In this document: piece by piece, positions 1 to 64,000 of the stretch
Layout of the letters: each line of letters opens with the position of its first letter
Position numbering within the stretch: the stretch's first letter is position 1
Assembly (NCBI GenBank): GCA_027314165.1
Contig: DAHVCH010000001.1
Span: 1-64,000, forward strand
Direction: 5' to 3'
Length of the DNA stretch: 64,000 nucleotides
From: Thermoplasmata archaeon
GTDB lineage: Archaea; Thermoplasmatota; Thermoplasmata; Lutacidiplasmatales; UBA184
Position numbers and translations under genes: made by a program
The notes under the pieces: model-generated
The model's database searches: none
The model's input: only the letters and a program-made list of their open reading frames with translations
What the model was told of the DNA's origin: nothing

Positions 1-236
1 AGGTCCCTGGAATCTCCGACGTAAAGAGTATGGATCGTGCCCGCGGAGGACCGGAGCGAGACCACGCTTGGCTACCTGGGCGGCGGGGCCGACCCGGGTG
101 GGGGAGCCCGCTGCGGCTCAAATCCCCGGCGGGAAGGCCGCGGACATGCTCGTGGACCCCCCGGTCCGGTTGAAGGAGGGTCGGCCCGCGCGCGAGGCCC
201 TCCCTCCCGAAGTGGTGGAGGGGCGGGGGTGCGCGG

Positions 237-779
237 GTGGGGATGGGGGGTACGGTTCAACGTTCAAGAATCGTGGCCACCGAGCCGATCGTCATTCATC
301 GGGCCGACCCACGGTGGTCCGTGGAGTTTCGGACCCTCGCGACCCCGCTACGCGCCGTGCTGGGGCCGGTGGCGTTGCGGATCGACCATGTGGGTTCGAC
401 CTCGGTCCCGGGGCTCGACGCCAAGCCCGTGATCGACATCCAGCTCTCTGTGCGGAACTTGGAACCAACCGATCCCTACCGTGTTCCTCTCGAGTCCTTG
501 GGGTACACGTTCCAACCCGAGAACCCTGACCGGGCCCGTCGTGCCTTCCGATGGCCTCCTGGGCAACGGCGGACCCACCTCTATGCCCGGACGGCAGGGT
601 CGTTCGAAGAACAGCTGAACTTGCTTTTCCGAGATCACCTGCGCAGCGACCCCGCCGCTCGTGAGGACTACGCGCGCGTGAAGTGGGAGCTCGCGGAGCG
701 CGACAGGAACGACCGCGCGGGGTACGTTCAGTCGAAGGAGCCCACCGTCTGGGAGATCCTCCGGAAAGCGCACCAGTAG
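237..779 (+). CDS. GrpB/UPF0157 family nucleotidyltransferase-like protein
   Basis: Translation contains DHVGSTSVPGLDAKPVIDIQLSV, ...RRTHLYAR... and a C-terminal ...FRDHLRSDPAAREDYARVKWELA, typical of the GrpB/UPF0157 family. Start codon uncertain. Confidence 0.85.
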   Translation: MGMGGTVQRSRIVATEPIVIHRADPRWSVEFRTLATPLRAVLGPVALRIDHVGSTSVPGLDAKPVIDIQLSVRNLEPTDPYRVPLESLGYTFQPENPDRARRAFRWPPGQRRTHLYARTAGSFEEQLNLLFRDHLRSDPAAREDYARVKWELAERDRNDRAGYVQSKEPTVWEILRKAHQ

Positions 780-929
780 TCGCAGGATACGGGTTGGTCG
801 CCCGTACCTTCGGACGCCTGAGGGACGCAGCGCACTGGTGTCCGGCGCCGCTCCGGTCGACTCGACCCCGCGAGGGTGCACCGGCGGGTTTGATGTGGGA
901 GAAGGATGTGGCGACCGCGTTGACGACCC

Positions 930-2282
930 ATGTCCTCTCCTTCGAGCGGGACCGCCCCGCCTGCCTCCTACTCCACGGTCGTCCGGAATCGTAGGTTCCT
1001 CGCTCTCTGGCTCGGCCGGATGGCCTCGTTCTCCGGGGACGCGGTCTTCGACCTGGCCATCATCTGGTACGTCCTGGTCTCCACGGGCTCCGTTCTCCTA
1101 GTCGGCCTCACGCTCGCCGCGACCTACGTTGTGGACATCGCTCTGGGCCCGGTGGCGGGTACGGTCGTGGACCGGTGGAACCGTCGTTCGGTCGTGCTCG
1201 CGACCTACGCAGGACAGGCGGTCGTGGTGGGGGTTGCCGGCCTCCTCTACGCGATGCACGACCTGAGCTACCTCGTCGCGCTCTCGACGGTCGTTCTGGT
1301 CGAAGTGGGTTACCAGCTCACGTTGCCCGCCCACAACGCGATGGTGCCTGGGGCGGTCAGGAAGGCGGAGCTCCTACCGGCGAACGGGCTGATCTCCGGA
1401 ACGTCCGCGGCCAACACCATTGCGAGCACGGCCCTGGGCGGGCTCCTGGTCGGCTTCCTCGGGTTCACCATCCCGTTCGAGTACGATGCGGTATCCTTCG
1501 CGCTCGCGATGGGCCTCATCGTGGTCCTGCCCCGGGCTCTGGGCGATCCTCACGGCCCGGACGCCGGGGAAGCCAAGGGGCCCCCTCCCTCCTCAGAGCG
1601 CCTATCCTTCGCTGGCGAGCTCCGCGAAGGGCTCGCGGTGCTTCGGAGGGACAGGGCGCTCCTCGAGCTGACCCTCTTGGGGACCCTGGTGAGCCTCTTC
1701 GCGATGGGGCTTCAGGGCCTCTACGCCCCCTACGTGCTCGAGGTGCTCCACGGCGGGGCGTCCCTCTACGGCTTCCTGACGGTCTCCTTTGCGGTCGGGT
1801 CGGTCGTGGGGGGACTCCTGGTCGGCCACTTCGGCCGGCGGGCGAGGGCCGGCCGCCTCATCGTCCTCGGGCTCACCGGCCAGAGCGCGTCGGTCGTTGC
1901 CCTCGGTCTGATACGGGCCCCGGCGCTTGCCCTCGGGATCAAGGGGATCGGTGGGGTGAGCCAGGAGACCAACATCGTCCCTTGGACCGCGCTCCAACAG
2001 GCTCGGATCCCGCGGAAGGCGTACGGTCGAGTCTCCTCCCTTGTAAACACGATCATCAACGCCCCTTCGCCGGTGGCCGTTCTCCTCACCGCCTATGTAG
2101 CCACCCGGCTCTCTCTGGGAACCACCTTTCTTCTCTACGGCCTGGCCATGCTCGCGACGGTGGGCATCGCCGTCCTGCTTTCCCGCGAGCTGCGGAGGTT
2201 GGGGCCGGTCGAGACGATGGGGACCCCCACGCCGCCGATCCGGTCCGAGAGCGGGGGGGAACACCCCAGTCCGTCACCCTGA
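930..2282 (+). CDS. MFS transporter
   Basis: About 12 hydrophobic segments; N-terminal RNRRFLALWLGRMASFSGDAVFDLAIIW and GPVAGTVVDRWNRR typical of MFS_3-like permeases. Confidence 0.85.
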   Translation: MSSPSSGTAPPASYSTVVRNRRFLALWLGRMASFSGDAVFDLAIIWYVLVSTGSVLLVGLTLAATYVVDIALGPVAGTVVDRWNRRSVVLATYAGQAVVVGVAGLLYAMHDLSYLVALSTVVLVEVGYQLTLPAHNAMVPGAVRKAELLPANGLISGTSAANTIASTALGGLLVGFLGFTIPFEYDAVSFALAMGLIVVLPRALGDPHGPDAGEAKGPPPSSERLSFAGELREGLAVLRRDRALLELTLLGTLVSLFAMGLQGLYAPYVLEVLHGGASLYGFLTVSFAVGSVVGGLLVGHFGRRARAGRLIVLGLTGQSASVVALGLIRAPALALGIKGIGGVSQETNIVPWTALQQARIPRKAYGRVSSLVNTIINAPSPVAVLLTAYVATRLSLGTTFLLYGLAMLATVGIAVLLSRELRRLGPVETMGTPTPPIRSESGGEHPSPSP

Positions 2283-2562
2283 ACGCGGTGGTCGTCCGCT
2301 GAAGCGGGCGGGGCCGCTCATTCCGCCCTGCTCCTTTGGGGAGGTCCACCATCGGCCCTCTGTCCACCGCGAAGTCGAACACGACGCTTGGGTTCTCGCT
2401 TCGACCGCGTTCGAGGGTCCTCTTTGACCGAGAGCCAAAGCGACCACACGTCACCCGTAGGTGACCCACGGGCGGCCGAGGTCGGGTTCAAGCGCAGCTG
2501 TCACCGGGCGCGACTTCCGCCGTCTCGAGGCAGGTCCGAGCCCATCGATGGCGGACCGATGG

Positions 2563-3321
2563 TCATTCCGGCCTGTAGTGCCCCGTGATGAAGATGTGTC
2601 CCCGGTGAAAGGGCTCGAGCCGAAGCGGAGGGTCCGTCTCGAAGACGCGGGAGATCCCCCGGAGCGCCTGCTCAGCAGGGTCGCCCGCTCCCCCCTCCTT
2701 CCTGCGAAGGCTCGGGACCTTGAGGGCGAAGAGCAGGCCGCCTCCCCTGCGGAGGAAGAGCCGGGCGTGCTCCAACGCGATCTCGACCTGATCGGGCTGG
2801 GCGATGTCCAGGTAGAGGGCATCGACCGGGGGCACCCAGGGGAGATAGGTCCGGGGGTCGTGGGCATCGGCCAGGATCGGGAACAGGTTCGGCCAGCGAC
2901 CCGCGACGTCCAGGAGCCTCTGGAAGGGGCGAGGGCTCTTCTCCACGACGTAGACCCCCCCTCTGCGGCCCACAAGGTCGGCCATGTGCGACGCGGTGGT
3001 CCCGCTCGCCCCGCCAAGGTAGAGGACCTTCCCTCCGGGGGTCAGCGGGACCTCCCGAAGTCCTCGACACAGCGCGGCGCCGAGCTTGCTTCGCGTCGGG
3101 TCGATCGCCCGCCAGGCGGCGTCGTCGCGGAAACGCAGCCTCTCGCCGTACACTTCCGGCGGGTTGCCGAGGGCCCGGGTCCAGAACGTGGGCCGGTCCT
3201 CCGGCGGCGACCGTGCGACCGAGAGCCCGGGGAACGGGAAGGCCCAGCCTTCACGCCGAGCCGGACTCCGGTCGAAGGGGCGCCGCGACGCCTCGCTCAT
3301 CGCCGCCTCCGGTTGCGCCAT
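2563..3321 (-). CDS. flpA: Fibrillarin-like rRNA/tRNA 2'-O-methyltransferase
   Basis: VLYLGGASGTTASHMADLVG, VYVVEKSPRPFQRLLDVA, ILADAHDPRTY, DALYLDIAQPDQ match the archaeal fibrillarin SAM-binding fold; adjacent to Nop5. Confidence 0.95.
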   Translation of the reverse strand: MAQPEAAMSEASRRPFDRSPARREGWAFPFPGLSVARSPPEDRPTFWTRALGNPPEVYGERLRFRDDAAWRAIDPTRSKLGAALCRGLREVPLTPGGKVLYLGGASGTTASHMADLVGRRGGVYVVEKSPRPFQRLLDVAGRWPNLFPILADAHDPRTYLPWVPPVDALYLDIAQPDQVEIALEHARLFLRRGGGLLFALKVPSLRRKEGGAGDPAEQALRGISRVFETDPPLRLEPFHRGHIFITGHYRPE

Positions 3322-4451
3322 CGAGCATCACGGGCTCGGGGGTCTCGGCGGCCGCCAGGCCGGTCGTAACGCGGTCTTTCGCGTGGGTCCTCGTCGCGAG
3401 GTGCCTTCCCGCGTCTGCTCTCCGACGGCCGGGGAATGCGGGAGGGGGACCGCGCTCTTTCGACAGAGGGACGGACCGGAGGTTCGGGCGCGGGACGGGC
3501 GTGGTGTCCCCTTCCCCGCGAGAGCGCGACGATCCGTTGCTCGCGACGCTCGACGAGACCGACCCCGACAGAGCCGTGCGTGAGAAGGTCCGCGCGCACG
3601 GCGACCACCGCCCAGGAGGAGAGGGAGCGCGCGAGAGCTCCCCGTCGCGAAGGGGGCACGCGATCCATGCCTTCGGCCCCGAACAGGACCCCGTGTCGGG
3701 GCCCGGGGCTCCCGGGGCGCCGCCGACGGGCTCCGATGACCTGGATCCTCGAGGCCCCCAGCCGAAGGAGCGTGCTCGTCGAGCCCGCCTGGGAGAGCAG
3801 CCTCCCCGCCGTGCGCGGTCCCAGGATGGCCGAGGTGTTCGGAAGGGTGAGCAGGACCGTCTCCTCCAGCGCGCGCTCGAGCTCCTTCCTACGGGTCTCG
3901 AGGGCGCTCAGGTGCTCGTGGGCGCGCGAGGCGTACTCCGCCACGGGCGTCTCGGCGCCCGCGGTCGCCGAGAGGGCGCGAAGCGCCTCGCTCTCCTTCC
4001 GGACGAGCCGGTCCAGGCGGTCCCCCTCTCGGCTGAGGGTGATGACCACTTCCTCGGGAGAGGCCAGCCGCTCGGTGAGCGCCTGTTCGGCCAAGGCGAG
4101 CAGCATCTCCCGGTCGGGCTCCCAGCTCGACGAAGGAAGCGACTCCCGGAACGCGGCCACCCCTCGGGAGGGAGCTTCCTCGACCTTCAGACCGAGCGCC
4201 TCCGCGAGGGCCCGTGCGGCGCGGTCTCCCACACGGACCGGTCCCTGGGGTAGCCCGGAGAGCGCTCCGGCGAGGTTGCCTAGTCCCCGGCTCGGGGGCT
4301 CGCCTTTGGAGAGCGCCAGCAGAGCGGAGGCGAGCTCGGCGCCCTCATGGGCTCCTCCCGGAGAAAGCCGGAACCTCCTCGGCTCCCGCTCCCCCGGGGT
4401 CTGGACCAGGAGGTCCCTTCCCACGACCACCAGCAGAGGGACCGGGCTCAT
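3297..4451 (-). CDS. nop5: Nop5/Nop56-58 family C/D-box RNP protein
   Basis: ATG at 4451 (MSPVPLLVVVGRDLL...). C-terminal half has the Nop domain (LTLPNTSAILGPRTAGRLLSQAGSTSTLLRLGASRIQVIGA). 3' end overlaps the fibrillarin start. Confidence 0.93.
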   Translation of the reverse strand: MSPVPLLVVVGRDLLVQTPGEREPRRFRLSPGGAHEGAELASALLALSKGEPPSRGLGNLAGALSGLPQGPVRVGDRAARALAEALGLKVEEAPSRGVAAFRESLPSSSWEPDREMLLALAEQALTERLASPEEVVITLSREGDRLDRLVRKESEALRALSATAGAETPVAEYASRAHEHLSALETRRKELERALEETVLLTLPNTSAILGPRTAGRLLSQAGSTSTLLRLGASRIQVIGARRRRPGSPGPRHGVLFGAEGMDRVPPSRRGALARSLSSWAVVAVRADLLTHGSVGVGLVERREQRIVALSRGRGHHARPAPEPPVRPSVERARSPSRIPRPSESRRGKAPRDEDPRERPRYDRPGGRRDPRARDARWRNRRRR

Positions 4452-4471
4452 GGGAGGTCCTCTGCGGGCGT

Positions 4472-5890
4472 TCAGCCAGACGTGAAGTCCGAGAGCTGGC
4501 GCTGGAACCGTGCGTGCTCCTGGGGGATGTCCACCGGGTATCGCCCGGTGAGGCACCCGACGCACAGGCTTTTCTCGGAGAGGTCGATGGATTCGATGAG
4601 CCCCTTCATCGACAGGTAGCGCAGGCTGTTCCCGCCGAGGAGCTTCGCCACATCCTCCTCCGTGCGGTCGTACGCGACGAGCTCCTTGCGCTCCTTCATG
4701 TCGATGCCGAAGTAGCAGGGCGCCACGATCGGGGGGCATCCGATGCGGAGGTGGACCTCCATCGCCCCCGCCTCGCGGACCATGGCGACGATCTCACGGA
4801 GCGTCGTGCCGCGCACGATGCTGTCGTCGGTGAGGACGACCCGCTTCCCCTTCAGGATCCCGGGCAGAGGGTGGAGCTTCACCCGGACCTCCTCCTCCCG
4901 GCGTTTCTGGTCGGGGAGGATGAAGGTCCTCTCGACAAAGCGGCTCTTGATGAGCCCCTCCGCGTAGGGGATCTTCGCGGTCTCGGCGAAGCCCAGGGCC
5001 TGGGGGCGGCTGGAGTCCGGGACCGGCACGACGACGTCGGCCTGGACGGGCCCTTCATGGGCCAGATGGATCCCGATGCGGTGGCGGACCTCGTAGACGA
5101 GCTTTCCGTCCATGATCGAGTCCGGGCGGGAGAAGTAGACCCACTCGAACATGCAGTGGGCGAGGTGCTTGGCCGTCGGCGCTCCCTTGGAGGTGTGGAG
5201 GACGTTGCCGCGCTCGACGACGATGAGCTCGCCGGGGGCGACGTCCCTCACGAGCTTGCCCCCCATGAGCTCGAGCGCGACGGACTCGCTCGCGAGGGCG
5301 TACCCTCCTTCGAGCGTCCCGAGGCAGAGGGGACGGATCCCGAGGGGGTCGCGGAAACCGTAGAGCTTGTTGGCATGCAGCAGGGTCACGGCGTACCCTC
5401 CCGACATCTCCACCATGGCGCGGCGGATCGCCGAGGGCATGTCACGGCTGCGCGCGTACTCGTGCGCGATGAGCTGACCCATCGCCTCGGTGTCGGAGCT
5501 CCCCAAGAACTCGACCCCGAGCGCCGTCAGCCGGGTACGAAGCCGCCGGAAGTTGACGAGGTCCCCGTTGTGGCCGAGGGCGAGCTCGTCGTCCCCCATC
5601 CCCACGTTCAGGGGCTGGACCGTGTCCTCCTCCATGATCCCGGTCGTGCCGTACCGGACGTGTCCGATGCCCACCGAGCCCCGGAGGGTCTCGAGAGCCT
5701 CCCGGTCGAAGACCTCGTGGACCAGTCCCCGAGACTTGCGCGTGTAGAGCTGGCCGTGCGAGGCGGTCACGACCCCGGCGGATTCCTGGCCCCGGTGCTG
5801 GAGCGCACGGAGCCCGCGATAGAGGTACGGCGCCGCTCCCTTACCGGGAACGGAGACCCCTACCACGCCGCACTTCTCGCGCGTCTCCAC
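4472..5890 (-). CDS. purF: Amidophosphoribosyltransferase
   Basis: CGVVGVSVPGKGAAPYLYRGLRALQHRGQESAGVV (Ntn-Cys glutaminase) and VVLTDDSIVRGTTLREIVAMVREAGA (PRPP motif). GTG at 5890 sits about 25 nt downstream of a TATA-like AAACTTAAGG. Confidence 0.96.
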   Translation of the reverse strand: METREKCGVVGVSVPGKGAAPYLYRGLRALQHRGQESAGVVTASHGQLYTRKSRGLVHEVFDREALETLRGSVGIGHVRYGTTGIMEEDTVQPLNVGMGDDELALGHNGDLVNFRRLRTRLTALGVEFLGSSDTEAMGQLIAHEYARSRDMPSAIRRAMVEMSGGYAVTLLHANKLYGFRDPLGIRPLCLGTLEGGYALASESVALELMGGKLVRDVAPGELIVVERGNVLHTSKGAPTAKHLAHCMFEWVYFSRPDSIMDGKLVYEVRHRIGIHLAHEGPVQADVVVPVPDSSRPQALGFAETAKIPYAEGLIKSRFVERTFILPDQKRREEEVRVKLHPLPGILKGKRVVLTDDSIVRGTTLREIVAMVREAGAMEVHLRIGCPPIVAPCYFGIDMKERKELVAYDRTEEDVAKLLGGNSLRYLSMKGLIESIDLSEKSLCVGCLTGRYPVDIPQEHARFQRQLSDFTSG

Positions 5891-6000
5891 GAGGGGCGGA
5901 GCCCCCGGAAACTTAAGGCGTACCCGCGGCCCGGGGAGCCCCGCCGGGGCGGAAAGGTTCACGAGGTCCTGTCGCGTGCGGTCCGGAAGCGGCCCCTCCC

Positions 6001-6327
6001 TTGGGGAGCGACCTCGGTGGGCGCTGCGCCAGGACCTTGCAGCTACGACTTCTCGTCCAGTTGGCCCTGGTCGCGGGGCTTCTCCTCGCGCTCATCGGAG
6101 TTCTGACCTTCCACGCCCCTTCTTGCGCGGGCGGAGGACCGACGGCCCCACCCTCCTGCAGCGCTTGGGAGACCTCCCAGTGGCTGATGATCGCCGGGGT
6201 CTTCCTGGCCGTCCTCGCGATGCTCCTCCTCGCCCACCTCCGGAGGTTGGAGTCTCAGGCCCGCGCGGCCCCTCCTCCCGCAGGCGAGACCTCCGCAGCT
6301 CCCGCCGAGCGTACGACGGACGACTGA
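6001..6327 (+). CDS. Small two-TM hypothetical protein
   Basis: 108-aa ORF with two hydrophobic segments (LLVQLALVAGLLLALIGVL; WLMIAGVFLAVLAMLLLA); family not recognised. Confidence 0.5.
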   Translation: MGSDLGGRCARTLQLRLLVQLALVAGLLLALIGVLTFHAPSCAGGGPTAPPSCSAWETSQWLMIAGVFLAVLAMLLLAHLRRLESQARAAPPPAGETSAAPAERTTDD

Positions 6328-6520
6328 GGACGGGGCCGATCGGCCCCCGCATGAGACCAGGCCGTTCGTCGTGACGGCAACGGCGCTCGAGTTCGAGGAG
6401 GGGTTCGGGCCGCAGTGGGCACCGCGTTCGACGCAGGGCCTACGCAGGTGAAGAGCTGCCCTGAGGAATGGGGAAGGGAGGCGGGCCCACGAAGGGCCCG
6501 CGCTCCCTCGGGGAAGGAGT

Positions 6521-6835
6521 TCAGCCGAAGAGGGCGGAGAGCCCCGCGGACGCCTCTTCTTCAGAGACGGCGGGCTTCTCTTCTTCCTTCTTCTTCTCTT
6601 CCTTCTTCTCGCCGGCGTGGGCGGCCGGAGCGGCCGCAGGCGCCGCGGCGACGGCCATGGTTTCGGCCTTCGCCAGGACTTCCTTGATGTCGATGCCCTC
6701 GAGGGAGGCCACCAGGGCCTTCACTCGGGTAGCGTCGCTCTGCACCCCGGCGGCCGTGAGGACGCCGTTGATGCCCTTCTCGTCGATGGGTTTCCCTGCC
6801 GCATGGAGCAGCATAGCGCCGTAGACGTATTGCAT
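6521..6835 (-). CDS. rpl12: Ribosomal protein P1/L12 (archaeal type)
   Basis: [30 protein letters not shown]... with Ala-rich hinge, [10 protein letters not shown] and the C-terminal GLSALFG motif. Confidence 0.97.
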
Positions 6836-6853
6836 GTCTCTCTCCCTCCGAAA

Positions 6854-7753
6854 TCACTTCGTTTGGAGCTTCTCGAGGACCTGTGCCTGACGCTGCGCCC
6901 TAATAAAGAGCGCCTCGACGGTCTCAGGTGTGGGGAAGGCCGCGCCGAGCGCAACCGCTCGCGCTTCGCGTTGGGCCTGAGCCAGTAGGAGGGGCATCGT
7001 CTCGGGCGTCGCCCAGGCGAGCTCGGTGGCGAGCTTCAGGGCGTGGCGGTGCGCACGGCCGAAGTCCGCGCGGATCGCGTCCAGGTCGACCGCGAGCGAC
7101 TCGCGGGGATAGTAGAAGTCCTGCTCCACGGCGCCCCGGAGCATGAGCCCGACCTCGAGCGGGAGGATCTCGAGCCGCGTGAGCATGGTCGCGACCTCGC
7201 GGGAGATCACGCCGCCTTGCTTCACGATCGTGACGTCCTTCTTCAGAACGACCTTCCCCTTCTCGATGGCGGCAGGGACCCCCGCGTGCTGGAGCTCTCC
7301 GACGATGGGGCCAGGCTTGAAGGAGGTCTCGCCGGCCTGGACGGTGATGTCCTTGGGAGCGTGCTCGCCCCCTCGGGCGGGCGCCGGCTGCCGGGTCTTC
7401 TCGAGGGACTGGTAGAGGGCGAAGGGGTTCGACTTCGAGAGCAGGATCGCCGTCTGGTCGGAGACGAGCGGAAGCAACTGCTTCAATGACGGGCGGCTCT
7501 TCGCCGCCTGCTCGAGGGCGTGGGCGATGAGCGAGTTCGGGGCGACCCGGATCGGGTTCCCCTTCATCGCGAGCTCCCGGCGCATGGACTGGAGCGCGGG
7601 GGCGGGGACACCACGGATCGCGACGACGGCCACGACGGGGTGCTCGTCCACCTCCTTCGCGAGGCGCTGGACGGAGGCCTTCTTCCGCTGACGCGTCGCG
7701 CTGGTCTCGCGAGCGTGGTGCGTCACGGTCACGGAGTGAGCTGCAACGGCCAT
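6854..7753 (-). CDS. rpl10: Ribosomal protein L10 (P0)
   Basis: HPVVAVVAIRGVPAPALQSMRRELA, VAPNSLIAHALEQA and GLMLRGAVEQDFYYPRE; between L1 and L12. Confidence 0.96.
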   Translation of the reverse strand: MAVAAHSVTVTHHARETSATRQRKKASVQRLAKEVDEHPVVAVVAIRGVPAPALQSMRRELAMKGNPIRVAPNSLIAHALEQAAKSRPSLKQLLPLVSDQTAILLSKSNPFALYQSLEKTRQPAPARGGEHAPKDITVQAGETSFKPGPIVGELQHAGVPAAIEKGKVVLKKDVTIVKQGGVISREVATMLTRLEILPLEVGLMLRGAVEQDFYYPRESLAVDLDAIRADFGRAHRHALKLATELAWATPETMPLLLAQAQREARAVALGAAFPTPETVEALFIRAQRQAQVLEKLQTK

Positions 7754-7789
7754 GGTGTTCTCCTTCCTCCCCTCGAGCCGGCTACCGAC

Positions 7790-8428
7790 CTACCAGAGCC
7801 TCACCGAGGGGCCCATGCTGGTCTTGACGTAGACGCTGGCGATGTTGTGCCGGCCCTGCTCCAGCTTCGCGACGACCCGGTTCAGCACGAGCTGAAGGTT
7901 CTCGGCGAGCTGCTCGGGGGGCATGTCGCGCGTGCCGAAAGGGGCGTGGAACGTCCGCTTGCCCTTGTTGCGGACCCGGATGCCGCGCTTGAGGTTCTGG
8001 ATGATCGGCGTGGGGTCCGTCCCGGGCATGATGGGACGAGGGACCTTCCCGCGGGGACCCATGACCTGACCGAGCCGCTTACCGATCATCGGCATCATCG
8101 GGGCTTCGGCGAGGAAGAAATCGATCGCGTTGACCTGCTTGCGCGAGACGCGCTTGGTCTTGAACAGCTCCTCGATCTGGTCGGGCGTGATGACCAGGTC
8201 GGCGACGCTGCGAACCTTCTGGGCCATCTCGGGGCTCGCGAAGACTGCGACCTTGATCGGCTTGCCGCGACCCTTCGGGAGCGTCACGTCCTCCTCGACG
8301 CGGTTCTTCGGGAGCGTCAGGTCGAGTTCCTTCAGGTTGACCGAGACCTCGACGCTCTCCAGGAAGCTGCGCTCGGGAGCGGCCTTGAGGGCCTCCTGGA
8401 TGGCTTCGACCGGGGTCTTATCGGGCAT
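7790..8428 (-). CDS. rpl1: Ribosomal protein L1
   Basis: ATG at 8428 (MPDKTPVEAIQEALKAAPERSFLESVEVSVNLKELDLTLPKNR...); GRKGKVPRPIMPGTDPT-like region and SVYVKTSMGPSVRLW C-terminus. Confidence 0.96.
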   Translation of the reverse strand: MPDKTPVEAIQEALKAAPERSFLESVEVSVNLKELDLTLPKNRVEEDVTLPKGRGKPIKVAVFASPEMAQKVRSVADLVITPDQIEELFKTKRVSRKQVNAIDFFLAEAPMMPMIGKRLGQVMGPRGKVPRPIMPGTDPTPIIQNLKRGIRVRNKGKRTFHAPFGTRDMPPEQLAENLQLVLNRVVAKLEQGRHNIASVYVKTSMGPSVRLW

Positions 8429-8464
8429 GGCTGCGTACCGTGCGGCGGCGCGAGAGGAAGGTCC

Positions 8465-8473
8465 ATATAAAAG
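8465..8473 (-). promoter_or_regulatory. TATA box for the rpl1-rpl10-rpl12 operon
   Basis: CTTTTATAT on the minus strand about 40 nt upstream of the L1 start, in otherwise GC-rich DNA. Confidence 0.6.
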
Positions 8474-8994
8474 ACTAGGGAGCCGACGGGCGGTCGCTTG
8501 GGCCGGGACTCCCCGCACGCCGGTGTCTCTGAGGGAGCGCCAGACGGTCCGACCGCCGAGCCGGTCGGTCGGAGCTCCGAGGGACCTGCCCGGGGTTCGA
8601 GGAGAGCGGGACCTGGCCCAACTTCGACGTGGTCGCCCACGAGAAGGCCGGCGCGGGCGCCGCGTTCATGGCTCCCCGACCGGAGGACCCGGCCCGGGGT
8701 GCGACCCAGGGTCGACATCGGCGGCGGCGCACGACGAGATCGCGGGAGCGTCCTCGGCCGGACCCGTCCGCCCACGCAATCCTGAGGAGCGGAGCCGGGG
8801 CCGCGGTTCCTCGCCTGCGCAAATCCTTCGGGACAAATCCTGCCAACTCCAACTTCGATGGGAGGAACGAATCGCAGACGAGGAAGCCGGCGGCTCTTTC
8901 GTTTCTCGAGGATTGTCGACCGCTCTCCTTCCTCTCAAGGATGCGGCGGACCTCCAACGGTCCGGTCGTTGCCCGGCGCGGTCGGTCGTGGGGC

Positions 8995-9288
8995 CTACGA
9001 CGAGGGCTCTTCCGCGTCGCGGACAGGGAGACCCTGATGGTCCTCCTGCCCGCAGCAGGCGAGAGGGTTCTGCCCGTGTCGGCAGACCCCGACGGTGCCG
9101 GAGCTCTCGTGGACGAAGCCCATGCCGTCGACGAACCGGAGGGTGCCCTCGCACCAGTGGCAGGTCTTGGGCGTCGAGTAGGAGTTCTCCCGGGCCTTCC
9201 GACAGGCGGGGCAGAGGTCGCTCGGCCGCTCCGTGCCATCCTCCGTGCCGACCGTGATCCCACAGTTCCAGCAGCGGTAGAACGGCAT
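8995..9288 (-). CDS. Small multi-Cys zinc-ribbon protein
   Basis: ATG at 9288: MPFYRCWNCGITVG...LCPACRKA...KTCHWCEGTLRFVDG...; several CxxC pairs; family not recognised. Confidence 0.65.
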   Translation of the reverse strand: MPFYRCWNCGITVGTEDGTERPSDLCPACRKARENSYSTPKTCHWCEGTLRFVDGMGFVHESSGTVGVCRHGQNPLACCGQEDHQGLPVRDAEEPSS

Positions 9289-9490
9289 CTCTCCCCTCCG
9301 TGAACGTTCGCCGACCCTGAGCGACGCGGCCCCAAAAGGTGTTGTGGTGGGCCGCAGCGTACGGACGGCCCCACGCGGCAGCGAAGATGCGTGCACCCAA
9401 ACCGCTATTATGCGGCACCCTTCGGTTCGACCTGCAAGCGTTCCCCCTCTGGCGCCCTGCGTCCCGAGGGAGGTCCCGCTGGCCACCTGC

Positions 9491-11467
9491 ATGGTCGAGC
9501 TCCTGACCGAGACCCGAAAGCTGGGATCCGCTTGGGCCCAGTTCGACGCCTACTGGGCCCAGCCGATGCAGGCCATCCGCGACGCCCCTGGCCTCATCGT
9601 CGTGCATACCATCCTCGGGCTGACCGAGCACGAGCGGGCGCTCGCCCGCACGTTCGCGTCGCTGGGATTCGTCAGCGTGGCTCCCGACCTCTACAGTCAC
9701 CAGCGCATGCAGGTCCCGGCCGAGGACGCCCGCGAGGTGGAGAGGATCCTGCGCGATGTGCCCTTCGGGAGCGACCGGACCTTCGTGCACGGGTTCGAGG
9801 AGTCGATCGCCACCCTTTCCCGGCAGGACCAGGAACGCCTGCGGAAGGCGGCCCGGGTCGCGGTCTACTCTCCCGACCCCAACGCTCTCTCGGACCTGAA
9901 GGTCTGCGTGGCCACCCTGCGCGCGACCCCTGGGGTGGACCACGAGAACATCGCGTGCCTGGGCATGAGCATGGGCGGCGGGTACGCCTGGACGCTCGCC
10001 ACCGTGGAACCGAACGTCAAGGCCACCGTGATCTTCTACGGCCGGCCCCTGCTCCCCTACGACCAGCTCGACCGGCTGAAGGGCGCGGTCCTGGCGATCC
10101 ACGCGGGGGAGGACACCCGACTCACGGACCTCCTCCCCGAGCTCGAGGCGGAGATGTCCTCCCGAGGGAGGTCCTTCACGCACATCACCTACCCCAAGGT
10201 CCACCACGGGTTCCTCAACCCGGACGCCCGGACGTACCACCAGGGCTGCGCGCGCGACGCGCTCTTCCAGGTCCTCTCGTTCCTCCGCGAGTCGGAGGGA
10301 GCCCTGCCCAAGGAGGCCGAAGCGGCGCTGACGGGCCGGAAGCTTCCCGCGGAAGCGGCTCCGCCGGCGCGGACACCTGCTCCGGCAACGGAGGAAGCGC
10401 TCTCCCAGGAGACTGCGCCCTCTGCGGCGGAGCCCGCTGCGGTTGCCGGAGAGGCGGCAGCGACCGATCTCGGCCCCTCCCCCGAGGAGGAGAAGGAGGA
10501 GGCCGTGGAGGAGCCCCCCGTCGAAGAAGGCACGGAGGAGCAGCAGACGGATCCCTCTCAAGGGGTCCCCTCCTCGGACGAACCCGTCGAGGAAGAGGCG
10601 ACCGAGGTCGTGCAAGCCTCGGTGGAGGAGTCCTCCGAAGGAGCCGAGCCCTCTGCCGAGGAGGCGACGGAGGGGCCCGCGCCGCCTACCTCCGGACCCG
10701 AGCCCACATCCACCACCGTCACCGCCGCTCCTCCTCCCGCAGAGGCCCCTGCTCCTCCCGAGGAAGAGGGCGCCGCGGAGGACGAGGCGACGGTCTCCGA
10801 GGAGGCCTCCGCCGCTCCTTCGCCTCCGCCCCAGGCCGACATCGCAGAGCCGACCTCTGAGGAGCCGGAGGTCGAAGCTCCCCCTTCGGAGACCCTGGCA
10901 GCTCTGCGGCGCTCCAAGACCAGGGCCGAGGTGAGCGCGGCCGACGTGGAACTGCTGCTGAAGGGGCATGTCCCCCTCGGGTCCGCGCGCAGGAGCGGAG
11001 GAGCCCTTTCTCCCTCGGGGAAGTCAGGGAAGGGAGGCGCGGCCCCCCGTTCCTCTCCCTCGAAGGAGGAGAAAGCCCGCCCGGTCCCGTCGAAAGAGCA
11101 GGAACGGGAGAAGGCGAAGGCGCGAGAGCGAGAACGCGAGCGGGAGCGCCAGAAGGAACGGGAGCTCGAGAAGAAGCGACGCGAGGAGGCGCGGCTGAAG
11201 GAGGCCGCGAGGGCTCGCGAACACGAGCGTCAGGCTGCCGCCGAGCGCGAGGAGGAGAAGGCCCGGCAACGCGCGCGGGCCGCCCGAGAGAAGGAGCGCG
11301 AGCGGGTCAAGGAACTGGAAGCCCAGAAGGCGCGTGCGCGAGAGGCCGCCAAGGCACGGCCGAGCCTCCACGAGAAGGGCAACCAGAAGCCGCGACCGCG
11401 ATCAGGCGCCTCCGCCAAGCCGAAGCCCCCGCAGAAAGGCAAGGGCCCTTCCCGCAAGGCTAAATAG
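9491..11467 (+). CDS. Dienelactone-hydrolase-like alpha/beta hydrolase with long acidic and charged C-terminal extension
   Basis: IVVHTILGLTEHERALARTFASLGFVSVAPDLYSHQ, ACLGMSMGGGYAW (nucleophile-elbow region) and HHGFLNPDARTYH; followed by a ~200-aa Glu/Pro/Ala-rich stretch and a ~130-aa K/R/E-rich stretch. Confidence 0.8.
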   Translation: MVELLTETRKLGSAWAQFDAYWAQPMQAIRDAPGLIVVHTILGLTEHERALARTFASLGFVSVAPDLYSHQRMQVPAEDAREVERILRDVPFGSDRTFVHGFEESIATLSRQDQERLRKAARVAVYSPDPNALSDLKVCVATLRATPGVDHENIACLGMSMGGGYAWTLATVEPNVKATVIFYGRPLLPYDQLDRLKGAVLAIHAGEDTRLTDLLPELEAEMSSRGRSFTHITYPKVHHGFLNPDARTYHQGCARDALFQVLSFLRESEGALPKEAEAALTGRKLPAEAAPPARTPAPATEEALSQETAPSAAEPAAVAGEAAATDLGPSPEEEKEEAVEEPPVEEGTEEQQTDPSQGVPSSDEPVEEEATEVVQASVEESSEGAEPSAEEATEGPAPPTSGPEPTSTTVTAAPPPAEAPAPPEEEGAAEDEATVSEEASAAPSPPPQADIAEPTSEEPEVEAPPSETLAALRRSKTRAEVSAADVELLLKGHVPLGSARRSGGALSPSGKSGKGGAAPRSSPSKEEKARPVPSKEQEREKAKARERERERERQKERELEKKRREEARLKEAARAREHERQAAAEREEEKARQRARAAREKERERVKELEAQKARAREAAKARPSLHEKGNQKPRPRSGASAKPKPPQKGKGPSRKAK

Positions 11468-11491
11468 AGACTCCCGCTCGGCGGCCCGCCT

Positions 11492-11782
11492 ATGCATTTC
11501 CCCAAGGAGATGATGACGTACTGCCCCAAGTGCAAGAAGCACACGGAGCACGACATCGAGAAAGGGAAGAAGCGAGCCGCCAGCGAGCTCGCCTGGGGTC
11601 AGCGCCGATTCCGCCGCGCGCAGCGCGGTTACGGCGGTTTCCCCCGACCCAAGCCCGAGGGGCGCGCCAAGGCCGTCCGCCGGGTCTACCTCAAGTACAA
11701 GTGCACGAAGTGCAAGTACGTCGTCCAGCCGAAGTCTTTCCGCTCCGCGCAGCTCGAACTGTCGGAGAAGAAGGGTCGATGA
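11492..11782 (+). CDS. rpl44e: Ribosomal protein L44e
   Basis: MHFPKEMMTYCPKCKKHTEHDIEKGKKRAASELAWGQRRFRRAQRGYGG...KYKCTKCKYV. Confidence 0.97.
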   Translation: MHFPKEMMTYCPKCKKHTEHDIEKGKKRAASELAWGQRRFRRAQRGYGGFPRPKPEGRAKAVRRVYLKYKCTKCKYVVQPKSFRSAQLELSEKKGR

Positions 11783-11994
11783 CGCCACCGGAAGAGGAGG
11801 GCCTTCCCCCCGTGGACGCGCCGAGGACCCGGGCGCCTTTCGTCGTCGTGAAGTGCAAGGACTGCTCGAAGGAGCACGTCGTCTTCTCCCGCCCCGCGAC
11901 CGCGGTCAACTGCAGCATCTGCGGCGCACCCCTGGCCAAGCCCGCAGGCGGGCGTGGCGAGTTCCTGGGCGAGGTCGTCCGGACGGTGGCGTGA
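11779..11994 (+). CDS. rps27e: Ribosomal protein S27e
   Basis: ATG at 11779: ...FVVVKCKDCSKEHVVFSRPATAVNCSICGAPLAKPAGGRGEF; overlaps the L44e stop. Confidence 0.95.
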   Translation: MTPPEEEGLPPVDAPRTRAPFVVVKCKDCSKEHVVFSRPATAVNCSICGAPLAKPAGGRGEFLGEVVRTVA

Positions 11995-12025
11995 TCTCCC
12001 TCCCCAAAGGAGGGTCCGAGGCTCG

Positions 12026-12802
12026 ATGCCGCTCAGAGGAGAGTTCCCCGAGGAGGGGGAGCATGTCGTCGCGACCGTCCAGTCGGTGCGCAACTTCGGC
12101 GCGTTCGTATCTTTGGACGAGTACGAGAACCGCGAGGCGTTCATCCACCTCTCCGAGGTGGCCACGGGGTGGGTCAAGTACATCCGCGACTACATCCGGG
12201 AAGGCCAGAAGATCGTCGCCCGGATCATCCACGTGGACCGGGAGTCCAAGCAGATCGACCTCTCGCTCAAGCGCATCAACGAGCACCAGCGGCGCGAGAA
12301 GCTCCAGTCCTGGAAGAACGAGCAGCGCGCGGACCGGTTGCTGACCGTCGTCGCGCAGGGCCTGAAGCTCGACCTTCCGCAGGCCTACCAGCAGTTCGGC
12401 GAAGGGCTCGTCGAGAAGTACGGCTCGCTCTTCAAGGCCTTCGAGGTCGCCTCGCTCGAGCCGAAGAAGCTCACGCAGGACGGCTTCAAGGGCGCCTGGG
12501 TCCAGGCCTTCACCAAGACCGCCCGGGACAACATCTCACCCCCCAAGGTCTCGGTCTCCGGGATCCTGGAGATCGCCCACCCCGGACCGGACGGAGTGAT
12601 CTTCGTCCGCAAGGCGCTGGGCGACGCCGAAGGCGTCACCCCCGGGTCCGTTGAGGTCCAGTACGTCGGGGCCCCGAAGTATCGCGTGGTCGTGACCGGG
12701 ACGCAGTACAAGCAGGCCGAAGAGGTCCTTCGGAAGGCGAGCGACGCGGCCCTGGCCGCGATCAAGGGCGCCGGAGGGCGGGGAAGCTTCACGCACGCGT
12801 GA
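12026..12802 (+). CDS. Translation initiation factor aIF2 subunit alpha
   Basis: S1 domain: GEHVVATVQSVRNFGAFVSLDEYENREAFIHLSEVATGWVKYIRDYIREGQKIVARIIHVDRESKQIDLSLKRI; preceded by a purine-rich RBS (AAAGGAGGG). Confidence 0.97.
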   Translation: MPLRGEFPEEGEHVVATVQSVRNFGAFVSLDEYENREAFIHLSEVATGWVKYIRDYIREGQKIVARIIHVDRESKQIDLSLKRINEHQRREKLQSWKNEQRADRLLTVVAQGLKLDLPQAYQQFGEGLVEKYGSLFKAFEVASLEPKKLTQDGFKGAWVQAFTKTARDNISPPKVSVSGILEIAHPGPDGVIFVRKALGDAEGVTPGSVEVQYVGAPKYRVVVTGTQYKQAEEVLRKASDAALAAIKGAGGRGSFTHA

Positions 12803-12831
12803 GCTCGTTCCATCCCGCGCGCCCTGCGAAC

Positions 12832-13056
12832 ATGACGCACGATGAGCTCCGGCGTTGCCGCGACTGCCGGAGGTACACCTTCGGCGAGGTCTGCCCCGCG
12901 TGCGGGGCGCCAACGGGCAACCCGCACCCGGCGCGCTGGTCGCCGGAGGACCGCTACGCGCGCTACCGCCGCGCCCTGCTCGCGGAGGCCGCCCGGGAGG
13001 GTCGGGGCACCGCCGGGACCGCCGCGCCGGCCTCGGAAGAGCCCGAGCAGCATTAA
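12832..13056 (+). CDS. nop10: H/ACA RNP protein Nop10
   Basis: MTHDELRRCRDCRRYTFGEVCPACGAPTGNPHPARWSPEDRYARYRR; located after eIF2alpha as in many archaea. Confidence 0.9.
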   Translation: MTHDELRRCRDCRRYTFGEVCPACGAPTGNPHPARWSPEDRYARYRRALLAEAAREGRGTAGTAAPASEEPEQH

Positions 13057-13082
13057 GTGCCGCGCTGCCTTCCCGTGCGACG

Positions 13083-13595
13083 ATGCAACAGCGGATCAAG
13101 GTCGTCAATGAGATCAGCGACCTTGTGCCGGTACTCCGGGCCGTGGACTCCCCGCTGAAGCTCCAGCTCTTCCAACGCCTGGCCGAGGCCTGGCTCACCC
13201 TGCAGGACATCGAAGGGGAGTTCGGCAAGGAAGGGACCAAGGTGCTCGGCTTCTTCGAGAAGCTGAAGCTGGTGGATAGTCGATGGGTGTCCCGGGAAGG
13301 GCGGAAGACCCCGGACAAGAGCTTCCACAGCTACTACTCCACGGTGAACATCAACACCACGGCCCCCCTGTCGGAGATCTCCGAGATCCTCTCCGTCGCG
13401 TCCATGGCGGAGAAGGACTACGGGCGCCTGGAGAAGCAGATCTACGACTGCGTCGGGGACCAGGGCCGCTTCTTCTCCGACGTCGCGGAGGAGCTGAAGA
13501 TGAGCGCGACCCGGCTGAAGGGGCTCATCAAGCGGTCGGAGAAGCTCGAGTTCCGGGGCCATCGGATCGAACGCTTGAACGGCGCCAACGACTGA
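13083..13595 (+). CDS. Archaeal winged-helix transcriptional regulator-like protein
   Basis: LKLQLFQRLAEAWLTLQDIEGEFGKEGTKVLGFFEKLKLV wHTH-like N-terminus and FSDVAEELKMSATRLKGLIKRSEKLEFRGHRIERL C-terminus. Confidence 0.7.
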   Translation: MQQRIKVVNEISDLVPVLRAVDSPLKLQLFQRLAEAWLTLQDIEGEFGKEGTKVLGFFEKLKLVDSRWVSREGRKTPDKSFHSYYSTVNINTTAPLSEISEILSVASMAEKDYGRLEKQIYDCVGDQGRFFSDVAEELKMSATRLKGLIKRSEKLEFRGHRIERLNGAND

Positions 13596-13600
13596 GCCCC

Positions 13601-14317
13601 ATGGGTGAGGGTCCGTCCCCCCGGCACGTCGAGGTCCTCCGTCTGGGACACCGACCGGGACGCGACCCCCGGCTGACCACGCACCTGGCCCTCACGGCCC
13701 GCGCCTTCCGGGCGCAGGTCTTCCATCTCGAGCCCCCCGACGAGGAGCTCGCCCGAAGGGTGAGAGCGACGACGGAGCGCTTCGGGGGGACCTTCCGCGT
13801 GGAAGGGGTCCGGGCCTGGAGACCCCTTCTGAAGGGGTGGAAGGGGACCTCGGTCCACCTCACGATGTACGGGGAGGACCTGGACGAGGTGGCACCACGG
13901 CTCCTCGCTTCTCCGGGACCGTACCTCCTGGTCGTCGGGGGGCCGAAGGTCCCCCGCGAGGTCTACGAGGCCTCGACGTTCAACGTGGCGGTGACCCACC
14001 AGCCCCACAGCGAGGTCGCCGCCCTCGCGATCACCCTCGACCGCTTTCTGGGCACCCCCCGTTCCGAACTGCGGGAAGGGGCCCGGCTGCAGGTGCTGCC
14101 CGCCGCCCGGGGCAAGAGGGTCGTCGACAGGAACGGCCAAGAGGTCCCCGGCGGGGAGCTCGACCCGGAGCCCGAAGAGGATCGCGAGGAGGAGCGCCAC
14201 GGCGAGGCGGACCACGCGGTTCCCCTGGCCCACCTCAGCGGGTCCTCGCAGGAGGAGGCCCCTCCCCGGACGCGGGCGCGGTCACGGACGGGACCGGACA
14301 CCAGGGAGCTCCAGTGA
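13601..14317 (+). CDS. trm56: tRNA (cytidine(56)-2'-O)-methyltransferase aTrm56
   Basis: EVLRLGHRPGRDPRLTTHLALTARAF and LLVVGGPKVPREVYEASTFNVAVTHQPHSEVAALAITLDR match the archaeal Trm56 SPOUT family. Confidence 0.92.
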   Translation: MGEGPSPRHVEVLRLGHRPGRDPRLTTHLALTARAFRAQVFHLEPPDEELARRVRATTERFGGTFRVEGVRAWRPLLKGWKGTSVHLTMYGEDLDEVAPRLLASPGPYLLVVGGPKVPREVYEASTFNVAVTHQPHSEVAALAITLDRFLGTPRSELREGARLQVLPAARGKRVVDRNGQEVPGGELDPEPEEDREEERHGEADHAVPLAHLSGSSQEEAPPRTRARSRTGPDTRELQ

Positions 14318-15333
14318 CGGACCGCATCCCGCCCTCGGGTCTTCCGCTCGCCTCGCACGCTCCGGGCAAGGCGATCCTGTTCGGCGAGCACGCCGTGGTC
14401 TTCGGGAAGACCGCGGTGGTCCTCGCGCTCGATATGGGCACCGACCTGGAGATCTCGGGACTGCGGGGGACCGGGAGCAGCACGTACAACGGCTCCGAAC
14501 GGGCCGCCCGGGCCAACCCCTACCTGCAGACCTCGCTACGGGCCCATCCCCCGCCTCAGCTCCTTGACCTACGGTGCCGCTCGCAGCTCCCCCGCGCCTC
14601 CGGGCTGGGGTCGTCGGCCGCGTTCACGGCGGGGCTGATGGCCGCGCTCCTGGGAATGGAAGGGGGCGCCGAACGGACGACCCTCGCCCTGGAGAGCTTC
14701 CGCGCGGAACGCCAGGCCCAGGGCGTCGGGAGCCCCGTCGACACGAGCGCGGCCGTCGCCGGAGGCGTCCTCTCCGTGGGCGCGCGGGCCCCCGGGGAGA
14801 GGCTCTGGGAGCTTCCCGCCGAGGACGGTCGGCCCGCCTGGGATGTGGCCCGGCTTCCCGACCCCGGATGGAGCTGGGTGGTGGGCTTCACCGGAGTGCC
14901 GAAGGACACCGCCACGGTGGTCCGTCGGGTCGGCGAGAGGGTGAAGGCCCCCGACGGGCCCCGTCTGCTCGAGCAGATCGACTCCCTGGCTCTCCAGGGA
15001 TGCGACGCACTTCGTGCGGGCGACCGGGCCGCCGTGGGTCGGCTCATGAACGAGAACCAGCGGCAGCTCGTGGAGCTCGGGATATCCCACCCCCGGCTGG
15101 ACGACCTCATGAGATCGGTCGAAAAGCTCGCCGTGGGAGCCAAGATCACGGGAGCCGGGGGAGGAGGGTCGATCATCGTCCTCCCGGGCCCCGGAGACGA
15201 ACTTCGTGTGGGTCAGGCCATCTCGCACGCGGGCGGGGTCCCGTTCGTCGTCAAGGTTGCCGCGCGCGGGGCGTCCGTGCAGCCTCTCAACGGCGGTCCC
15301 CACCCTCCTGGGGCCGGCGGGCGCCGGGTCTAG
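14314..15333 (+). CDS. mvk: Mevalonate kinase
   Basis: GTG at 14314 overlaps the trm56 stop. APGKAILFGEHAVVFGKTAVVLALD, RASGLGSSAAFTAG and KITGAGGGGSIIVL GHMP-kinase motifs. Confidence 0.92.
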   Translation: MTDRIPPSGLPLASHAPGKAILFGEHAVVFGKTAVVLALDMGTDLEISGLRGTGSSTYNGSERAARANPYLQTSLRAHPPPQLLDLRCRSQLPRASGLGSSAAFTAGLMAALLGMEGGAERTTLALESFRAERQAQGVGSPVDTSAAVAGGVLSVGARAPGERLWELPAEDGRPAWDVARLPDPGWSWVVGFTGVPKDTATVVRRVGERVKAPDGPRLLEQIDSLALQGCDALRAGDRAAVGRLMNENQRQLVELGISHPRLDDLMRSVEKLAVGAKITGAGGGGSIIVLPGPGDELRVGQAISHAGGVPFVVKVAARGASVQPLNGGPHPPGAGGRRV

Positions 15334-16526
15334 CGCCTCGCCACGATCCGGACGACCTCTCCACCGGAGAGGGCGTGGTCGGCGCCGAGCGCCCGATGGG
15401 TCCTTGCGTCGATGGCGCGGATGAAGTTCTCGCCCAGGTCGGTGTGGACGCGGTAGGCCATCTGACGGGCGGTCGTGCCGTAGGGAACGAGGAAGGCGTC
15501 CGGGAGCATCCGCCCCTGCTTGTCGGTCCACTTCGTCTCGTCCTCCACGGGGAAGACCACGATCTGCTTCATCGCCTGGAAGACGAGGGACTCCAGAGCC
15601 TCGATGACCCCGGTGGTCCCCCATCGCTGGAGGAACGCCTCGACCTCCCCCAGGGCCTTCTTCTGCCCCGCGGAGAGCTTCTCCGGGTCGTTCAGGCCGA
15701 AGCTCTTCTCGCCCGGCTGGTAGGTCACGAGCCCGGCCTTGGTGGCCCGCCGCAGGAGGAGCTCCATGTCGGCGCTCATCGGCTGGAGGGGCAACTCGCC
15801 CAGCTCCTCCTTCAGCGCGGTGAGCTGCTCGGCGGTGGAGCGGTCGGCCTTGTTGGCGGCGACAAGACGTGGCCGCGCGATCTTGAGAAGTTCCTGCGAG
15901 AGACGGAGGAGGTCCTCTTCCTTCCACTTCGCAGGGTGCGTCTGGTCCAGAGGGCTGTCGCGGAGCGCGTGCTGGACGTGGCCGATGGTGATCCCCAGGC
16001 CCGTGAGCCGTCCGGCGATCGCCTCGTCCAGCTTCGCTCCGGAGAGCTCCCATCCCCGGGCCTGCTTGTCCCACTGCCGCCCGAGCGTCCCCGCGACCCA
16101 GAGCACGAGCTCCTCCTCGACGAACCGGACCTCCTCGGAGGGCCGGTAGCTCCCGAGCTCGGCCGGGACGCCTTCGGGGGTGGTGCTCCCGGAGAGGTCG
16201 ACGACGTGGAGGTAGCCGTCCGCTTGACGCAGGTTGTCCAGGAACTGGTTCCCCTTCCCCTTCCCGGCGTGCGCCCCGGGAACCAGACCGGCGACGTCCA
16301 CCAGGTGGACCGGCACGTGCCGGACCCCTTTCTCGCAGGCGGAGTTCCCCGGGGTGCAAGGGCCCCCCTTCTCCGAGTGCGGGCAGGGGAAGCGCACGTA
16401 GGAGACCCCACGGTTGGGGTCGATGGTCGTGAACGGGTAGGGTCCGACGGGGGCGTTGAGGAGCGTGAGAGCGTTGAAGAGCGTGGACTTCCCGACGTTC
16501 GGCTTGCCGATGAGCCCGACCTCCAT
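15330..16526 (-). CDS. ychF: YchF/OLA1-family GTP/ATP-binding protein
   Basis: MEVGLIGKPNVGKSTLFNALTLL, VDVAGLVPGAHAGKGKGNQFLDNLRQAD, VAANKADRS (atypical G4), C-terminal TGS-like region. Confidence 0.94.
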   Translation of the reverse strand: MEVGLIGKPNVGKSTLFNALTLLNAPVGPYPFTTIDPNRGVSYVRFPCPHSEKGGPCTPGNSACEKGVRHVPVHLVDVAGLVPGAHAGKGKGNQFLDNLRQADGYLHVVDLSGSTTPEGVPAELGSYRPSEEVRFVEEELVLWVAGTLGRQWDKQARGWELSGAKLDEAIAGRLTGLGITIGHVQHALRDSPLDQTHPAKWKEEDLLRLSQELLKIARPRLVAANKADRSTAEQLTALKEELGELPLQPMSADMELLLRRATKAGLVTYQPGEKSFGLNDPEKLSAGQKKALGEVEAFLQRWGTTGVIEALESLVFQAMKQIVVFPVEDETKWTDKQGRMLPDAFLVPYGTTARQMAYRVHTDLGENFIRAIDARTHRALGADHALSGGEVVRIVARR

Positions 16527-16558
16527 GTTCCTTTCTCCTCCAGTTCCTGTTCGCGACC

Positions 16559-17110
16559 TTACCGTGTATAGTCCGGGGCCACTTCGCGGAACCCCAACTG
16601 GAGGTTCACGCTGAGGGCCATGGAGTAGAGAAGTCCGGAGAGCCGGTTCACGTAGGCGAGCAGGACGGGCCGCAGCGGGCTCGCCCGGTCCGCCCGGACC
16701 ACCGCACGCTCGGCGCGCCGGGCGACGGCTCTCGCCACGTGAAGTCGGGCGGCCATCGTGGTCCCACGGGGCAGCACGAAGGCGTGCACCGCGTCGAAGG
16801 GCTCGGAGAACGTGTCGATCTCCTGCTCGACCCGGTCCACGTGGCGCTGCTGCAGCAGGTGGGCGGGTGGGGGAGCCCCCTTCGGCGTCGCGAGCTCCGC
16901 GTTCAGGATGAAGATCTCATGCTGGACCCGTTCGAGGATCGCCGCCAGGGGGACGAGGTCCGGGGGGACGTCCGCCTGCGCCAGCCCGAGGTGCGAGCAG
17001 AGCTCGTCAAGCTCTCCGCACGCGACCACTAGGGGGTCGTCCTTCGAGACCCGTCGGCCGCCGACGAGGCCCGTCTCCCCGGTGTCTCCTCCGCGGGTGT
17101 AGAGCTTCAA
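16559..17110 (-). CDS. Cob(I)alamin/cob(I)yrinic acid a,c-diamide adenosyltransferase, PduO type
   Basis: KLYTRGGDTGETGLVGGRRVSKDDPLV, CGELDELCSHLGLA, FVLPRGTTMAARLHVARAVARRAERAVV, VNRLSGLLYSMA. A TTG start at 17110 is suggested by TATA TCTATATCG at 17143-17151(-). Confidence 0.92.
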   Translation of the reverse strand: MKLYTRGGDTGETGLVGGRRVSKDDPLVVACGELDELCSHLGLAQADVPPDLVPLAAILERVQHEIFILNAELATPKGAPPPAHLLQQRHVDRVEQEIDTFSEPFDAVHAFVLPRGTTMAARLHVARAVARRAERAVVRADRASPLRPVLLAYVNRLSGLLYSMALSVNLQLGFREVAPDYTR

Positions 17111-17210
17111 GTTCGGTCCGGCGGACGGGCACCACGACGGGACGATATAGACGTGGGTGGTCGGTGCGTTCGCCGAAGACTTAACGTCCGCCTCCCGCTG
17201 CCTCTTGACC

Positions 17211-20200
17211 ATGCCCCCTCTTGAGCTCAGGGGACCGTGGGGCCTGTGCGGAGGAGGAACGCTTCGGGCGCGACCGGGGCCTCTCCGGGTCCGCCCGGTC
17301 CTCGCGAGCTCCGCGGTCCTCCTGGTCCTCTCTCTGATCCTCTCCATGTCCGCCGGAGCGGGCTCCCTGGGGATCGCCCGGGACACGGGGTCCGGCGCGG
17401 GGGGCGCAACCTCGGCGGCCTCGGTCACCCCTCCGTCCTCGGCTCCGGCCTCCCCCCTCCCGTCGGGGTCCGGTACTCAGCCCCCCTTCCCGCCGACCTC
17501 GGGCCCGAGCGCCCCTGACGCCGCCTCTGGGCCCTCGTGCCCCTCCGCCCAGGTGGTGCTGAACGGGACGACGAGCGACACTCTCCTGGCCGCCGGGGGA
17601 ACCGGGTCCTGGGCGGCGAGCTACCCTGTCGGGCAGGCGGGCATGTGGCTCACAGGGTTCCAGGCGACCGCGTCCGCCGCCTTCGACAACGGGGCTCTCA
17701 CCGCGGGAAGCGCGAGCGCCTCGGTCGAGCTCGAGCTCACCGCCGCACCGTACGCCTCCTGGGGTGGCCCGGGGACGTCCCTGCTCACGCCTCCCGCCGG
17801 CGAGGTCATCGCAAGCTGGCCGCTTTTCGTCGGTGGCGGGAGCGATGCGTCGGTGCGGTCGGGCGCTCCCACCTGCCTCTCAGTGGCCGTCCCGGCGGCC
17901 GACCCTTACCTGACCATCTTCGTGACCGCCTCGACCCCGACGCTCCCCGACCTCGTCGTCAGCTCCGCGATGGCGGTCGACCTTGTGGCCCCCGGTGCGG
18001 CGACGGACTGCGTCACCGGAGAGGGGGTCCAGCCTGGGGGGGAGAGCGACGTTTCCTCCGGCGCTCCTGGACCGGTGGCCTGGAGCTCGAGCGATCCTTC
18101 GGCGCTGACCGGAGAGACGGTGACCGGGTTCGAGGTGAGCCTGACCTCCGCCTACAACGGGAGCGCGCTCGCTCCCATCGCGGCCTACGCGACCGCCACG
18201 GCATACCTCCTCTTGACCTCCACCGCGGGCGCACCCTGGAACGGGCCCGGGGCCGCCAGCCCCTCTTTCCCCGCGGGGTCGCTCGTGCTCGGGGTGTACC
18301 AGGTCGCGGTCCCCTCCACGCTCGGGAGCGGGAGCGTGGCGCTCTCCGTGGACTGCCTGGATGTGGTGATACCGTCCGCGACCCCCTACCTGTCGCTCTA
18401 CCTGGTCGCGAACACCAGCACCGCCGCCCCTCTCGAGATCGACCTCCAATCGACGACGTACCTGACCGCGTCGGGGATCCTGGGCTCGGGATGCGAAGCC
18501 GGTGGGATGCCCCAGGCGGGGGGAGAGAGCGACACCGTGGGGGCAGCCTCGGGAGGCACCGGCTGGTGGGCCGCGAGCGACTCGACCGACCTCTCCGGTG
18601 ACTACCTCAACGGCTTCCAGGTCGGCCTGACGGAGAACTTCGCCGCCGCCCCTGACTCCGCCCCCAGGTTCGGGAACACCCTGGTCTGGCTCTTCCTGAG
18701 CCCGGTCCAGTACACCCCTTGGGGGTCCGGCGGGCAGTCGCTGCCCTCCTTCCCCGTGGGCGCTGTGGTCGTCGGGGCCTGGGTCCTGGGCGTGGGGTCG
18801 CAGGGCGACCACGCGGAGGCGGGGGTGTTCGTGAGCTGTCTCAGCGTGCTGGTCCCGAACGGATCGCCCTACCTCAGCCTGCTCATCCACAGCCGCGGGG
18901 CCGCAGGGCTCACCGTCCACACGCAGTCCGTGACCTACGCCACGGTGACGACGCACTCGACCGGGTGCGACGTGCAGCGGAACGCGACGGCCGAGGTCTC
19001 GCAGTCGGTCGCGGTGGCGGCTGCGGCGATCCCGAGCTGGTACGCCGCGAGCGCGCCCGGAACCTTCGGGGGGGACCGGGTGGCCGGGGCCTCGCTCGGG
19101 CTCTCGGTCGCGGCGGACCCTGGGGTCCTCTCCCTTCCGGAGAACTCTTCGGCCACGGCGTGGCTCCTCGCAACCTCCAGCTTCTTCGCGGGGAACAACG
19201 CCTCCGGCACCTCGGTGGCCGCGCTCCCTCCCGGGACGGTGTTCGCGGCCATCCCGCTCGCCAACGGGGCCGGATACGGGGCCTCGGAAACCTCCGTCTC
19301 CCTCTCGTGCCTCGACGCGGTGCTCTCGCCGTCCGACCCCTTCCTTACCGTCGTATTGGAGGTCTCGACGGGACCCACCGCGGGCCTCTCCGTCGGGGTC
19401 GAGTCCCAGGTGTGGGCCGAAGCTCCAAGCCTCACGTCCTCCTGCCCCGCCCCCTCCTCCTTCTCCGGAGCCTCCGTGCAGGCCGGAGGGCAGCAGGACG
19501 CCCTTCCCTCCGCGGGCACCGGCTGGTGGGTGTCCAGCGACCCTCTGAGCTTGGCTGGGCAGGTGGTGACCTCCCTGCAGCTCTCGGGGGCATTGACCTT
19601 CGGGACGGCCACGTCCACCCCTGCCTTCGGGGAGGCCACCTTCTCCCTGTTCTTCTCTCCCGGTCCTTTCACGCCCTGGAGCACGAACGGCCAGGCGCTC
19701 GGGGCCTACCCCCACGAGGTCTCTCCGTTCGGCTCGTGGACGCTCCGTGTCGGCTCGGCCAATTCGAGCGCCGGCCTCGCCGAGGCTTGGTCCTGCCTGG
19801 TCGTCCCGGTGCCTGCGGCTGCTCCCTACCTCTCGTTGCTCGTCGAACTGAGCGCTCCGGTCTCCTCCGGTCTTGAGGGCGGGTGGCAGGTCGCTGTCGG
19901 GTCGGCTCACCCGCAGTCCCTGGGCTCCGTGGTGAGGGCGTTCCCCGCCCAGGGCGATGCGTCGGTCACCTCCTTCTTCCTCACCGCGGCCCCCACCGGG
20001 GGCTTCCCTCCCTACTCCGCGGTGTGGACGCTAGGGGACGGTGCGACGCTCCCGGGTCGATCGATCAACTACACCTACGCGCTGCCGGGGGTCTACACGG
20101 TCCAGGAATGGACCAACGACTCCCTCGGGAACTCCTCGCTGCGGACCCTGACGCTCTCCGTGAGCCCCGTCCCCGCGGGCGCCGCGACGGTCACCCCCTC

Positions 20201-21554
20201 GGGTCCGCAGGACGTCGGGCAGACCCTGTCCTTCTCCTCCGAGGTCCAGGGCGGCGCCCCGCCGATCGCCTTCCTGTGGAAGTTCGGGGACGGCAGCGGG
20301 TCGATCTTCCAGAACACGACGCACGCCTATCGGACGCCGGGCAACTACTCCGTCAGCTACTTCGCGAACGACTCGGCGGGGCAGAGCTTCGTCTCGGTGC
20401 TGCCGGTCGAGATCTTCCCGGACCCCAAGGCCTCTCCGGCGGTCCTCCCCTCGGTCACCGAGGTCGGTCAGCCGGTCGCTTTCACCGCCAACGGCTCCGG
20501 AGGGGTCCCTCCTCTCAGCTGGTCCTGGAGGTTCGGGGACGGCGGTTCCTCCAACGTCGCCGACCCGGTCCACACCTACACGTCCCCGGGCGCCTTCGTC
20601 GCGACGCTCTTCCTGAACGACTCCGCCGGCCTGTCCACGAACCGAAGCGTCACGGTCACCGTCGACGCGCCGCTCACGGACGTGCTGGCCTTCTCCTCGA
20701 ACCTGACCCGGGCCTCCTCGGCGCAAGGGGTGCTCGTCTCCTCCAGCCCGTCCGGTGGGAGCGGGACCTACCGGTTCTCCTGGACGCTCAACGGGACCGA
20801 TCAGGCCACGACGACCCCGAGCTTCCGGTTCGCCCCGGTGGGCGCAGGGAACTTCTCCTTCGTGTCGGTGGTCACGGACAGCGCGGGGTTCTCCGCGAGC
20901 GATCAGGGGACCCTCACGCTGAGGCCTCCCCTCCGTGTCGGGCTCGTGGTCGACCCGAGCAGCGTGGTCCTCGGCGGAAGCTTCCGCGTGACCGCATCCG
21001 TCTACGCCCCGGATGGACCGGTCGCCTTCCTCTGGAGCTACCTCCCCTCCCCCTGCTCGGCGCAGAACATCTCGACCTTCTCCTGCACGCCCTCCTCGAC
21101 GGGCGATTATGCGATCAAGGTCACCGTCACCGATTCGCAGGGGTACCAGACCACGGCGACGGTGGGGGTGAGCGTGGCGCCTGCCCCGGCCGCCGCTCCC
21201 TCTCTCCTGTCCTCCACACCGTTCCTCGAGCTCGTGGGGGGACTGGTGGTGGTCGCGGTCATCGTCGCGATGGCCGTCGGGCGCGTTCGTCGTCGAGGGC
21301 AGCGCTCCACGCCCGTCGACGACTCCGCTTCGGTTCCCGTTTCCGATTCTGCTCCCGCCCCCGCCGCCGAGAGCGCGCAGCCACCGGTGCCGCAGGTCGC
21401 GAGCGAGCCGGGGCCGCCGAGGGCCCTTCCGGGCCCCCCGCCCTCCACGGCCCCCGGCGCGGGCGCGGGCGCGAGTGCGGGCGCGAGTGCGGCCGCGGGT
21501 GGAAGCGCGGAGGCAAGGCCATCGCTCCCGCGGACCGGCTCCGGTCCGGGCTGA
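17211..21554 (+). CDS. Secreted/surface multidomain protein: five Cys-containing ~158-aa repeats, PKD domains, C-terminal TM anchor
   Basis: ATG at 17211, signal/TM segment VLASSAVLLVLSLILSMSAGAG, repeat modules starting with Cys at 17538, 18009, 18492, 18966 and 19443, PKD motifs (LWKFGDGSG, SWRFGDGGSS), C-terminal TM LVGGLVVVAVIVAMAVGRVRRRG. Confidence 0.9.
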   Translation: MPPLELRGPWGLCGGGTLRARPGPLRVRPVLASSAVLLVLSLILSMSAGAGSLGIARDTGSGAGGATSAASVTPPSSAPASPLPSGSGTQPPFPPTSGPSAPDAASGPSCPSAQVVLNGTTSDTLLAAGGTGSWAASYPVGQAGMWLTGFQATASAAFDNGALTAGSASASVELELTAAPYASWGGPGTSLLTPPAGEVIASWPLFVGGGSDASVRSGAPTCLSVAVPAADPYLTIFVTASTPTLPDLVVSSAMAVDLVAPGAATDCVTGEGVQPGGESDVSSGAPGPVAWSSSDPSALTGETVTGFEVSLTSAYNGSALAPIAAYATATAYLLLTSTAGAPWNGPGAASPSFPAGSLVLGVYQVAVPSTLGSGSVALSVDCLDVVIPSATPYLSLYLVANTSTAAPLEIDLQSTTYLTASGILGSGCEAGGMPQAGGESDTVGAASGGTGWWAASDSTDLSGDYLNGFQVGLTENFAAAPDSAPRFGNTLVWLFLSPVQYTPWGSGGQSLPSFPVGAVVVGAWVLGVGSQGDHAEAGVFVSCLSVLVPNGSPYLSLLIHSRGAAGLTVHTQSVTYATVTTHSTGCDVQRNATAEVSQSVAVAAAAIPSWYAASAPGTFGGDRVAGASLGLSVAADPGVLSLPENSSATAWLLATSSFFAGNNASGTSVAALPPGTVFAAIPLANGAGYGASETSVSLSCLDAVLSPSDPFLTVVLEVSTGPTAGLSVGVESQVWAEAPSLTSSCPAPSSFSGASVQAGGQQDALPSAGTGWWVSSDPLSLAGQVVTSLQLSGALTFGTATSTPAFGEATFSLFFSPGPFTPWSTNGQALGAYPHEVSPFGSWTLRVGSANSSAGLAEAWSCLVVPVPAAAPYLSLLVELSAPVSSGLEGGWQVAVGSAHPQSLGSVVRAFPAQGDASVTSFFLTAAPTGGFPPYSAVWTLGDGATLPGRSINYTYALPGVYTVQEWTNDSLGNSSLRTLTLSVSPVPAGAATVTPSGPQDVGQTLSFSSEVQGGAPPIAFLWKFGDGSGSIFQNTTHAYRTPGNYSVSYFANDSAGQSFVSVLPVEIFPDPKASPAVLPSVTEVGQPVAFTANGSGGVPPLSWSWRFGDGGSSNVADPVHTYTSPGAFVATLFLNDSAGLSTNRSVTVTVDAPLTDVLAFSSNLTRASSAQGVLVSSSPSGGSGTYRFSWTLNGTDQATTTPSFRFAPVGAGNFSFVSVVTDSAGFSASDQGTLTLRPPLRVGLVVDPSSVVLGGSFRVTASVYAPDGPVAFLWSYLPSPCSAQNISTFSCTPSSTGDYAIKVTVTDSQGYQTTATVGVSVAPAPAAAPSLLSSTPFLELVGGLVVVAVIVAMAVGRVRRRGQRSTPVDDSASVPVSDSAPAPAAESAQPPVPQVASEPGPPRALPGPPPSTAPGAGAGASAGASAAAGGSAEARPSLPRTGSGPG

Positions 21555-21711
21555 CCCGGGTGGCGAGCGTTGAGGTGAGCCGCGGCGCTTGCCAAGCGCA
21601 TCCCCGGCAGATGCGGAGCGCGTTGCGGGCGAAGGAAGGGGAGGGCGAGGAAGGGGTTGGGGCCCTCCTCACGTTGGTGAGGAGGTCGCTTGGGAGTCTC
21701 GGAGAGGCGCC

Positions 21712-21969
21712 TCAGCCGGCGGGGATGGCCCAGGAGCCTCCGTTGAACGGGGCACCCGTCGCGTGGACCCGGGTCTCGCGGACGAACTCCGGGCGTTCGC
21801 GCCGGACGACCGGCAGGTCCGCCGGGTCGAGCGGGCTCTCCAGGCCGTGGACCGGACAGAAGGTGATCCGGAGCTTGCGGTTGAGCTCCGCCTTCGTTCC
21901 GCACCATCGGCAGACCATGGGGCGGCCTCGGCTGTCGGCTAGGGCTTCCATCGTGGCGTTCTCGATCAT
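21712..21969 (-). CDS. Small zinc-finger-like protein
   Basis: MIENATMEALADSRGRPMVCRWCGTKAELNRKLRITFCPVHGLESPL: CxxC...CxxH arrangement; 85 aa. Confidence 0.6.
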   Translation of the reverse strand: MIENATMEALADSRGRPMVCRWCGTKAELNRKLRITFCPVHGLESPLDPADLPVVRRERPEFVRETRVHATGAPFNGGSWAIPAG

Positions 21970-22011
21970 TCTGATTCCCCTCCTCCTTGTTGTTGCATCT
22001 TGGGTTCACCG

Positions 22012-22437
22012 TCAAGCGCCGCCCTGGCGCTCGCCTTCCTGCGACGCACCCCTCCGGGCCGCCTCCTCCTTCGCGAGCAGCTCCGCGGTCCTGCGCTCCG
22101 TTTCCACGCGCTGCGAGCGCCTCTCGGCGAGCACCTCCAGTCCGCGCTCCAGCGCTTTCTCCAGCGCCGCGGTCAGGCCCGAGGAGTAGCCGTTCTCCAC
22201 CGACCGCTCGAGCTCGCGGTGGAGGGTGACCGGGACCTCGACCATCCGGCCCCGGGGCGCGCGCTCTCCGGGGGCCCTGAGGGGCTCGCCCGGCTGGGAG
22301 GCCTCGCGCAGGAGATGGCGGATCGCCTCCGAGCGGTTGGCGAAGTTCCGTTCGTCAACAACTCGGTCGAGCCGCTCCAGTTCCTCCGCGCTTAGGCGGA
22401 CGCCGAGGTAGCGTTCCTCGAGAGAGCGGTGTCTCAC
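22012..22437 (-). CDS. Ribbon-helix-helix (CopG/MetJ-type) transcriptional regulator
   Basis: YLGVRLSAEELERLDRVVDERNFANRSEAIRHLLREA is a typical RHH DNA-binding motif; C-terminal Arg/Glu-rich helix. Confidence 0.85.
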   Translation of the reverse strand: MRHRSLEERYLGVRLSAEELERLDRVVDERNFANRSEAIRHLLREASQPGEPLRAPGERAPRGRMVEVPVTLHRELERSVENGYSSGLTAALEKALERGLEVLAERRSQRVETERRTAELLAKEEAARRGASQEGERQGGA

Positions 22438-22617
22438 GAAAGTTCACATGGTCAAACTACTATTTCAATGAAGCGTTAAACTGCGCCCTTTCCTGCGTCC
22501 AAGATCGGGCGCTCCACGGACCGGGAGCGCGGTCGGGGAGCCTCCGGCACGCCCCCCGGTGCGTCACGCACCTTTTTGAAGGAGAGAGCCTGCGGACGCT
22601 CGACGGGGTCGTTATCG

Positions 22618-23004
22618 ATGGCGTGGACGCAGGCTGAGGTTCGGGAGCTCAAGGAAGGCCGTTACATGCTCATCGACAACGAGCCGTGCAAGATCATTTC
22701 GATCCAGACGTCCAAACCGGGGAAGCATGGCGAAGCCAAGGCCCGTATCGACGCGGTGGGCATCTTCAACGGGAACAAGACGTCGGTCGTCTACCCCGTG
22801 AAGCACAAGGTCCAGGTCCCGATCATCAACAAGCGGAACGCCCAGATCCTCTCCATCAGCGGCTCCGAGGCCCAGCTCATGGACCTCGAGAACTACGAGA
22901 CGTTCACCATCACGACGGAGCCCGGACAGCAGGGACTCCTCCCCGGACAAGAGGTGGGCTACATCTCGGCCATGGGGAAGCGCAGGCTCCAGACCCAGCA
23001 GTAG
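22618..23004 (+). CDS. eif5a: Translation initiation factor aIF5A
   Basis: MLIDNEPCKIISIQTSKPGKHGEAKARIDAVGIFNGNKTSVVYP; hypusination-site loop SKPGKHG. Confidence 0.97.
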   Translation: MAWTQAEVRELKEGRYMLIDNEPCKIISIQTSKPGKHGEAKARIDAVGIFNGNKTSVVYPVKHKVQVPIINKRNAQILSISGSEAQLMDLENYETFTITTEPGQQGLLPGQEVGYISAMGKRRLQTQQ

Positions 23005-23136
23005 GCCGGCGGAAGGACCCCCGGGGGACCTCACCGGGGTGCTGAGCATCGGGACCGGCGAAGCAGGGAGGCGCGGGAACGGGGCCAACGGACCATCGGA
23101 CGGGCCCGCCCCCTGTTCTCGAACCGAGCATGGCCG

Positions 23137-23144
23137 TTTATAAG
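23137..23144 (+). promoter_or_regulatory. TATA box upstream of the giant helical-repeat gene
   Basis: TTTATAAG in GC-rich DNA; predicted start of transcription about 23163. Confidence 0.55.
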
Positions 23145-23493
23145 ATGGCCCGGTATGATTTCCTCGGTCACGTGAGGGCCGTGAACTAGGAACGGAGGGG
23201 AGGGTTCTACGGCCGTCGGTGGAGGGTTCGGAGGCGGACGCGCGAAAGACCTCGCCCGCGCCGCAGAAGCGCTCCGAAAGCAGAAGTCCGGAGCGGACGA
23301 CGCGCGCAAGCGGGCCGAGACGGCCGTCCAGGTCCTGAAGGACGTCGGAGCGGAGGCGCCCCCCGGGCTGGACGAGCTCGCGAGCCAGCTCAAGGACGCG
23401 GTCAAGAGCATCTCCTGGGAGAAGGTCGAGCGAATCTCCAAGGACCTGGTCGCGCTCGCCGAGAAGGCCACGCGCGAGCACCTGGAGTCCCAG

Positions 23494-26400
23494 GTGGCTC
23501 CCCTCCGCTCCAGGTCCGACCGCCTCACCTCCACGCCCGACGCCCTTCCTCCCGATCTCGAGGCCGTGGCCAAGAAGGCCCAGGCCGATCTTGCCGACGG
23601 CAGGTTCCCGGAGGTCGCCTCGGCCCTCAAGGACTGGGAGGCCGGGTTGGCGAAGGCCGAGGCGGGGAAGACGGAGGCGACCCGGGAGCGGGTCCGTGCG
23701 GTGGTCACGTGGGCGGGCGAGGAGTCCCGCCTGGAGGCGATCGAGAAGGAGCTCTCCCCGTGCTTCGACGCGCTGCTGAGCGGCGACGCGAAGGGCGCCG
23801 CCAGCTGCTTCGAGAAGAACCTCGCCACGGCCCTTCCCCAGGGAACGAAGAAGCTCCAGCAGAAGGTGGAGGAGGTCCAGGGCCTGGTCAAGCTCTCCAA
23901 GGAGCTCGAGATCGACGCCGGGTCGCTCACCAAGGCGCTCGAGGGGGTCCAGGACGCGAGCCCGCTCAGCTACGACCGCGTTGCGGGGTCGATCGATGAG
24001 GCCAAGGCCGGCACCGAGAAGGAGATCCGATCGAAGTCGCTGGAGCGGGCGAAGGACCTGCGGGACTTCTCCGAGACGCTGAAGGAGGAGGGCGCCGAGT
24101 TCTCCGAAGGCTCCGCGGCGCTCGAGGAGGTCGTCAGCCAGATCCCGTCGGCGGCCCTGGAGGACCTCAAGGGCTTGGTGGCCCGCGCCACCGAGGCCGT
24201 CGAGGGCCCCGCCATGAGCGTCGTGGCCGCCTACATCGACGAGGTCCGGCCCCGTCTCGTCGAGGCCCGGCAGCTCGGCCGCAACGCGGTCCCCGCGATC
24301 GAGGAGGTCAACAAGGCCCGCGAGGCCTACCGGAAGAAGGACTTCCGCCAGGCCGTCCAGCGGTCGCAGAAGGCGCTCGAGATCGTGAGCGACCTCGTCG
24401 CGGACATGGAGGCCGGGCACGAGGAGATCAGCGAGTTCAAGCACCTCCTGACGAGGCTCGCCACGGGCGGCCTCGCCGCGCCGGCGTACGACGAGTACGT
24501 GCAGAAGGCGGAGGAGGCGCTCCGGAAGAACGAGCTCGACAAGATGCGGACGGAGCTCCAGGAGGGGCTGCGCGTGGTCGGCCGCGAGAGCCTTCCCTAC
24601 TTCCGCTCCCAGTTGGAGCAGGCGCGCCGCGTCCTCGCCCAGATCGAGGAACGGGGCTGGTCGTCCGCCGAGCTCCCCGGGAAGCTCAAGTCCGTGCGCC
24701 AGAACTTCCAGGAGGGCCGGTTCGCCGAGACCGCCGAGGCCCTCTCGAACTTCAAGGCCACGTTGCGCGCCTCCGTCGCGCCCCACCTGACCCACCGCCT
24801 CGAGGAGCTGGGGAAGGCCGTCGAGGAGATCCCGGACGCGGACTCGGTCTCCGGGGTCCGCCGCCTGATGGCGGAGACCGACATCGCGCTCAAGGTCAAG
24901 GTCGACGTCGAGCTCGCGCTCGAGAAGCTCGCCCAGACCGAGAAGGAGCTCGCCGTCACCTTCGCGGCCCGCGCCTCCAGCCTCGTCGACGAGCTCGACG
25001 AGGAGGTGCGCGGCCTCGGCACCATGGGGATCGAGACGGGCACCCTCCAGCGGGAGATCCAGCAGATCCACCAGATCTTCGACATGGGGGACTTCGTCAA
25101 GGCCTCCCGGGCGAGCCGCGAGCTCAAGGCCCGCATGCTGCAGCAGCAGCTGCTCCGGGCCGAGGGCGAGGTCTCGAAGGCCAAGTTCTCCTTGGTCGAG
25201 CTCTCCAAGATGGGACTCGAGCCCGCCCAGCTCAAGCAGGGGCTCGTGGACGCCACCGAGCGCGTGCGTTCCGGGCGGTATCCCGGGGCCTACCAGCGGG
25301 CCGCCAACGTGCTGACGGAGGCGGAGAAGCTCAAGGTCACGGCCCAGAAGGTCCGCGAGGAGATCGGCTCGCTCGCGGAGATCGTCTCGGGGCTGAGGAA
25401 GGGCGGGGTCGGGCAGGAGGAGCTCCAGCCGGTCCTCCCCCGCGCCAAGCAGGCCTCCGAGGCCTACCAGGCGATGGACTTCGAGCGGTCGCTCGAGCTC
25501 GTCGCCGACCTGAAGGTCACCCTCCAATCGCTCGCGCAGCGCCGGGAGGCGCTACGTTCGATCTCGGAGCTGGGACAGCTCCTTACGAGCAGCCGCCAGG
25601 TGCTCCCCTCGGACCCCTCGTGGGAGAAGGAGCTCAAGGAGGCCGAGGGGAAGCTCAGCTCCGGCGACGCGGCAGCGGCGGTGGGGATGCTCAAGGACCT
25701 CCGGCCCCGCATCGTCGACGGGGTGCGCGGCGGGCTCGACGGGCAACTGAAGACGCTCGAGGCGGACCTGCGTTCCGCCCGCTCCGCGGGGCTCGACACC
25801 TCGCAGGTGGAGGGACCTCTCGCCGAGGCGCGCCGGAAGCTCGCGGAGCCGGTCCCGATGGGCGTGGCCGAGCTCATCGACCGCGCACGACGGGACTTCT
25901 TCCAGGGCCGGGCCTTCCTGGAGCAGGCCCAGAAGTCGCTCGCGCTCGCGCGGGAGGCCGTGAACCAAGGCGAGCTCGTGCGCGCCGACGTGAGCGACCT
26001 CAAGCCCCGCCTGGCGGAGATGGAGAGCCGGTTCACCGCCGGCGAGCTCTCCGTCGCCCTCGAACTGGCCCAACGCCTCCACCGGGAGGCCGAGGACCGC
26101 GTGCGCTCGCAGGTGACGCGCAACCTCGCCTCCTTCCAGGCGATGATCAACCGGGCGAAGATGGAGGGGGCGATCACCGCCGTCGCCGAGAACCTCCTGG
26201 TCCAGGCGCGCAACCTGCTCGTCGCAGGGAAGCCCCTGGAAGCGCTCCGGCTGGCGACCCGCAGCGAGACCGAGCTCGAACGCGTCGAGCTCCAACACTC
26301 GCTCGCCACGAACGCCCTCATCACGCTCAAGGCGAAGCTCGACGACGCCAAGGACCAGGGCGTGCGGGCCCCGGACGCCGAACGCGAGGTCGCCCGTGCG

Positions 26401-27699
26401 GAGGACCTGATGGCGCGCGGAGACTACGCGAGCGTCCTAGAGCGCTCCATGGAGGGGGGCGACCTGCTCCTGCGCGCCTCCGACCAGTTGCGCCGGTCGA
26501 AGGACGCGGTGGAGACCTCCCAGAAGCTCCTCACCTCCCTCACCGGGGTCGACGCGGACCTCTCCGTCGCCCGCGAGGACCTGGAGCACGCCCGGGAGCT
26601 GCTGAAGGAGGGGAAGTACGGGGAGGCCCAGACCCTCGCCCGGACCGCGGGCGAGACGGGGCGCGGGGTCGTCGAGACCTTGACGACCCAGCGCATGTCG
26701 ACGGTCCGGACCTTGCTCTCCGCCGCGAAGGCCATCGACGCGGAGGCCGCCAGCGCCTACCCCGCGCTCCTCACGCGGGCGGAGGAGGCGCTCAAGGCCC
26801 GCGATTGGAAGGGGACGCTCGACCGGCTATCCGAGGCGAAGGAGACCCTGGAGGCGGGCATCTCGAAGATCCTCACCGGCGAGGAGGAGAAGCTGGCCGT
26901 ACTCTGGAAGGCCGTGCCTCCGGTCGACGAGTCGGACACCGAGGCGCGGGCGAAGGTGACCGCTTCGCTGAAGGAGGCCCGCGAGAAGGCCGATTACGCG
27001 ACCTTCCGCGAGACCCTGGACCGCGCGACGAAGGAGGCGCAGGGGCTGCGGAGAAAGCACCTGGAGCGGGAGGTCTCGGAGATGGAGTCGCGCGTGCTTC
27101 TGGGGGAGCGGCTGGGCGTCGACATGACCCCGGTCATGGAGACCTTCAGCGAGGTGAAGATGAACCTGAAGAGCGGCCCGCTGGACACGATGATGGCCCA
27201 GCTCGCGAAATGCGAGGAGTCGCTCTCCAAGCTGCTCGTGACGCGTCTCACCGACCGGACCACGGAGCTGGCGGGCGAGGCGGCCTTCGCCCGCGACGGG
27301 CTCAGCATGGAAGTGGGCCCGGTCGAGCAGATGCTCCGCGTCGTGGAGACCCTCCAGGGCTCCGGCGACGTGGTGGGGGCCGCCCGCAAGCTCGTCGAGG
27401 CCGAGGGGGAGCTCGCGAAGAGGAAGGAGCTGCACTGGCAGCTCACCAACACCCAGTACATGATCGACCAGAAGCTCGCGACGCTCACCGACCGTAAGGT
27501 GGACGTCGGGGGCATCCGGGACCTCCTTGGCGAGGCCCTGAAGGCGAGGCAGACCGACTACACCAAGGCCCTCGAGATCTCCCAGCGGGCGCTGGACGAG
27601 CTACGCCGCCTTCTGAACGAGGGAACGCCCGCGACCGTGGCGGGGGACACGGAGAACCACGCCGCCGCCTCGGCCTCCCCGGACAACGGCCGGACCTAG
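23494..27699 (+). CDS. Giant alpha-helical/coiled-coil repeat protein (true 5' end probably upstream, near 23185-23221)
   Basis: 1401-aa ORF from GTG 23494. The same frame is open and coding-like back to 23185 but has no ATG/GTG/TTG. Recurrent motif A..L..G.Y..A...L every ~70-110 aa. Confidence 0.85.
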   Translation: MAPLRSRSDRLTSTPDALPPDLEAVAKKAQADLADGRFPEVASALKDWEAGLAKAEAGKTEATRERVRAVVTWAGEESRLEAIEKELSPCFDALLSGDAKGAASCFEKNLATALPQGTKKLQQKVEEVQGLVKLSKELEIDAGSLTKALEGVQDASPLSYDRVAGSIDEAKAGTEKEIRSKSLERAKDLRDFSETLKEEGAEFSEGSAALEEVVSQIPSAALEDLKGLVARATEAVEGPAMSVVAAYIDEVRPRLVEARQLGRNAVPAIEEVNKAREAYRKKDFRQAVQRSQKALEIVSDLVADMEAGHEEISEFKHLLTRLATGGLAAPAYDEYVQKAEEALRKNELDKMRTELQEGLRVVGRESLPYFRSQLEQARRVLAQIEERGWSSAELPGKLKSVRQNFQEGRFAETAEALSNFKATLRASVAPHLTHRLEELGKAVEEIPDADSVSGVRRLMAETDIALKVKVDVELALEKLAQTEKELAVTFAARASSLVDELDEEVRGLGTMGIETGTLQREIQQIHQIFDMGDFVKASRASRELKARMLQQQLLRAEGEVSKAKFSLVELSKMGLEPAQLKQGLVDATERVRSGRYPGAYQRAANVLTEAEKLKVTAQKVREEIGSLAEIVSGLRKGGVGQEELQPVLPRAKQASEAYQAMDFERSLELVADLKVTLQSLAQRREALRSISELGQLLTSSRQVLPSDPSWEKELKEAEGKLSSGDAAAAVGMLKDLRPRIVDGVRGGLDGQLKTLEADLRSARSAGLDTSQVEGPLAEARRKLAEPVPMGVAELIDRARRDFFQGRAFLEQAQKSLALAREAVNQGELVRADVSDLKPRLAEMESRFTAGELSVALELAQRLHREAEDRVRSQVTRNLASFQAMINRAKMEGAITAVAENLLVQARNLLVAGKPLEALRLATRSETELERVELQHSLATNALITLKAKLDDAKDQGVRAPDAEREVARAEDLMARGDYASVLERSMEGGDLLLRASDQLRRSKDAVETSQKLLTSLTGVDADLSVAREDLEHARELLKEGKYGEAQTLARTAGETGRGVVETLTTQRMSTVRTLLSAAKAIDAEAASAYPALLTRAEEALKARDWKGTLDRLSEAKETLEAGISKILTGEEEKLAVLWKAVPPVDESDTEARAKVTASLKEAREKADYATFRETLDRATKEAQGLRRKHLEREVSEMESRVLLGERLGVDMTPVMETFSEVKMNLKSGPLDTMMAQLAKCEESLSKLLVTRLTDRTTELAGEAAFARDGLSMEVGPVEQMLRVVETLQGSGDVVGAARKLVEAEGELAKRKELHWQLTNTQYMIDQKLATLTDRKVDVGGIRDLLGEALKARQTDYTKALEISQRALDELRRLLNEGTPATVAGDTENHAAASASPDNGRT

Positions 27700-27784
27700 A
27701 GACACAGTTGAGGTGAGGGGAGAAGCCCCTCCCGCAGGCGTAAGGGGCTGGCCAAGGAGCCGAGGTTGGAAGACCGTCCGCCGA

Positions 27785-28234
27785 TCAGGCGGGAGACGTC
27801 GGGGCTTCCGCCGCGTAGCCGCCCGTGGACCCTCCCCGAACGCTGTTGGGGAGCCGGTCGTATTCGACCTTGTGCTTGAGCCCGGCCTTCTTGAGAACGA
27901 CGGAGATGGACTCGGTCAACTGGACCACTTCCTGGCAGCGGGACGGTCGGCTCACGTAGAACTCGACCTTGCGGTCCTCCCGGATCGGGAAGATGAGGCG
28001 CATGCCCGCCGCCTCCTGGCGGTTGAAACCGGAGGGCTTTCGGCCACTCTTGATGTCCCGGAGGTTCTCCTCGAGAAGGATCTCCGGAAGGAGCTGGTCC
28101 GGCTCTCGGAGGAAGGGGCGGTTCGCCTCGACGACGCGCCGGTGGATCTCAGGGTAGACGCGGCTCAATTCGCGGAAGTCCTTCTTCCCCTCGATGACGA
28201 TGTGACCCGTGCGGGCCTTGACCGGGGCCATCAT
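27785..28234 (-). CDS. Conserved-looking hypothetical protein
   Basis: MMAPVKARTGHIVIEGKKDFRELSRVYPEIHRRVVEANRPFLREPDQLLPEILLEENLRDIKSGRKPSGFNRQEAAGMRLIFPIRED...; TATA box 28256-28264(-) predicts a leaderless start at 28234. Confidence 0.7.
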   Translation of the reverse strand: MMAPVKARTGHIVIEGKKDFRELSRVYPEIHRRVVEANRPFLREPDQLLPEILLEENLRDIKSGRKPSGFNRQEAAGMRLIFPIREDRKVEFYVSRPSRCQEVVQLTESISVVLKKAGLKHKVEYDRLPNSVRGGSTGGYAAEAPTSPA

Positions 28235-28255
28235 GTACCTTTGCACGGTGAGCGG

Positions 28256-28264
28256 GTATATCTT
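28256..28264 (-). promoter_or_regulatory. TATA box for the 27785-28234 gene
   Basis: AAGATATAC on the minus strand, centred about 26 nt upstream of the ATG at 28234. Confidence 0.6.
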
Positions 28265-28432
28265 GACTCCGTGACACGACCTGTCATCATCGAAGGGGAC
28301 TGGTCGCATACGTGCGCATTCCGGCGCACCCGGAACCGGACCGGAGGCCCGGGGGGGCCGAGAAGGAGCCTTGCGGAGACCAGTGCCTCGCAAGAGAAAG
28401 GGCCAAAAGGGACCGCTCGTAGGCCGAGCCGC

Positions 28433-28505
28433 GCTCCTGTAGTCTAGCGGTCAAGGATAGAGGCCTCTCGAGCCTTTGACGCGGGTTCAAATCCCGCCAG
28501 GAGCA
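28433..28505 (+). tRNA. tRNA-Glu (anticodon CTC)
   Basis: GCTCCTG/CAGGAGC acceptor stem, anticodon arm GAGGC-CTCTCGA-GCCTT, T arm GCGGGTTCAAATCCCGC, discriminator A; CCA not encoded. Confidence 0.95.
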
Positions 28506-28823
28506 TCCTTCCCCGCCCCCAGCCTGGCTGGTCGCGACATAGGGGTCCTTCGAAGTCGTGAGCCGTCGACGGACCGGTTCTCTCCGCCGACAGGACAAGG
28601 ATGTTCCTGAGAAGGCCCACGAAAGGGGCGGGGTGGGTCAGAGGACCCTGTTCGGGTCCCCCCCCCTCAGTGCCGGCAGCATTCCCCCCCGTTCGGCAGG
28701 TGCGCCGCGCATCCGCGGCGGCGGCCTTGCCGCTTCCGCCTCTCGGCGGGAGGATCCCACCCGGGGCTCGGTCAAGTTCTCCGGTGCGCAGAGTGTGACA
28801 CCCCGCCCGGAGAACTGATCGGG

Positions 28824-29000
28824 TCACTCGAGGACCTTGATCTTGTCGGCCGGAGCCACGAACCCCATCGTCTTGTGGGTCCCGTCGCAATAGGGCTTCT
28901 TCGAGGACTGGCCGCAGCGGCAGAGCGCAGCGGTCACCTTTCCGTCCACCTGGATCAGATTCGGCCCATTCTCTGCCACTAGTACCTCGACTCGCGCCAT
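28824..29000 (-). CDS. CDGSH iron-sulfur domain protein (58 aa)
   Basis: Read by hand, not in the ORF track: MARVEVLVAENGPNLIQVDGKVTAALCRCGQSSKKPYCDGTHKTMGFVAPADKIKVLE; CxCx(6)PxCDGTH motif. Confidence 0.9.
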   Translation of the reverse strand: MARVEVLVAENGPNLIQVDGKVTAALCRCGQSSKKPYCDGTHKTMGFVAPADKIKVLE

Positions 29001-29238
29001 CCTCGAGACCCACGCGCGCGGGCAGAAAACGACTCGCTCCCTCGCCAGGAAGTAACTCCCACAAGCGCAAGGTTCGGCGAGGGCTTGGGTGACGGTGGGG
29101 TCGAGGGCGCTCCATGGCCCTGCGGAGGACGCTGCAAGGACCCATCCTCTGACGGGGTGGGTGGGCCCGACGGTCGGCGCGCTCCCCGCGAGCGCCCCCC
29201 CCCTTCGGCGTGGCCGAAGGACGCGAGCCTGTCCCAGC

Positions 29239-29709
29239 TCAGCCCACGGCCCTCTTCACGAGCGCCGAGATCCTGGCCTCTTCCTCGACGGAGAGCTCCT
29301 TGAGGGCGAATCCGGTAGGCCACATGCGGCCCTCGTCAAGGTTCGCGCGGTCGCTGAACCCCAGCGTCCCGTAGCGTGTGCCGAACTTGCTCGCGTTGGT
29401 GTAGAAGCAGAGCACGTCGCCGTCCTTGCTGTAGGCGGGCATGCCGTACCAGAGCCTCGGGACCAGGCTCGGGGCGGCGCTGCGGATCAGGGCGTGCAAG
29501 CGCTCGCCCATGGCGCGCTCCGCGGGGGGCATCGTGGCGAGCTTCGCGAGGATGGCAGCCTCGCCATCGACCTTTCCCGCCTTCAGCTCCTTCGCGCGCT
29601 CTCGCATGGCGGCCTTCTCGGCCTCGGAGAAGCCCGTCGAGGAGGTACGACGTCCTCCCTGCTTGCGGTCACGCGTCGTCCCACTTCGCGAACTCGTCTT
29701 CGCGACCAT
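29239..29709 (-). CDS. DUF1801/YdhG-like protein
   Basis: [57 protein letters not shown]...[22 protein letters not shown] resembles the DUF1801 family. Confidence 0.75.
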
Positions 29710-29875
29710 CGCTCTCGTCCTCATCCCCTCGATGGGGGCAAGGTCGTAGGAGTGACCTCGCGTCATGAACCTGTCGGCACGGGCGCGCGACGGACCGCTG
29801 CCGTGGCGGGTCGGGCTCTCGAGCCGTTATCGGAACGTCGTCCCGAAGAAATCGTAAGGAGGGACGACCAAAGCC

Positions 29876-29899
29876 CCCCCTGCCCTCTAGGGCAGGGGG
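29876..29899. repeat. Perfect GC-rich hairpin (possible terminator of the 71-aa gene)
   Basis: CCCCCTGCCCT-CT-AGGGCAGGGGG, 11-nt complementary arms, just 3' of the minus-strand gene ending at 29944. Confidence 0.6.
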
Positions 29900-29943
29900 A
29901 GCGGTCGGGAAAGGGTTGTGAAGGCGCAGGAGCGCAAGCGCGC

Positions 29944-30159
29944 TCAGGCGTTCTTCATCTTGGCCTTAGCGACGTACCCCGCCTTGTCGAGGTAGTACAT
30001 CGTGCCCTTCTCGCGTGTGAACTTCTCGGTCCCGACGCGGGCCTTCTTGCCGCGCTTGTTCCGGGCCGTGGGAGTCTTCCACACGTAGCCGTCCTTTCCC
30101 AGGAAGTACAGATAGCCGTCCTCGCGCGCGATCTTCTCTTTGCCGATGCGTTGTCCCAT
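29944..30159 (-). CDS. 71-aa basic protein with two GY-x-Y repeats
   Basis: MGQRIGKEKIAREDGYLYFLGKDGYVWKTPTARNKRGKKARVGTEKFTREKGTMYYLDKAGYVAKAKMKNA; two copies of E(K)(I/F)(A/T)RE-x-G-x(2)Y(F/Y)L-x-K-x-GYV. Confidence 0.8.
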   Translation of the reverse strand: MGQRIGKEKIAREDGYLYFLGKDGYVWKTPTARNKRGKKARVGTEKFTREKGTMYYLDKAGYVAKAKMKNA

Positions 30160-30174
30160 GGTGGGGCCTCGTCA

Positions 30175-30204
30175 CCCCCTACATAGAGGGGGTATGTAAG
30201 GGGT
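30175..30204. promoter_or_regulatory. Operator-like inverted repeat upstream of the 71-aa gene
   Basis: CCCCCTACATA-GAGGGGG-TATGTAAGGGG; arms complementary with one offset; lies 16-45 nt upstream of the ATG at 30159(-). Confidence 0.5.
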
Positions 30205-30603
30205 GGGGATGGTGTCGAAAAGGGCTTCTCCTCTCCACCAACGAGGAATTGCGGGCTTTCGTCGAGGTCCGCTCGAGGTTGATCGTGGGTTCTACCGAGG
30301 GTGAAACGCGCGTTTCGTCGAGGGCGGACGACCCGTGGCCGCCGCCGGACGGTCGACCGTTCGGGAACGCGGCGAGCTTCCGGGTGGGCGACCGGGACCG
30401 CAAGGGATGCTTCCCACGAGAGGGGCGGTCCGGGGAGGAAGTGGGTCGGGTCCACGTGAGATCCGAGGTCGAAGGCGTTCTCTTGCTCCAGGTGCACGGT
30501 GAGAGCCATCGGATCGGAGGCGATGAAAGGTCGGGGCCACCTCGGAAAAGGTCCTTTCCTCTGGCTAATAGACGTGCGACGACCTGAGATGGAGCGGAGA
30601 CCG

Positions 30604-31416
30604 ATGAAGATCATCGTGGCTAGCGAGGAGGACCCCGTCGCGAAGGCGGTGGCCACGCTCTTGGGGACCGGCGAGGCGACGGAGCACCACATCGGTCACT
30701 CTCGTCTTCGGCATCTCGGAGGAGACCGCTACCTCCTCCGGCGACCTGGGCTCCACATCGAGGATGCGAACTTGGGCGAGGAGGTTCCCGCGACCCTCCT
30801 CCCGCAGGTCGAGGCGATGATCTTCCCTTCCGTCCACCGCAGCGACTCCAACCGACCCGCGCTGACCGTCCACCCCACGGGGAACCTCACGCCGGACGCC
30901 GAGGTCGGCGGGCGGCCGAGCGCGCTCTCGGCGGTGCCGGCCCGTCTCATGACCGAGGCCTTTCTGCGCTGGCACGAAGAGGGCGCGCGTCTGGGGGTCG
31001 AGACGACCTTCGAGGCCACCCATCACGGGCCCCTGCTGGAGGCTCCGTCGTTCTTCATCGAGATCGGCAGCACGCCCAAGGAATGGGAACAGCCGGGGGC
31101 GCTGAAGGCTCTCGCCGATCTGCTTCTGACCGTCGAAGTTGCCCGGACCGCCGCGGACCCGGTCGTCGTCGGGGTCGGAGGCGGCCACTACATGCCTCGG
31201 TTCCGGGACCTGGTGCGGAAGCGGAAGGTCGCGGTGGGCCACCTGGTCCCCTCCCACGACCTTCCGAGCCTCGACGCCGCGATGGCCGCGCAGCTCGTCC
31301 AGCGGAGCGCAGGCGCGGTCGGGGTGGTCCTCGCGAAAGCGGTGGACGTCCGTCCGTCCTCCGCGCTCCTTCAGCTCCTTCCGGAGCTCCAGGAACGGAC
31401 GCTGCCTCCCCGTTAG
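30604..31416 (+). CDS. dtdA: D-aminoacyl-tRNA deacylase, archaeal DtdA/GEK1 type
   Basis: MKIIVASEEDPVAKAV, MIFPSVHRSDSNRPALTVHPTGN, FEATHHGPLLEAPSFFIEIGSTPKEWEQ, VGVGGGHYMPRF. Confidence 0.94.
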   Translation: MKIIVASEEDPVAKAVATLLGTGEATEHHIGHSRLRHLGGDRYLLRRPGLHIEDANLGEEVPATLLPQVEAMIFPSVHRSDSNRPALTVHPTGNLTPDAEVGGRPSALSAVPARLMTEAFLRWHEEGARLGVETTFEATHHGPLLEAPSFFIEIGSTPKEWEQPGALKALADLLLTVEVARTAADPVVVGVGGGHYMPRFRDLVRKRKVAVGHLVPSHDLPSLDAAMAAQLVQRSAGAVGVVLAKAVDVRPSSALLQLLPELQERTLPPR

Positions 31417-31510
31417 GTGGTCGACCTGGGGCGCGGGCCGCGCGCCCCAGGATTCGTGCGCCTACGCCAATGCCTAGGGTCGGGCGAGGAAAGGGTTGGG
31501 AAGTAGGGCC

Positions 31511-31780
31511 CTACTGGGACCGCTTCTTCTCGTTCGGGGACCGGGGCTGGAACAGGAACGCTCCGCTCCGGTAGACCGCGCGTCCGAGCTTCACATCGCG
31601 GACGTTCGTGTACCTGGTGGGCCCCTTCGAGGCCGTCATCAGGGTGTCGATGACCTGTCGGAAGAGCGCGCTCTGGTTGATCTCGGGGTGGCGCTCCAGG
31701 AACTCGTTCTGCTCGCGGGTGATGGTGATGTTCTTGCGGAGCATCCCGGTGGCCTGGGCCGTGATCTCGGGTCCGGTCAT
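31511..31780 (-). CDS. Small hypothetical protein (possible RHH-like)
   Basis: MTGPEITAQATGMLRKNITITREQNEFLERHPEINQSALFRQVIDTLM; TATA-like TTAAATA at about 31802-31808(-) centred ~25 nt upstream. Confidence 0.65.
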   Translation of the reverse strand: MTGPEITAQATGMLRKNITITREQNEFLERHPEINQSALFRQVIDTLMTASKGPTRYTNVRDVKLGRAVYRSGAFLFQPRSPNEKKRSQ

Positions 31781-31860
31781 GAATGCACGTATGCGCATTG
31801 GGTATTTAATTGAACCGCTACCGGAGACGCATGCCGGACGTCAGCGGGGGGCACGGTTCG

Positions 31861-33228
31861 TCACGCGTGGTCCGCGCCTGCCGCCGAACGGCCACCGGAA
31901 CGCCGGGTCGCTCCGTCGCGATGTCGGTCCTTGAGCGGCGGTCCGACAGCCACGGCCAGCGGGGGCCCCCCGTCCCAGAGGTGTTCCTGGGTGACGCGCC
32001 GGATATCGGAAGGGGTGAGCGCGCGCAGTTCGACCGGCCACTGTTGGAAGTGGTCGAGCGGCAGGTCGAAGTACCCCACCTCGACCGCGAGACCGTGGGC
32101 CTGGGTCGAGGTCTCCAGCATCAGGGGGAGGCTCCCGAGGAAGCTCTCGCGGATCCGCTCCAGCTCCTGGGTGGAGGGACCGCGCTCTCCCAGGCGCCGG
32201 ACCTCGTCGACCAGGAGGTGGTGGACCGTCTGCACGTGCTTCGGGTCGGTGCCGGCGTCCGCGGTCCAGAGACCGGCCCAGGACAACGATTCGAGCTCGC
32301 TGCTCGCCCCGTAGGCCAGCCCCTCCTTCTCGCGGACGTCCTGGAAGAGCCGCGAGAGCACCGAGCGACCTCCGAGGATCTCGTTCGCGAGCGTGAGCGC
32401 GGCGAAGTCCTCGTGTCGGCGCGGCGGGGCGTTGCCGCCCACCACGACCTCGACCTGAGAGGTGCCGGGCACGGAAATGTAATGGAGCTCGCCTCTGCGG
32501 CGCCCGTCCGCGCGATGCCGGCTCTCGGGGACCGTCGGCGGCCCTCGAGGGCTCGTCCCGTCCAGGGTCCCGAAGGTCCCGCGGAGCTTACGCAGCAGCG
32601 TTGCCGGAGCGTCGGGGGTCGTGACGACCAGGAGCGAACCTCGCGCCGTCAGATGCTGCCGGTGGAATCGGACCAGGTCCTCGCGGGAGAGCCGGCCGAG
32701 CGAGCGAGGGGAGCCCAGGGGGTTGCGGCGATACGGGTGGCCGACCGGGAGGAGCCGCTCCAGGAAGACCCGGTCCGCTCTCTCGTCCGGTTGGGTCGCC
32801 TCGCGAAGCAGTCCCTCGCGCATCTCCCGCCGGACCCGTTGGAGCTCGGTGCTCTCGAGCCGGGGCTCGGTCAGGGCCTCGAACACCAGGGCGAGCACGT
32901 CCTGTTGCGCGGCCTGGGGTCCTCCCGCCTCGATCTCGAGCCTCTCCCAGGAGGCCCGGGCCGAGAAGGTGGCCGCCAGCCGGTCGATCTCCCGCGCGAA
33001 GTCGCGCTTGCTCCTTCGCCGGGTGCCCGCGTTCAGGAGCCTCGAGAGGGAGGTCGCGACCCCCTCCTTGCCCTCCGGGTCGCGGGAGGTCCCTCCCTCG
33101 CCCACCCAGCTCACGGCGAACGTCACGGAGTTCGGCGGCGAGGGCTGATGGACCACGACCAGGCCGTTGTCCAGCTCGTGCCGCGTGAGCTGGAGGGCGG
33201 GGGAGCGCATGGGGTCGCTTCGGCTCAT
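31861..33228 (-). CDS. M16 family peptidase-like subunit lacking the HxxEH motif
   Basis: M16 fold similarity (LDNGLVVVHQPSPPNSVTFAVSWVGEGGTSRDPEGKEGVATSLSRLLNAGT, FQDVREKEGLAYGASSELESL), but GVATSLSRLL occupies the place of HxxEH. Confidence 0.85.
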   Translation of the reverse strand: MSRSDPMRSPALQLTRHELDNGLVVVHQPSPPNSVTFAVSWVGEGGTSRDPEGKEGVATSLSRLLNAGTRRRSKRDFAREIDRLAATFSARASWERLEIEAGGPQAAQQDVLALVFEALTEPRLESTELQRVRREMREGLLREATQPDERADRVFLERLLPVGHPYRRNPLGSPRSLGRLSREDLVRFHRQHLTARGSLLVVTTPDAPATLLRKLRGTFGTLDGTSPRGPPTVPESRHRADGRRRGELHYISVPGTSQVEVVVGGNAPPRRHEDFAALTLANEILGGRSVLSRLFQDVREKEGLAYGASSELESLSWAGLWTADAGTDPKHVQTVHHLLVDEVRRLGERGPSTQELERIRESFLGSLPLMLETSTQAHGLAVEVGYFDLPLDHFQQWPVELRALTPSDIRRVTQEHLWDGGPPLAVAVGPPLKDRHRDGATRRSGGRSAAGADHA

Positions 33229-34565
33229 TCGTCCGTCCCCTCCCCGCCGGAGGCGGCCTTCCCTTCGCGGGCCGGGTCCACCTCGTACCGCACGACGTTG
33301 CGCGAGGCGTCGAGGAAGAGCTCACGAGCCGTGTCGCGGAGGTCCGTGGGACGGAGCGTGAGCGCGCGCCGCAAGATCTGCCGGTCCCACGCCAGGTTCC
33401 CGAGGGTACGGAAGAACCCGAGCCGGAAGGCGGTCCGGGTGCTCCCCTCCCAGGCGAGGGAGGCCCCGCGGACCAGGCGCTCCTTCAGACGGCGGAGCTC
33501 CTGGGGAGTCAGGAGGGTGCGGGTGAGCCGTCGGCTCTCCTCCAGAAGGGCCTCCTCCAGCCGGTCGCCCTTCACCCCCGGCGCCGCCTGCGCGAAGAGC
33601 GAGAAAAGTCCGGGATGGATGCGGGGTGGCCAGTCGCTCCCCGCGCGGACCGCCAGGCCCGTGTCGACGAGCGCCTGGTACAGCCGGGCCGTGGGGTGCT
33701 CCCGCGCCCCCCGGAACCCTCCCGTGGGGTAGAGCGCGTTCTCTCCCCCCAGATGGAGGTCGAGAAGGAGCAGGGCGCTCGCCCGAGGATCTCCGACCCC
33801 AGGGGCCCTCCAGCCGATCCGCACGATGGGGGTCGAGCCGGGTCCTCGAAGCGCGGCCCGGCGCTCCCCGCGCTGGGGCGGTTCGACGACCTTCACGCGG
33901 GGGTCCGCGACCTTCGCCCGGATGCCGGAGAAGCGCCGGTCGACCTCGCGCACCATCGACGGGAGGTCGAACCCCCCGGCGACGACGAGCGTCGCGTTGT
34001 CCGGGCCGTAGTATCGGCGGTAGAAGCTGTAGAGCGCCTCGCGGTCCATGGACCGGATGTCCTGGACCGAGCCCAGGGCGTCCCAGCGGTACGGGTGCTC
34101 CCGGAAGGCGAGGCCGTAGATCTCCTCCTCCACGCGGAAGATGGGGTGGTTCTCGTTCCCTTCGCGTTCCGACAGGACCACGGAGCGCTCCCGGTCGATC
34201 TCGTCGGAGGGGATGGTGGCGCCGGTCATCCGGTCCGCCTCGATGTCGAGAGGCGCGGCCAGGTGCTCCCGCGGCACCGTGGAGAAGTAACCCGTGAAGT
34301 CCGCGTCGGTGAAGGCGTTCAGGATCCCGCCGGCCTCGACGATGGCCCGGTCCATCTCCCCCACGCGGTAGCGCCGGGAACCCTTGAACAGCATGTGCTC
34401 GAGCCAGTGCGCGGCTCCGGTGGTCCCCGGCGCCTCGTTCTTGGCTCCGACACGGTACCACACCCAGACCGAGACCACGGGCGAGGCGGCGCGCGGGACG
34501 AGGAGCACCTCCAGCCCGTTGCGAAGGACCCGGCGTTCGACCCGGGGTGCCGAAGGCCCGACCAT
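33225..34565 (-). CDS. M16 family zinc metallopeptidase (catalytic subunit)
   Basis: LRNGLEVLLVPRAASPVVSVWVWYRVGAKNEAPGTTGAAHWLEHMLFKGS: HWLEH inverse zinc motif. Confidence 0.92.
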   Translation of the reverse strand: MVGPSAPRVERRVLRNGLEVLLVPRAASPVVSVWVWYRVGAKNEAPGTTGAAHWLEHMLFKGSRRYRVGEMDRAIVEAGGILNAFTDADFTGYFSTVPREHLAAPLDIEADRMTGATIPSDEIDRERSVVLSEREGNENHPIFRVEEEIYGLAFREHPYRWDALGSVQDIRSMDREALYSFYRRYYGPDNATLVVAGGFDLPSMVREVDRRFSGIRAKVADPRVKVVEPPQRGERRAALRGPGSTPIVRIGWRAPGVGDPRASALLLLDLHLGGENALYPTGGFRGAREHPTARLYQALVDTGLAVRAGSDWPPRIHPGLFSLFAQAAPGVKGDRLEEALLEESRRLTRTLLTPQELRRLKERLVRGASLAWEGSTRTAFRLGFFRTLGNLAWDRQILRRALTLRPTDLRDTARELFLDASRNVVRYEVDPAREGKAASGGEGTDE

Positions 34566-34716
34566 AGGTCGCGGATGAACGGTGGCTCTTAAGGAGGGAG
34601 GACGGCGGGCGGCCGCCTCGTCCCTACGCGCACCGCGCGCTCAGAAGAATGAGAAGTCGAGCACCCAGGTCCCGGGGGGGCTTCCCCCGGGACCCAGGTC
34701 AAAGGGTTGGGTCGGC

Positions 34717-35871
34717 TCAGGCGTAGAGGTTGTCCGCTCGGCAGTACCACCTGCTGTACTGGGACACCCACTCGGTGGGGCGTCCGCACTTGGCGCAGTT
34801 GGGGGCGGGGCCCGGGGCACCACCGGCGGCCGGGGCGGCCGGGGCGGCCGCGGGGGCCGCGTAGGCCGGCTGGGCGCCGTAGGCCGCTGCGGGAGCTGCG
34901 GCCGGAGCTGCACCCCACGCCGCGACGGGGGCGACCGCACCGGTCGCTGCGCCGGTCGGGCTCAGCATCCCGGCGGACTGGGCCGCCATGATCTCCTGGA
35001 TCGTGAAGGGGTCGCGCCGGGTGATGAACAGGAAAAAGAACCCGACCAGCAGGAGCGCGAAACCGGCGATGGCCATGTACCAGCCGATCCCAGCTCCCCA
35101 GTTGCACGAAGTGCCACTAGGGCTTCCCGACGGGCAGGAGCTCCCGAAGAAGGAGTTGCATGGGGAGGTTCCCGTGCAGGCCGAGCCCGAGTAGTCCGAC
35201 GTCAGCGCGCCCGGTTGCCCGCCCAACGCCCACATCGGTCCAGCGATCGCCAGAGCGAATGCGACGAGGACGAGCAGCCAGACGAGCAACATCTGGATGC
35301 GGCCGAAAGAGATCGCGAGGGCGCCCATCAGGCTGAGGATGCCCGCGATGAAGCCGAGGACGATGGCCCCGACGATGAGGCCGTAGACCCCGCCGTACAG
35401 GTTACCCGTGTTCGTGAGCGCAGGGCACCCGCCGCCCGAGGAGCTGTACGTGCACGTGACCGTGCCGGTCGGGCAGCCACTACCGGAACAGGTCTCCTTC
35501 CACTCGCTGCCGGGGAAGAACTGCTGGGTGACCGTGATCCCGCCGCCCGTCTCGGTGTAGCTCCAGAACGGAGTCGAGACCGAGACGATGAGCAGGACCG
35601 CGCCGACCAGCAGAAGGATCGAAGCGATGAGGCGCTTCTGGTGCTTGTAGCCGTGGGGCCGCGGGGGCCTCATGGGGGCCGGCTGGGCGTACGGGGAGGG
35701 GCCCCACTGGGGGGCCGGCTGGCCGTATCCGGGGGGGGCCTGCCCATAGGCAGGAGGCGCCTGCCCGTAGGCCGGCTGCTGTCCGTAGGCCGGGGGTTGC
35801 TGCTGTGGCGGATATCCCTGGGGGGGGTACCCGGAGGGTGGCTGTCCTGCGGCTTGGGGCGGGGCTCCCAT
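34717..35871 (-). CDS. Multi-TM membrane protein with Pro/Gln/Tyr-rich N-terminus and C-terminal zinc ribbon
   Basis: N-terminal PPAYGQ repeats; four hydrophobic segments; C-terminal CAKCGRPTEWVSQYSRWYCRADNLYA. ATG 35871 is preceded by AGGTGAT. Confidence 0.8.
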   Translation of the reverse strand: MGAPPQAAGQPPSGYPPQGYPPQQQPPAYGQQPAYGQAPPAYGQAPPGYGQPAPQWGPSPYAQPAPMRPPRPHGYKHQKRLIASILLLVGAVLLIVSVSTPFWSYTETGGGITVTQQFFPGSEWKETCSGSGCPTGTVTCTYSSSGGGCPALTNTGNLYGGVYGLIVGAIVLGFIAGILSLMGALAISFGRIQMLLVWLLVLVAFALAIAGPMWALGGQPGALTSDYSGSACTGTSPCNSFFGSSCPSGSPSGTSCNWGAGIGWYMAIAGFALLLVGFFFLFITRRDPFTIQEIMAAQSAGMLSPTGAATGAVAPVAAWGAAPAAAPAAAYGAQPAYAAPAAAPAAPAAGGAPGPAPNCAKCGRPTEWVSQYSRWYCRADNLYA

Positions 35872-36061
35872 TGTTCCTATCACCTTTTTTTGACGGTCCC
35901 CGGAGGGGGGCCGCTGGGCGTTAGATTGTTGTTCTCCAGTTAAACCTTCGCAATTTCTGGTGCGGAAGTCCCATACGGGTTATGCGGCCGTCCGGGGGGC
36001 GGAGAGTGCGAACGGACCGACAAGCGCATATCCCGGGGTGCCGGCCTGGGGGGGAGGCTCC

Positions 36062-36940
36062 GTGAACCCCTGGGTCCGCCTGCTCCGTCCGGGTAACGGG
36101 GCGATCAGCTTCGTAGGGACGGTCGTCGGAGGGCTCTCGGCCACCGGCATCGACGGGGGCCGTCTCGAAGTTGAGGCCATCCCTCTCCTCCTGGCTGGGG
36201 CGACCACGTTCCTCGTGGCGTCCGCAGGGAACGTCCTGAACGACTACCTGGACCGGGAGGGCGACAAGAAGAACCATCCCGACCGCCCCCTGCCCAAGGG
36301 GGAGGTGGAAGCTGCCGCGGTCCGGAACTTCGCGGCGCTGCTGTTCGTCCTCTCGGCCCTCCCGCTGGGGCTGGTGGCCGGGTTCGGAAAGCTGCCTCCG
36401 ACCCCCTTCGGGACGGGGCTCCCCTTCGCGGTCTGGCTGATGGCGGTCGCCCTCCTACTGGCCTACGAGCTCCGTTGGAAGGCGCGCGGGCTGGGCGGCA
36501 ACGCGACGGTCGCGGCTCTCACGGGCGCGGTCTTCTTCTTCGGGGCGACGGTCGTCGGCGCCCCCCTCCTCGCGATCTCCCTGGCCGCGATGGCCTCCCT
36601 GGCGACGCTTTCCCGGGAGATCATCAAGGACATGGAGGACGCCGAGGGGGACGTCGACCGGGCCACCCTCCCTCGTACCCGGGGGATGGGGGTCGCATCG
36701 ATGGCCGCCCGGGGAGCCGTGCTGGCGGCCCTCGTGCTCTCTCCCGTCCCGCTCGTCGCCTGGAGGCCCCCGCTCCCCCTCCCCGCCGCCATTATCTACC
36801 TCGCCTTCGTCGCTGCCGCCGACCTCGTGTTCGTCCTGTCGGTCTGGCATCTCCCGGAACGCTTGCACCGCGAGCAGTCCCTGTCGAAGGTGGCCATGGT
36901 CCTGGCGCTCGTGGGGTTCCTGGGGGCAGCGATCCGATGA
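36062..36940 (+). CDS. Digeranylgeranylglyceryl phosphate synthase (UbiA prenyltransferase family)
   Basis: GTG at 36062: VNPWVRLLRPGNGAISFVGTVVGGL, NVLNDYLDREGDKKNHPDRPLPKG, SREIIKDMEDAEGDVD; followed by GGGP synthase. Confidence 0.92.
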   Translation: MNPWVRLLRPGNGAISFVGTVVGGLSATGIDGGRLEVEAIPLLLAGATTFLVASAGNVLNDYLDREGDKKNHPDRPLPKGEVEAAAVRNFAALLFVLSALPLGLVAGFGKLPPTPFGTGLPFAVWLMAVALLLAYELRWKARGLGGNATVAALTGAVFFFGATVVGAPLLAISLAAMASLATLSREIIKDMEDAEGDVDRATLPRTRGMGVASMAARGAVLAALVLSPVPLVAWRPPLPLPAAIIYLAFVAAADLVFVLSVWHLPERLHREQSLSKVAMVLALVGFLGAAIR

Positions 36941-37743
36941 GCCGAGAAACCTCCAGCACGACGGTCGCGCGGACCCGGGCAGCTCGATTCCAGGGGCCCT
37001 TCCTCCCCTGGCTCCTGGAGAAGGTCAAGGAAGGCCCGGTCCACTTCACCCTCATCGACCCCGACAAGACGCCGGGGGCCAAGGCCGGGGAGGCCGCCGC
37101 CCGGGCCGAGGAACTGGGGACCGACGTCCTGCTCCTGGGCGGTTCGACGGGGATCACCTCCGAGCGGATGGGGGAGGCCGCCCGCTCCGTCCATGACCGC
37201 ACCTCCCTCCCTGTGGTGATCTTCCCTCAGGGCCCCGATTCGCTCACCGACGAGGCCGACGCGCTGCTCTTCATGAGCCTCCTCAACTCGCGCGACCTGC
37301 GCATGGTGGTGCGCGCCCAGGCGGCCACCTCCCTGCACGTCAAGGCGCTCGGGTTGGAACCGGTCCCCATGGGCTACCTGGTGGTGGCCCCCGGGATGAA
37401 GGTCGGGGAGGTGGGGAGCGCCGACTGCCTCTCGCGGGAGGACCCGAAGGGCGCCGCAGCCTGGGCCCTGGCCGCGGAGTACCTCGGGATGAAGCTCGTG
37501 TACCTCGAGGCCGGCTCCGGGGCACCCTCCCCGGTCCCCGCCTCCCTCGTCCGCGCCGCGCGGGAGGTCCTCTCCGTCCCCCTGATCGTTGGAGGAGGCA
37601 TCCGCAACGCGGAGCACGCCCGGACGCTGCTCAAGGCGGGGGCCCAAGTGCTCGTTACGGGGACCATCCTGGAGGAGGGGGGCGAAGGGGCCCTCGGACC
37701 CATCCTCCGCGAAGTGAAGAGCGCGCGAGCCCGGGCGGCGTGA
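36937..37743 (+). CDS. Geranylgeranylglyceryl phosphate synthase
   Basis: ATG overlaps the upstream stop (ATGA). VHFTLIDPDKTPG, DVLLLGGSTGIT, LVYLEAGSGAPSPVP, LIVGGGIRNAEHA, VLVTGTILEE. Confidence 0.95.
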   Translation: MSRETSSTTVARTRAARFQGPFLPWLLEKVKEGPVHFTLIDPDKTPGAKAGEAAARAEELGTDVLLLGGSTGITSERMGEAARSVHDRTSLPVVIFPQGPDSLTDEADALLFMSLLNSRDLRMVVRAQAATSLHVKALGLEPVPMGYLVVAPGMKVGEVGSADCLSREDPKGAAAWALAAEYLGMKLVYLEAGSGAPSPVPASLVRAAREVLSVPLIVGGGIRNAEHARTLLKAGAQVLVTGTILEEGGEGALGPILREVKSARARAA

Positions 37744-37750
37744 GGCGCCG

Positions 37751-39622
37751 GTGGGGACGGAGGCGTCGGCCCCATCCGCCTCGCACGCGGAAGGGGGAGT
37801 GTACCGTCCGCACGAGCGGACGAGCCGGTTGCGCTTCACGAGCCCTCCGGCCTCCGTCTCGGCCCTCGGGATCCTCGCGCTCTGCCTGCTCCTTCCCGTG
37901 GTCGCCTTCGGCCTCCCACCGGCCGGTCCGCACGTCCCGGGATGGAGCGGGCTCCCGGGGGGAGGATACCTCGCCGGGGTCCTCCTCTTCCTGGTCCCGG
38001 GCGCGCTGGGCGCGCTCGCCACCACGCCGCTCGCGAAGGCGTTCGGCGGCCGTCTCCGGATGCGGAGGGCCCTGCTCCTTGGGCTTTCGGGGCTCTTCCT
38101 GGTGCTCGCGGTGCTCCTGCTCTGGCGCCTGGTACGCGGGCTCTCCGGGTCCGGCACCGTGGAGGGACCGCTCCTCCTGGCCTTCGGGCTCACGCTCTGG
38201 ATCCGTCAGCTGACCCTGGTCGCGGTCTCGCACCGGGTGCATGCCCGCTCCCTCCCGGCGGCCCTCATCGTGCCCCTCCTCGGGTTCGTGATGGCCTGGG
38301 GATGGCTCGGGCTGAGCGCGGTGCGCGTGGTGGAAGGGGTCGCCTTCCTCCTCCTCTCGCTCGGCGGGGCCGTCGCGCTGGTCACCGCGACGGACCGGCC
38401 GATGGTCCGCGAGTTCGGGCAGGGGGGGACCTCGCTGCTCCGCCCGCTCATGGAGCACATGAGCGACCGGGACCCGGGGGCCTCCCAGCAGATGGAGGCC
38501 TTCTTCGAAGGCATCTCGACCCGGGGCGATCTCAAGGTGGGCGCCCTCACGTTCCGGGAAGGCTCCCGACTCCGCCTGGCTTGGATCGCCCCCGCGGTGC
38601 ATCCGGGGCCCTTCGCCGAGCTCGGGTCGAGCGACCTGCCGCACAAGCTCGCGCAGGGGCTTCGCGGGACCCTGGCGGACGACGTCGTGGTCCCGCACTC
38701 GCCCTCGACGCACGCCCAGGACATCCCCACCCGCGCGGAGCTCGCCCGCGTCACCTCTCAGCTCAGGCAGGTCCTGGAGACCTCCGGTCCCCCGGGGGAA
38801 GCTCGAGCCTCCCCGCTGGTCGCCGCCCGTCCCGGGTCGCTCGCCCGGGCCCAGGTGCTCGGGGAGAACGTGCTGATCGTGCTGACGCAAGCCCCCGCGC
38901 CCACCGACGACATCGACTACGCGCTCTCGGAGCTCATCCGCGAGGAAGCTCGGAGGCAGGGGTTCGCCCACGCCGTGATCGTCGATGCCCACAATTCGTT
39001 CGTCGAGAACAAGGGGGAGATCCCGTTCGGGTCCCCGGAGGGGTTCCGCCTCGTGACGGACGCCCGAGAGTCGATGGAAGCGGCGCGGGCGAAGACCGTC
39101 CCGTCCGAGGTGCGGTTGGGACTGGCCCACCGTCGTGGGTTCAACCCGGAGGAGCACGGGATGGGTCCGGAGGGGCTCGCGGTGGTCCTCATCGAGGCGG
39201 CGGGCGTCCGGACCGCCTACGCGCTCTTCGACGCGAACAACCTGGAGAAGGGGCTGCGCGACCCTCTCGTCCGCGTGCTCAAGGAGACGATCGGGGGGGA
39301 GGGGGAGGTCATGACCACCGACAACCACGTGGTCCACGAGGTCCAGGGGGCGACGAACCCTCTGGGACGGCGCCGCTCGGTCGATGAGCTGTCGGAGGAC
39401 CTTCGGAGCGTCGCCCGCGAGGCCGTCGCGGACCTCCGACCCGTCCGGGTGGGAGGTGTCGAGACCACGGTGCACGACGTGAAGGTCCTGGGCCCGGGGG
39501 TCACGACCCGCCTCATGACCGCGCTCGCGGACTCCTTCGCGATCTTCTGGCTCTTCTTCGTGGCGTCGATCACCATCGCGGCGCTCGCAGGGGCCCTCCT
39601 CCTCACCGTCCTCGGGGGCTGA
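37751..39622 (+). CDS. DUF2070 family archaeal membrane protein
   Basis: N-terminal multi-TM half and long soluble domain with WIAPAVHPGPFAELGSSDLPHKLAQGL, VVPHSPSTHAQD, VIVDAHNSFVENKGE; matches the archaeal DUF2070 architecture. Confidence 0.85.
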   Translation: MGTEASAPSASHAEGGVYRPHERTSRLRFTSPPASVSALGILALCLLLPVVAFGLPPAGPHVPGWSGLPGGGYLAGVLLFLVPGALGALATTPLAKAFGGRLRMRRALLLGLSGLFLVLAVLLLWRLVRGLSGSGTVEGPLLLAFGLTLWIRQLTLVAVSHRVHARSLPAALIVPLLGFVMAWGWLGLSAVRVVEGVAFLLLSLGGAVALVTATDRPMVREFGQGGTSLLRPLMEHMSDRDPGASQQMEAFFEGISTRGDLKVGALTFREGSRLRLAWIAPAVHPGPFAELGSSDLPHKLAQGLRGTLADDVVVPHSPSTHAQDIPTRAELARVTSQLRQVLETSGPPGEARASPLVAARPGSLARAQVLGENVLIVLTQAPAPTDDIDYALSELIREEARRQGFAHAVIVDAHNSFVENKGEIPFGSPEGFRLVTDARESMEAARAKTVPSEVRLGLAHRRGFNPEEHGMGPEGLAVVLIEAAGVRTAYALFDANNLEKGLRDPLVRVLKETIGGEGEVMTTDNHVVHEVQGATNPLGRRRSVDELSEDLRSVAREAVADLRPVRVGGVETTVHDVKVLGPGVTTRLMTALADSFAIFWLFFVASITIAALAGALLLTVLGG

Positions 39623-39710
39623 GGGCGCCCGCGCTTTCCGACAACGGGGGTGCCCCCGACATGGACGGGCGCTGGCTTTTGTAGCCCCATTCGGTCCCCC
39701 GTGGCGAGCG

Positions 39711-40661
39711 ATGCCCCTTTTCAAGTCCCCCGAGGACCTGATGCAGGAGGCCAACGACCGCCTCCTGCGCGGGGACTTCGTCGCGGCCCAGCGCGCCTTC
39801 ATGTCGGCGGCCGAGGGGTTCGCCAAGCGGGGACAGTCCGGGCCGGGCGGTCCGGGCCAGTTCGCCCAGGCCTACGCGGTCCTGATGGGCCTCTCCACCC
39901 CGAACCCCGGAGCTCAGGATTACCAACGGGTCGTCGAGTCCCTGGCCCCCCTCGGCCCCGCGGCGCTGAAGCTCGGGCCGCGGACCGTGCCCGCCCAGGA
40001 GGTCCGCCACGAGGCCGAGCTCGCCCGAGAGGAACTGGACATCCTCTCCTCCGCCCCCGGGACCCCGGAAGCCCACCAGCAGGTCGGGGCCCGGCTCCAG
40101 GCCCTCTCCCTCGCCTACCGTCAACTGGGCAACCAGGTCCTGGTCCTCCCCGAACTGTTCCGTCGCGGGGCCGTTCCGGCCTCGTCGAAGGCCCCGGTCC
40201 TCGCCGCCCTCGCCGAGGAGGAGCTGGGCGAGTCGGAGGTCTCGCGGAACCCGAAGCGCGCGGCCGAGCACAACCAGAACGCCCGGAACTGGTGGCTGCA
40301 GGTCGGGGAGAGCTCCCGGGCGGAAGCGGCCTCCCAGCGCGTCCAACGCTACGGACGGGCGGTCAAGTGCTGGTTCTGCGGCCGGGAGGTCGCGGGGGAA
40401 GGGATCAACTTCCGGTCGCTCTCGAGCGACGTGGGCGGCTTCCCGGCCGCATCGGAGCCTTCCGCCCTGCCGGACCGCGACGACTCGAGGAGCGTCGTGT
40501 TCGCCTGCCGGCCCTGCGCCTCCTCGGTGGAGCGGCTCGCGGACGAGCGCGCGAAGGCGGCGACGAAGGAGATCGAGGAACGGGTGAACCGCATGCTGAC
40601 GCAGATGCGCGCACGGGCGGGGATCGCCGCCCAGTGGATCCCCCCGACCCTGCCGCCTTGA
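39711..40661 (+). CDS. Hypothetical helical protein with zinc-binding C-terminal region
   Basis: TPR-like N-terminal helices (EANDRLLRGDFVAAQRAFMSAAEGFAKRG), then CWFCGREV...FACRPC. Confidence 0.75.
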   Translation: MPLFKSPEDLMQEANDRLLRGDFVAAQRAFMSAAEGFAKRGQSGPGGPGQFAQAYAVLMGLSTPNPGAQDYQRVVESLAPLGPAALKLGPRTVPAQEVRHEAELAREELDILSSAPGTPEAHQQVGARLQALSLAYRQLGNQVLVLPELFRRGAVPASSKAPVLAALAEEELGESEVSRNPKRAAEHNQNARNWWLQVGESSRAEAASQRVQRYGRAVKCWFCGREVAGEGINFRSLSSDVGGFPAASEPSALPDRDDSRSVVFACRPCASSVERLADERAKAATKEIEERVNRMLTQMRARAGIAAQWIPPTLPP

Positions 40662-40756
40662 GGGCGTGCAGGGTTCGAAGCGCGGTGAAGCTCCCGGGGG
40701 CAAAGCAGAAGCATGCGTCGGCGCGTCAGACAGGTTGAACGGAGGAGGTTCCGCGC

Positions 40757-42340
40757 GTGATCCAGGGGAGGGCGCTCATCGACGTCAAGGCGCTCCGCTG
40801 CTCCTCCTGCGGGGCCCCGCTCAAGGACCCCACCGGGGAGCTGGTCGCCTGCGAGCACTGCGGGACGGTCCAGAAGATCGTGGACGCCCGGGCCTTCCTC
40901 GACCAGATCCTGCTCCAGGTGAACGCGTTCGTCCGCCAGTCGCTGCCGGTGGGGCTCGATGCCGCCGCCACCACCACCATCGACCCCGTGGCCCGCCACA
41001 ACCTCTGGCTGTCGAGCATCGGACCGCGGATGGCGACCGAGTACGGGGAGTACCGGTTCCGGGCCTTCAACCTGCTCTCGCACACCATGGCCGCCCTCCC
41101 CTTCACCATGGCCTCCGACCTTCCCCTCGGTGGCGACCCCCGGGACGCCTTCCTCTTCCAGGCGAAGATCCAGTCGGTCTCCGCGCTCGCGGTGGACGAT
41201 GCGAGCAAGACCTCGCTCCAGGAGTCCACGGGGCTCGCGGTGGCCTACGCCTACGCGCTCAACAACGCGGCGCTCCTGAGCGCGCTCCGCGCCGAGCGGT
41301 ACCATCTGATGGCGAAGAACTTCGCCGACGCGGCCCAGTCGCTCAAGGGGATCGCCCGGTTCTCCGCGCTCGAGGCCCGTTTCCAGGGCCTCTCGAAGCT
41401 CGCCGAGGGCTTGGACCAGCTGGCGCAGGCGAAGGTCGACCCTTCGCGGCAGGCGTTCCACGACGCCCTGCCCGCGCTCTCCCTCGCGAGGGAGCTCATC
41501 TCGAAGGACTTCGACCTCGCCGTGATGCTCCAGGCGGTGGACGAGGAGATCTCGCTCACCCGCGCGTCGGCCTACCTGCTCGAGGCTCTCGCGCTGGACC
41601 CCCAAGGGTTCACGGCCGGCTCCTTCACGCCCTTCCAAGCGCTGCTCGGGGTCCTGGTCCAGCACCGCCAGATGGCCAGCGGGCTCTGGCAGAGGACCCT
41701 CCGCGCCGGGGACCGCCAGGAGCGGGTCCTCCAGATGGCCATGGACGCCCGGAGGGCCCAGGCCCAGGTCGCCGCAGTGAAGGTGGCGCCGACCGTCGGC
41801 CCCGTCGCCGTCCCGTTCTGGGTCGTCGAGGTCCCGTACTCCTTCCAGACGGGAGCCGCCTGGAGGAAGCACGCGGTCGAGGTGGCCGAGGCGGTCCTCC
41901 TCGCTGCGACGTTCCCGCTCGACCAGGGGGCGATGAACGGGACGGACCCCGCCGCCGTCCTCACCGACGTCTTCTCCGCTCGAGAGCGGGCGGGGCTCGT
42001 GGCCCGTATCGGCGGGCGCGAGACGGCGATCAGCGCCGGGGGCCCCGTCCAGGGCCTCCTCAAGGGGACCGGGCCTCGACCGCTCTCGGGGATGCGCGTG
42101 GTTCCCCCGATATCCACCCATGACGATGCCCTGGTGCTCGCGCAGAGCTACATCGAGGTGAGCCGACGGAACGACCCGAGCCTCGACCACCAGCTCAAGC
42201 TCTCCTCCCCGCGGGTCATCGACCTCGTCTACGTCCCGTTGGGCGCCTCGCCCCCGGGCTATCCTCTCATCCCTCCCCTGGGCCCGCTCTCGCCCCGCTC
42301 GGTGGGGGACCCGACGTGGCTCACGCGCCTCTCGCTCTGA
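40757..42340 (+). CDS. Hypothetical protein with N-terminal zinc ribbon
   Basis: VKALRCSSCGAPLKDPTGELVACEHCGTVQKIVDAR followed by a ~480-aa domain of unknown family. Confidence 0.75.
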   Translation: MIQGRALIDVKALRCSSCGAPLKDPTGELVACEHCGTVQKIVDARAFLDQILLQVNAFVRQSLPVGLDAAATTTIDPVARHNLWLSSIGPRMATEYGEYRFRAFNLLSHTMAALPFTMASDLPLGGDPRDAFLFQAKIQSVSALAVDDASKTSLQESTGLAVAYAYALNNAALLSALRAERYHLMAKNFADAAQSLKGIARFSALEARFQGLSKLAEGLDQLAQAKVDPSRQAFHDALPALSLARELISKDFDLAVMLQAVDEEISLTRASAYLLEALALDPQGFTAGSFTPFQALLGVLVQHRQMASGLWQRTLRAGDRQERVLQMAMDARRAQAQVAAVKVAPTVGPVAVPFWVVEVPYSFQTGAAWRKHAVEVAEAVLLAATFPLDQGAMNGTDPAAVLTDVFSARERAGLVARIGGRETAISAGGPVQGLLKGTGPRPLSGMRVVPPISTHDDALVLAQSYIEVSRRNDPSLDHQLKLSSPRVIDLVYVPLGASPPGYPLIPPLGPLSPRSVGDPTWLTRLSL

Positions 42341-42399
42341 CCGCGCGCCGCCCCAAGCCTCAAGTCCGCGAGGCCTGTGGGCGCGAGGAGGGTGGAGGA

Positions 42400-44073
42400 T
42401 TGACCGGCGAACCTAACGCGCCAACGCCACCGGCCGACGTGCTGGCGAAGATGGGGGGGAAGGAGGCGTTCGAGCTGCTCCGGGACCTCGTTGCGATCGA
42501 CACCACCAACCTGGAGGACCCGGCCCATCACCGGGAGGAGAAGCGGCACTACTCGGAGGCGGCGAAGTTCCTGGCCTCCCGCGCCGGCGCCTACGGACTG
42601 AAGGCGCGGGTCTGGGACGCCCGCGAGCATATCCCGCACGGGCGGGAGAAGTTCCATGCTCCGCGACCGAGCGTCATCGTCGACCTGGAGGCCGGGGCGG
42701 AGCCCACGCTCCTGGTCCTGGCCCACTACGACGTGGTCCCGGTGCCCGAGGAGCAGCTCTCCCGCTGGCAGAGCCCTCCGCACGAGCTCACCTACCGTCC
42801 CTCGGTGGGGCGTCTCTTCGGCCGGGGGTCGAACGACGACCTCGGCAGCGGTGTCGTGGGGGGTCTCATGGCGCTCCGCGAGCTCGCCCAGAGGAAGGAC
42901 CTCCCCGCGAACGTGCGGCTCATCCTCTGTCCCGACGAGGAGACCGGAGGCGCCGGAGGGATCGAGGCGGTGGCGGAGCACGACCACGCCCTTCCCCCCG
43001 ACAGCCGCGAGCGACTCCTGCGCGGGGAGCTCGCGCTCATCCCGGACGGTGCACCCTACGTCGCGGCCGGATGCAGCGGGGTCGCCTTCATCGATTTCGG
43101 GATGGAGGGCGCCTCCGCGCTCGAGGACCACCTGTCCCTTGGCGATGGCGTCCTGGGCTTCGAGAGCACGGCCCGCAGCTGGGTCTCCCGCCTCCCGTCG
43201 CCGGACTACCCCGACCACGGGGCCCCCGACCCGCAGATCACCGGACGCGCGACGCTGACGAAGATGGACCTCGAGGAGGAGGCGGGGGCCGGCACCCCCC
43301 ACGGGGGCGCGCGGTCGGACCTTCCGCACCTGCTTCGGGCCCATGCCGAGAGCGACGCCGCGAACCAGATCGCCGAGTCGGTGACCCTCACCTTCGGCGG
43401 GTCCCCGGCGAAGGTGGACGCGCTCCTCGCCGCGCTCGAGAAGCACGTCATCGAGCCCTTCCGCCTGGTCGAGCTCAAGGGACCTGGGGACGCCGGCACC
43501 TCCGGGCGCATGTCGCTGCGGGTCGTGGGGCGCGCGGGACACGCGGGCTACCCGCACAAGGCGGCCAACCCTGTTCCCGTCGCGGTGGGCCTGCTCCGGG
43601 CCGCCGCGCAGGAGGGGACGCTCGACGCCTCGGCGCGCTGCGTCGGAGGCTTCACCCTCGACCTGCGCGCGCCTCCGGAGATGGAGGCGAGCGACGTCCT
43701 CGCCCTCTTCGACAACCGCTTCCGTCTCCTTCGCAGCGAGCTGCCCCGGGCGCAGTACCAGGCCCCGGAGGACCGTCGACGCAGCGGTTACGCGCTGGAC
43801 ATCTCCCACCCGGCCGTCCTCTCGGTCCGCAAGGCCTTCGAAGAGGTCGCGGGCGGGAGCGTGGGGGTCTTCGGGGAGTACGGCGGGACCGACGCGAGCG
43901 CTCTGCGGGGGATGACGACCCCTGGCGGGAAGCCTCTCCCCGCGATCGTGGTGGGCTCCATGGACCGGGACTCCCGGATCCACGACGCCGAGGAGAGCGC
44001 GGACCCGCGCCTCCTGGGGGTCGTCCAGCGCCTCCTCGTTCGCTGCATCGAAAGGTGGAAGCCCTCCGCGTGA
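42400..44073 (+). CDS. M20 family metallopeptidase/deacylase
   Basis: LLRDLVAIDTTN, LVLAHYDVVPVPEEQLSRWQSPPHELTYRPSVGRLFGRGSNDDLGSGVVGG, CPDEETGGAGG; start (TTG 42400 or ATG 42451) uncertain. Confidence 0.88.
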   Translation: MTGEPNAPTPPADVLAKMGGKEAFELLRDLVAIDTTNLEDPAHHREEKRHYSEAAKFLASRAGAYGLKARVWDAREHIPHGREKFHAPRPSVIVDLEAGAEPTLLVLAHYDVVPVPEEQLSRWQSPPHELTYRPSVGRLFGRGSNDDLGSGVVGGLMALRELAQRKDLPANVRLILCPDEETGGAGGIEAVAEHDHALPPDSRERLLRGELALIPDGAPYVAAGCSGVAFIDFGMEGASALEDHLSLGDGVLGFESTARSWVSRLPSPDYPDHGAPDPQITGRATLTKMDLEEEAGAGTPHGGARSDLPHLLRAHAESDAANQIAESVTLTFGGSPAKVDALLAALEKHVIEPFRLVELKGPGDAGTSGRMSLRVVGRAGHAGYPHKAANPVPVAVGLLRAAAQEGTLDASARCVGGFTLDLRAPPEMEASDVLALFDNRFRLLRSELPRAQYQAPEDRRRSGYALDISHPAVLSVRKAFEEVAGGSVGVFGEYGGTDASALRGMTTPGGKPLPAIVVGSMDRDSRIHDAEESADPRLLGVVQRLLVRCIERWKPSA

Positions 44074-44097
44074 GCGGCCGGGCGGACCTTCGGCCGC

Positions 44098-45420
44098 TCA
44101 GGCCTTGGGGGTCGCGGTCGGCCCCGGCGTAGCGACCGTGCCGTCCAGATGCCAGAGGTCCCGCCCCAGCATCGCGAAGAGCCCCGAGAGAAGCAGGCCC
44201 ACCCCTCCGATCTCGAGCGCGAGGTTCACGCCGTGGAGGGTGATCAGGAGCCCTCCGACAAGCTGGGAGACCGGCATCACGCCGTAGCTCAACAGTCCAT
44301 CGAGCGAGAAGTACCGCCCCCGCATCTCCTCGGGCACCACGCGCTGCGCCGTGGTGAGCCACGTGTTCCCCGAGAACTGGAGCATGAGCTCGTAGACGAA
44401 CATGACGGGGGTCGCGTACCAAACGTTGTGCAGCGCCCCGAGGACGAAGAGGAGCGCGCCGCAGCTCACGCCGTAACCCAGGACCCAGACCTTCCCGGCG
44501 TACCTCACGGCCGACGTGCGCCCGACCAGGAGGCTCCCCAGGGCCCCTCCCATCGTGGCGACCGCGAGGAAGAGCCCGTAGGCGAGGGGGTTCGTCTGGT
44601 GAAGCCCCGCGACGACGTAGATGACCATGAACGTCGAGAAGAGCGTGTTGAAGAAGTTCATGAAAAGGGCCGAGATGGAGAGCTGGAAGAGGCCCCGCGC
44701 GCTCAGCAGCCACCGCCACCCCTCGACGATCTCTCTCGTCATCCTCGGCTTCGGGGCCGAGGGTCCTCGAGCTCCCCCCTTGCGGACCACGGGGGCGAGG
44801 GAGACCGAGAAGACGAGGAGCGCGGAGAGGATGTAGGTCAGAGAGTTGTAGAACAAGCTGAGGGCCGCCCCCGACACGAGGAGCAGCGCCCCGGCCACCG
44901 AGCTGGCCACGAGGGAGATGACGGACCGGGAGGACTGGACGACCCCGTTCGCGTCAGCGATCTCGTCCCGGGCGACGATGGAGGGGAGGATCGACTGCTC
45001 CGCAGGGTTGAACAGGCCCGAGACTCCCGCGGAGACGAAGACCACCAACAGGACGAGGGGCAGCTCGAAGCCCCGCAGGAAGAAGACCAGCGAGAGCCCC
45101 CCCACGCTGGCGGCGCGGACGACGTCCGAGAAGACCATGATCCGCTTGCGGTCGTACCGGTCGACCCACACCCCGGCGGGGAGGCTCAGCAGGACCACGG
45201 CGGCCAGGTTGACCATCCCGACGATCGCGACGTCGAGGGCGGAGCCGGTCGTCGTGTAGACGATCCAATTGATGGCGACGCCTCCGATGACCCGGCCGCT
45301 CGTCGAGCCCGCCCCGGCGAGGTAGAGGCGAAGGAAGTTCCGGTTCCGGAACACCCGGGTAAGGTTCCGCGGAGGGGGAACGTCCGGGGGCGCCTTGGCC
45401 GCGGGGGCGTTCGTGGGCAC
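44098..45420 (-). CDS. MFS transporter
   Basis: VFRNRNFLRLYLAGAGSTSGRVIGGVAINWIVY, LSLPAGVWVDRYDRKRIMVFSD; multiple TM segments. Confidence 0.85.
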   Translation of the reverse strand: MPTNAPAAKAPPDVPPPRNLTRVFRNRNFLRLYLAGAGSTSGRVIGGVAINWIVYTTTGSALDVAIVGMVNLAAVVLLSLPAGVWVDRYDRKRIMVFSDVVRAASVGGLSLVFFLRGFELPLVLLVVFVSAGVSGLFNPAEQSILPSIVARDEIADANGVVQSSRSVISLVASSVAGALLLVSGAALSLFYNSLTYILSALLVFSVSLAPVVRKGGARGPSAPKPRMTREIVEGWRWLLSARGLFQLSISALFMNFFNTLFSTFMVIYVVAGLHQTNPLAYGLFLAVATMGGALGSLLVGRTSAVRYAGKVWVLGYGVSCGALLFVLGALHNVWYATPVMFVYELMLQFSGNTWLTTAQRVVPEEMRGRYFSLDGLLSYGVMPVSQLVGGLLITLHGVNLALEIGGVGLLLSGLFAMLGRDLWHLDGTVATPGPTATPKA

Positions 45421-45536
45421 CTTCGGCTCCGTCGTCCACCTCTGCGCCCCGCTCCCAGATGCATCTTTCGCTGGAGCCGGTCCATGCCGCCTCTGGCCCT
45501 ACGCGAGGCCCGGGCCGGGCCGCGCTGGAGGCGCGC

Positions 45537-45731
45537 TCAGCCCTTCACGGGGGTCGTGCAGCAGGTGCAGTGGGCCCGCATGCAGTCCCCTCTCCAGGAG
45601 TGGTTGCACTCCCTGCAGGAGCAGTAGGAGACGTAGCTGGACTTGGCCGCCACGTGCTGGGCGTGGTACATCTCCTTCAGCATCGCGTAGTACTGCACGT
45701 CGCGGAAGTTGTCGGGTCCTTCACCGGGCAT
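45537..45731 (-). CDS. Small Cys-rich protein (64 aa)
   Basis: MPGEGPDNFRDVQYYAMLKEMYHAQHVAAKSSYVSYCSCRECNHSWRGDCMRAHCTCCTTPVKG; seven clustered Cys. Confidence 0.55.
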   Translation of the reverse strand: MPGEGPDNFRDVQYYAMLKEMYHAQHVAAKSSYVSYCSCRECNHSWRGDCMRAHCTCCTTPVKG

Positions 45732-45926
45732 GGCCGCGCCCCTCGACGAGCCCAGGGGCTTTTCTCAGTTTCGCAAGGCGCGGGCGCTCCTGCATGGGCT
45801 TCGGAGACCCTCCGTTCTAGAGTGCGGGCCCCGCCCCACGGGAGGCACCGGGGGGGTCTCGCCGCTCCCACCCCTCCCGCCGGGAAGCCGGCAGAAGGTT
45901 CTTCCGAAGCTGGAACGTTTGAGACA

Positions 45927-48900
45927 TTGGTGATCGACGGGTCGAGGAGGAGGGGCGAACCTCGCACCTGGTCAAGGGTCTCGCGGGGTCCCGTTAGGTT
46001 GTCCTCTCGGCGAGCCGTCCTCCCTCTCCTGGCCACCGTCCTGCTCACCCTGGTCGTCTGGGTTCTCTTGGTCCCGTCGAGCGCGTCGCTCCCGCCTCCC
46101 TCCTCGCCGCTCTCGCCGACCTCGCCGCTCTCGCCGACCTCGCCGCTCTCGCCGACCTCGCCGACCTCGCCGTCCCTCCCCGGCCGGGACGCGAGCGTGG
46201 CGTCGGTGCACCTCGTCCTCGCAATCCCGAGCTCCTCCGCCTCGATCACCGCCTCGCCCAACCCGGCGGCACCCGGTCAGACCGTCTCGTTCACCGTATC
46301 CTACTCCTCGTCGATCGGGGGGTGCTCCTCCACCCAGCCCGACTGGTGCACCTGGGGCCTGGACTACGGCGACGGGAGCACCCCGGGCTACATCCCCTGC
46401 GAGGGGTCGACCGACACCGAGACCTTCACCCACGTCTACTCCACGGGCGGGAGCTTCACGGTGGGTGGAGGGGCCAGCAGCTACGTCAACGAGTATTCGG
46501 ACAGCGCCTGCACGAGCATCCTGGGGTCGACCCCTCCGACACCGATCACCGAGACCGTCCTGTCCCCGCTGACCGCGGGTGCGATCACCCCGGGCTCTCC
46601 CACCCTCGACGCCGGCCAGTCCGTCACGCTGACGTCGAACCCCTCCTCCGGCACTCCTCCCTACTCGATCCAGTGGTACTCCTCCGCCAGTTGCGGCACC
46701 GCGATCACGGGCGCCACCTCGAGCACCTACGTCGCCTCCCCGACCGCGACGACCGTCTACACCTACCAGGTCACGGACAGCGCTTCGAACATCGCCTGCT
46801 CGTCCAGCGACACGGTCACGGTCAACCCGATGCCTTCCGCCACGGCGTCGGCCACGCCCGCCCCCACCGACGTCGGGGTGCCGGTCGCGTTCACGGGCTC
46901 CGTCAGCGGGGGCACCGCCCCCGTCACCTACCTGTGGCACTTCGGCGACGGGAGCCCCAGTTCCACCACTCAGAACCCCACCCACAGCTACGCCACGCTC
47001 GGCACCTACGTCGCGCGGCTGTGGACCAACGACTCCGTCGGCGGGAGCAGCACCGTGAGCCTCACGATCGGGGTGAACCCGGTGCCCACCCTTACCGCGT
47101 CGGTGACCCCCTCGACGGGGGACGCCCTCTCGCCCGTCGCCTTCCACGCGCTCGTCTCCGGCGGGAGCACCCCCGTCTCCGTCGCGTGGATCTTCGGTGA
47201 CGGCATCCACGCCACGGGCGCGTTCACGAACCACACGTACAACGCTCGCGGCAACTACACGGTCCACGCGTGGGCGAACGACTCGGCCGGCCAGACGGCC
47301 ACCGCCACGACCACGGTCGTCGTCCACGCCGCCCTCACGACCCCCACGCTCTCGGCGTCCCCTTCCCCGACCGATGCGGGGACCCCGGCGACGTTCGCGG
47401 CCGCCTTCTGGGGAGGGACGCCCGCCTACACCACGACCTGGAAGTTCGCCGACGGTCTATCCGGGACCGGCACGAACCTCCAGCACACCTTCGGGACCGC
47501 GGGGACCTTCACGGTGAGATGCTGGGTGAACGACAGCGGCGGGGGCTCCAGGAACGCCACCTTGAGGGTCGTTGTCGACCCGGCGCTCGTCCTGGTCTCC
47601 TTCACCGGGGCTTTCGCTCCGACGGCCCCGCACACCCTGGACCTCGGGCAGTCGCTGGCGATGACGGTGGTCACGGGCGGGGGAGGGACCCCGCTCAACT
47701 ACAGCTACACCGGCGTTCCACCGGGTTGTCTCTCGGCTTACCGTCCCACGATCGTCTGCCTCCCCACGACGACCGGGAACTACTCGGTCGCCGTCCGTGT
47801 CACCGATCCCGTCGGAGGGACCGTCTCCGCGACCCTCTCCGTGACCATCGATCCCGCCCTCGTCCTCTCGAGCTTCACGCCCCCCTTCGCGCAGGTCTCC
47901 CTGGGCGCCACGGTCACGCTCGTCGCCTCGGCCCACGGGGGGACGAACCCGCTCTCCTACCTCTACACCGGCCTGCCCAGCCCCTGCGTCTCCAGCTCCT
48001 CCCCCTCGATCGGTTGCGCGCCGACGAAGGTCGGCACCTTCACCGTCGAGGTCGAGGTCTCCGACCCCACGGGAGGCGCGCGCTTCGCGAACCTGAGCTT
48101 GGTCGTCAACCCCGACCCGGTCATCACGCTGGTCTCGGCCTCCCCGCAGAACTCCACGCAGGGGACAGCGGTGGACTTCCGGGCCGTCGTCACCGGGGGC
48201 ACGAACCCGATTGCGTTCAACTGGAGCGGCCTCCCCCCCGGCTGTAGCCCCCAGCAGTTCACGAGCAGCTCGGACACGTGCTCGCCGAACTCCCCGGGGA
48301 CCTACTGGGTCCACGCCACGGTGACGGACGCCGACCACCGGCAGGCGAACGCCTCCGTCGAGATCCGGGTCACGCCCACGCCCGGGGTCTTCACGTCGTA
48401 CGTCGGCTGGCTCCTGGTCGGGATCCTTGCGGTGGTCGCCGTGGTCGTGGTCCTGCTCGTGCTCCGCCATCGCAGGCACCGCACGCCCCAGGCGCTCACT
48501 CCGGAGGAGGAGCACATGCTCGCGATGGGCGCCCTCTCCTCGCCAGGAATGGTCGCGGGGGCGCCCCCTCCGTCCGACCTGCAGCCCCACCCCGGGGAGT
48601 ACGCCCCGTCCCCCGAGGGCTACGTCTATCCGGACGAGGGTCCGGCCGCCCCGTCCGGCCCGCCCCCGCAAGACGAGGGCTACCCTCCCACGCCGCCCCC
48701 ACCGGAGACGGCAGAGGGGGCTCAGTTCGGGACCCCTGCACCCGAGGTCGAAGGTCCGGCGCCGGTGGACACGCTCGCCCCCGGTCCCCCGCCCGGATGG
48801 GCCCCCGCCCCGGAGGAGACGTATGCCGCTCCCCTTCCCCCGCCCCCTCCGCCAAGGATGGACCCCGAAGCGACCCCTTGGTCGGTGCCCCCGGCTCCCC

Positions 48901-49127
48901 CTCCTCCGCCGGCCGAGGACGCGCACTCCCCACCGGCCCCGCCCCCGCCCATGCTCTCCGCTCCATCCACGCTCCCACCTCCGCCCCCACCGCCGCCGGA
49001 CCCCGCACAGGTCCCCACGCAGGGGCACCGCAACGCGGGCCCCGCGGGCCAGGGCGCCTGCTTTGTGTGCGGCCGCCCGATCGGGGCGGACGGCCACTGC
49101 TCGTTCTGCGGCTACTCCCGCGGTTGA
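45927..49127 (+). CDS. Large surface protein with PKD/Ig-like domains, TM anchor and cytoplasmic Pro-rich tail ending in a zinc ribbon
   Basis: TTG 45927/GTG 45930 start candidates; TM LLATVLLTLVVWVLLV; PKD motifs (LWHFGDGSPSS, AWIFGDGIHATG); TM WLLVGILAVVAVVVVLLVL; C-terminal CFVCGRPIGADGHCSFCGYSRG. Confidence 0.85.
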   Translation: MVIDGSRRRGEPRTWSRVSRGPVRLSSRRAVLPLLATVLLTLVVWVLLVPSSASLPPPSSPLSPTSPLSPTSPLSPTSPTSPSLPGRDASVASVHLVLAIPSSSASITASPNPAAPGQTVSFTVSYSSSIGGCSSTQPDWCTWGLDYGDGSTPGYIPCEGSTDTETFTHVYSTGGSFTVGGGASSYVNEYSDSACTSILGSTPPTPITETVLSPLTAGAITPGSPTLDAGQSVTLTSNPSSGTPPYSIQWYSSASCGTAITGATSSTYVASPTATTVYTYQVTDSASNIACSSSDTVTVNPMPSATASATPAPTDVGVPVAFTGSVSGGTAPVTYLWHFGDGSPSSTTQNPTHSYATLGTYVARLWTNDSVGGSSTVSLTIGVNPVPTLTASVTPSTGDALSPVAFHALVSGGSTPVSVAWIFGDGIHATGAFTNHTYNARGNYTVHAWANDSAGQTATATTTVVVHAALTTPTLSASPSPTDAGTPATFAAAFWGGTPAYTTTWKFADGLSGTGTNLQHTFGTAGTFTVRCWVNDSGGGSRNATLRVVVDPALVLVSFTGAFAPTAPHTLDLGQSLAMTVVTGGGGTPLNYSYTGVPPGCLSAYRPTIVCLPTTTGNYSVAVRVTDPVGGTVSATLSVTIDPALVLSSFTPPFAQVSLGATVTLVASAHGGTNPLSYLYTGLPSPCVSSSSPSIGCAPTKVGTFTVEVEVSDPTGGARFANLSLVVNPDPVITLVSASPQNSTQGTAVDFRAVVTGGTNPIAFNWSGLPPGCSPQQFTSSSDTCSPNSPGTYWVHATVTDADHRQANASVEIRVTPTPGVFTSYVGWLLVGILAVVAVVVVLLVLRHRRHRTPQALTPEEEHMLAMGALSSPGMVAGAPPPSDLQPHPGEYAPSPEGYVYPDEGPAAPSGPPPQDEGYPPTPPPPETAEGAQFGTPAPEVEGPAPVDTLAPGPPPGWAPAPEETYAAPLPPPPPPRMDPEATPWSVPPAPPPPPAEDAHSPPAPPPPMLSAPSTLPPPPPPPPDPAQVPTQGHRNAGPAGQGACFVCGRPIGADGHCSFCGYSRG
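46103..46172 (+). repeat. In-frame minisatellite, ~18-nt unit
   Basis: Tandem CTCTCGCCGACCTCGCCG copies encoding SPLSPTSPLSPTSPLSPTSPTSP just after the signal segment. Confidence 0.85.
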
Positions 49128-49265
49128 CCATCCCGAAGGGCGGACCGGGGGCAGGCCCTTCCTGAGTCCCCGTCGTGAGACCTGCGGGCGGAGCGAGCTA
49201 CGGCCCCGCTTGGGTGGGACGCGCCCCGCCGGTCCCCGAAGATGCCAGAGCGCAGCGGAGAGGCC

Positions 49266-50408
49266 TCAGTCGTCCCGGGGAGGTTGAGCGGTCTCGCTCT
49301 TCTCGGAAGTCTCTGAGGGTTCCGGGTCGGTCCCTTCCTCGTCCACCGTCTCCTCTCCCTCCGGCGCCCCGTCGGAGGGTGGTCTCTGCTCCGCCGAGCG
49401 TTGGCGCCGGATCCAGAGGTACGTCAGGCTGGAGGTGGCCGCGATGACCACGACGCCCCCCACCAGGATCGCCACGCCCTCCTCGAACGAGAGGTGGGTC
49501 CCTGGGCCCCCGACCGGCGTGGAGTTGGCCGCAGGGGCTGCTCCGGTCGTGAAGTTGAAGCTGAACGGGCGGGCCAGATGGACCCCCGCGATGCTCGAAG
49601 CGTTCGTGGACACCCGGACGGTGTAGGTGGTCGTCGGCTCGAACGGGTGGGCGTGGACCAGGGTGAGACAGCAGCCCCCGGCGCCGGGCTCCCCCCCTGG
49701 GACCGCAGGCGAGATGGAGAAGCTCGCAACGAGCGTCGAGGGGTCCATGACGGTGTCGAAGGCCACCTGGACCTCGGCGTCCAGCGGGACGTTCGTCGAC
49801 CCGTCGATCGGACATGCCGCGGAGGCGACAGGGACGGACCCCACGTTCGCGACCGCGGTCGAGAAGGACGACCGCCAGGGCCCTCCCAGCGCGACGCCCG
49901 CCGCGCTCCTGGCGGCCGTGCTCACGGACACCTGGTAGGTCGTCGCGGGGGCCAAGGGCTGGGAGAGCGTCCAGTTGAGGTAGGTGCCGGAGACCGCCGG
50001 CGTCGCCCCCGCCACGGACGGACGCACCGAGAAGGCGGAGAGCGTGGCGTTGGGTTCCATCGCGGTGGTGAACCGAACGCTCACGTTGGTCCAGACGGGA
50101 AGGTTCGGCGTGCAGTTCCCAGGTAGGACGGAACTGACCGCGGGGACCGCCGAGCTGGCTCCCACCCCGTCCCCGCGCACGAGGTCGGTCGGCGCGGCCA
50201 CGCCGGCCGGGGGGGACCCGTCGGTCGTGCTGCGGCGGTGCTGGGTGACGGCCGCGAGAATGGTGTGGTCCAGCGGCAGGGCCGCCGATGCGACCAACGC
50301 CAGGGTGAGGAGGAGGGACACGAGCCGCGGGGGGGTGGCGCGGCTGCCGTTGCGCGAGCCCCTGGGGGGCCGTCGTATCGGCCGAGGGCCGCGCGATAGG
50401 TTCCGCAC
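49266..50408 (-). CDS. Surface protein with SbsA-like Ig (Big_5-type) domains and C-terminal TM
   Basis: N-terminal signal LVSLLLTLALVASAALP; repeats ...NVSVRFTTAMEPNATLSAFSVRPSVAG...YQVSVSTAARSAAGV and ...EVQVAFDTVMDPSTLVASFSISPAVPG...YTVRVSTNASSIAGV; TM VAILVGGVVVIAATSSLTYLWI. Confidence 0.85.
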   Translation of the reverse strand: MRNLSRGPRPIRRPPRGSRNGSRATPPRLVSLLLTLALVASAALPLDHTILAAVTQHRRSTTDGSPPAGVAAPTDLVRGDGVGASSAVPAVSSVLPGNCTPNLPVWTNVSVRFTTAMEPNATLSAFSVRPSVAGATPAVSGTYLNWTLSQPLAPATTYQVSVSTAARSAAGVALGGPWRSSFSTAVANVGSVPVASAACPIDGSTNVPLDAEVQVAFDTVMDPSTLVASFSISPAVPGGEPGAGGCCLTLVHAHPFEPTTTYTVRVSTNASSIAGVHLARPFSFNFTTGAAPAANSTPVGGPGTHLSFEEGVAILVGGVVVIAATSSLTYLWIRRQRSAEQRPPSDGAPEGEETVDEEGTDPEPSETSEKSETAQPPRDD

Positions 50409-50503
50409 CTTCCTTCCCCGGGAACTTCCGCTCGGACCTGGTGCTCGCGTGAGGGCGCGGACAGGGCCGACCGAAATATAGGCGACGGACGGTAGGCCTT
50501 CTC

Positions 50504-50893
50504 GTGCCGGAGCGGCGGTACAAGGGGTACCGGATCTACGCGTACATCGCGCTCGCCCGACTTTTCGCGGAGCTGGACCTCCAGCTCCAACAGCCGGACG
50601 TCGTCGCGCGGGCGCAGGCGGCGCTGCAACGGCTGGAAACCCGCGTGAGCAAGGAGGAGATCCTGCACGCGATCCGGTCCAACTCCCACATGACCGAGAA
50701 GGTCATCGAGCACCTCGTGGCCGAAGGGTTTGCCGAGGTCCGGAAGGACGAGCGGGGGTACGACGTCCGGATCACGCCCAGCGGGGTGGAGCATCTCAAG
50801 CGCTACGACGCGTTCTACCGGGACCTCTACCGCAAGGAGCTGCAGGACCACACGCGCTACGTTCCCCGACCGGATTACCTCCGGTCCACGTAG
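50504..50893 (+). CDS. Winged-helix DNA-binding-like protein
   Basis: SHMTEKVIEHLVAEGFAEVRKDERGYDVRITPSGVEHLKRYDAF wHTH wing pattern. Confidence 0.65.
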   Translation: MPERRYKGYRIYAYIALARLFAELDLQLQQPDVVARAQAALQRLETRVSKEEILHAIRSNSHMTEKVIEHLVAEGFAEVRKDERGYDVRITPSGVEHLKRYDAFYRDLYRKELQDHTRYVPRPDYLRST

Positions 50894-50908
50894 ACCCCCG
50901 CGAGGAGC

Positions 50909-51814
50909 TCAGGGGACCCCGACCACGACGGGCACGAACTCGTAGGTCCCGTCCGGGCTCTCCGTCACGATCTCCGTGCTGAGCCGGTAGGTGTGGAGCC
51001 CCTTGCGGAGCATCACCGGGTGTCCCACGGCGTACTCGTAGACCTCGTGCGAGAGGGGACTGCCCTTCGGCCGGAGAAGCACGCACCGGACCGGCTGGCC
51101 GGGAAGCTTGGGGGCGATGGTCCTCAGGTCGAGCTCGAGCTGCTGGAGGTCCTTCACGTCCACCGTCTCCGGGCCCAGGCGGGCGAGCACGACGAACCCC
51201 CCGTCGCCTCCGCCCGTGAGGCCCCAGCGGAAGCCTCCGGGCCGCGCGATGGCGAGGTCGAACTTCACGGTCCGGCCCTTCACGTCCCAGGTCTTCTGGT
51301 ACCGGAGCCGGTCCGGGTTCTCCCTCAGGGCCTCCCCGACCTTCTCGTTCGAGGTGGAGAAGTGGTGGGCGAGGCGCTCGATCGGCGTCCGCCCCTCAGG
51401 GACCCGGACGATCGGCTCCGCGTCGCGCACCAGACGGATGGTCCTGTGCCGGGCGACGAAGCCGCGGAAGAAACGGTCGGTCTGCCGGAGAAGGTAGAGC
51501 GCGAAGAGGCCGAGCACGAATCCGAGGGCGCCCAGGAGGGAGAGGGCGGCGCTGTAACGGAGCCCGAGGAGGATCACGACGAGCGTCAGGAAGAGCCAGA
51601 AGACCCCGATGAGCATGTTGGCCCAATACATCCGACGGGCCGTCGGGGCCATGGCGGCGACCCGGTCCGACAGGTCAAAGATCGCCGAGATCGGGTCCTC
51701 GACCCCCGGCGGGGCCCCGCCGCTCGCCACATACCGGGGGCCGACTTCCCGGTATTTGAACCCCTCAGAAAGATTCGACCGGCCCTGACCTGCGGGGGCT
51801 CCCATGCCCCCCAT
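50909..51814 (-). CDS. Hypothetical membrane protein with two TM segments and C-terminal soluble domain
   Basis: MLIGVFWLFLTLVVILLG and ALSLLGALGFVLGLFALYLL, then a ~190-aa soluble domain of unrecognised family. Confidence 0.7.
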   Translation of the reverse strand: MGGMGAPAGQGRSNLSEGFKYREVGPRYVASGGAPPGVEDPISAIFDLSDRVAAMAPTARRMYWANMLIGVFWLFLTLVVILLGLRYSAALSLLGALGFVLGLFALYLLRQTDRFFRGFVARHRTIRLVRDAEPIVRVPEGRTPIERLAHHFSTSNEKVGEALRENPDRLRYQKTWDVKGRTVKFDLAIARPGGFRWGLTGGGDGGFVVLARLGPETVDVKDLQQLELDLRTIAPKLPGQPVRCVLLRPKGSPLSHEVYEYAVGHPVMLRKGLHTYRLSTEIVTESPDGTYEFVPVVVGVP

Positions 51815-51840
51815 CCCACCTCCCCTCTCCCAGGTGCCCC

Positions 51841-53385
51841 ATGCATCTCGAACAAGGAACCGCCGACGCGAGACCCCGCCCCTCCTCGACGAACAACGCT
51901 GGCCTGAGCCGCGGGCTGGGCCGGCATCGGCCCGCCCCCTTCGCGATGGTGGCGGTGCCTTTCCTTCTCGTGGCCCTCGCCCTGCCTGCGTTCGGCGGGC
52001 CGGGCTTGGCGTCTCCCACCTCGGCCTCGAACGGATCCATGTCGGTCCCGCAGATGGCCGCCGTCAGCCCTTCGGGAGCGGGGACGGCCTGCGGAGGCTC
52101 CGGGGGCGGCGATCCCGTTCCCTCCGACGGGGGAGGGAGCGGGCCCTGCGGAACGTGGGCCTGGGGCGCGGCCGCGAACCTGTCCGCAGGACTTGAGTTC
52201 GAGGGCGCCTACAACGCCTCGCAGTTCTTGACCGGCGGCGGTCTCACCGCCGCGGGGGCCTACATCGACCTCCAGGCGTCTCTGGGCGCCGAGTGGGCCG
52301 CCTACGCGATCGTCAACGCGACCAGCCCGGCTCCCGGCGCGCTCTACGTGACGTTCCAGGCGGGCCAGCTCATGCAGGTCGATATCTCCGTGGTGGCCCA
52401 GGGAACCTTCCCCCAGGCCGGGACCTACGGACCGAACAGCAACGTGACGCTGGTCCCGATGAACGTCTCGCTCGTCGCGCACGTCCGGCTGGTGGACCGC
52501 TACCAGGCCTTCCTCAACATGACCACGGACGCCAACGGATCGCTCGCCCTCCAGAACGAGCACCTCCAGTTCTTCCGGACCGTGGACGTGTCGCTCAACG
52601 CGGTGAGCTTCCCGAACATCACCACGGACCCCTCCGGCAACGCGGTGGTCCAGTACCTCTCCGGGTCCATCCAGGCCCAGGCTCAGGTCGTGGCGGACCT
52701 GCAGGGGAACTTCACGCCCGCCCTCGTGCTCGCCGAGGCCCCCCTCAGCCTCGGGGAGAGCTGGACCAGCCGCACGGACGCCCAGTTCACCGGCCAGGTG
52801 CTCTGGAGCCTCACGGCGTCCGGGGTGGCTCCCAGCGGTCAGCCGTTCTCCGTCCAGCAGAACGGCCAGGACAACGCGAACGCCAACCTGCCGTTGGTCC
52901 TGACCTTCACGGTCGTGGGCGAGCGGACGATCTTCTTCCCGAACGGGGGGAGCGAGACGGACTACGTCATCTCCTGCAACGGCGCGAACGGCGACCAGGG
53001 GATCCTGCTCTACAACGGGCTCGTCGTCCTGCCGGTCTCCGTCTCCTCCAACACCGGGGGCGCGGGGAACTCCATCGCGGCCCACCCCGCCGCGACGGAG
53101 CTGGCCTCCTCGACCTCGACGCCCAACCGTCCGCTCTACTCCCAGCAGAGGCACATGACCGACGCCTCGGACGCCACCCCCATGAGCGGACAGACCGTGA
53201 CCGCGGCCCCGATGTCCCCAGAGAAGGCGCAGACGCTGCTGAACAACCTCGGCGGCCTCACCCCCCTGCACTTCGGGCCCGCCTCCGACACCCTGGGCAT
53301 GGTCCTGATCCTCGGCTCCGCGGTGGTCGTCTCTCTCGTGGTCGTCCGGGAGGTCCGGAGGCGGAGAAGGAACCGCTCCTGGTAG
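51841..53385 (+). CDS. Secreted/anchored hypothetical protein
   Basis: N-terminal hydrophobic PFAMVAVPFLLVALALPAF, long Ser/Thr/Asn-rich ectodomain, C-terminal TM LGMVLILGSAVVVSLVVVREVRRRRR. Confidence 0.75.
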   Translation: MHLEQGTADARPRPSSTNNAGLSRGLGRHRPAPFAMVAVPFLLVALALPAFGGPGLASPTSASNGSMSVPQMAAVSPSGAGTACGGSGGGDPVPSDGGGSGPCGTWAWGAAANLSAGLEFEGAYNASQFLTGGGLTAAGAYIDLQASLGAEWAAYAIVNATSPAPGALYVTFQAGQLMQVDISVVAQGTFPQAGTYGPNSNVTLVPMNVSLVAHVRLVDRYQAFLNMTTDANGSLALQNEHLQFFRTVDVSLNAVSFPNITTDPSGNAVVQYLSGSIQAQAQVVADLQGNFTPALVLAEAPLSLGESWTSRTDAQFTGQVLWSLTASGVAPSGQPFSVQQNGQDNANANLPLVLTFTVVGERTIFFPNGGSETDYVISCNGANGDQGILLYNGLVVLPVSVSSNTGGAGNSIAAHPAATELASSTSTPNRPLYSQQRHMTDASDATPMSGQTVTAAPMSPEKAQTLLNNLGGLTPLHFGPASDTLGMVLILGSAVVVSLVVVREVRRRRRNRSW

Positions 53386-53398
53386 ACCTGGCCAGGAG

Positions 53399-53423
53399 GG
53401 GGACGGGACGGGACGGGACGGGA
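53399..53423 (+). repeat. GGGAC pentanucleotide tandem repeat
   Basis: GGGACGGGACGGGACGGGACGGGA immediately downstream of the 51841-53385 gene. Confidence 0.8.
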
Positions 53424-53640
53424 GCGTAGGGGAGGAGAGATCGGGGGGAAGGCTCGCCCCCCTCCCTCCTCTCCCCTCCCCTCCTCCTTCCCGCATCCCC
53501 TCGCTGAACTCGGACCCCTTGTCCGTCTTCCGGTGCCTTTCGATCCGGCCCGCTACGCTCCCGGGACCCGGGGCCCTGACGGGAGATGGTCCTCGGACCA
53601 CCGCACCGTCTAATATCGCCGGACGATTGCAGCCCCCGCT

Positions 53641-54558
53641 ATGGTGGACCTTCCCGCCTTCGTGACCGGGACCGACCGGCTGAAGCGCGGCTTCGCGCGG
53701 ATGCAGCAGGGCGGCGTGATCATGGACGTGACCACCCCCGAGCAGGCGGAGATCGCGGAGGAGGCCGGGGCGGTGGCCGTCATGGCCCTGGAGCGGGTCC
53801 CAGCTGACATCCGGGCGGCCGGAGGGGTCGCAAGGATGGCCGATCCGGTCAAGGTCCGCAGCATCATGGACCGGGTCTCGGTCCCGGTCATGGCCAAGTG
53901 CCGTATCGGTCACACGGCGGAGGCGCGGGTGCTCGAGTCCCTCGGCGTCGACATGGTCGACGAGTCGGAGGTCCTGACCCCCGCGGACCCTTTCCACCAC
54001 GTCGACAAGCGCGCGTTCAGCGTGCCGTTCGTGTGCGGGGCGCGCAACCTCGGCGAGGCGCTGCGCCGCATCCACGAGGGGGCGGCGATGATGCGGACGA
54101 AAGGGGAGGCCGGCACCGGGAACGTCGTCGAGGCGGTCCGGCACATCCGTCAGATCGCGGACGAGACCGCGACCCTCCAGTCCATGAACACCGACCAGCT
54201 CCTCCAGTACGCGGAGAAGGAGCGGGTCCCGGTCGAGCTCGTGCGCGAGGTCCGGACGCTGAAGCGGCTGCCCGTCGTGAACTTTGCCGCGGGAGGGATC
54301 GCGACCCCGGCCGATGCGGCGCTCTGCCGCATGCTCGGCGTCGACGGGATCTTCGTCGGCAGCGGGATATTCAAGGCCCAGGACCCGGGGAAGATGGCCC
54401 GGGCGATCGTCGAGGCCTCGCTCCACTACGACGACCCGGAGCTCCTCGCCCGCGTGAGCGGAGGCCTGGGCGAGCCGATGAAGGGCGTGGAAATCTCGAC
54501 GCTCGCCCCGGCGGCCCTGCTCCAGGCCCGGGAGAGCGTTCTACGCCCCACGCCTTAG
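53641..54558 (+). CDS. pdxS: Pyridoxal 5'-phosphate synthase lyase subunit
   Basis: [81 protein letters not shown]. Confidence 0.97.
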
Positions 54559-54625
54559 GGACGGTCCTTCGGGTCGGGGGCGTTCCCCAGGTCCCGGTGC
54601 CGGGGTCCTACGGAGCTCGGGGCAC

Positions 54626-55762
54626 GTGAGGGTCCTCCAGGTCTGCCCGTTCTACGCCCCCCACGTCGGCGGGGTCGAGACGCACGTGGAGATGGTCTCG
54701 AACGAGCTCGTACGGCGCGGCCACGAGGTGACGGTCCTCACCTCCGCCCACCGGAAGGACCTGCCGATGGTGGAGAGGACGTCCACCGGGGTCGTCGTCC
54801 GCCGCGTCCACTCCTACGGGGAGGTCTTCCGCACGCCGCTCGCGATCCGGACCGGGCGCGCCGTCCGGGAGCTCGAGCCGCGGCCGGAGGTCGTCCACAT
54901 GCACTATCCTCCCCCGGTCACCTCCTACCTCGCGGCGCGGGCCCTCCGCCACGCGCCGGTTCCGGTCTGCGTGACCTACCACTGCGACCTGTTCATGGAC
55001 GGGTGGGTCGGCAAGGCCATGACCGCGGCCTACGAGCGGATCTTCCTGCCGACCACGCTCGATGCGGCCGGGCGCGTCATCGTCCATGCGGCGAGCTACG
55101 CGAAGACCTCCCGGGCCCTCCAGGGGAGGGCGATCGAGGTGATCCCATCGCTCGTGGACACCGACCGCTTCCAGCCCCGGGGTGACGACCCGGCCTTGAG
55201 GGCCGAGCTTCGAGCGCAAGGCCAGCAGGTGGTGCTCTTCGTCGGGCGCCTCGTTCCGCACAAAGGGGTGGAGGACCTCGTGCTCGCCGTCTCCGAGCTC
55301 CCTCGCGACGCCCTGCTCGTCGTGGCGGGCGAGGGTCCGAGCCGACACGCCCTGGAGGACCTCGCCCGGAGCCGAGGGGTGGACCAGCGCGTCCGGTTCG
55401 TGGGCGCCGTGAGCGACGAGGACCTGCCGCGGTACCACGCGGTGGCCTCCGTGGTGGCCCTCCCTTCGCAGAACCGGCTCGAGGGCTTCGGGCTGGCGAT
55501 CGTCGAGGCGATGGCCTCCGGAAGGCCGGTCATCGTCGCCGACCTCCCGGGGGTCCGCGAGGTGATCGAGGATGGCGTCGACGGACTGCTCGCCGAGCCC
55601 CTGCTGGCCGAGGACCTCGCTCGGAAGTGCACCTCGCTCCTCTCCGACCCCGCACGACGCGAGGCGATGGGAGCGAAGGCGCGGGAGAGCGCGCTCACGA
55701 AGTACCGGGTCCCCGTGGTCGTCGACCAGCTCGAGCGGCTCTACAGGGGCCTGACCGCGTAG
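54626..55762 (+). CDS. Family 4-like glycosyltransferase
   Basis: VRVLQVCPFYAPHVGGVETHVEMVSNELVRRGHEVTVLTS; VLFVGRLVPHKGVEDLVLAV; ALPSQNRLEGFGLAIVEAMASGRPVIVADLPGVREV. Confidence 0.93.
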   Translation: MRVLQVCPFYAPHVGGVETHVEMVSNELVRRGHEVTVLTSAHRKDLPMVERTSTGVVVRRVHSYGEVFRTPLAIRTGRAVRELEPRPEVVHMHYPPPVTSYLAARALRHAPVPVCVTYHCDLFMDGWVGKAMTAAYERIFLPTTLDAAGRVIVHAASYAKTSRALQGRAIEVIPSLVDTDRFQPRGDDPALRAELRAQGQQVVLFVGRLVPHKGVEDLVLAVSELPRDALLVVAGEGPSRHALEDLARSRGVDQRVRFVGAVSDEDLPRYHAVASVVALPSQNRLEGFGLAIVEAMASGRPVIVADLPGVREVIEDGVDGLLAEPLLAEDLARKCTSLLSDPARREAMGAKARESALTKYRVPVVVDQLERLYRGLTA

Positions 55763-56024
55763 ATGTCCGGCGGGGGCACCTCCGCGCTCGAGCGGGGGCG
55801 ACTCCCGAGAGGGTCCGCGAGGACCGAGGGCTTCTCCCGCCGGAGGACCTCGACCTTGCGGAGTCCGCCGCTCCACGCGCCCGCTCGCATCCCGAGGGTG
55901 CGGCTCGAGGCCGGAAGGTCGGCCCGCGAGCGGTACACCGATGGGATCAGGGCGCCCGTCGCTTCTCGACGCGATCGGAGGGCCCCGCGGACCGAGCGCT
56001 GACGAGGGTCTTCGGGAACGCAGG

Positions 56025-56852
56025 TCAGGCGGGACCGAGCGCCATCCCGCGGGCGAGCCGTACCGCCTCGGCCCGAGCGGCCTCCTTCCAATCCTCGCCG
56101 CTGGACGCGAAGAGGATCCCTCGGGAGCTGTTGATGAGCAGCGCACCGGACCCCGCGCCCTTGCCGTTCCGCATCGCGGCCCCCAGGTCGCCCCCCTGGC
56201 TGCCCACGCCGGGGATGAGGAGAGGGACGCTTCCTCCAAGCAGCGTCCGCGCCCGGCCGAGGGCCTCCGGGAACGTGGCGCCCACGACCGCCCCGAGGTT
56301 CCCCGGACCCGAGCGGTCCCGGATCCCCCGGAGGATCGACTCCCACAACGGGTTGCCGTCGAGCGACCTTTCCTGGATGTCCTTCGCTCCCGCGTTCGAG
56401 GTGTGCGCGAGCACAAAGACCCCCTTCGAGGGGTCCATGGCGGCCGCCTCCACGCTCTCCCAGCCGAGGAACGGGGAGACGGTCATCGCGTCGAACCCCA
56501 TCTGGTCGAAGACGGCCCTGGCGTAGAGCGACATGGTGTTCGGGATGTCGCCCGCCTTCAGGTCGAGCACCCGGAGGTGACCCTCCCCGATGCGCCGAAC
56601 GAGCGCCGGAAGGAGGGCCATCCCCGCAGGGCCGAAGGAGAGGAACGAGGCCATCTGGAGCTTGTAGGCGCAGGCCACCGGGCGGGTGGCCTCGACGATG
56701 CCTTCGAGGAAGGTCTCGAGCGCCTTTCCAGGTTCCATTCCACGTAGAGCGGTCGGGAACTTCGTCGCGTCGGGGTCCAGTCCGACGCACAGGCAGTTCT
56801 TGCGTTCGCCGAGCACCCGGTCCAGACGTTCGGCGAAGCTCCCTCCTGCCAT
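56025..56852 (-). CDS. pyrF: Orotidine 5'-phosphate decarboxylase
   Basis: ATG 56852: CLCVGLDPDATKFP, CAYKLQMASFLSFGPAG, VLDLKAGDIPNTMSLYARAVF, LLIPGVGSQGGDL. Confidence 0.93.
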   Translation of the reverse strand: MAGGSFAERLDRVLGERKNCLCVGLDPDATKFPTALRGMEPGKALETFLEGIVEATRPVACAYKLQMASFLSFGPAGMALLPALVRRIGEGHLRVLDLKAGDIPNTMSLYARAVFDQMGFDAMTVSPFLGWESVEAAAMDPSKGVFVLAHTSNAGAKDIQERSLDGNPLWESILRGIRDRSGPGNLGAVVGATFPEALGRARTLLGGSVPLLIPGVGSQGGDLGAAMRNGKGAGSGALLINSSRGILFASSGEDWKEAARAEAVRLARGMALGPA

Positions 56853-57002
56853 GATGACGGGCTTCCTCGTCGGCGTGAGAGGAGCCTCCACATAGAGCCT
56901 GTCCGTCCCCTCCCAAAGAGCACCTCGCGCACGGTTTCGTCCACCCCCCCGGCTTTTTCTCCGTACCTCCGCCTCGAGGACGTTGCGGAGGCATGCTGGA
57001 CG

Positions 57003-58409
57003 ATGGAGAACGAGATGGGACCCTACGCCGAGGAGCCTGTCGGTGTGACGGGGGAGAAGGTGGACCGGCAAGGGCTCGCGAAGGAGACGGAGAACTACGG
57101 CGCCCACCGCCAGGTGGTCCCCGGCGCTGGCCGGGGCGGGCCCCTGCGGAGCCACGCGGCCCGGGAGCCGGGATCGGCCGAAGCCGATGCGCCCCGTGCG
57201 GACCCCACCCCAGCGACCTCTGCGGGGGCATCCATGGAGGGTTCCCCCACGATCGAGGAGCGGAGGCTGCGGGACATCCGGGAGGGGTCGGACCCCATCC
57301 GTTGCACCGCCCGTGTCCTTTCCGCCGAGCTTCGGGAGGTCCCGAAGAAGGACGGGTCCGGCCGGGTGAAGGTCCTCTCCGGCCTCCTCTCGGACGGCTC
57401 GGCCACGATGCGCTTCAGCTGGTGGGACCCTCCGAATGCCGCGGAGATCGAGCGCGGGACCGTGCTGCGCGTGACGAACCCGCGGGTGCGGAGCTGGAAC
57501 GACCGGCGGGAGCTCAGCTTCGGATGGAAGACCCAGGTCGAGCTCGCGAGCGAGATGGAGCTCCCGCGGCTCGAGGACCACGAGTTCATCACGAGGACCG
57601 TGGCCGAGCTTCGGCCCGGTGACGAGGGGCTCCACCTCCTGGTCCGGGTGCTCTTCTCCGAGCCTCGACGTCTGCGAGTGGGCGAGCGCGAACGAGCGAT
57701 ACGCTCCGGGCTCCTCGCCGACACTTCCGGCCGCGTCCCGTTCACGGCATGGACCGACCTCGACCTCCCGTCCGGTGCGGTCGTCGAGCTCTTCGGGGCG
57801 TACGTGCGGAGCTACCAGGGAGAGCTCCAGGTCTCTCTCGACGAGCGGACCCGGGTGGAGCGGCGGGAGGGCAGCGCGCTCGGCCAGGTTACCGGACCCG
57901 AGGGGGACCGTCCCGCCGAGATCGGCCTCCTCGAAGAACGGGCTCACGGGGGACGGCAGGTCATCGAGGGTGTGGTCGTGGAGGTCCGCTCGCCGAGCGG
58001 TCTCGTCTACCGGTGCCCGGAGTGCTCCCGCAGCCTTGCCAAGGGGATCTGCCGCGAGCACGGAACGGTCCGTGGGGAACCGGACCTTCGGGCGCGCCTC
58101 GTGCTGGACGACGGGACGGGAACCTTGACGGCCCAGGTCCCGCGCCCGATGGTCGAAGAGCTCCTGGGCATGGACCTGGGGAAGGCCATCGAGATGGCCC
58201 GGGAGAAACTGGACGCCGGCGCGGTCCAGGAGCTTCTCGTCGAGCGGGTCGTAGGTCGGAGGGTGCGCTTGATGGGCCGCTCGGTGCCCGGAGAGTGGGG
58301 GCTGACGTTCTTCGTCGACCGGACGCTCCCCGTCCCCGCCTGGGCGGAACGCGAAGCCCAGCGGCTGCTCGATCACCCTGAGGCCGCGCTGCGGGAGGAT
58401 GCCGCATGA
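57003..58409 (+). CDS. Replication protein A, OB-fold ssDNA-binding protein with zinc finger
   Basis: Several OB-fold-like segments (VKVLSGLLSDGSATMRFSWWDPPNAAEIERGTVLRVTNPRVR; RSGLLADTSGRVPFTAWTD) and CPECSRSLAKGICREHG; followed by a COG3390-like gene. Confidence 0.85.
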   Translation: MENEMGPYAEEPVGVTGEKVDRQGLAKETENYGAHRQVVPGAGRGGPLRSHAAREPGSAEADAPRADPTPATSAGASMEGSPTIEERRLRDIREGSDPIRCTARVLSAELREVPKKDGSGRVKVLSGLLSDGSATMRFSWWDPPNAAEIERGTVLRVTNPRVRSWNDRRELSFGWKTQVELASEMELPRLEDHEFITRTVAELRPGDEGLHLLVRVLFSEPRRLRVGERERAIRSGLLADTSGRVPFTAWTDLDLPSGAVVELFGAYVRSYQGELQVSLDERTRVERREGSALGQVTGPEGDRPAEIGLLEERAHGGRQVIEGVVVEVRSPSGLVYRCPECSRSLAKGICREHGTVRGEPDLRARLVLDDGTGTLTAQVPRPMVEELLGMDLGKAIEMAREKLDAGAVQELLVERVVGRRVRLMGRSVPGEWGLTFFVDRTLPVPAWAEREAQRLLDHPEAALREDAA

Positions 58410-59143
58410 CGTCCATGCCGCTTCCCACAGGAAGCGCGAACGCGCCTGCGGGCGGGGCCCCTGAGACACGGTCCGAAGGCGGGCGCCTGGGCGACGGCCG
58501 GCCGACTCGTTCCCGTGAGGTCGCATGGCGGATCTTCGCCCACGAGCTCACCTCGGCATCCCTGCAGGAGCGGGGGGAAGGAGAGAAGGCGACGACTCAT
58601 GTCCTGACCCCGTTGGGAGCCCGGGTGGGCCGACTGCTGATGGTCGGTTCCCTCGGCCAGATCGAGCGCGTGGGAGAGGGGCCCATCCCTCTCTGGCGCA
58701 GCCGCCTCAGCGACCCCACGGGCGGGGTCTCCGTCACGGCCGGCTCCTACCACCCTCGTGCGGCCGCGTTCCTCGCGCAGGCGAAGGCGCCGGTGCGGGC
58801 GGTCGTGGTCGGCAAGCCTCACCTCTTCGTCGGGCGGGAAGGGGTCCCGGTCGTCACCGTTCGCGCGGAGGTCATCGCTCCCGTCGGTCCGCTGGAGGAG
58901 CAGGTCTGGGTGGTGGAGACCGCTCGCGAGACGCTTCGGCGCATCGCCCTCTCCGTGGAGCTTGCGTCGCGGTCCGCCGAGGGCGCGGCCCTCGACCCCG
59001 CGCGCCCCGTCCCGGGATTCCCGCGTCGGCTCGTGGCCTCAGCGGTCGCGATCCGGGGGCGCTACCCGACCCCGGACCCCGAGAGGTTCCGAGCTCCGGT
59101 CCTGACGGCCTTGCGGGCGGTTGCGTCGTCCGCCGCCTCGTAG
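58406..59143 (+). CDS. RPA-associated protein, COG3390-like
   Basis: REVAWRIFAHELTSASLQERGEGEKATTHVLTPLGARVGRLLMVGSLGQIERVGEG...; ATGA overlap with the upstream RPA gene. Confidence 0.8.
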   Translation: MTSMPLPTGSANAPAGGAPETRSEGGRLGDGRPTRSREVAWRIFAHELTSASLQERGEGEKATTHVLTPLGARVGRLLMVGSLGQIERVGEGPIPLWRSRLSDPTGGVSVTAGSYHPRAAAFLAQAKAPVRAVVVGKPHLFVGREGVPVVTVRAEVIAPVGPLEEQVWVVETARETLRRIALSVELASRSAEGAALDPARPVPGFPRRLVASAVAIRGRYPTPDPERFRAPVLTALRAVASSAAS

Positions 59144-59255
59144 GGGACATCCGGACCCGCTCCGACCTGGACCGGGGGTCGGAGAGGGAGCGCCGGCGAT
59201 CCCCTTAGGGGGGTCACCGGCGAAGCTATCCCCCTGTGCCCCGTCTCGGTCGTCC

Positions 59256-61859
59256 GTGGAAGCCCTTGTGGCGGGCGGTCCGCGAAGTCCGGAGGCCTGC
59301 CCCGGCCGTCCGGAGGTCTCCCGTCAGCTGTCCGAGGCGGTCGGCCGCGCCCGGGAGGGACGCGGATCGACCTGGCTCCTGACCGGTCCGCCGGGGATGG
59401 GCAAGTCGTTCGTCCTCGACTGGGTCGCTAAGGAGGCCGCCGGAGCCGGCTTCCGTGTGCTGCGGTGCGGTTTCCCCGACCGGACGGCCCCTCCGCTCGC
59501 ACCCCTCGCCAAGGCGCTCGACGGTCTCGCGGACGGCGGCGGGGATCGGCCCCACGGATCTCGCGCCCCTACGCCCCCCGCGCTGACGATACTCTCGCAC
59601 ATCCGGGCGCTCATCCGAGCGACGGCGGAGCGCCCGGTCGCCCTCCTCCTCGACGATGCGCACCGTGCGGACCCCGAGTCGGTCATCGCCTTCCAACTCT
59701 TCTCCCGGGCGTTCGGTGGGCTGCGCGGGATCATGGTCGGCACCCTCGCGGACCGCACCGTCGAGGAGGGTCCGGAAGGAGGACCTCTCTGGGAACGGAC
59801 CCTGGAGCTCCTGAGCGACGAGGGGACGATCCGCAGGCTCCCCCTCGAGGGATTGGACGGGCGGGCATGCCGTGGGGTCATCGAGGATGCGGCGGGAGGG
59901 GAGCTCTCCGGCCCGGAAGGCGACGAGCTCGTGGACGGGCTCGTCGCCCGCACCGGCGGCAACCCGCTCTTCCTGAGGGAGATCGTGACGTTGCTCAAGG
60001 ACCAGCATCAGCTCCTGGTGGAGGGGGGAAAGCTGCGGCTCTCCCCGGTCCCGTTCGTCGAGGGCGGGAGCCCTATCGGGGGCGGATGGGGCAGGTTCCC
60101 CCTCCCCCCGACCCTGCGTCGCCTCGTCCTCTCACGTCTGGACCATGTTCTTCCCGCGGACCTGCTGCTGCTCCAGACCGCCGCTCTGATCGGCGGACCC
60201 TTCGACCTGCCCCCGCTGGTCGGTGTCCTCTCCAGGACCCTGCGCGACGTCCGCGCGACCTGCCGAGACCTGGAACGGCTGGGTCTCGTTCGACCCTGCG
60301 GGGACACGGACGCGACGGGGGCCGCGGGGGCAGGCGAAGCCAGCGAGGAGGCCTGGGAGTTCTCGCACGACCTGGTCTGGGAGGTGGTCCTACGGGACGC
60401 CTCGAACTCGGACCTGCGGACCACGTCGCGGAAGCTGGCGGGATGGTGGAGCGCGAACCGCCCTGAGGAGGTGGAGACCATCGCCCGCCTCTTCCACGAC
60501 GCACAGGAGCCCCTCGAGGGTCTTGCGCACGTCCGGGAGGCCATCGATCGCGCGCTCCGCAGCGAAGCGACGGCGGCGGCGGAGACGTACTTTCGGTGGT
60601 ACTTCGACCTGCTCGCCCTCGTAGGGGACCGACGCGGGGAACTCCCCCGAGAGGCCCTCGGGCTCGTGGACGGGCTGCTCGTGCGCCGTCTGCGTCGTGA
60701 GACTTTGGCGGTGCTCGAGGAGCTCGAGAGGGCCTATCCGTCCGAAGAGATGCATTGGGAGGTGGGCTGGCGGCAGGTCCACGTGCTGGTCTCCTTCGAC
60801 CTGACCCAGGCGGAGCGGAAGCTCGACGTGCTCTCCCGAGAGCTCGAGACCGTCCCGAGCGACCGTCGAGGGGTGCGACCGGCCCAGCTGGCCTTCGTTC
60901 GATGTGAGGTGCTTGGGGCACGGCTGCGGTGGCCGGAGTCCATCGCGGCGGGGATCGAGTCGCTCGCGCTGTGGGGGGACCTCAGTTCCGCCTGGGAGAA
61001 GGGCCGCACGCTGTACGAGGTCGGCTGGGCCCAGCTGATGCTCGGCCGCCTGCCTGCCGCCCGGGAGTTCCTGGAGGAGCTGAGAGCCTTGACCCTGCGC
61101 ACCGAGGCTCCCGCTCTATTGGCCACGAGCCTCGTCTTCGAAGGGACCCTCTCGCTGATGGAGGGGAACCTGCGGGCCGCGTCGCGGGCCTACGAGGAGG
61201 CCAGCACCCGTCTCCTCGAGCTGGGCGCGATGGAGGGATACGGTATCGCGAAGAACAACCTCGCCGAGGTCCTGGTCCACCAGGGGAGGCTGGAGGAGGC
61301 CCGAGCGGCGCTCGCGGAGGCCGAGCTGGTGGGCGGCCGCTTCGGCTACCCCCGTGTGGTCCAGGGATGCGCCCTCAAGTGGGCGTGGCTGGATGCGTTC
61401 GAGGGCCGCTGGGCCGACGCTCTCCTTGCCCTCGAGGACGCCCAGAAGGGAGCGCGCGACGGGGACTTCGATGAGGAGCTCCTCGAATCTCAACTCCTCC
61501 ACGCGTGGGCCGTTGGATGCGCCGGTGCCCCCGAGGTCGGGCTCCGGGAGCTTGAGACCGTCCGGAAGTCTTCGGAGAAGCTCCAACCCCACGTTCGCCC
61601 CTGCCTCTTCCGGGTGGAGGGAGAGCTCCTGGAGCTCGCGGGTCGCCCGGGGGCCCGAGAGGCTCTGGAGCGTTCGCTCGAGTCGGCGCGACGTTTCTCC
61701 GGTCCCGAGGGACAGGCCGGAGCGCTCCGTTCGATCGCACGCTGGGAGCGGCGGCACGGGGGCATACAGGCCGCGGACCACGCGGAAGCCGAGGCCTCGC
61801 GGATCTTGGGCGGGACGGGCGGGGAGGGTGGAAGAAGGCCTCCCCTGCCTCACGGATGA
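59256..61859 (+). CDS. STAND-like AAA ATPase with TPR-like C-terminal helices
   Basis: GTG 59256 candidate start; Walker A LLTGPPGMGKSFVLDWV, Walker B-like PVALLLDDAHRADPES, long TPR-like C-terminal part. Confidence 0.8.
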   Translation: MEALVAGGPRSPEACPGRPEVSRQLSEAVGRAREGRGSTWLLTGPPGMGKSFVLDWVAKEAAGAGFRVLRCGFPDRTAPPLAPLAKALDGLADGGGDRPHGSRAPTPPALTILSHIRALIRATAERPVALLLDDAHRADPESVIAFQLFSRAFGGLRGIMVGTLADRTVEEGPEGGPLWERTLELLSDEGTIRRLPLEGLDGRACRGVIEDAAGGELSGPEGDELVDGLVARTGGNPLFLREIVTLLKDQHQLLVEGGKLRLSPVPFVEGGSPIGGGWGRFPLPPTLRRLVLSRLDHVLPADLLLLQTAALIGGPFDLPPLVGVLSRTLRDVRATCRDLERLGLVRPCGDTDATGAAGAGEASEEAWEFSHDLVWEVVLRDASNSDLRTTSRKLAGWWSANRPEEVETIARLFHDAQEPLEGLAHVREAIDRALRSEATAAAETYFRWYFDLLALVGDRRGELPREALGLVDGLLVRRLRRETLAVLEELERAYPSEEMHWEVGWRQVHVLVSFDLTQAERKLDVLSRELETVPSDRRGVRPAQLAFVRCEVLGARLRWPESIAAGIESLALWGDLSSAWEKGRTLYEVGWAQLMLGRLPAAREFLEELRALTLRTEAPALLATSLVFEGTLSLMEGNLRAASRAYEEASTRLLELGAMEGYGIAKNNLAEVLVHQGRLEEARAALAEAELVGGRFGYPRVVQGCALKWAWLDAFEGRWADALLALEDAQKGARDGDFDEELLESQLLHAWAVGCAGAPEVGLRELETVRKSSEKLQPHVRPCLFRVEGELLELAGRPGAREALERSLESARRFSGPEGQAGALRSIARWERRHGGIQAADHAEAEASRILGGTGGEGGRRPPLPHG

Positions 61860-61890
61860 GGCCCTCCGGCCTCGGCGCCCCGATTCGTAG

Positions 61891-61898
61891 TATTTATA
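61891..61898 (+). promoter_or_regulatory. TATA box upstream of the FKBP-type PPIase
   Basis: TATTTATA in GC-rich DNA; predicted start of transcription about 61920-61926. Confidence 0.6.
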
Positions 61899-62000
61899 CC
61901 CCCTTCTGTTTGCGCGGCCTCGGGGATGATGAGCACCTGTCTCGCCGATCTGGTGAAGAGACCTGCGACGTTCTGACCCAGGGCACTACACACCGCGTAC

Positions 62001-62915
62001 ATGGCCGAAAGACCTGAGAAATTCCCCTGGTTGGGGTTCATCGTGCTCGCCGTCATTCTCGTGGCCTCCGCCGGAGGCGGATACTACGCGATCACCCAGA
62101 CGGTGCTCAAGCCCAAGCCCGCGCCCAGCGTCCTGATCGTGTCGGAGGGGGACAACGTCACGGTGAACTACGTCGGGATCTTCGGCAGCGGCATCGACAA
62201 GGGGAAGGTCTTCGACACCTCCCTGCTCTCCGTCGCACGCGACAACTCCAGCTGGCCGAAGGCGATGAGCTTCGGCTTCCGGGGCGCGAGCGGGTACACG
62301 CCGCTCAAGGCCCACGTGGGCCCGCAGACGTTCGGCTCCTACACGAGCCTCATCACCGGGTTCTGGACCGCGATGGTGGGCCTCCCCGGGAACCAGACGA
62401 TCACCACGGTCATCCCCCCCGGCCAGGGATACGGGTTCGCCGATCCCGCGAAGATCATGACCTTCCCGATGAAGCAGACCGTCCCGATGCTCTACACCTA
62501 CACTCCCGCGCAGTTCGCCTCCACCTACTCGGGGATCGCCGCGCAGCCCCTCGCCACGTTCCTCGACCCGCACTGGGGCTGGAACGACACGATCCTTTCC
62601 GTGAACTCCACGGCCGTGGTTCTCGAGTACACTCCGAACGTGGGGGAGCACATCAGCCCCCTGGGATGGACGGATGTCGTGACCGGGGTCAGCAACACGG
62701 TGAGCCCGACGGGCTTGATCACCTACGTCAACGACCTCGTCCCTCTCGACGTGGGACAGGTCCAGGGCGTGGACTGGCAGCAAGGTGGCGGGCAGTTCTA
62801 CCTCACGAACGTGAACCCCGCGGCGGGCACCTACACCCTCGACTTCAACACCGAGGTCACCGGCAACACCCTGATCTTCGAGATCACGGTCATCGACATC
62901 CTGCCCCCAGCCTGA
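62001..62915 (+). CDS. Membrane-anchored FKBP-type peptidyl-prolyl isomerase
   Basis: N-terminal TM FIVLAVILVASAGGGYYAI, then VSEGDNVTVNYVGIFGSGIDKGKVFDTS, VGLPGNQTITTVIPPGQGYGFADPAKI. Confidence 0.88.
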   Translation: MAERPEKFPWLGFIVLAVILVASAGGGYYAITQTVLKPKPAPSVLIVSEGDNVTVNYVGIFGSGIDKGKVFDTSLLSVARDNSSWPKAMSFGFRGASGYTPLKAHVGPQTFGSYTSLITGFWTAMVGLPGNQTITTVIPPGQGYGFADPAKIMTFPMKQTVPMLYTYTPAQFASTYSGIAAQPLATFLDPHWGWNDTILSVNSTAVVLEYTPNVGEHISPLGWTDVVTGVSNTVSPTGLITYVNDLVPLDVGQVQGVDWQQGGGQFYLTNVNPAAGTYTLDFNTEVTGNTLIFEITVIDILPPA

Positions 62916-62988
62916 GCTCGGTCGCGGACCCGGTGTCCGCGCTCTCGCTCTCTCAACCTAGGGCTCCTCGATAGAGCGCCCCGTGACC

Positions 62989-64000
62989 TCACCAGAGCTG
63001 GACCTCGGGGGACGGAGGGGGGACCTCGGCAGGCTCCTCGAGAGGGGGGCCCTCAGGTGTCGGCGGAGGGCCCTTCGCTGTCGGTCCGCGTCGCCGTCGA
63101 AGAAGCACGGTCGCGGCGGCCATGAGCAGCAGGGAGAACATGCCCACGACAAGCAGGAGGATGAACGGCCACGTCGGTGGGCCCGTGGGGGGCGGAGGAG
63201 GAAGGGCGGAGAAGGTTGCGGAGAGCGTCCCGTTCCCCGAGACCGAGACCGTGGCGTTCAGCCCGTTCTCTGACTCCAGCACCAACCCACCGGAGACCGA
63301 CCAGCCCAGGAAATTGCGTCCGGCGCAGAGCGACACCGTCGCGGGGTAGGTGCCGACGGGGACCGCCATGCTCGGGTACAGGCCGTAGGGAGGCTGCGTA
63401 TCGATGGGACTCCCGTTGAAGGCGACCGGTCCGCAGGACGCAGGCACGACCACGAGCGTGACCAGGGGGAAGTCCTCGAAGATGGCCAGCAGGGTCCCGT
63501 TGGCCGAGACTGTGACCGTCGTTGGACTGCTCGTGATCGGGGAGACGCTCACCCCGCTCGCACCGGACCAGCCGGCAAAGATGTGGGCGCGGCACGCGCG
63601 GATCCCGGCGGCATAGGCCCCCGGGACCCAGGGGTTCATGTCGTACCCGCTCGGGGCTTCGAGTGTGCCATCGAAAGTGATCGGACCACAACCGCCGGGC
63701 CGAACGATGAACTGGACGATGGGGTAAGGGGAGAACGCCACCTCGAGCGAAGCGCTCCCCCCGACCGTCAGTCCACCCGCTCCCAAGGACGCAGCTCCCG
63801 TCGCCGTGATCTGCCCCAGCGCCCAGCCGGGCGCGGGTTGGGCGGAGAGCGGGAGCGTCCAGCCCTCGAAGAACCACCCCGTCGCTCCGGACCCGAACAC
63901 TCCCCCGCTCTGGGAGCCGCCCAGAGGGGGAGGTGCGTTGACCGCGAGCACTCCGTGCCCGGCGGTGACCACGACCTGCACGGGCCAGGCCGGGAACCCG
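62989..64000 (-). CDS. Surface protein C-terminus (truncated by window edge): tandem ~88-aa modules and TM anchor
   Basis: Two similar modules (VRPGGCGPITFDG...GWSGASG...ANGTLLAIF; VVPASCGPVAFNG...GWSVSGG...GNGTLSATF), TM WPFILLLVVGMFSLLLMAAATVLL; the frame remains open to the window end. Confidence 0.8.
   Translation of the reverse strand, partial: GFPAWPVQVVVTAGHGVLAVNAPPPLGGSQSGGVFGSGATGWFFEGWTLPLSAQPAPGWALGQITATGAASLGAGGLTVGGSASLEVAFSPYPIVQFIVRPGGCGPITFDGTLEAPSGYDMNPWVPGAYAAGIRACRAHIFAGWSGASGVSVSPITSSPTTVTVSANGTLLAIFEDFPLVTLVVVPASCGPVAFNGSPIDTQPPYGLYPSMAVPVGTYPATVSLCAGRNFLGWSVSGGLVLESENGLNATVSVSGNGTLSATFSALPPPPPTGPPTWPFILLLVVGMFSLLLMAAATVLLRRRRGPTAKGPPPTPEGPPLEEPAEVPPPSPEVQLW

Follow-up and report, generated by a model that had tools for sequence, protein, structure and literature searches.

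Gene and protein architecture

The window, i.e. the whole stretch of 64,000 nucleotides that was analysed, carries a long gene for a surface protein, the features of which are as follows.

17157..21554, + strand: whole frame of the surface protein, 1465 open codons, with orthologues in three other species and under purifying selection
17283..17376, + strand: hydrophobic segment near the N-terminus, probably a signal peptide or signal anchor (residues 43–74, Kyte–Doolittle windows >1.6)
17377..17537, + strand: Ser/Thr/Pro-rich linker by composition, fast evolving, of low identity between species
17538..18008, + strand: β-sandwich module 1 (Cys 17538, Cys 17874)
18009..18491, + strand: β-sandwich module 2 (Cys 18009, Cys 18354)
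18492..18965, + strand: β-sandwich module 3 (Cys 18492, Cys 18837), the one modelled with AlphaFold2
18966..19442, + strand: β-sandwich module 4 (Cys 18966, Cys 19308), more divergent than the other four
19443..19919, + strand: β-sandwich module 5 (Cys 19443, Cys 19794)
19971..21180, + strand: PKD stalk of about five PKD/Ig-like domains, from Pfam matches; common to many paralogues
21201..21290, + strand: C-terminal transmembrane helix (hydropathy, residues 1349–1378), kept in the orthologues
21291..21551, + strand: Ser/Ala/Pro-rich tail after the positive stretch RVRRRGQR, i.e. with positive residues 3′ of the helix; presumably cytoplasmic

The GTG at 17157 is merely the first possible start codon of the frame. 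As it overlaps the divergently transcribed frame of a cobalamin adenosyltransferase, the ATG at 17211 is the most likely start. Hydropathy analysis (Kyte–Doolittle) gave two main peaks, at residues 43–74 and 1349–1378, and the topology predicted from the sequence is that of a protein with a leader directing export and a C-terminal membrane anchor. The PKD part is matched by PF18911 (E 1.5e-34, 118 bits against a curated cut-off of 27), by PF00801 (E 8e-27, 93.5 bits against a curated cut-off of 23.5) and by PF22352 (E 1e-6). The PKD domains and the transmembrane anchor thus follow the modules, as stated in the preliminary description. The sequence contains 21 N-glycosylation sequons. A further Cys pair (21054/21084) lies in the membrane-proximal, last PKD/Ig-like domain and is kept in all four species. 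An antisense ORF at 17880-19910 on the minus strand was dismissed as a by-product of the high G+C content.

Genomic neighbourhood and distribution

On one side the gene is flanked by genes for aIF2-alpha, an ArsR-like regulator, a protein resembling mevalonate kinase in sequence, a YGR210/YchF-like GTPase and the cobalamin adenosyltransferase, on the other by those for an RHH protein and aIF5A. This order of neighbours is identical across the genus. In two sister genera the gap between the adenosyltransferase and aIF5A genes measures only about 1.0 and 0.7 kb, which is too small to hold the surface-protein gene; it is therefore absent there. In two other sister genera the same interval is filled by an anticodon-binding/DUF835 protein. 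At this place, then, the gene is genus-specific, having been either gained there or lost in the others. The protein that takes up the interval in the latter two sister genera (L045:1046-5173, + strand; L046:2321-7636, − strand) is large, comprises an anticodon-binding domain, an HHH and a C-terminal DUF835, and looks like a fusion of a tRNA-synthetase-like protein with DUF835. Just after aIF5A, the window encodes a highly charged protein of 1401 aa (23494-27699, + strand) that is 71–98% identical across the genus and has no Pfam match.

A profile built from the 20 modules of four species found only this genus among 400 genomes of the class, apart from short weak fragments, and the result was the same in 103 genomes of the family and 390 of the phylum; the three samples overlap. 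The weak matches outside the genus (per-genome E 8e-4 to 0.5) are short, several of them contain stops, and they were judged to be chance because hundreds of genomes had been searched. No modules were found in viral contigs, phages or plasmids, and an origin of the modules from a plasmid or phage was rejected for lack of matches in phages or plasmids.

Sequence relationships of the modules

The five leading Cys codons are in frame and exactly at the positions that had been described, each opening a module of 157, 161, 158, 159 and about 156–159 aa (modules 1 to 5). The second Cys that had been claimed for every module was likewise found, 112–117 residues after the first and within a (S/D/T)CLxxxxxxxxP(Y/F)L(S/T) segment. 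The recurring W..S..L.G..GF pattern held for four modules: W-A-x-S...L-x-G...GF is present in modules 1, 2, 3 and 5 and weaker in module 4. The latter also deviates by SAP, by PFLT, and by an Asn in place of the loop Trp, a replacement seen in all four species.

Pairwise blastp comparisons among the modules ranged from E 3e-26 (modules 3 and 5, best) to 0.003 (modules 4 and 5, worst), and module pairs scored z = 5–28 relative to residue-shuffled modules. When both Cys and the CLxxxxxxxxPYLS segment were masked, nine of the ten pairs still reached z = 7–25, while the pair of modules 4 and 5 fell to 2.3. The modules can therefore be aligned beyond the Cys/PYL motif, and the five tandem units proposed earlier are repeats of one another over more than that motif.

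Three further species of the genus have orthologues (JAKAAX01, JAGWLG01 and DAHUZP01; 96, 55 and 46% identity). All four species have five modules and keep all ten Cys. When the 20 modules were placed in a tree, those of the same position clustered together, one cluster for each of modules 1 to 5 with all species in it; the array of five copies therefore predates the species split, and no copy has since been lost or homogenised. In every module dN is well below dS, which identifies a real, maintained gene under purifying selection. Between the more distant species the leader and linker are 30–34% identical, compared with 41–65% for the modules.

Besides the Cys pair, the most constant features of the 20 modules are aromatic positions, near-invariant at 26, 74, 77 and 127, and the loop 71–91 with G81 and P88. 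The 20 modules share no invariant acid or base residue; Asp, Glu, Gln and His all vary. Charged residues make up 6.8% of the modules, which contain no Lys, compared with 24–32% in neighbouring cytosolic proteins.

The conserved Cys are consistent with one disulfide within each module (Cys1–Cys116), as the preliminary description had suggested. The leading Cys of module 1 has no module before it, and the second Cys of module 5 has no Cys of a following module. Pairing within the module is favoured because it would use all ten Cys, whereas with pairing between neighbours two would remain unpaired in each species.

Predicted fold and relation to known structures

No family was found for any of the 20 modules in Pfam at E ≤ 1, and this includes the profiles of CBM families. 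NCBIfam and PHROGs gave nothing of note, and PDB sequences gave no match, in line with the initial impression that the module is no recognised named domain. The β-sandwich suggested at that stage is coherent in the predicted structure: AlphaFold2, run for module 3 on the 20-row alignment, returned a model with a pLDDT of 83.7, a pTM of 0.79 and eight β strands (6–15, 23–29, 38–50, 61–70, 92–101, 107–120, 127–136 and 140–151). A model of two modules was weaker (73.5 and 0.60) and has the same strand pattern in both halves; its low-confidence linker, 155–165, holds the module-initial Cys just before strand 1.

Searching the PDB with the single-module model, Foldseek gave 24 matches with E ≤ 1e-3, which are almost exclusively jelly-roll virus capsid proteins and have TM-scores of about 0.25–0.55 and an rmsd of 6–8 Å or more. 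BFVD provided the same picture, with TM up to 0.62. The two-module model matched proteins with two jelly rolls or sandwiches, namely the SIDT1 ectodomain, a CBM22 pair, PNGase, PRD1 P3 and SGBP-B. The listed matches are generally known as jelly-roll proteins. As the TM-scores are modest, “jelly roll” is to be read as a fold class and not as a definite topology; the model points weakly to this class and not to homology. Neither Foldseek nor the family searches identified a homologue of known function for the module. The module is thus a new sequence family of β-sandwich domain in a familiar kind of PKD surface protein.

Since the best matches by E-value are mostly capsid proteins of small viruses, the modules might descend from viral single-jelly-roll capsid domains, i.e. 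from a captured virus gene. The single-jelly-roll capsid proteins of STNV, nanoviruses and geminiviruses do share the β-sandwich (Foldseek E 5e-5 to 1e-3), but the module has neither a sequence match to them nor a viral context. Viral contigs, phages and PHROGs contain no sequence match, core genes surround the gene in all four species, and the TM-scores are modest. Moreover, jelly rolls also occur widely outside viruses, and CBM22, SIDT1 and PNGase are among the matches of the tandem model. A viral origin is accordingly very improbable and was rejected for want of a sequence match and of viral context.

Among other structures, the best single-module E-value (2.8e-5) was obtained for Bd1399, of DUF4360 type (8okh; PMC10792529), a secreted, disulfide-locked β-sandwich and in this respect like the module as predicted. 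The TM-score is only 0.33, however, there is no sequence match, and Bd1399 has two disulfides at other positions. The CBM22 pair 4xup and the B. thetaiotaomicron SGBP-B 7kwb are likewise tandem β-sandwiches and are weakly matched by the two-module model, albeit without sequence similarity and with a TM-score of about 0.2 over two domains. Archaeal cell-surface proteins with PKD domains (PF18911/PF00801) share the leader, the PKD tandem and the C-terminal transmembrane anchor, and differ in that the N-terminal half here consists of five modules named in no library. For Methanosarcina, surface proteins are described with RIVW, LGxL, LVIVD and LGFP repeats of 42–54 aa and with DNRLRE and PEGA domains of 200 and 70 aa (PMC2447325). 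These resemble the present modules in being modular extracellular units first recognised by sequence alone; going by those descriptions, the module is set apart by its length of about 158 aa, its invariant Cys pair and the lack of a Pfam match.

PKD paralogues and the proposed function of the modules

PKD-stalk proteins are expanded across the genus. In this genome, at least 150 PKD_4 matches were found, spread over about 60 open frames as counted from the match table. Across the four genomes of the genus there are about 140–150 or more PKD matches each at E ≤ 1e-8, and other sampled genomes of the same order have 2–57. A literature search on Thermoplasmatota with PKD domains found no paper. 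The PKD part of the surface protein matches 17 of the paralogues examined at 28–41% identity; the modules match none of them. Some of the paralogues carry N-terminal heads, among them Kelch propellers, pro-kumamolisin activation domains (kumamolisin-type peptidase) and GH25, several have heads that likewise belong to no family, and in one a PQQ propeller follows the PKD part on its C-terminal side. The preliminary description had regarded the modules as a stalk. This is less well supported: the shared stalk is the PKD part, and the modules occupy the position of the Kelch, peptidase and GH25 domains of some paralogues, so that “head” is the better term for five modules on a common stalk.

We regard the protein, with about an even chance of being right, as a membrane-anchored surface protein with a five-module, multivalent binding head on a PKD stalk. 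The stalk would hold the head outward from the membrane, and the head would be formed by five tandem, eight-stranded, jelly-roll-like modules, each probably locked by its disulfide. Such a head would most likely serve as a multivalent binding device in adhesion or ligand capture, the ligands perhaps being glycans. The best candidate for a contact site is the conserved, aromatic loop that joins strands 4 and 5 (Y74, W77, G81 and P88). By analogy with Lutacidiplasmatales of the same phylum (PMC9287336), the genus may be acidophilic; the low charge of the modules and their lack of Lys fit an acid-exposed surface, and the head probably works at low pH.

The conserved aromatics may also be core and not surface residues, and arrays of β-sandwich domains can be mere spacers. 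The main rival reading, tenable if not probable, is that the modules form a passive structural array, i.e. a rigid, acid-stable spacer or S-layer-like coat that thickens the envelope or lifts the N-terminus and has no specific ligand. The modules are tandem β-sandwiches with only a low-complexity linker N-terminal to them, they have no invariant polar site in common, and their low charge together with the 21 sequons would suit a coat glycoprotein. Conversely, the PKD part already provides a stalk, paralogues have recognisable functional domains at the same place, and the identities of the modules have been kept since before the species split at an unchanged copy number.

An enzymatic head, in which the modules would be divergent hydrolases such as a glycosidase or an acid peptidase of the G1/A4 β-sandwich type, appears improbable. 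In favour of an enzyme are the peptidase-type and GH25 heads of paralogues and the frequent occurrence of acid peptidases in the order Lutacidiplasmatales (PMC9287336); on the other hand, the 20 modules share no invariant Asp, Glu, Gln or His, and none of them has a Pfam match. The near-invariance of aromatics in modules that lack an invariant acid or base favours binding or structure over catalysis. An A4/G1 peptidase origin was rejected, as hhalign found nothing when the modules were compared with the genome's own Peptidase_A4 (PF01828) and no Gln or Glu is invariant.

The binding-head reading can be extended, in a speculative and on the whole unlikely form, to the genus as a whole. A new jelly-roll-type binding family would then have arisen in one archaeal genus together with a great increase in PKD-stalk proteins whose heads are exchangeable, and this archaeon would thereby have surface tools (binding heads, peptidases and a GH25-type muramidase) with which to attach to other cells or scavenge them. 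The genus lends itself well to studying how one stalk, common to many proteins, comes to bear different heads, and the module, as an unnamed and well-bounded β-sandwich family, is suited to expression and structure determination one module at a time.

Two PKD proteins deserve separate mention. The window encodes a second PKD protein of 1222 aa (45459-49127, + strand), whose PKD part is 33% identical to that of the surface protein and whose N-terminal head of about 370 aa has no Pfam match. Another archaeal protein (L095:769-3765, + strand) carries a GH25 (lysozyme-type) domain N-terminal to its PKD stalk (Pfam E 2.8e-25), a domain type that is suggestive of action on bacterial walls.
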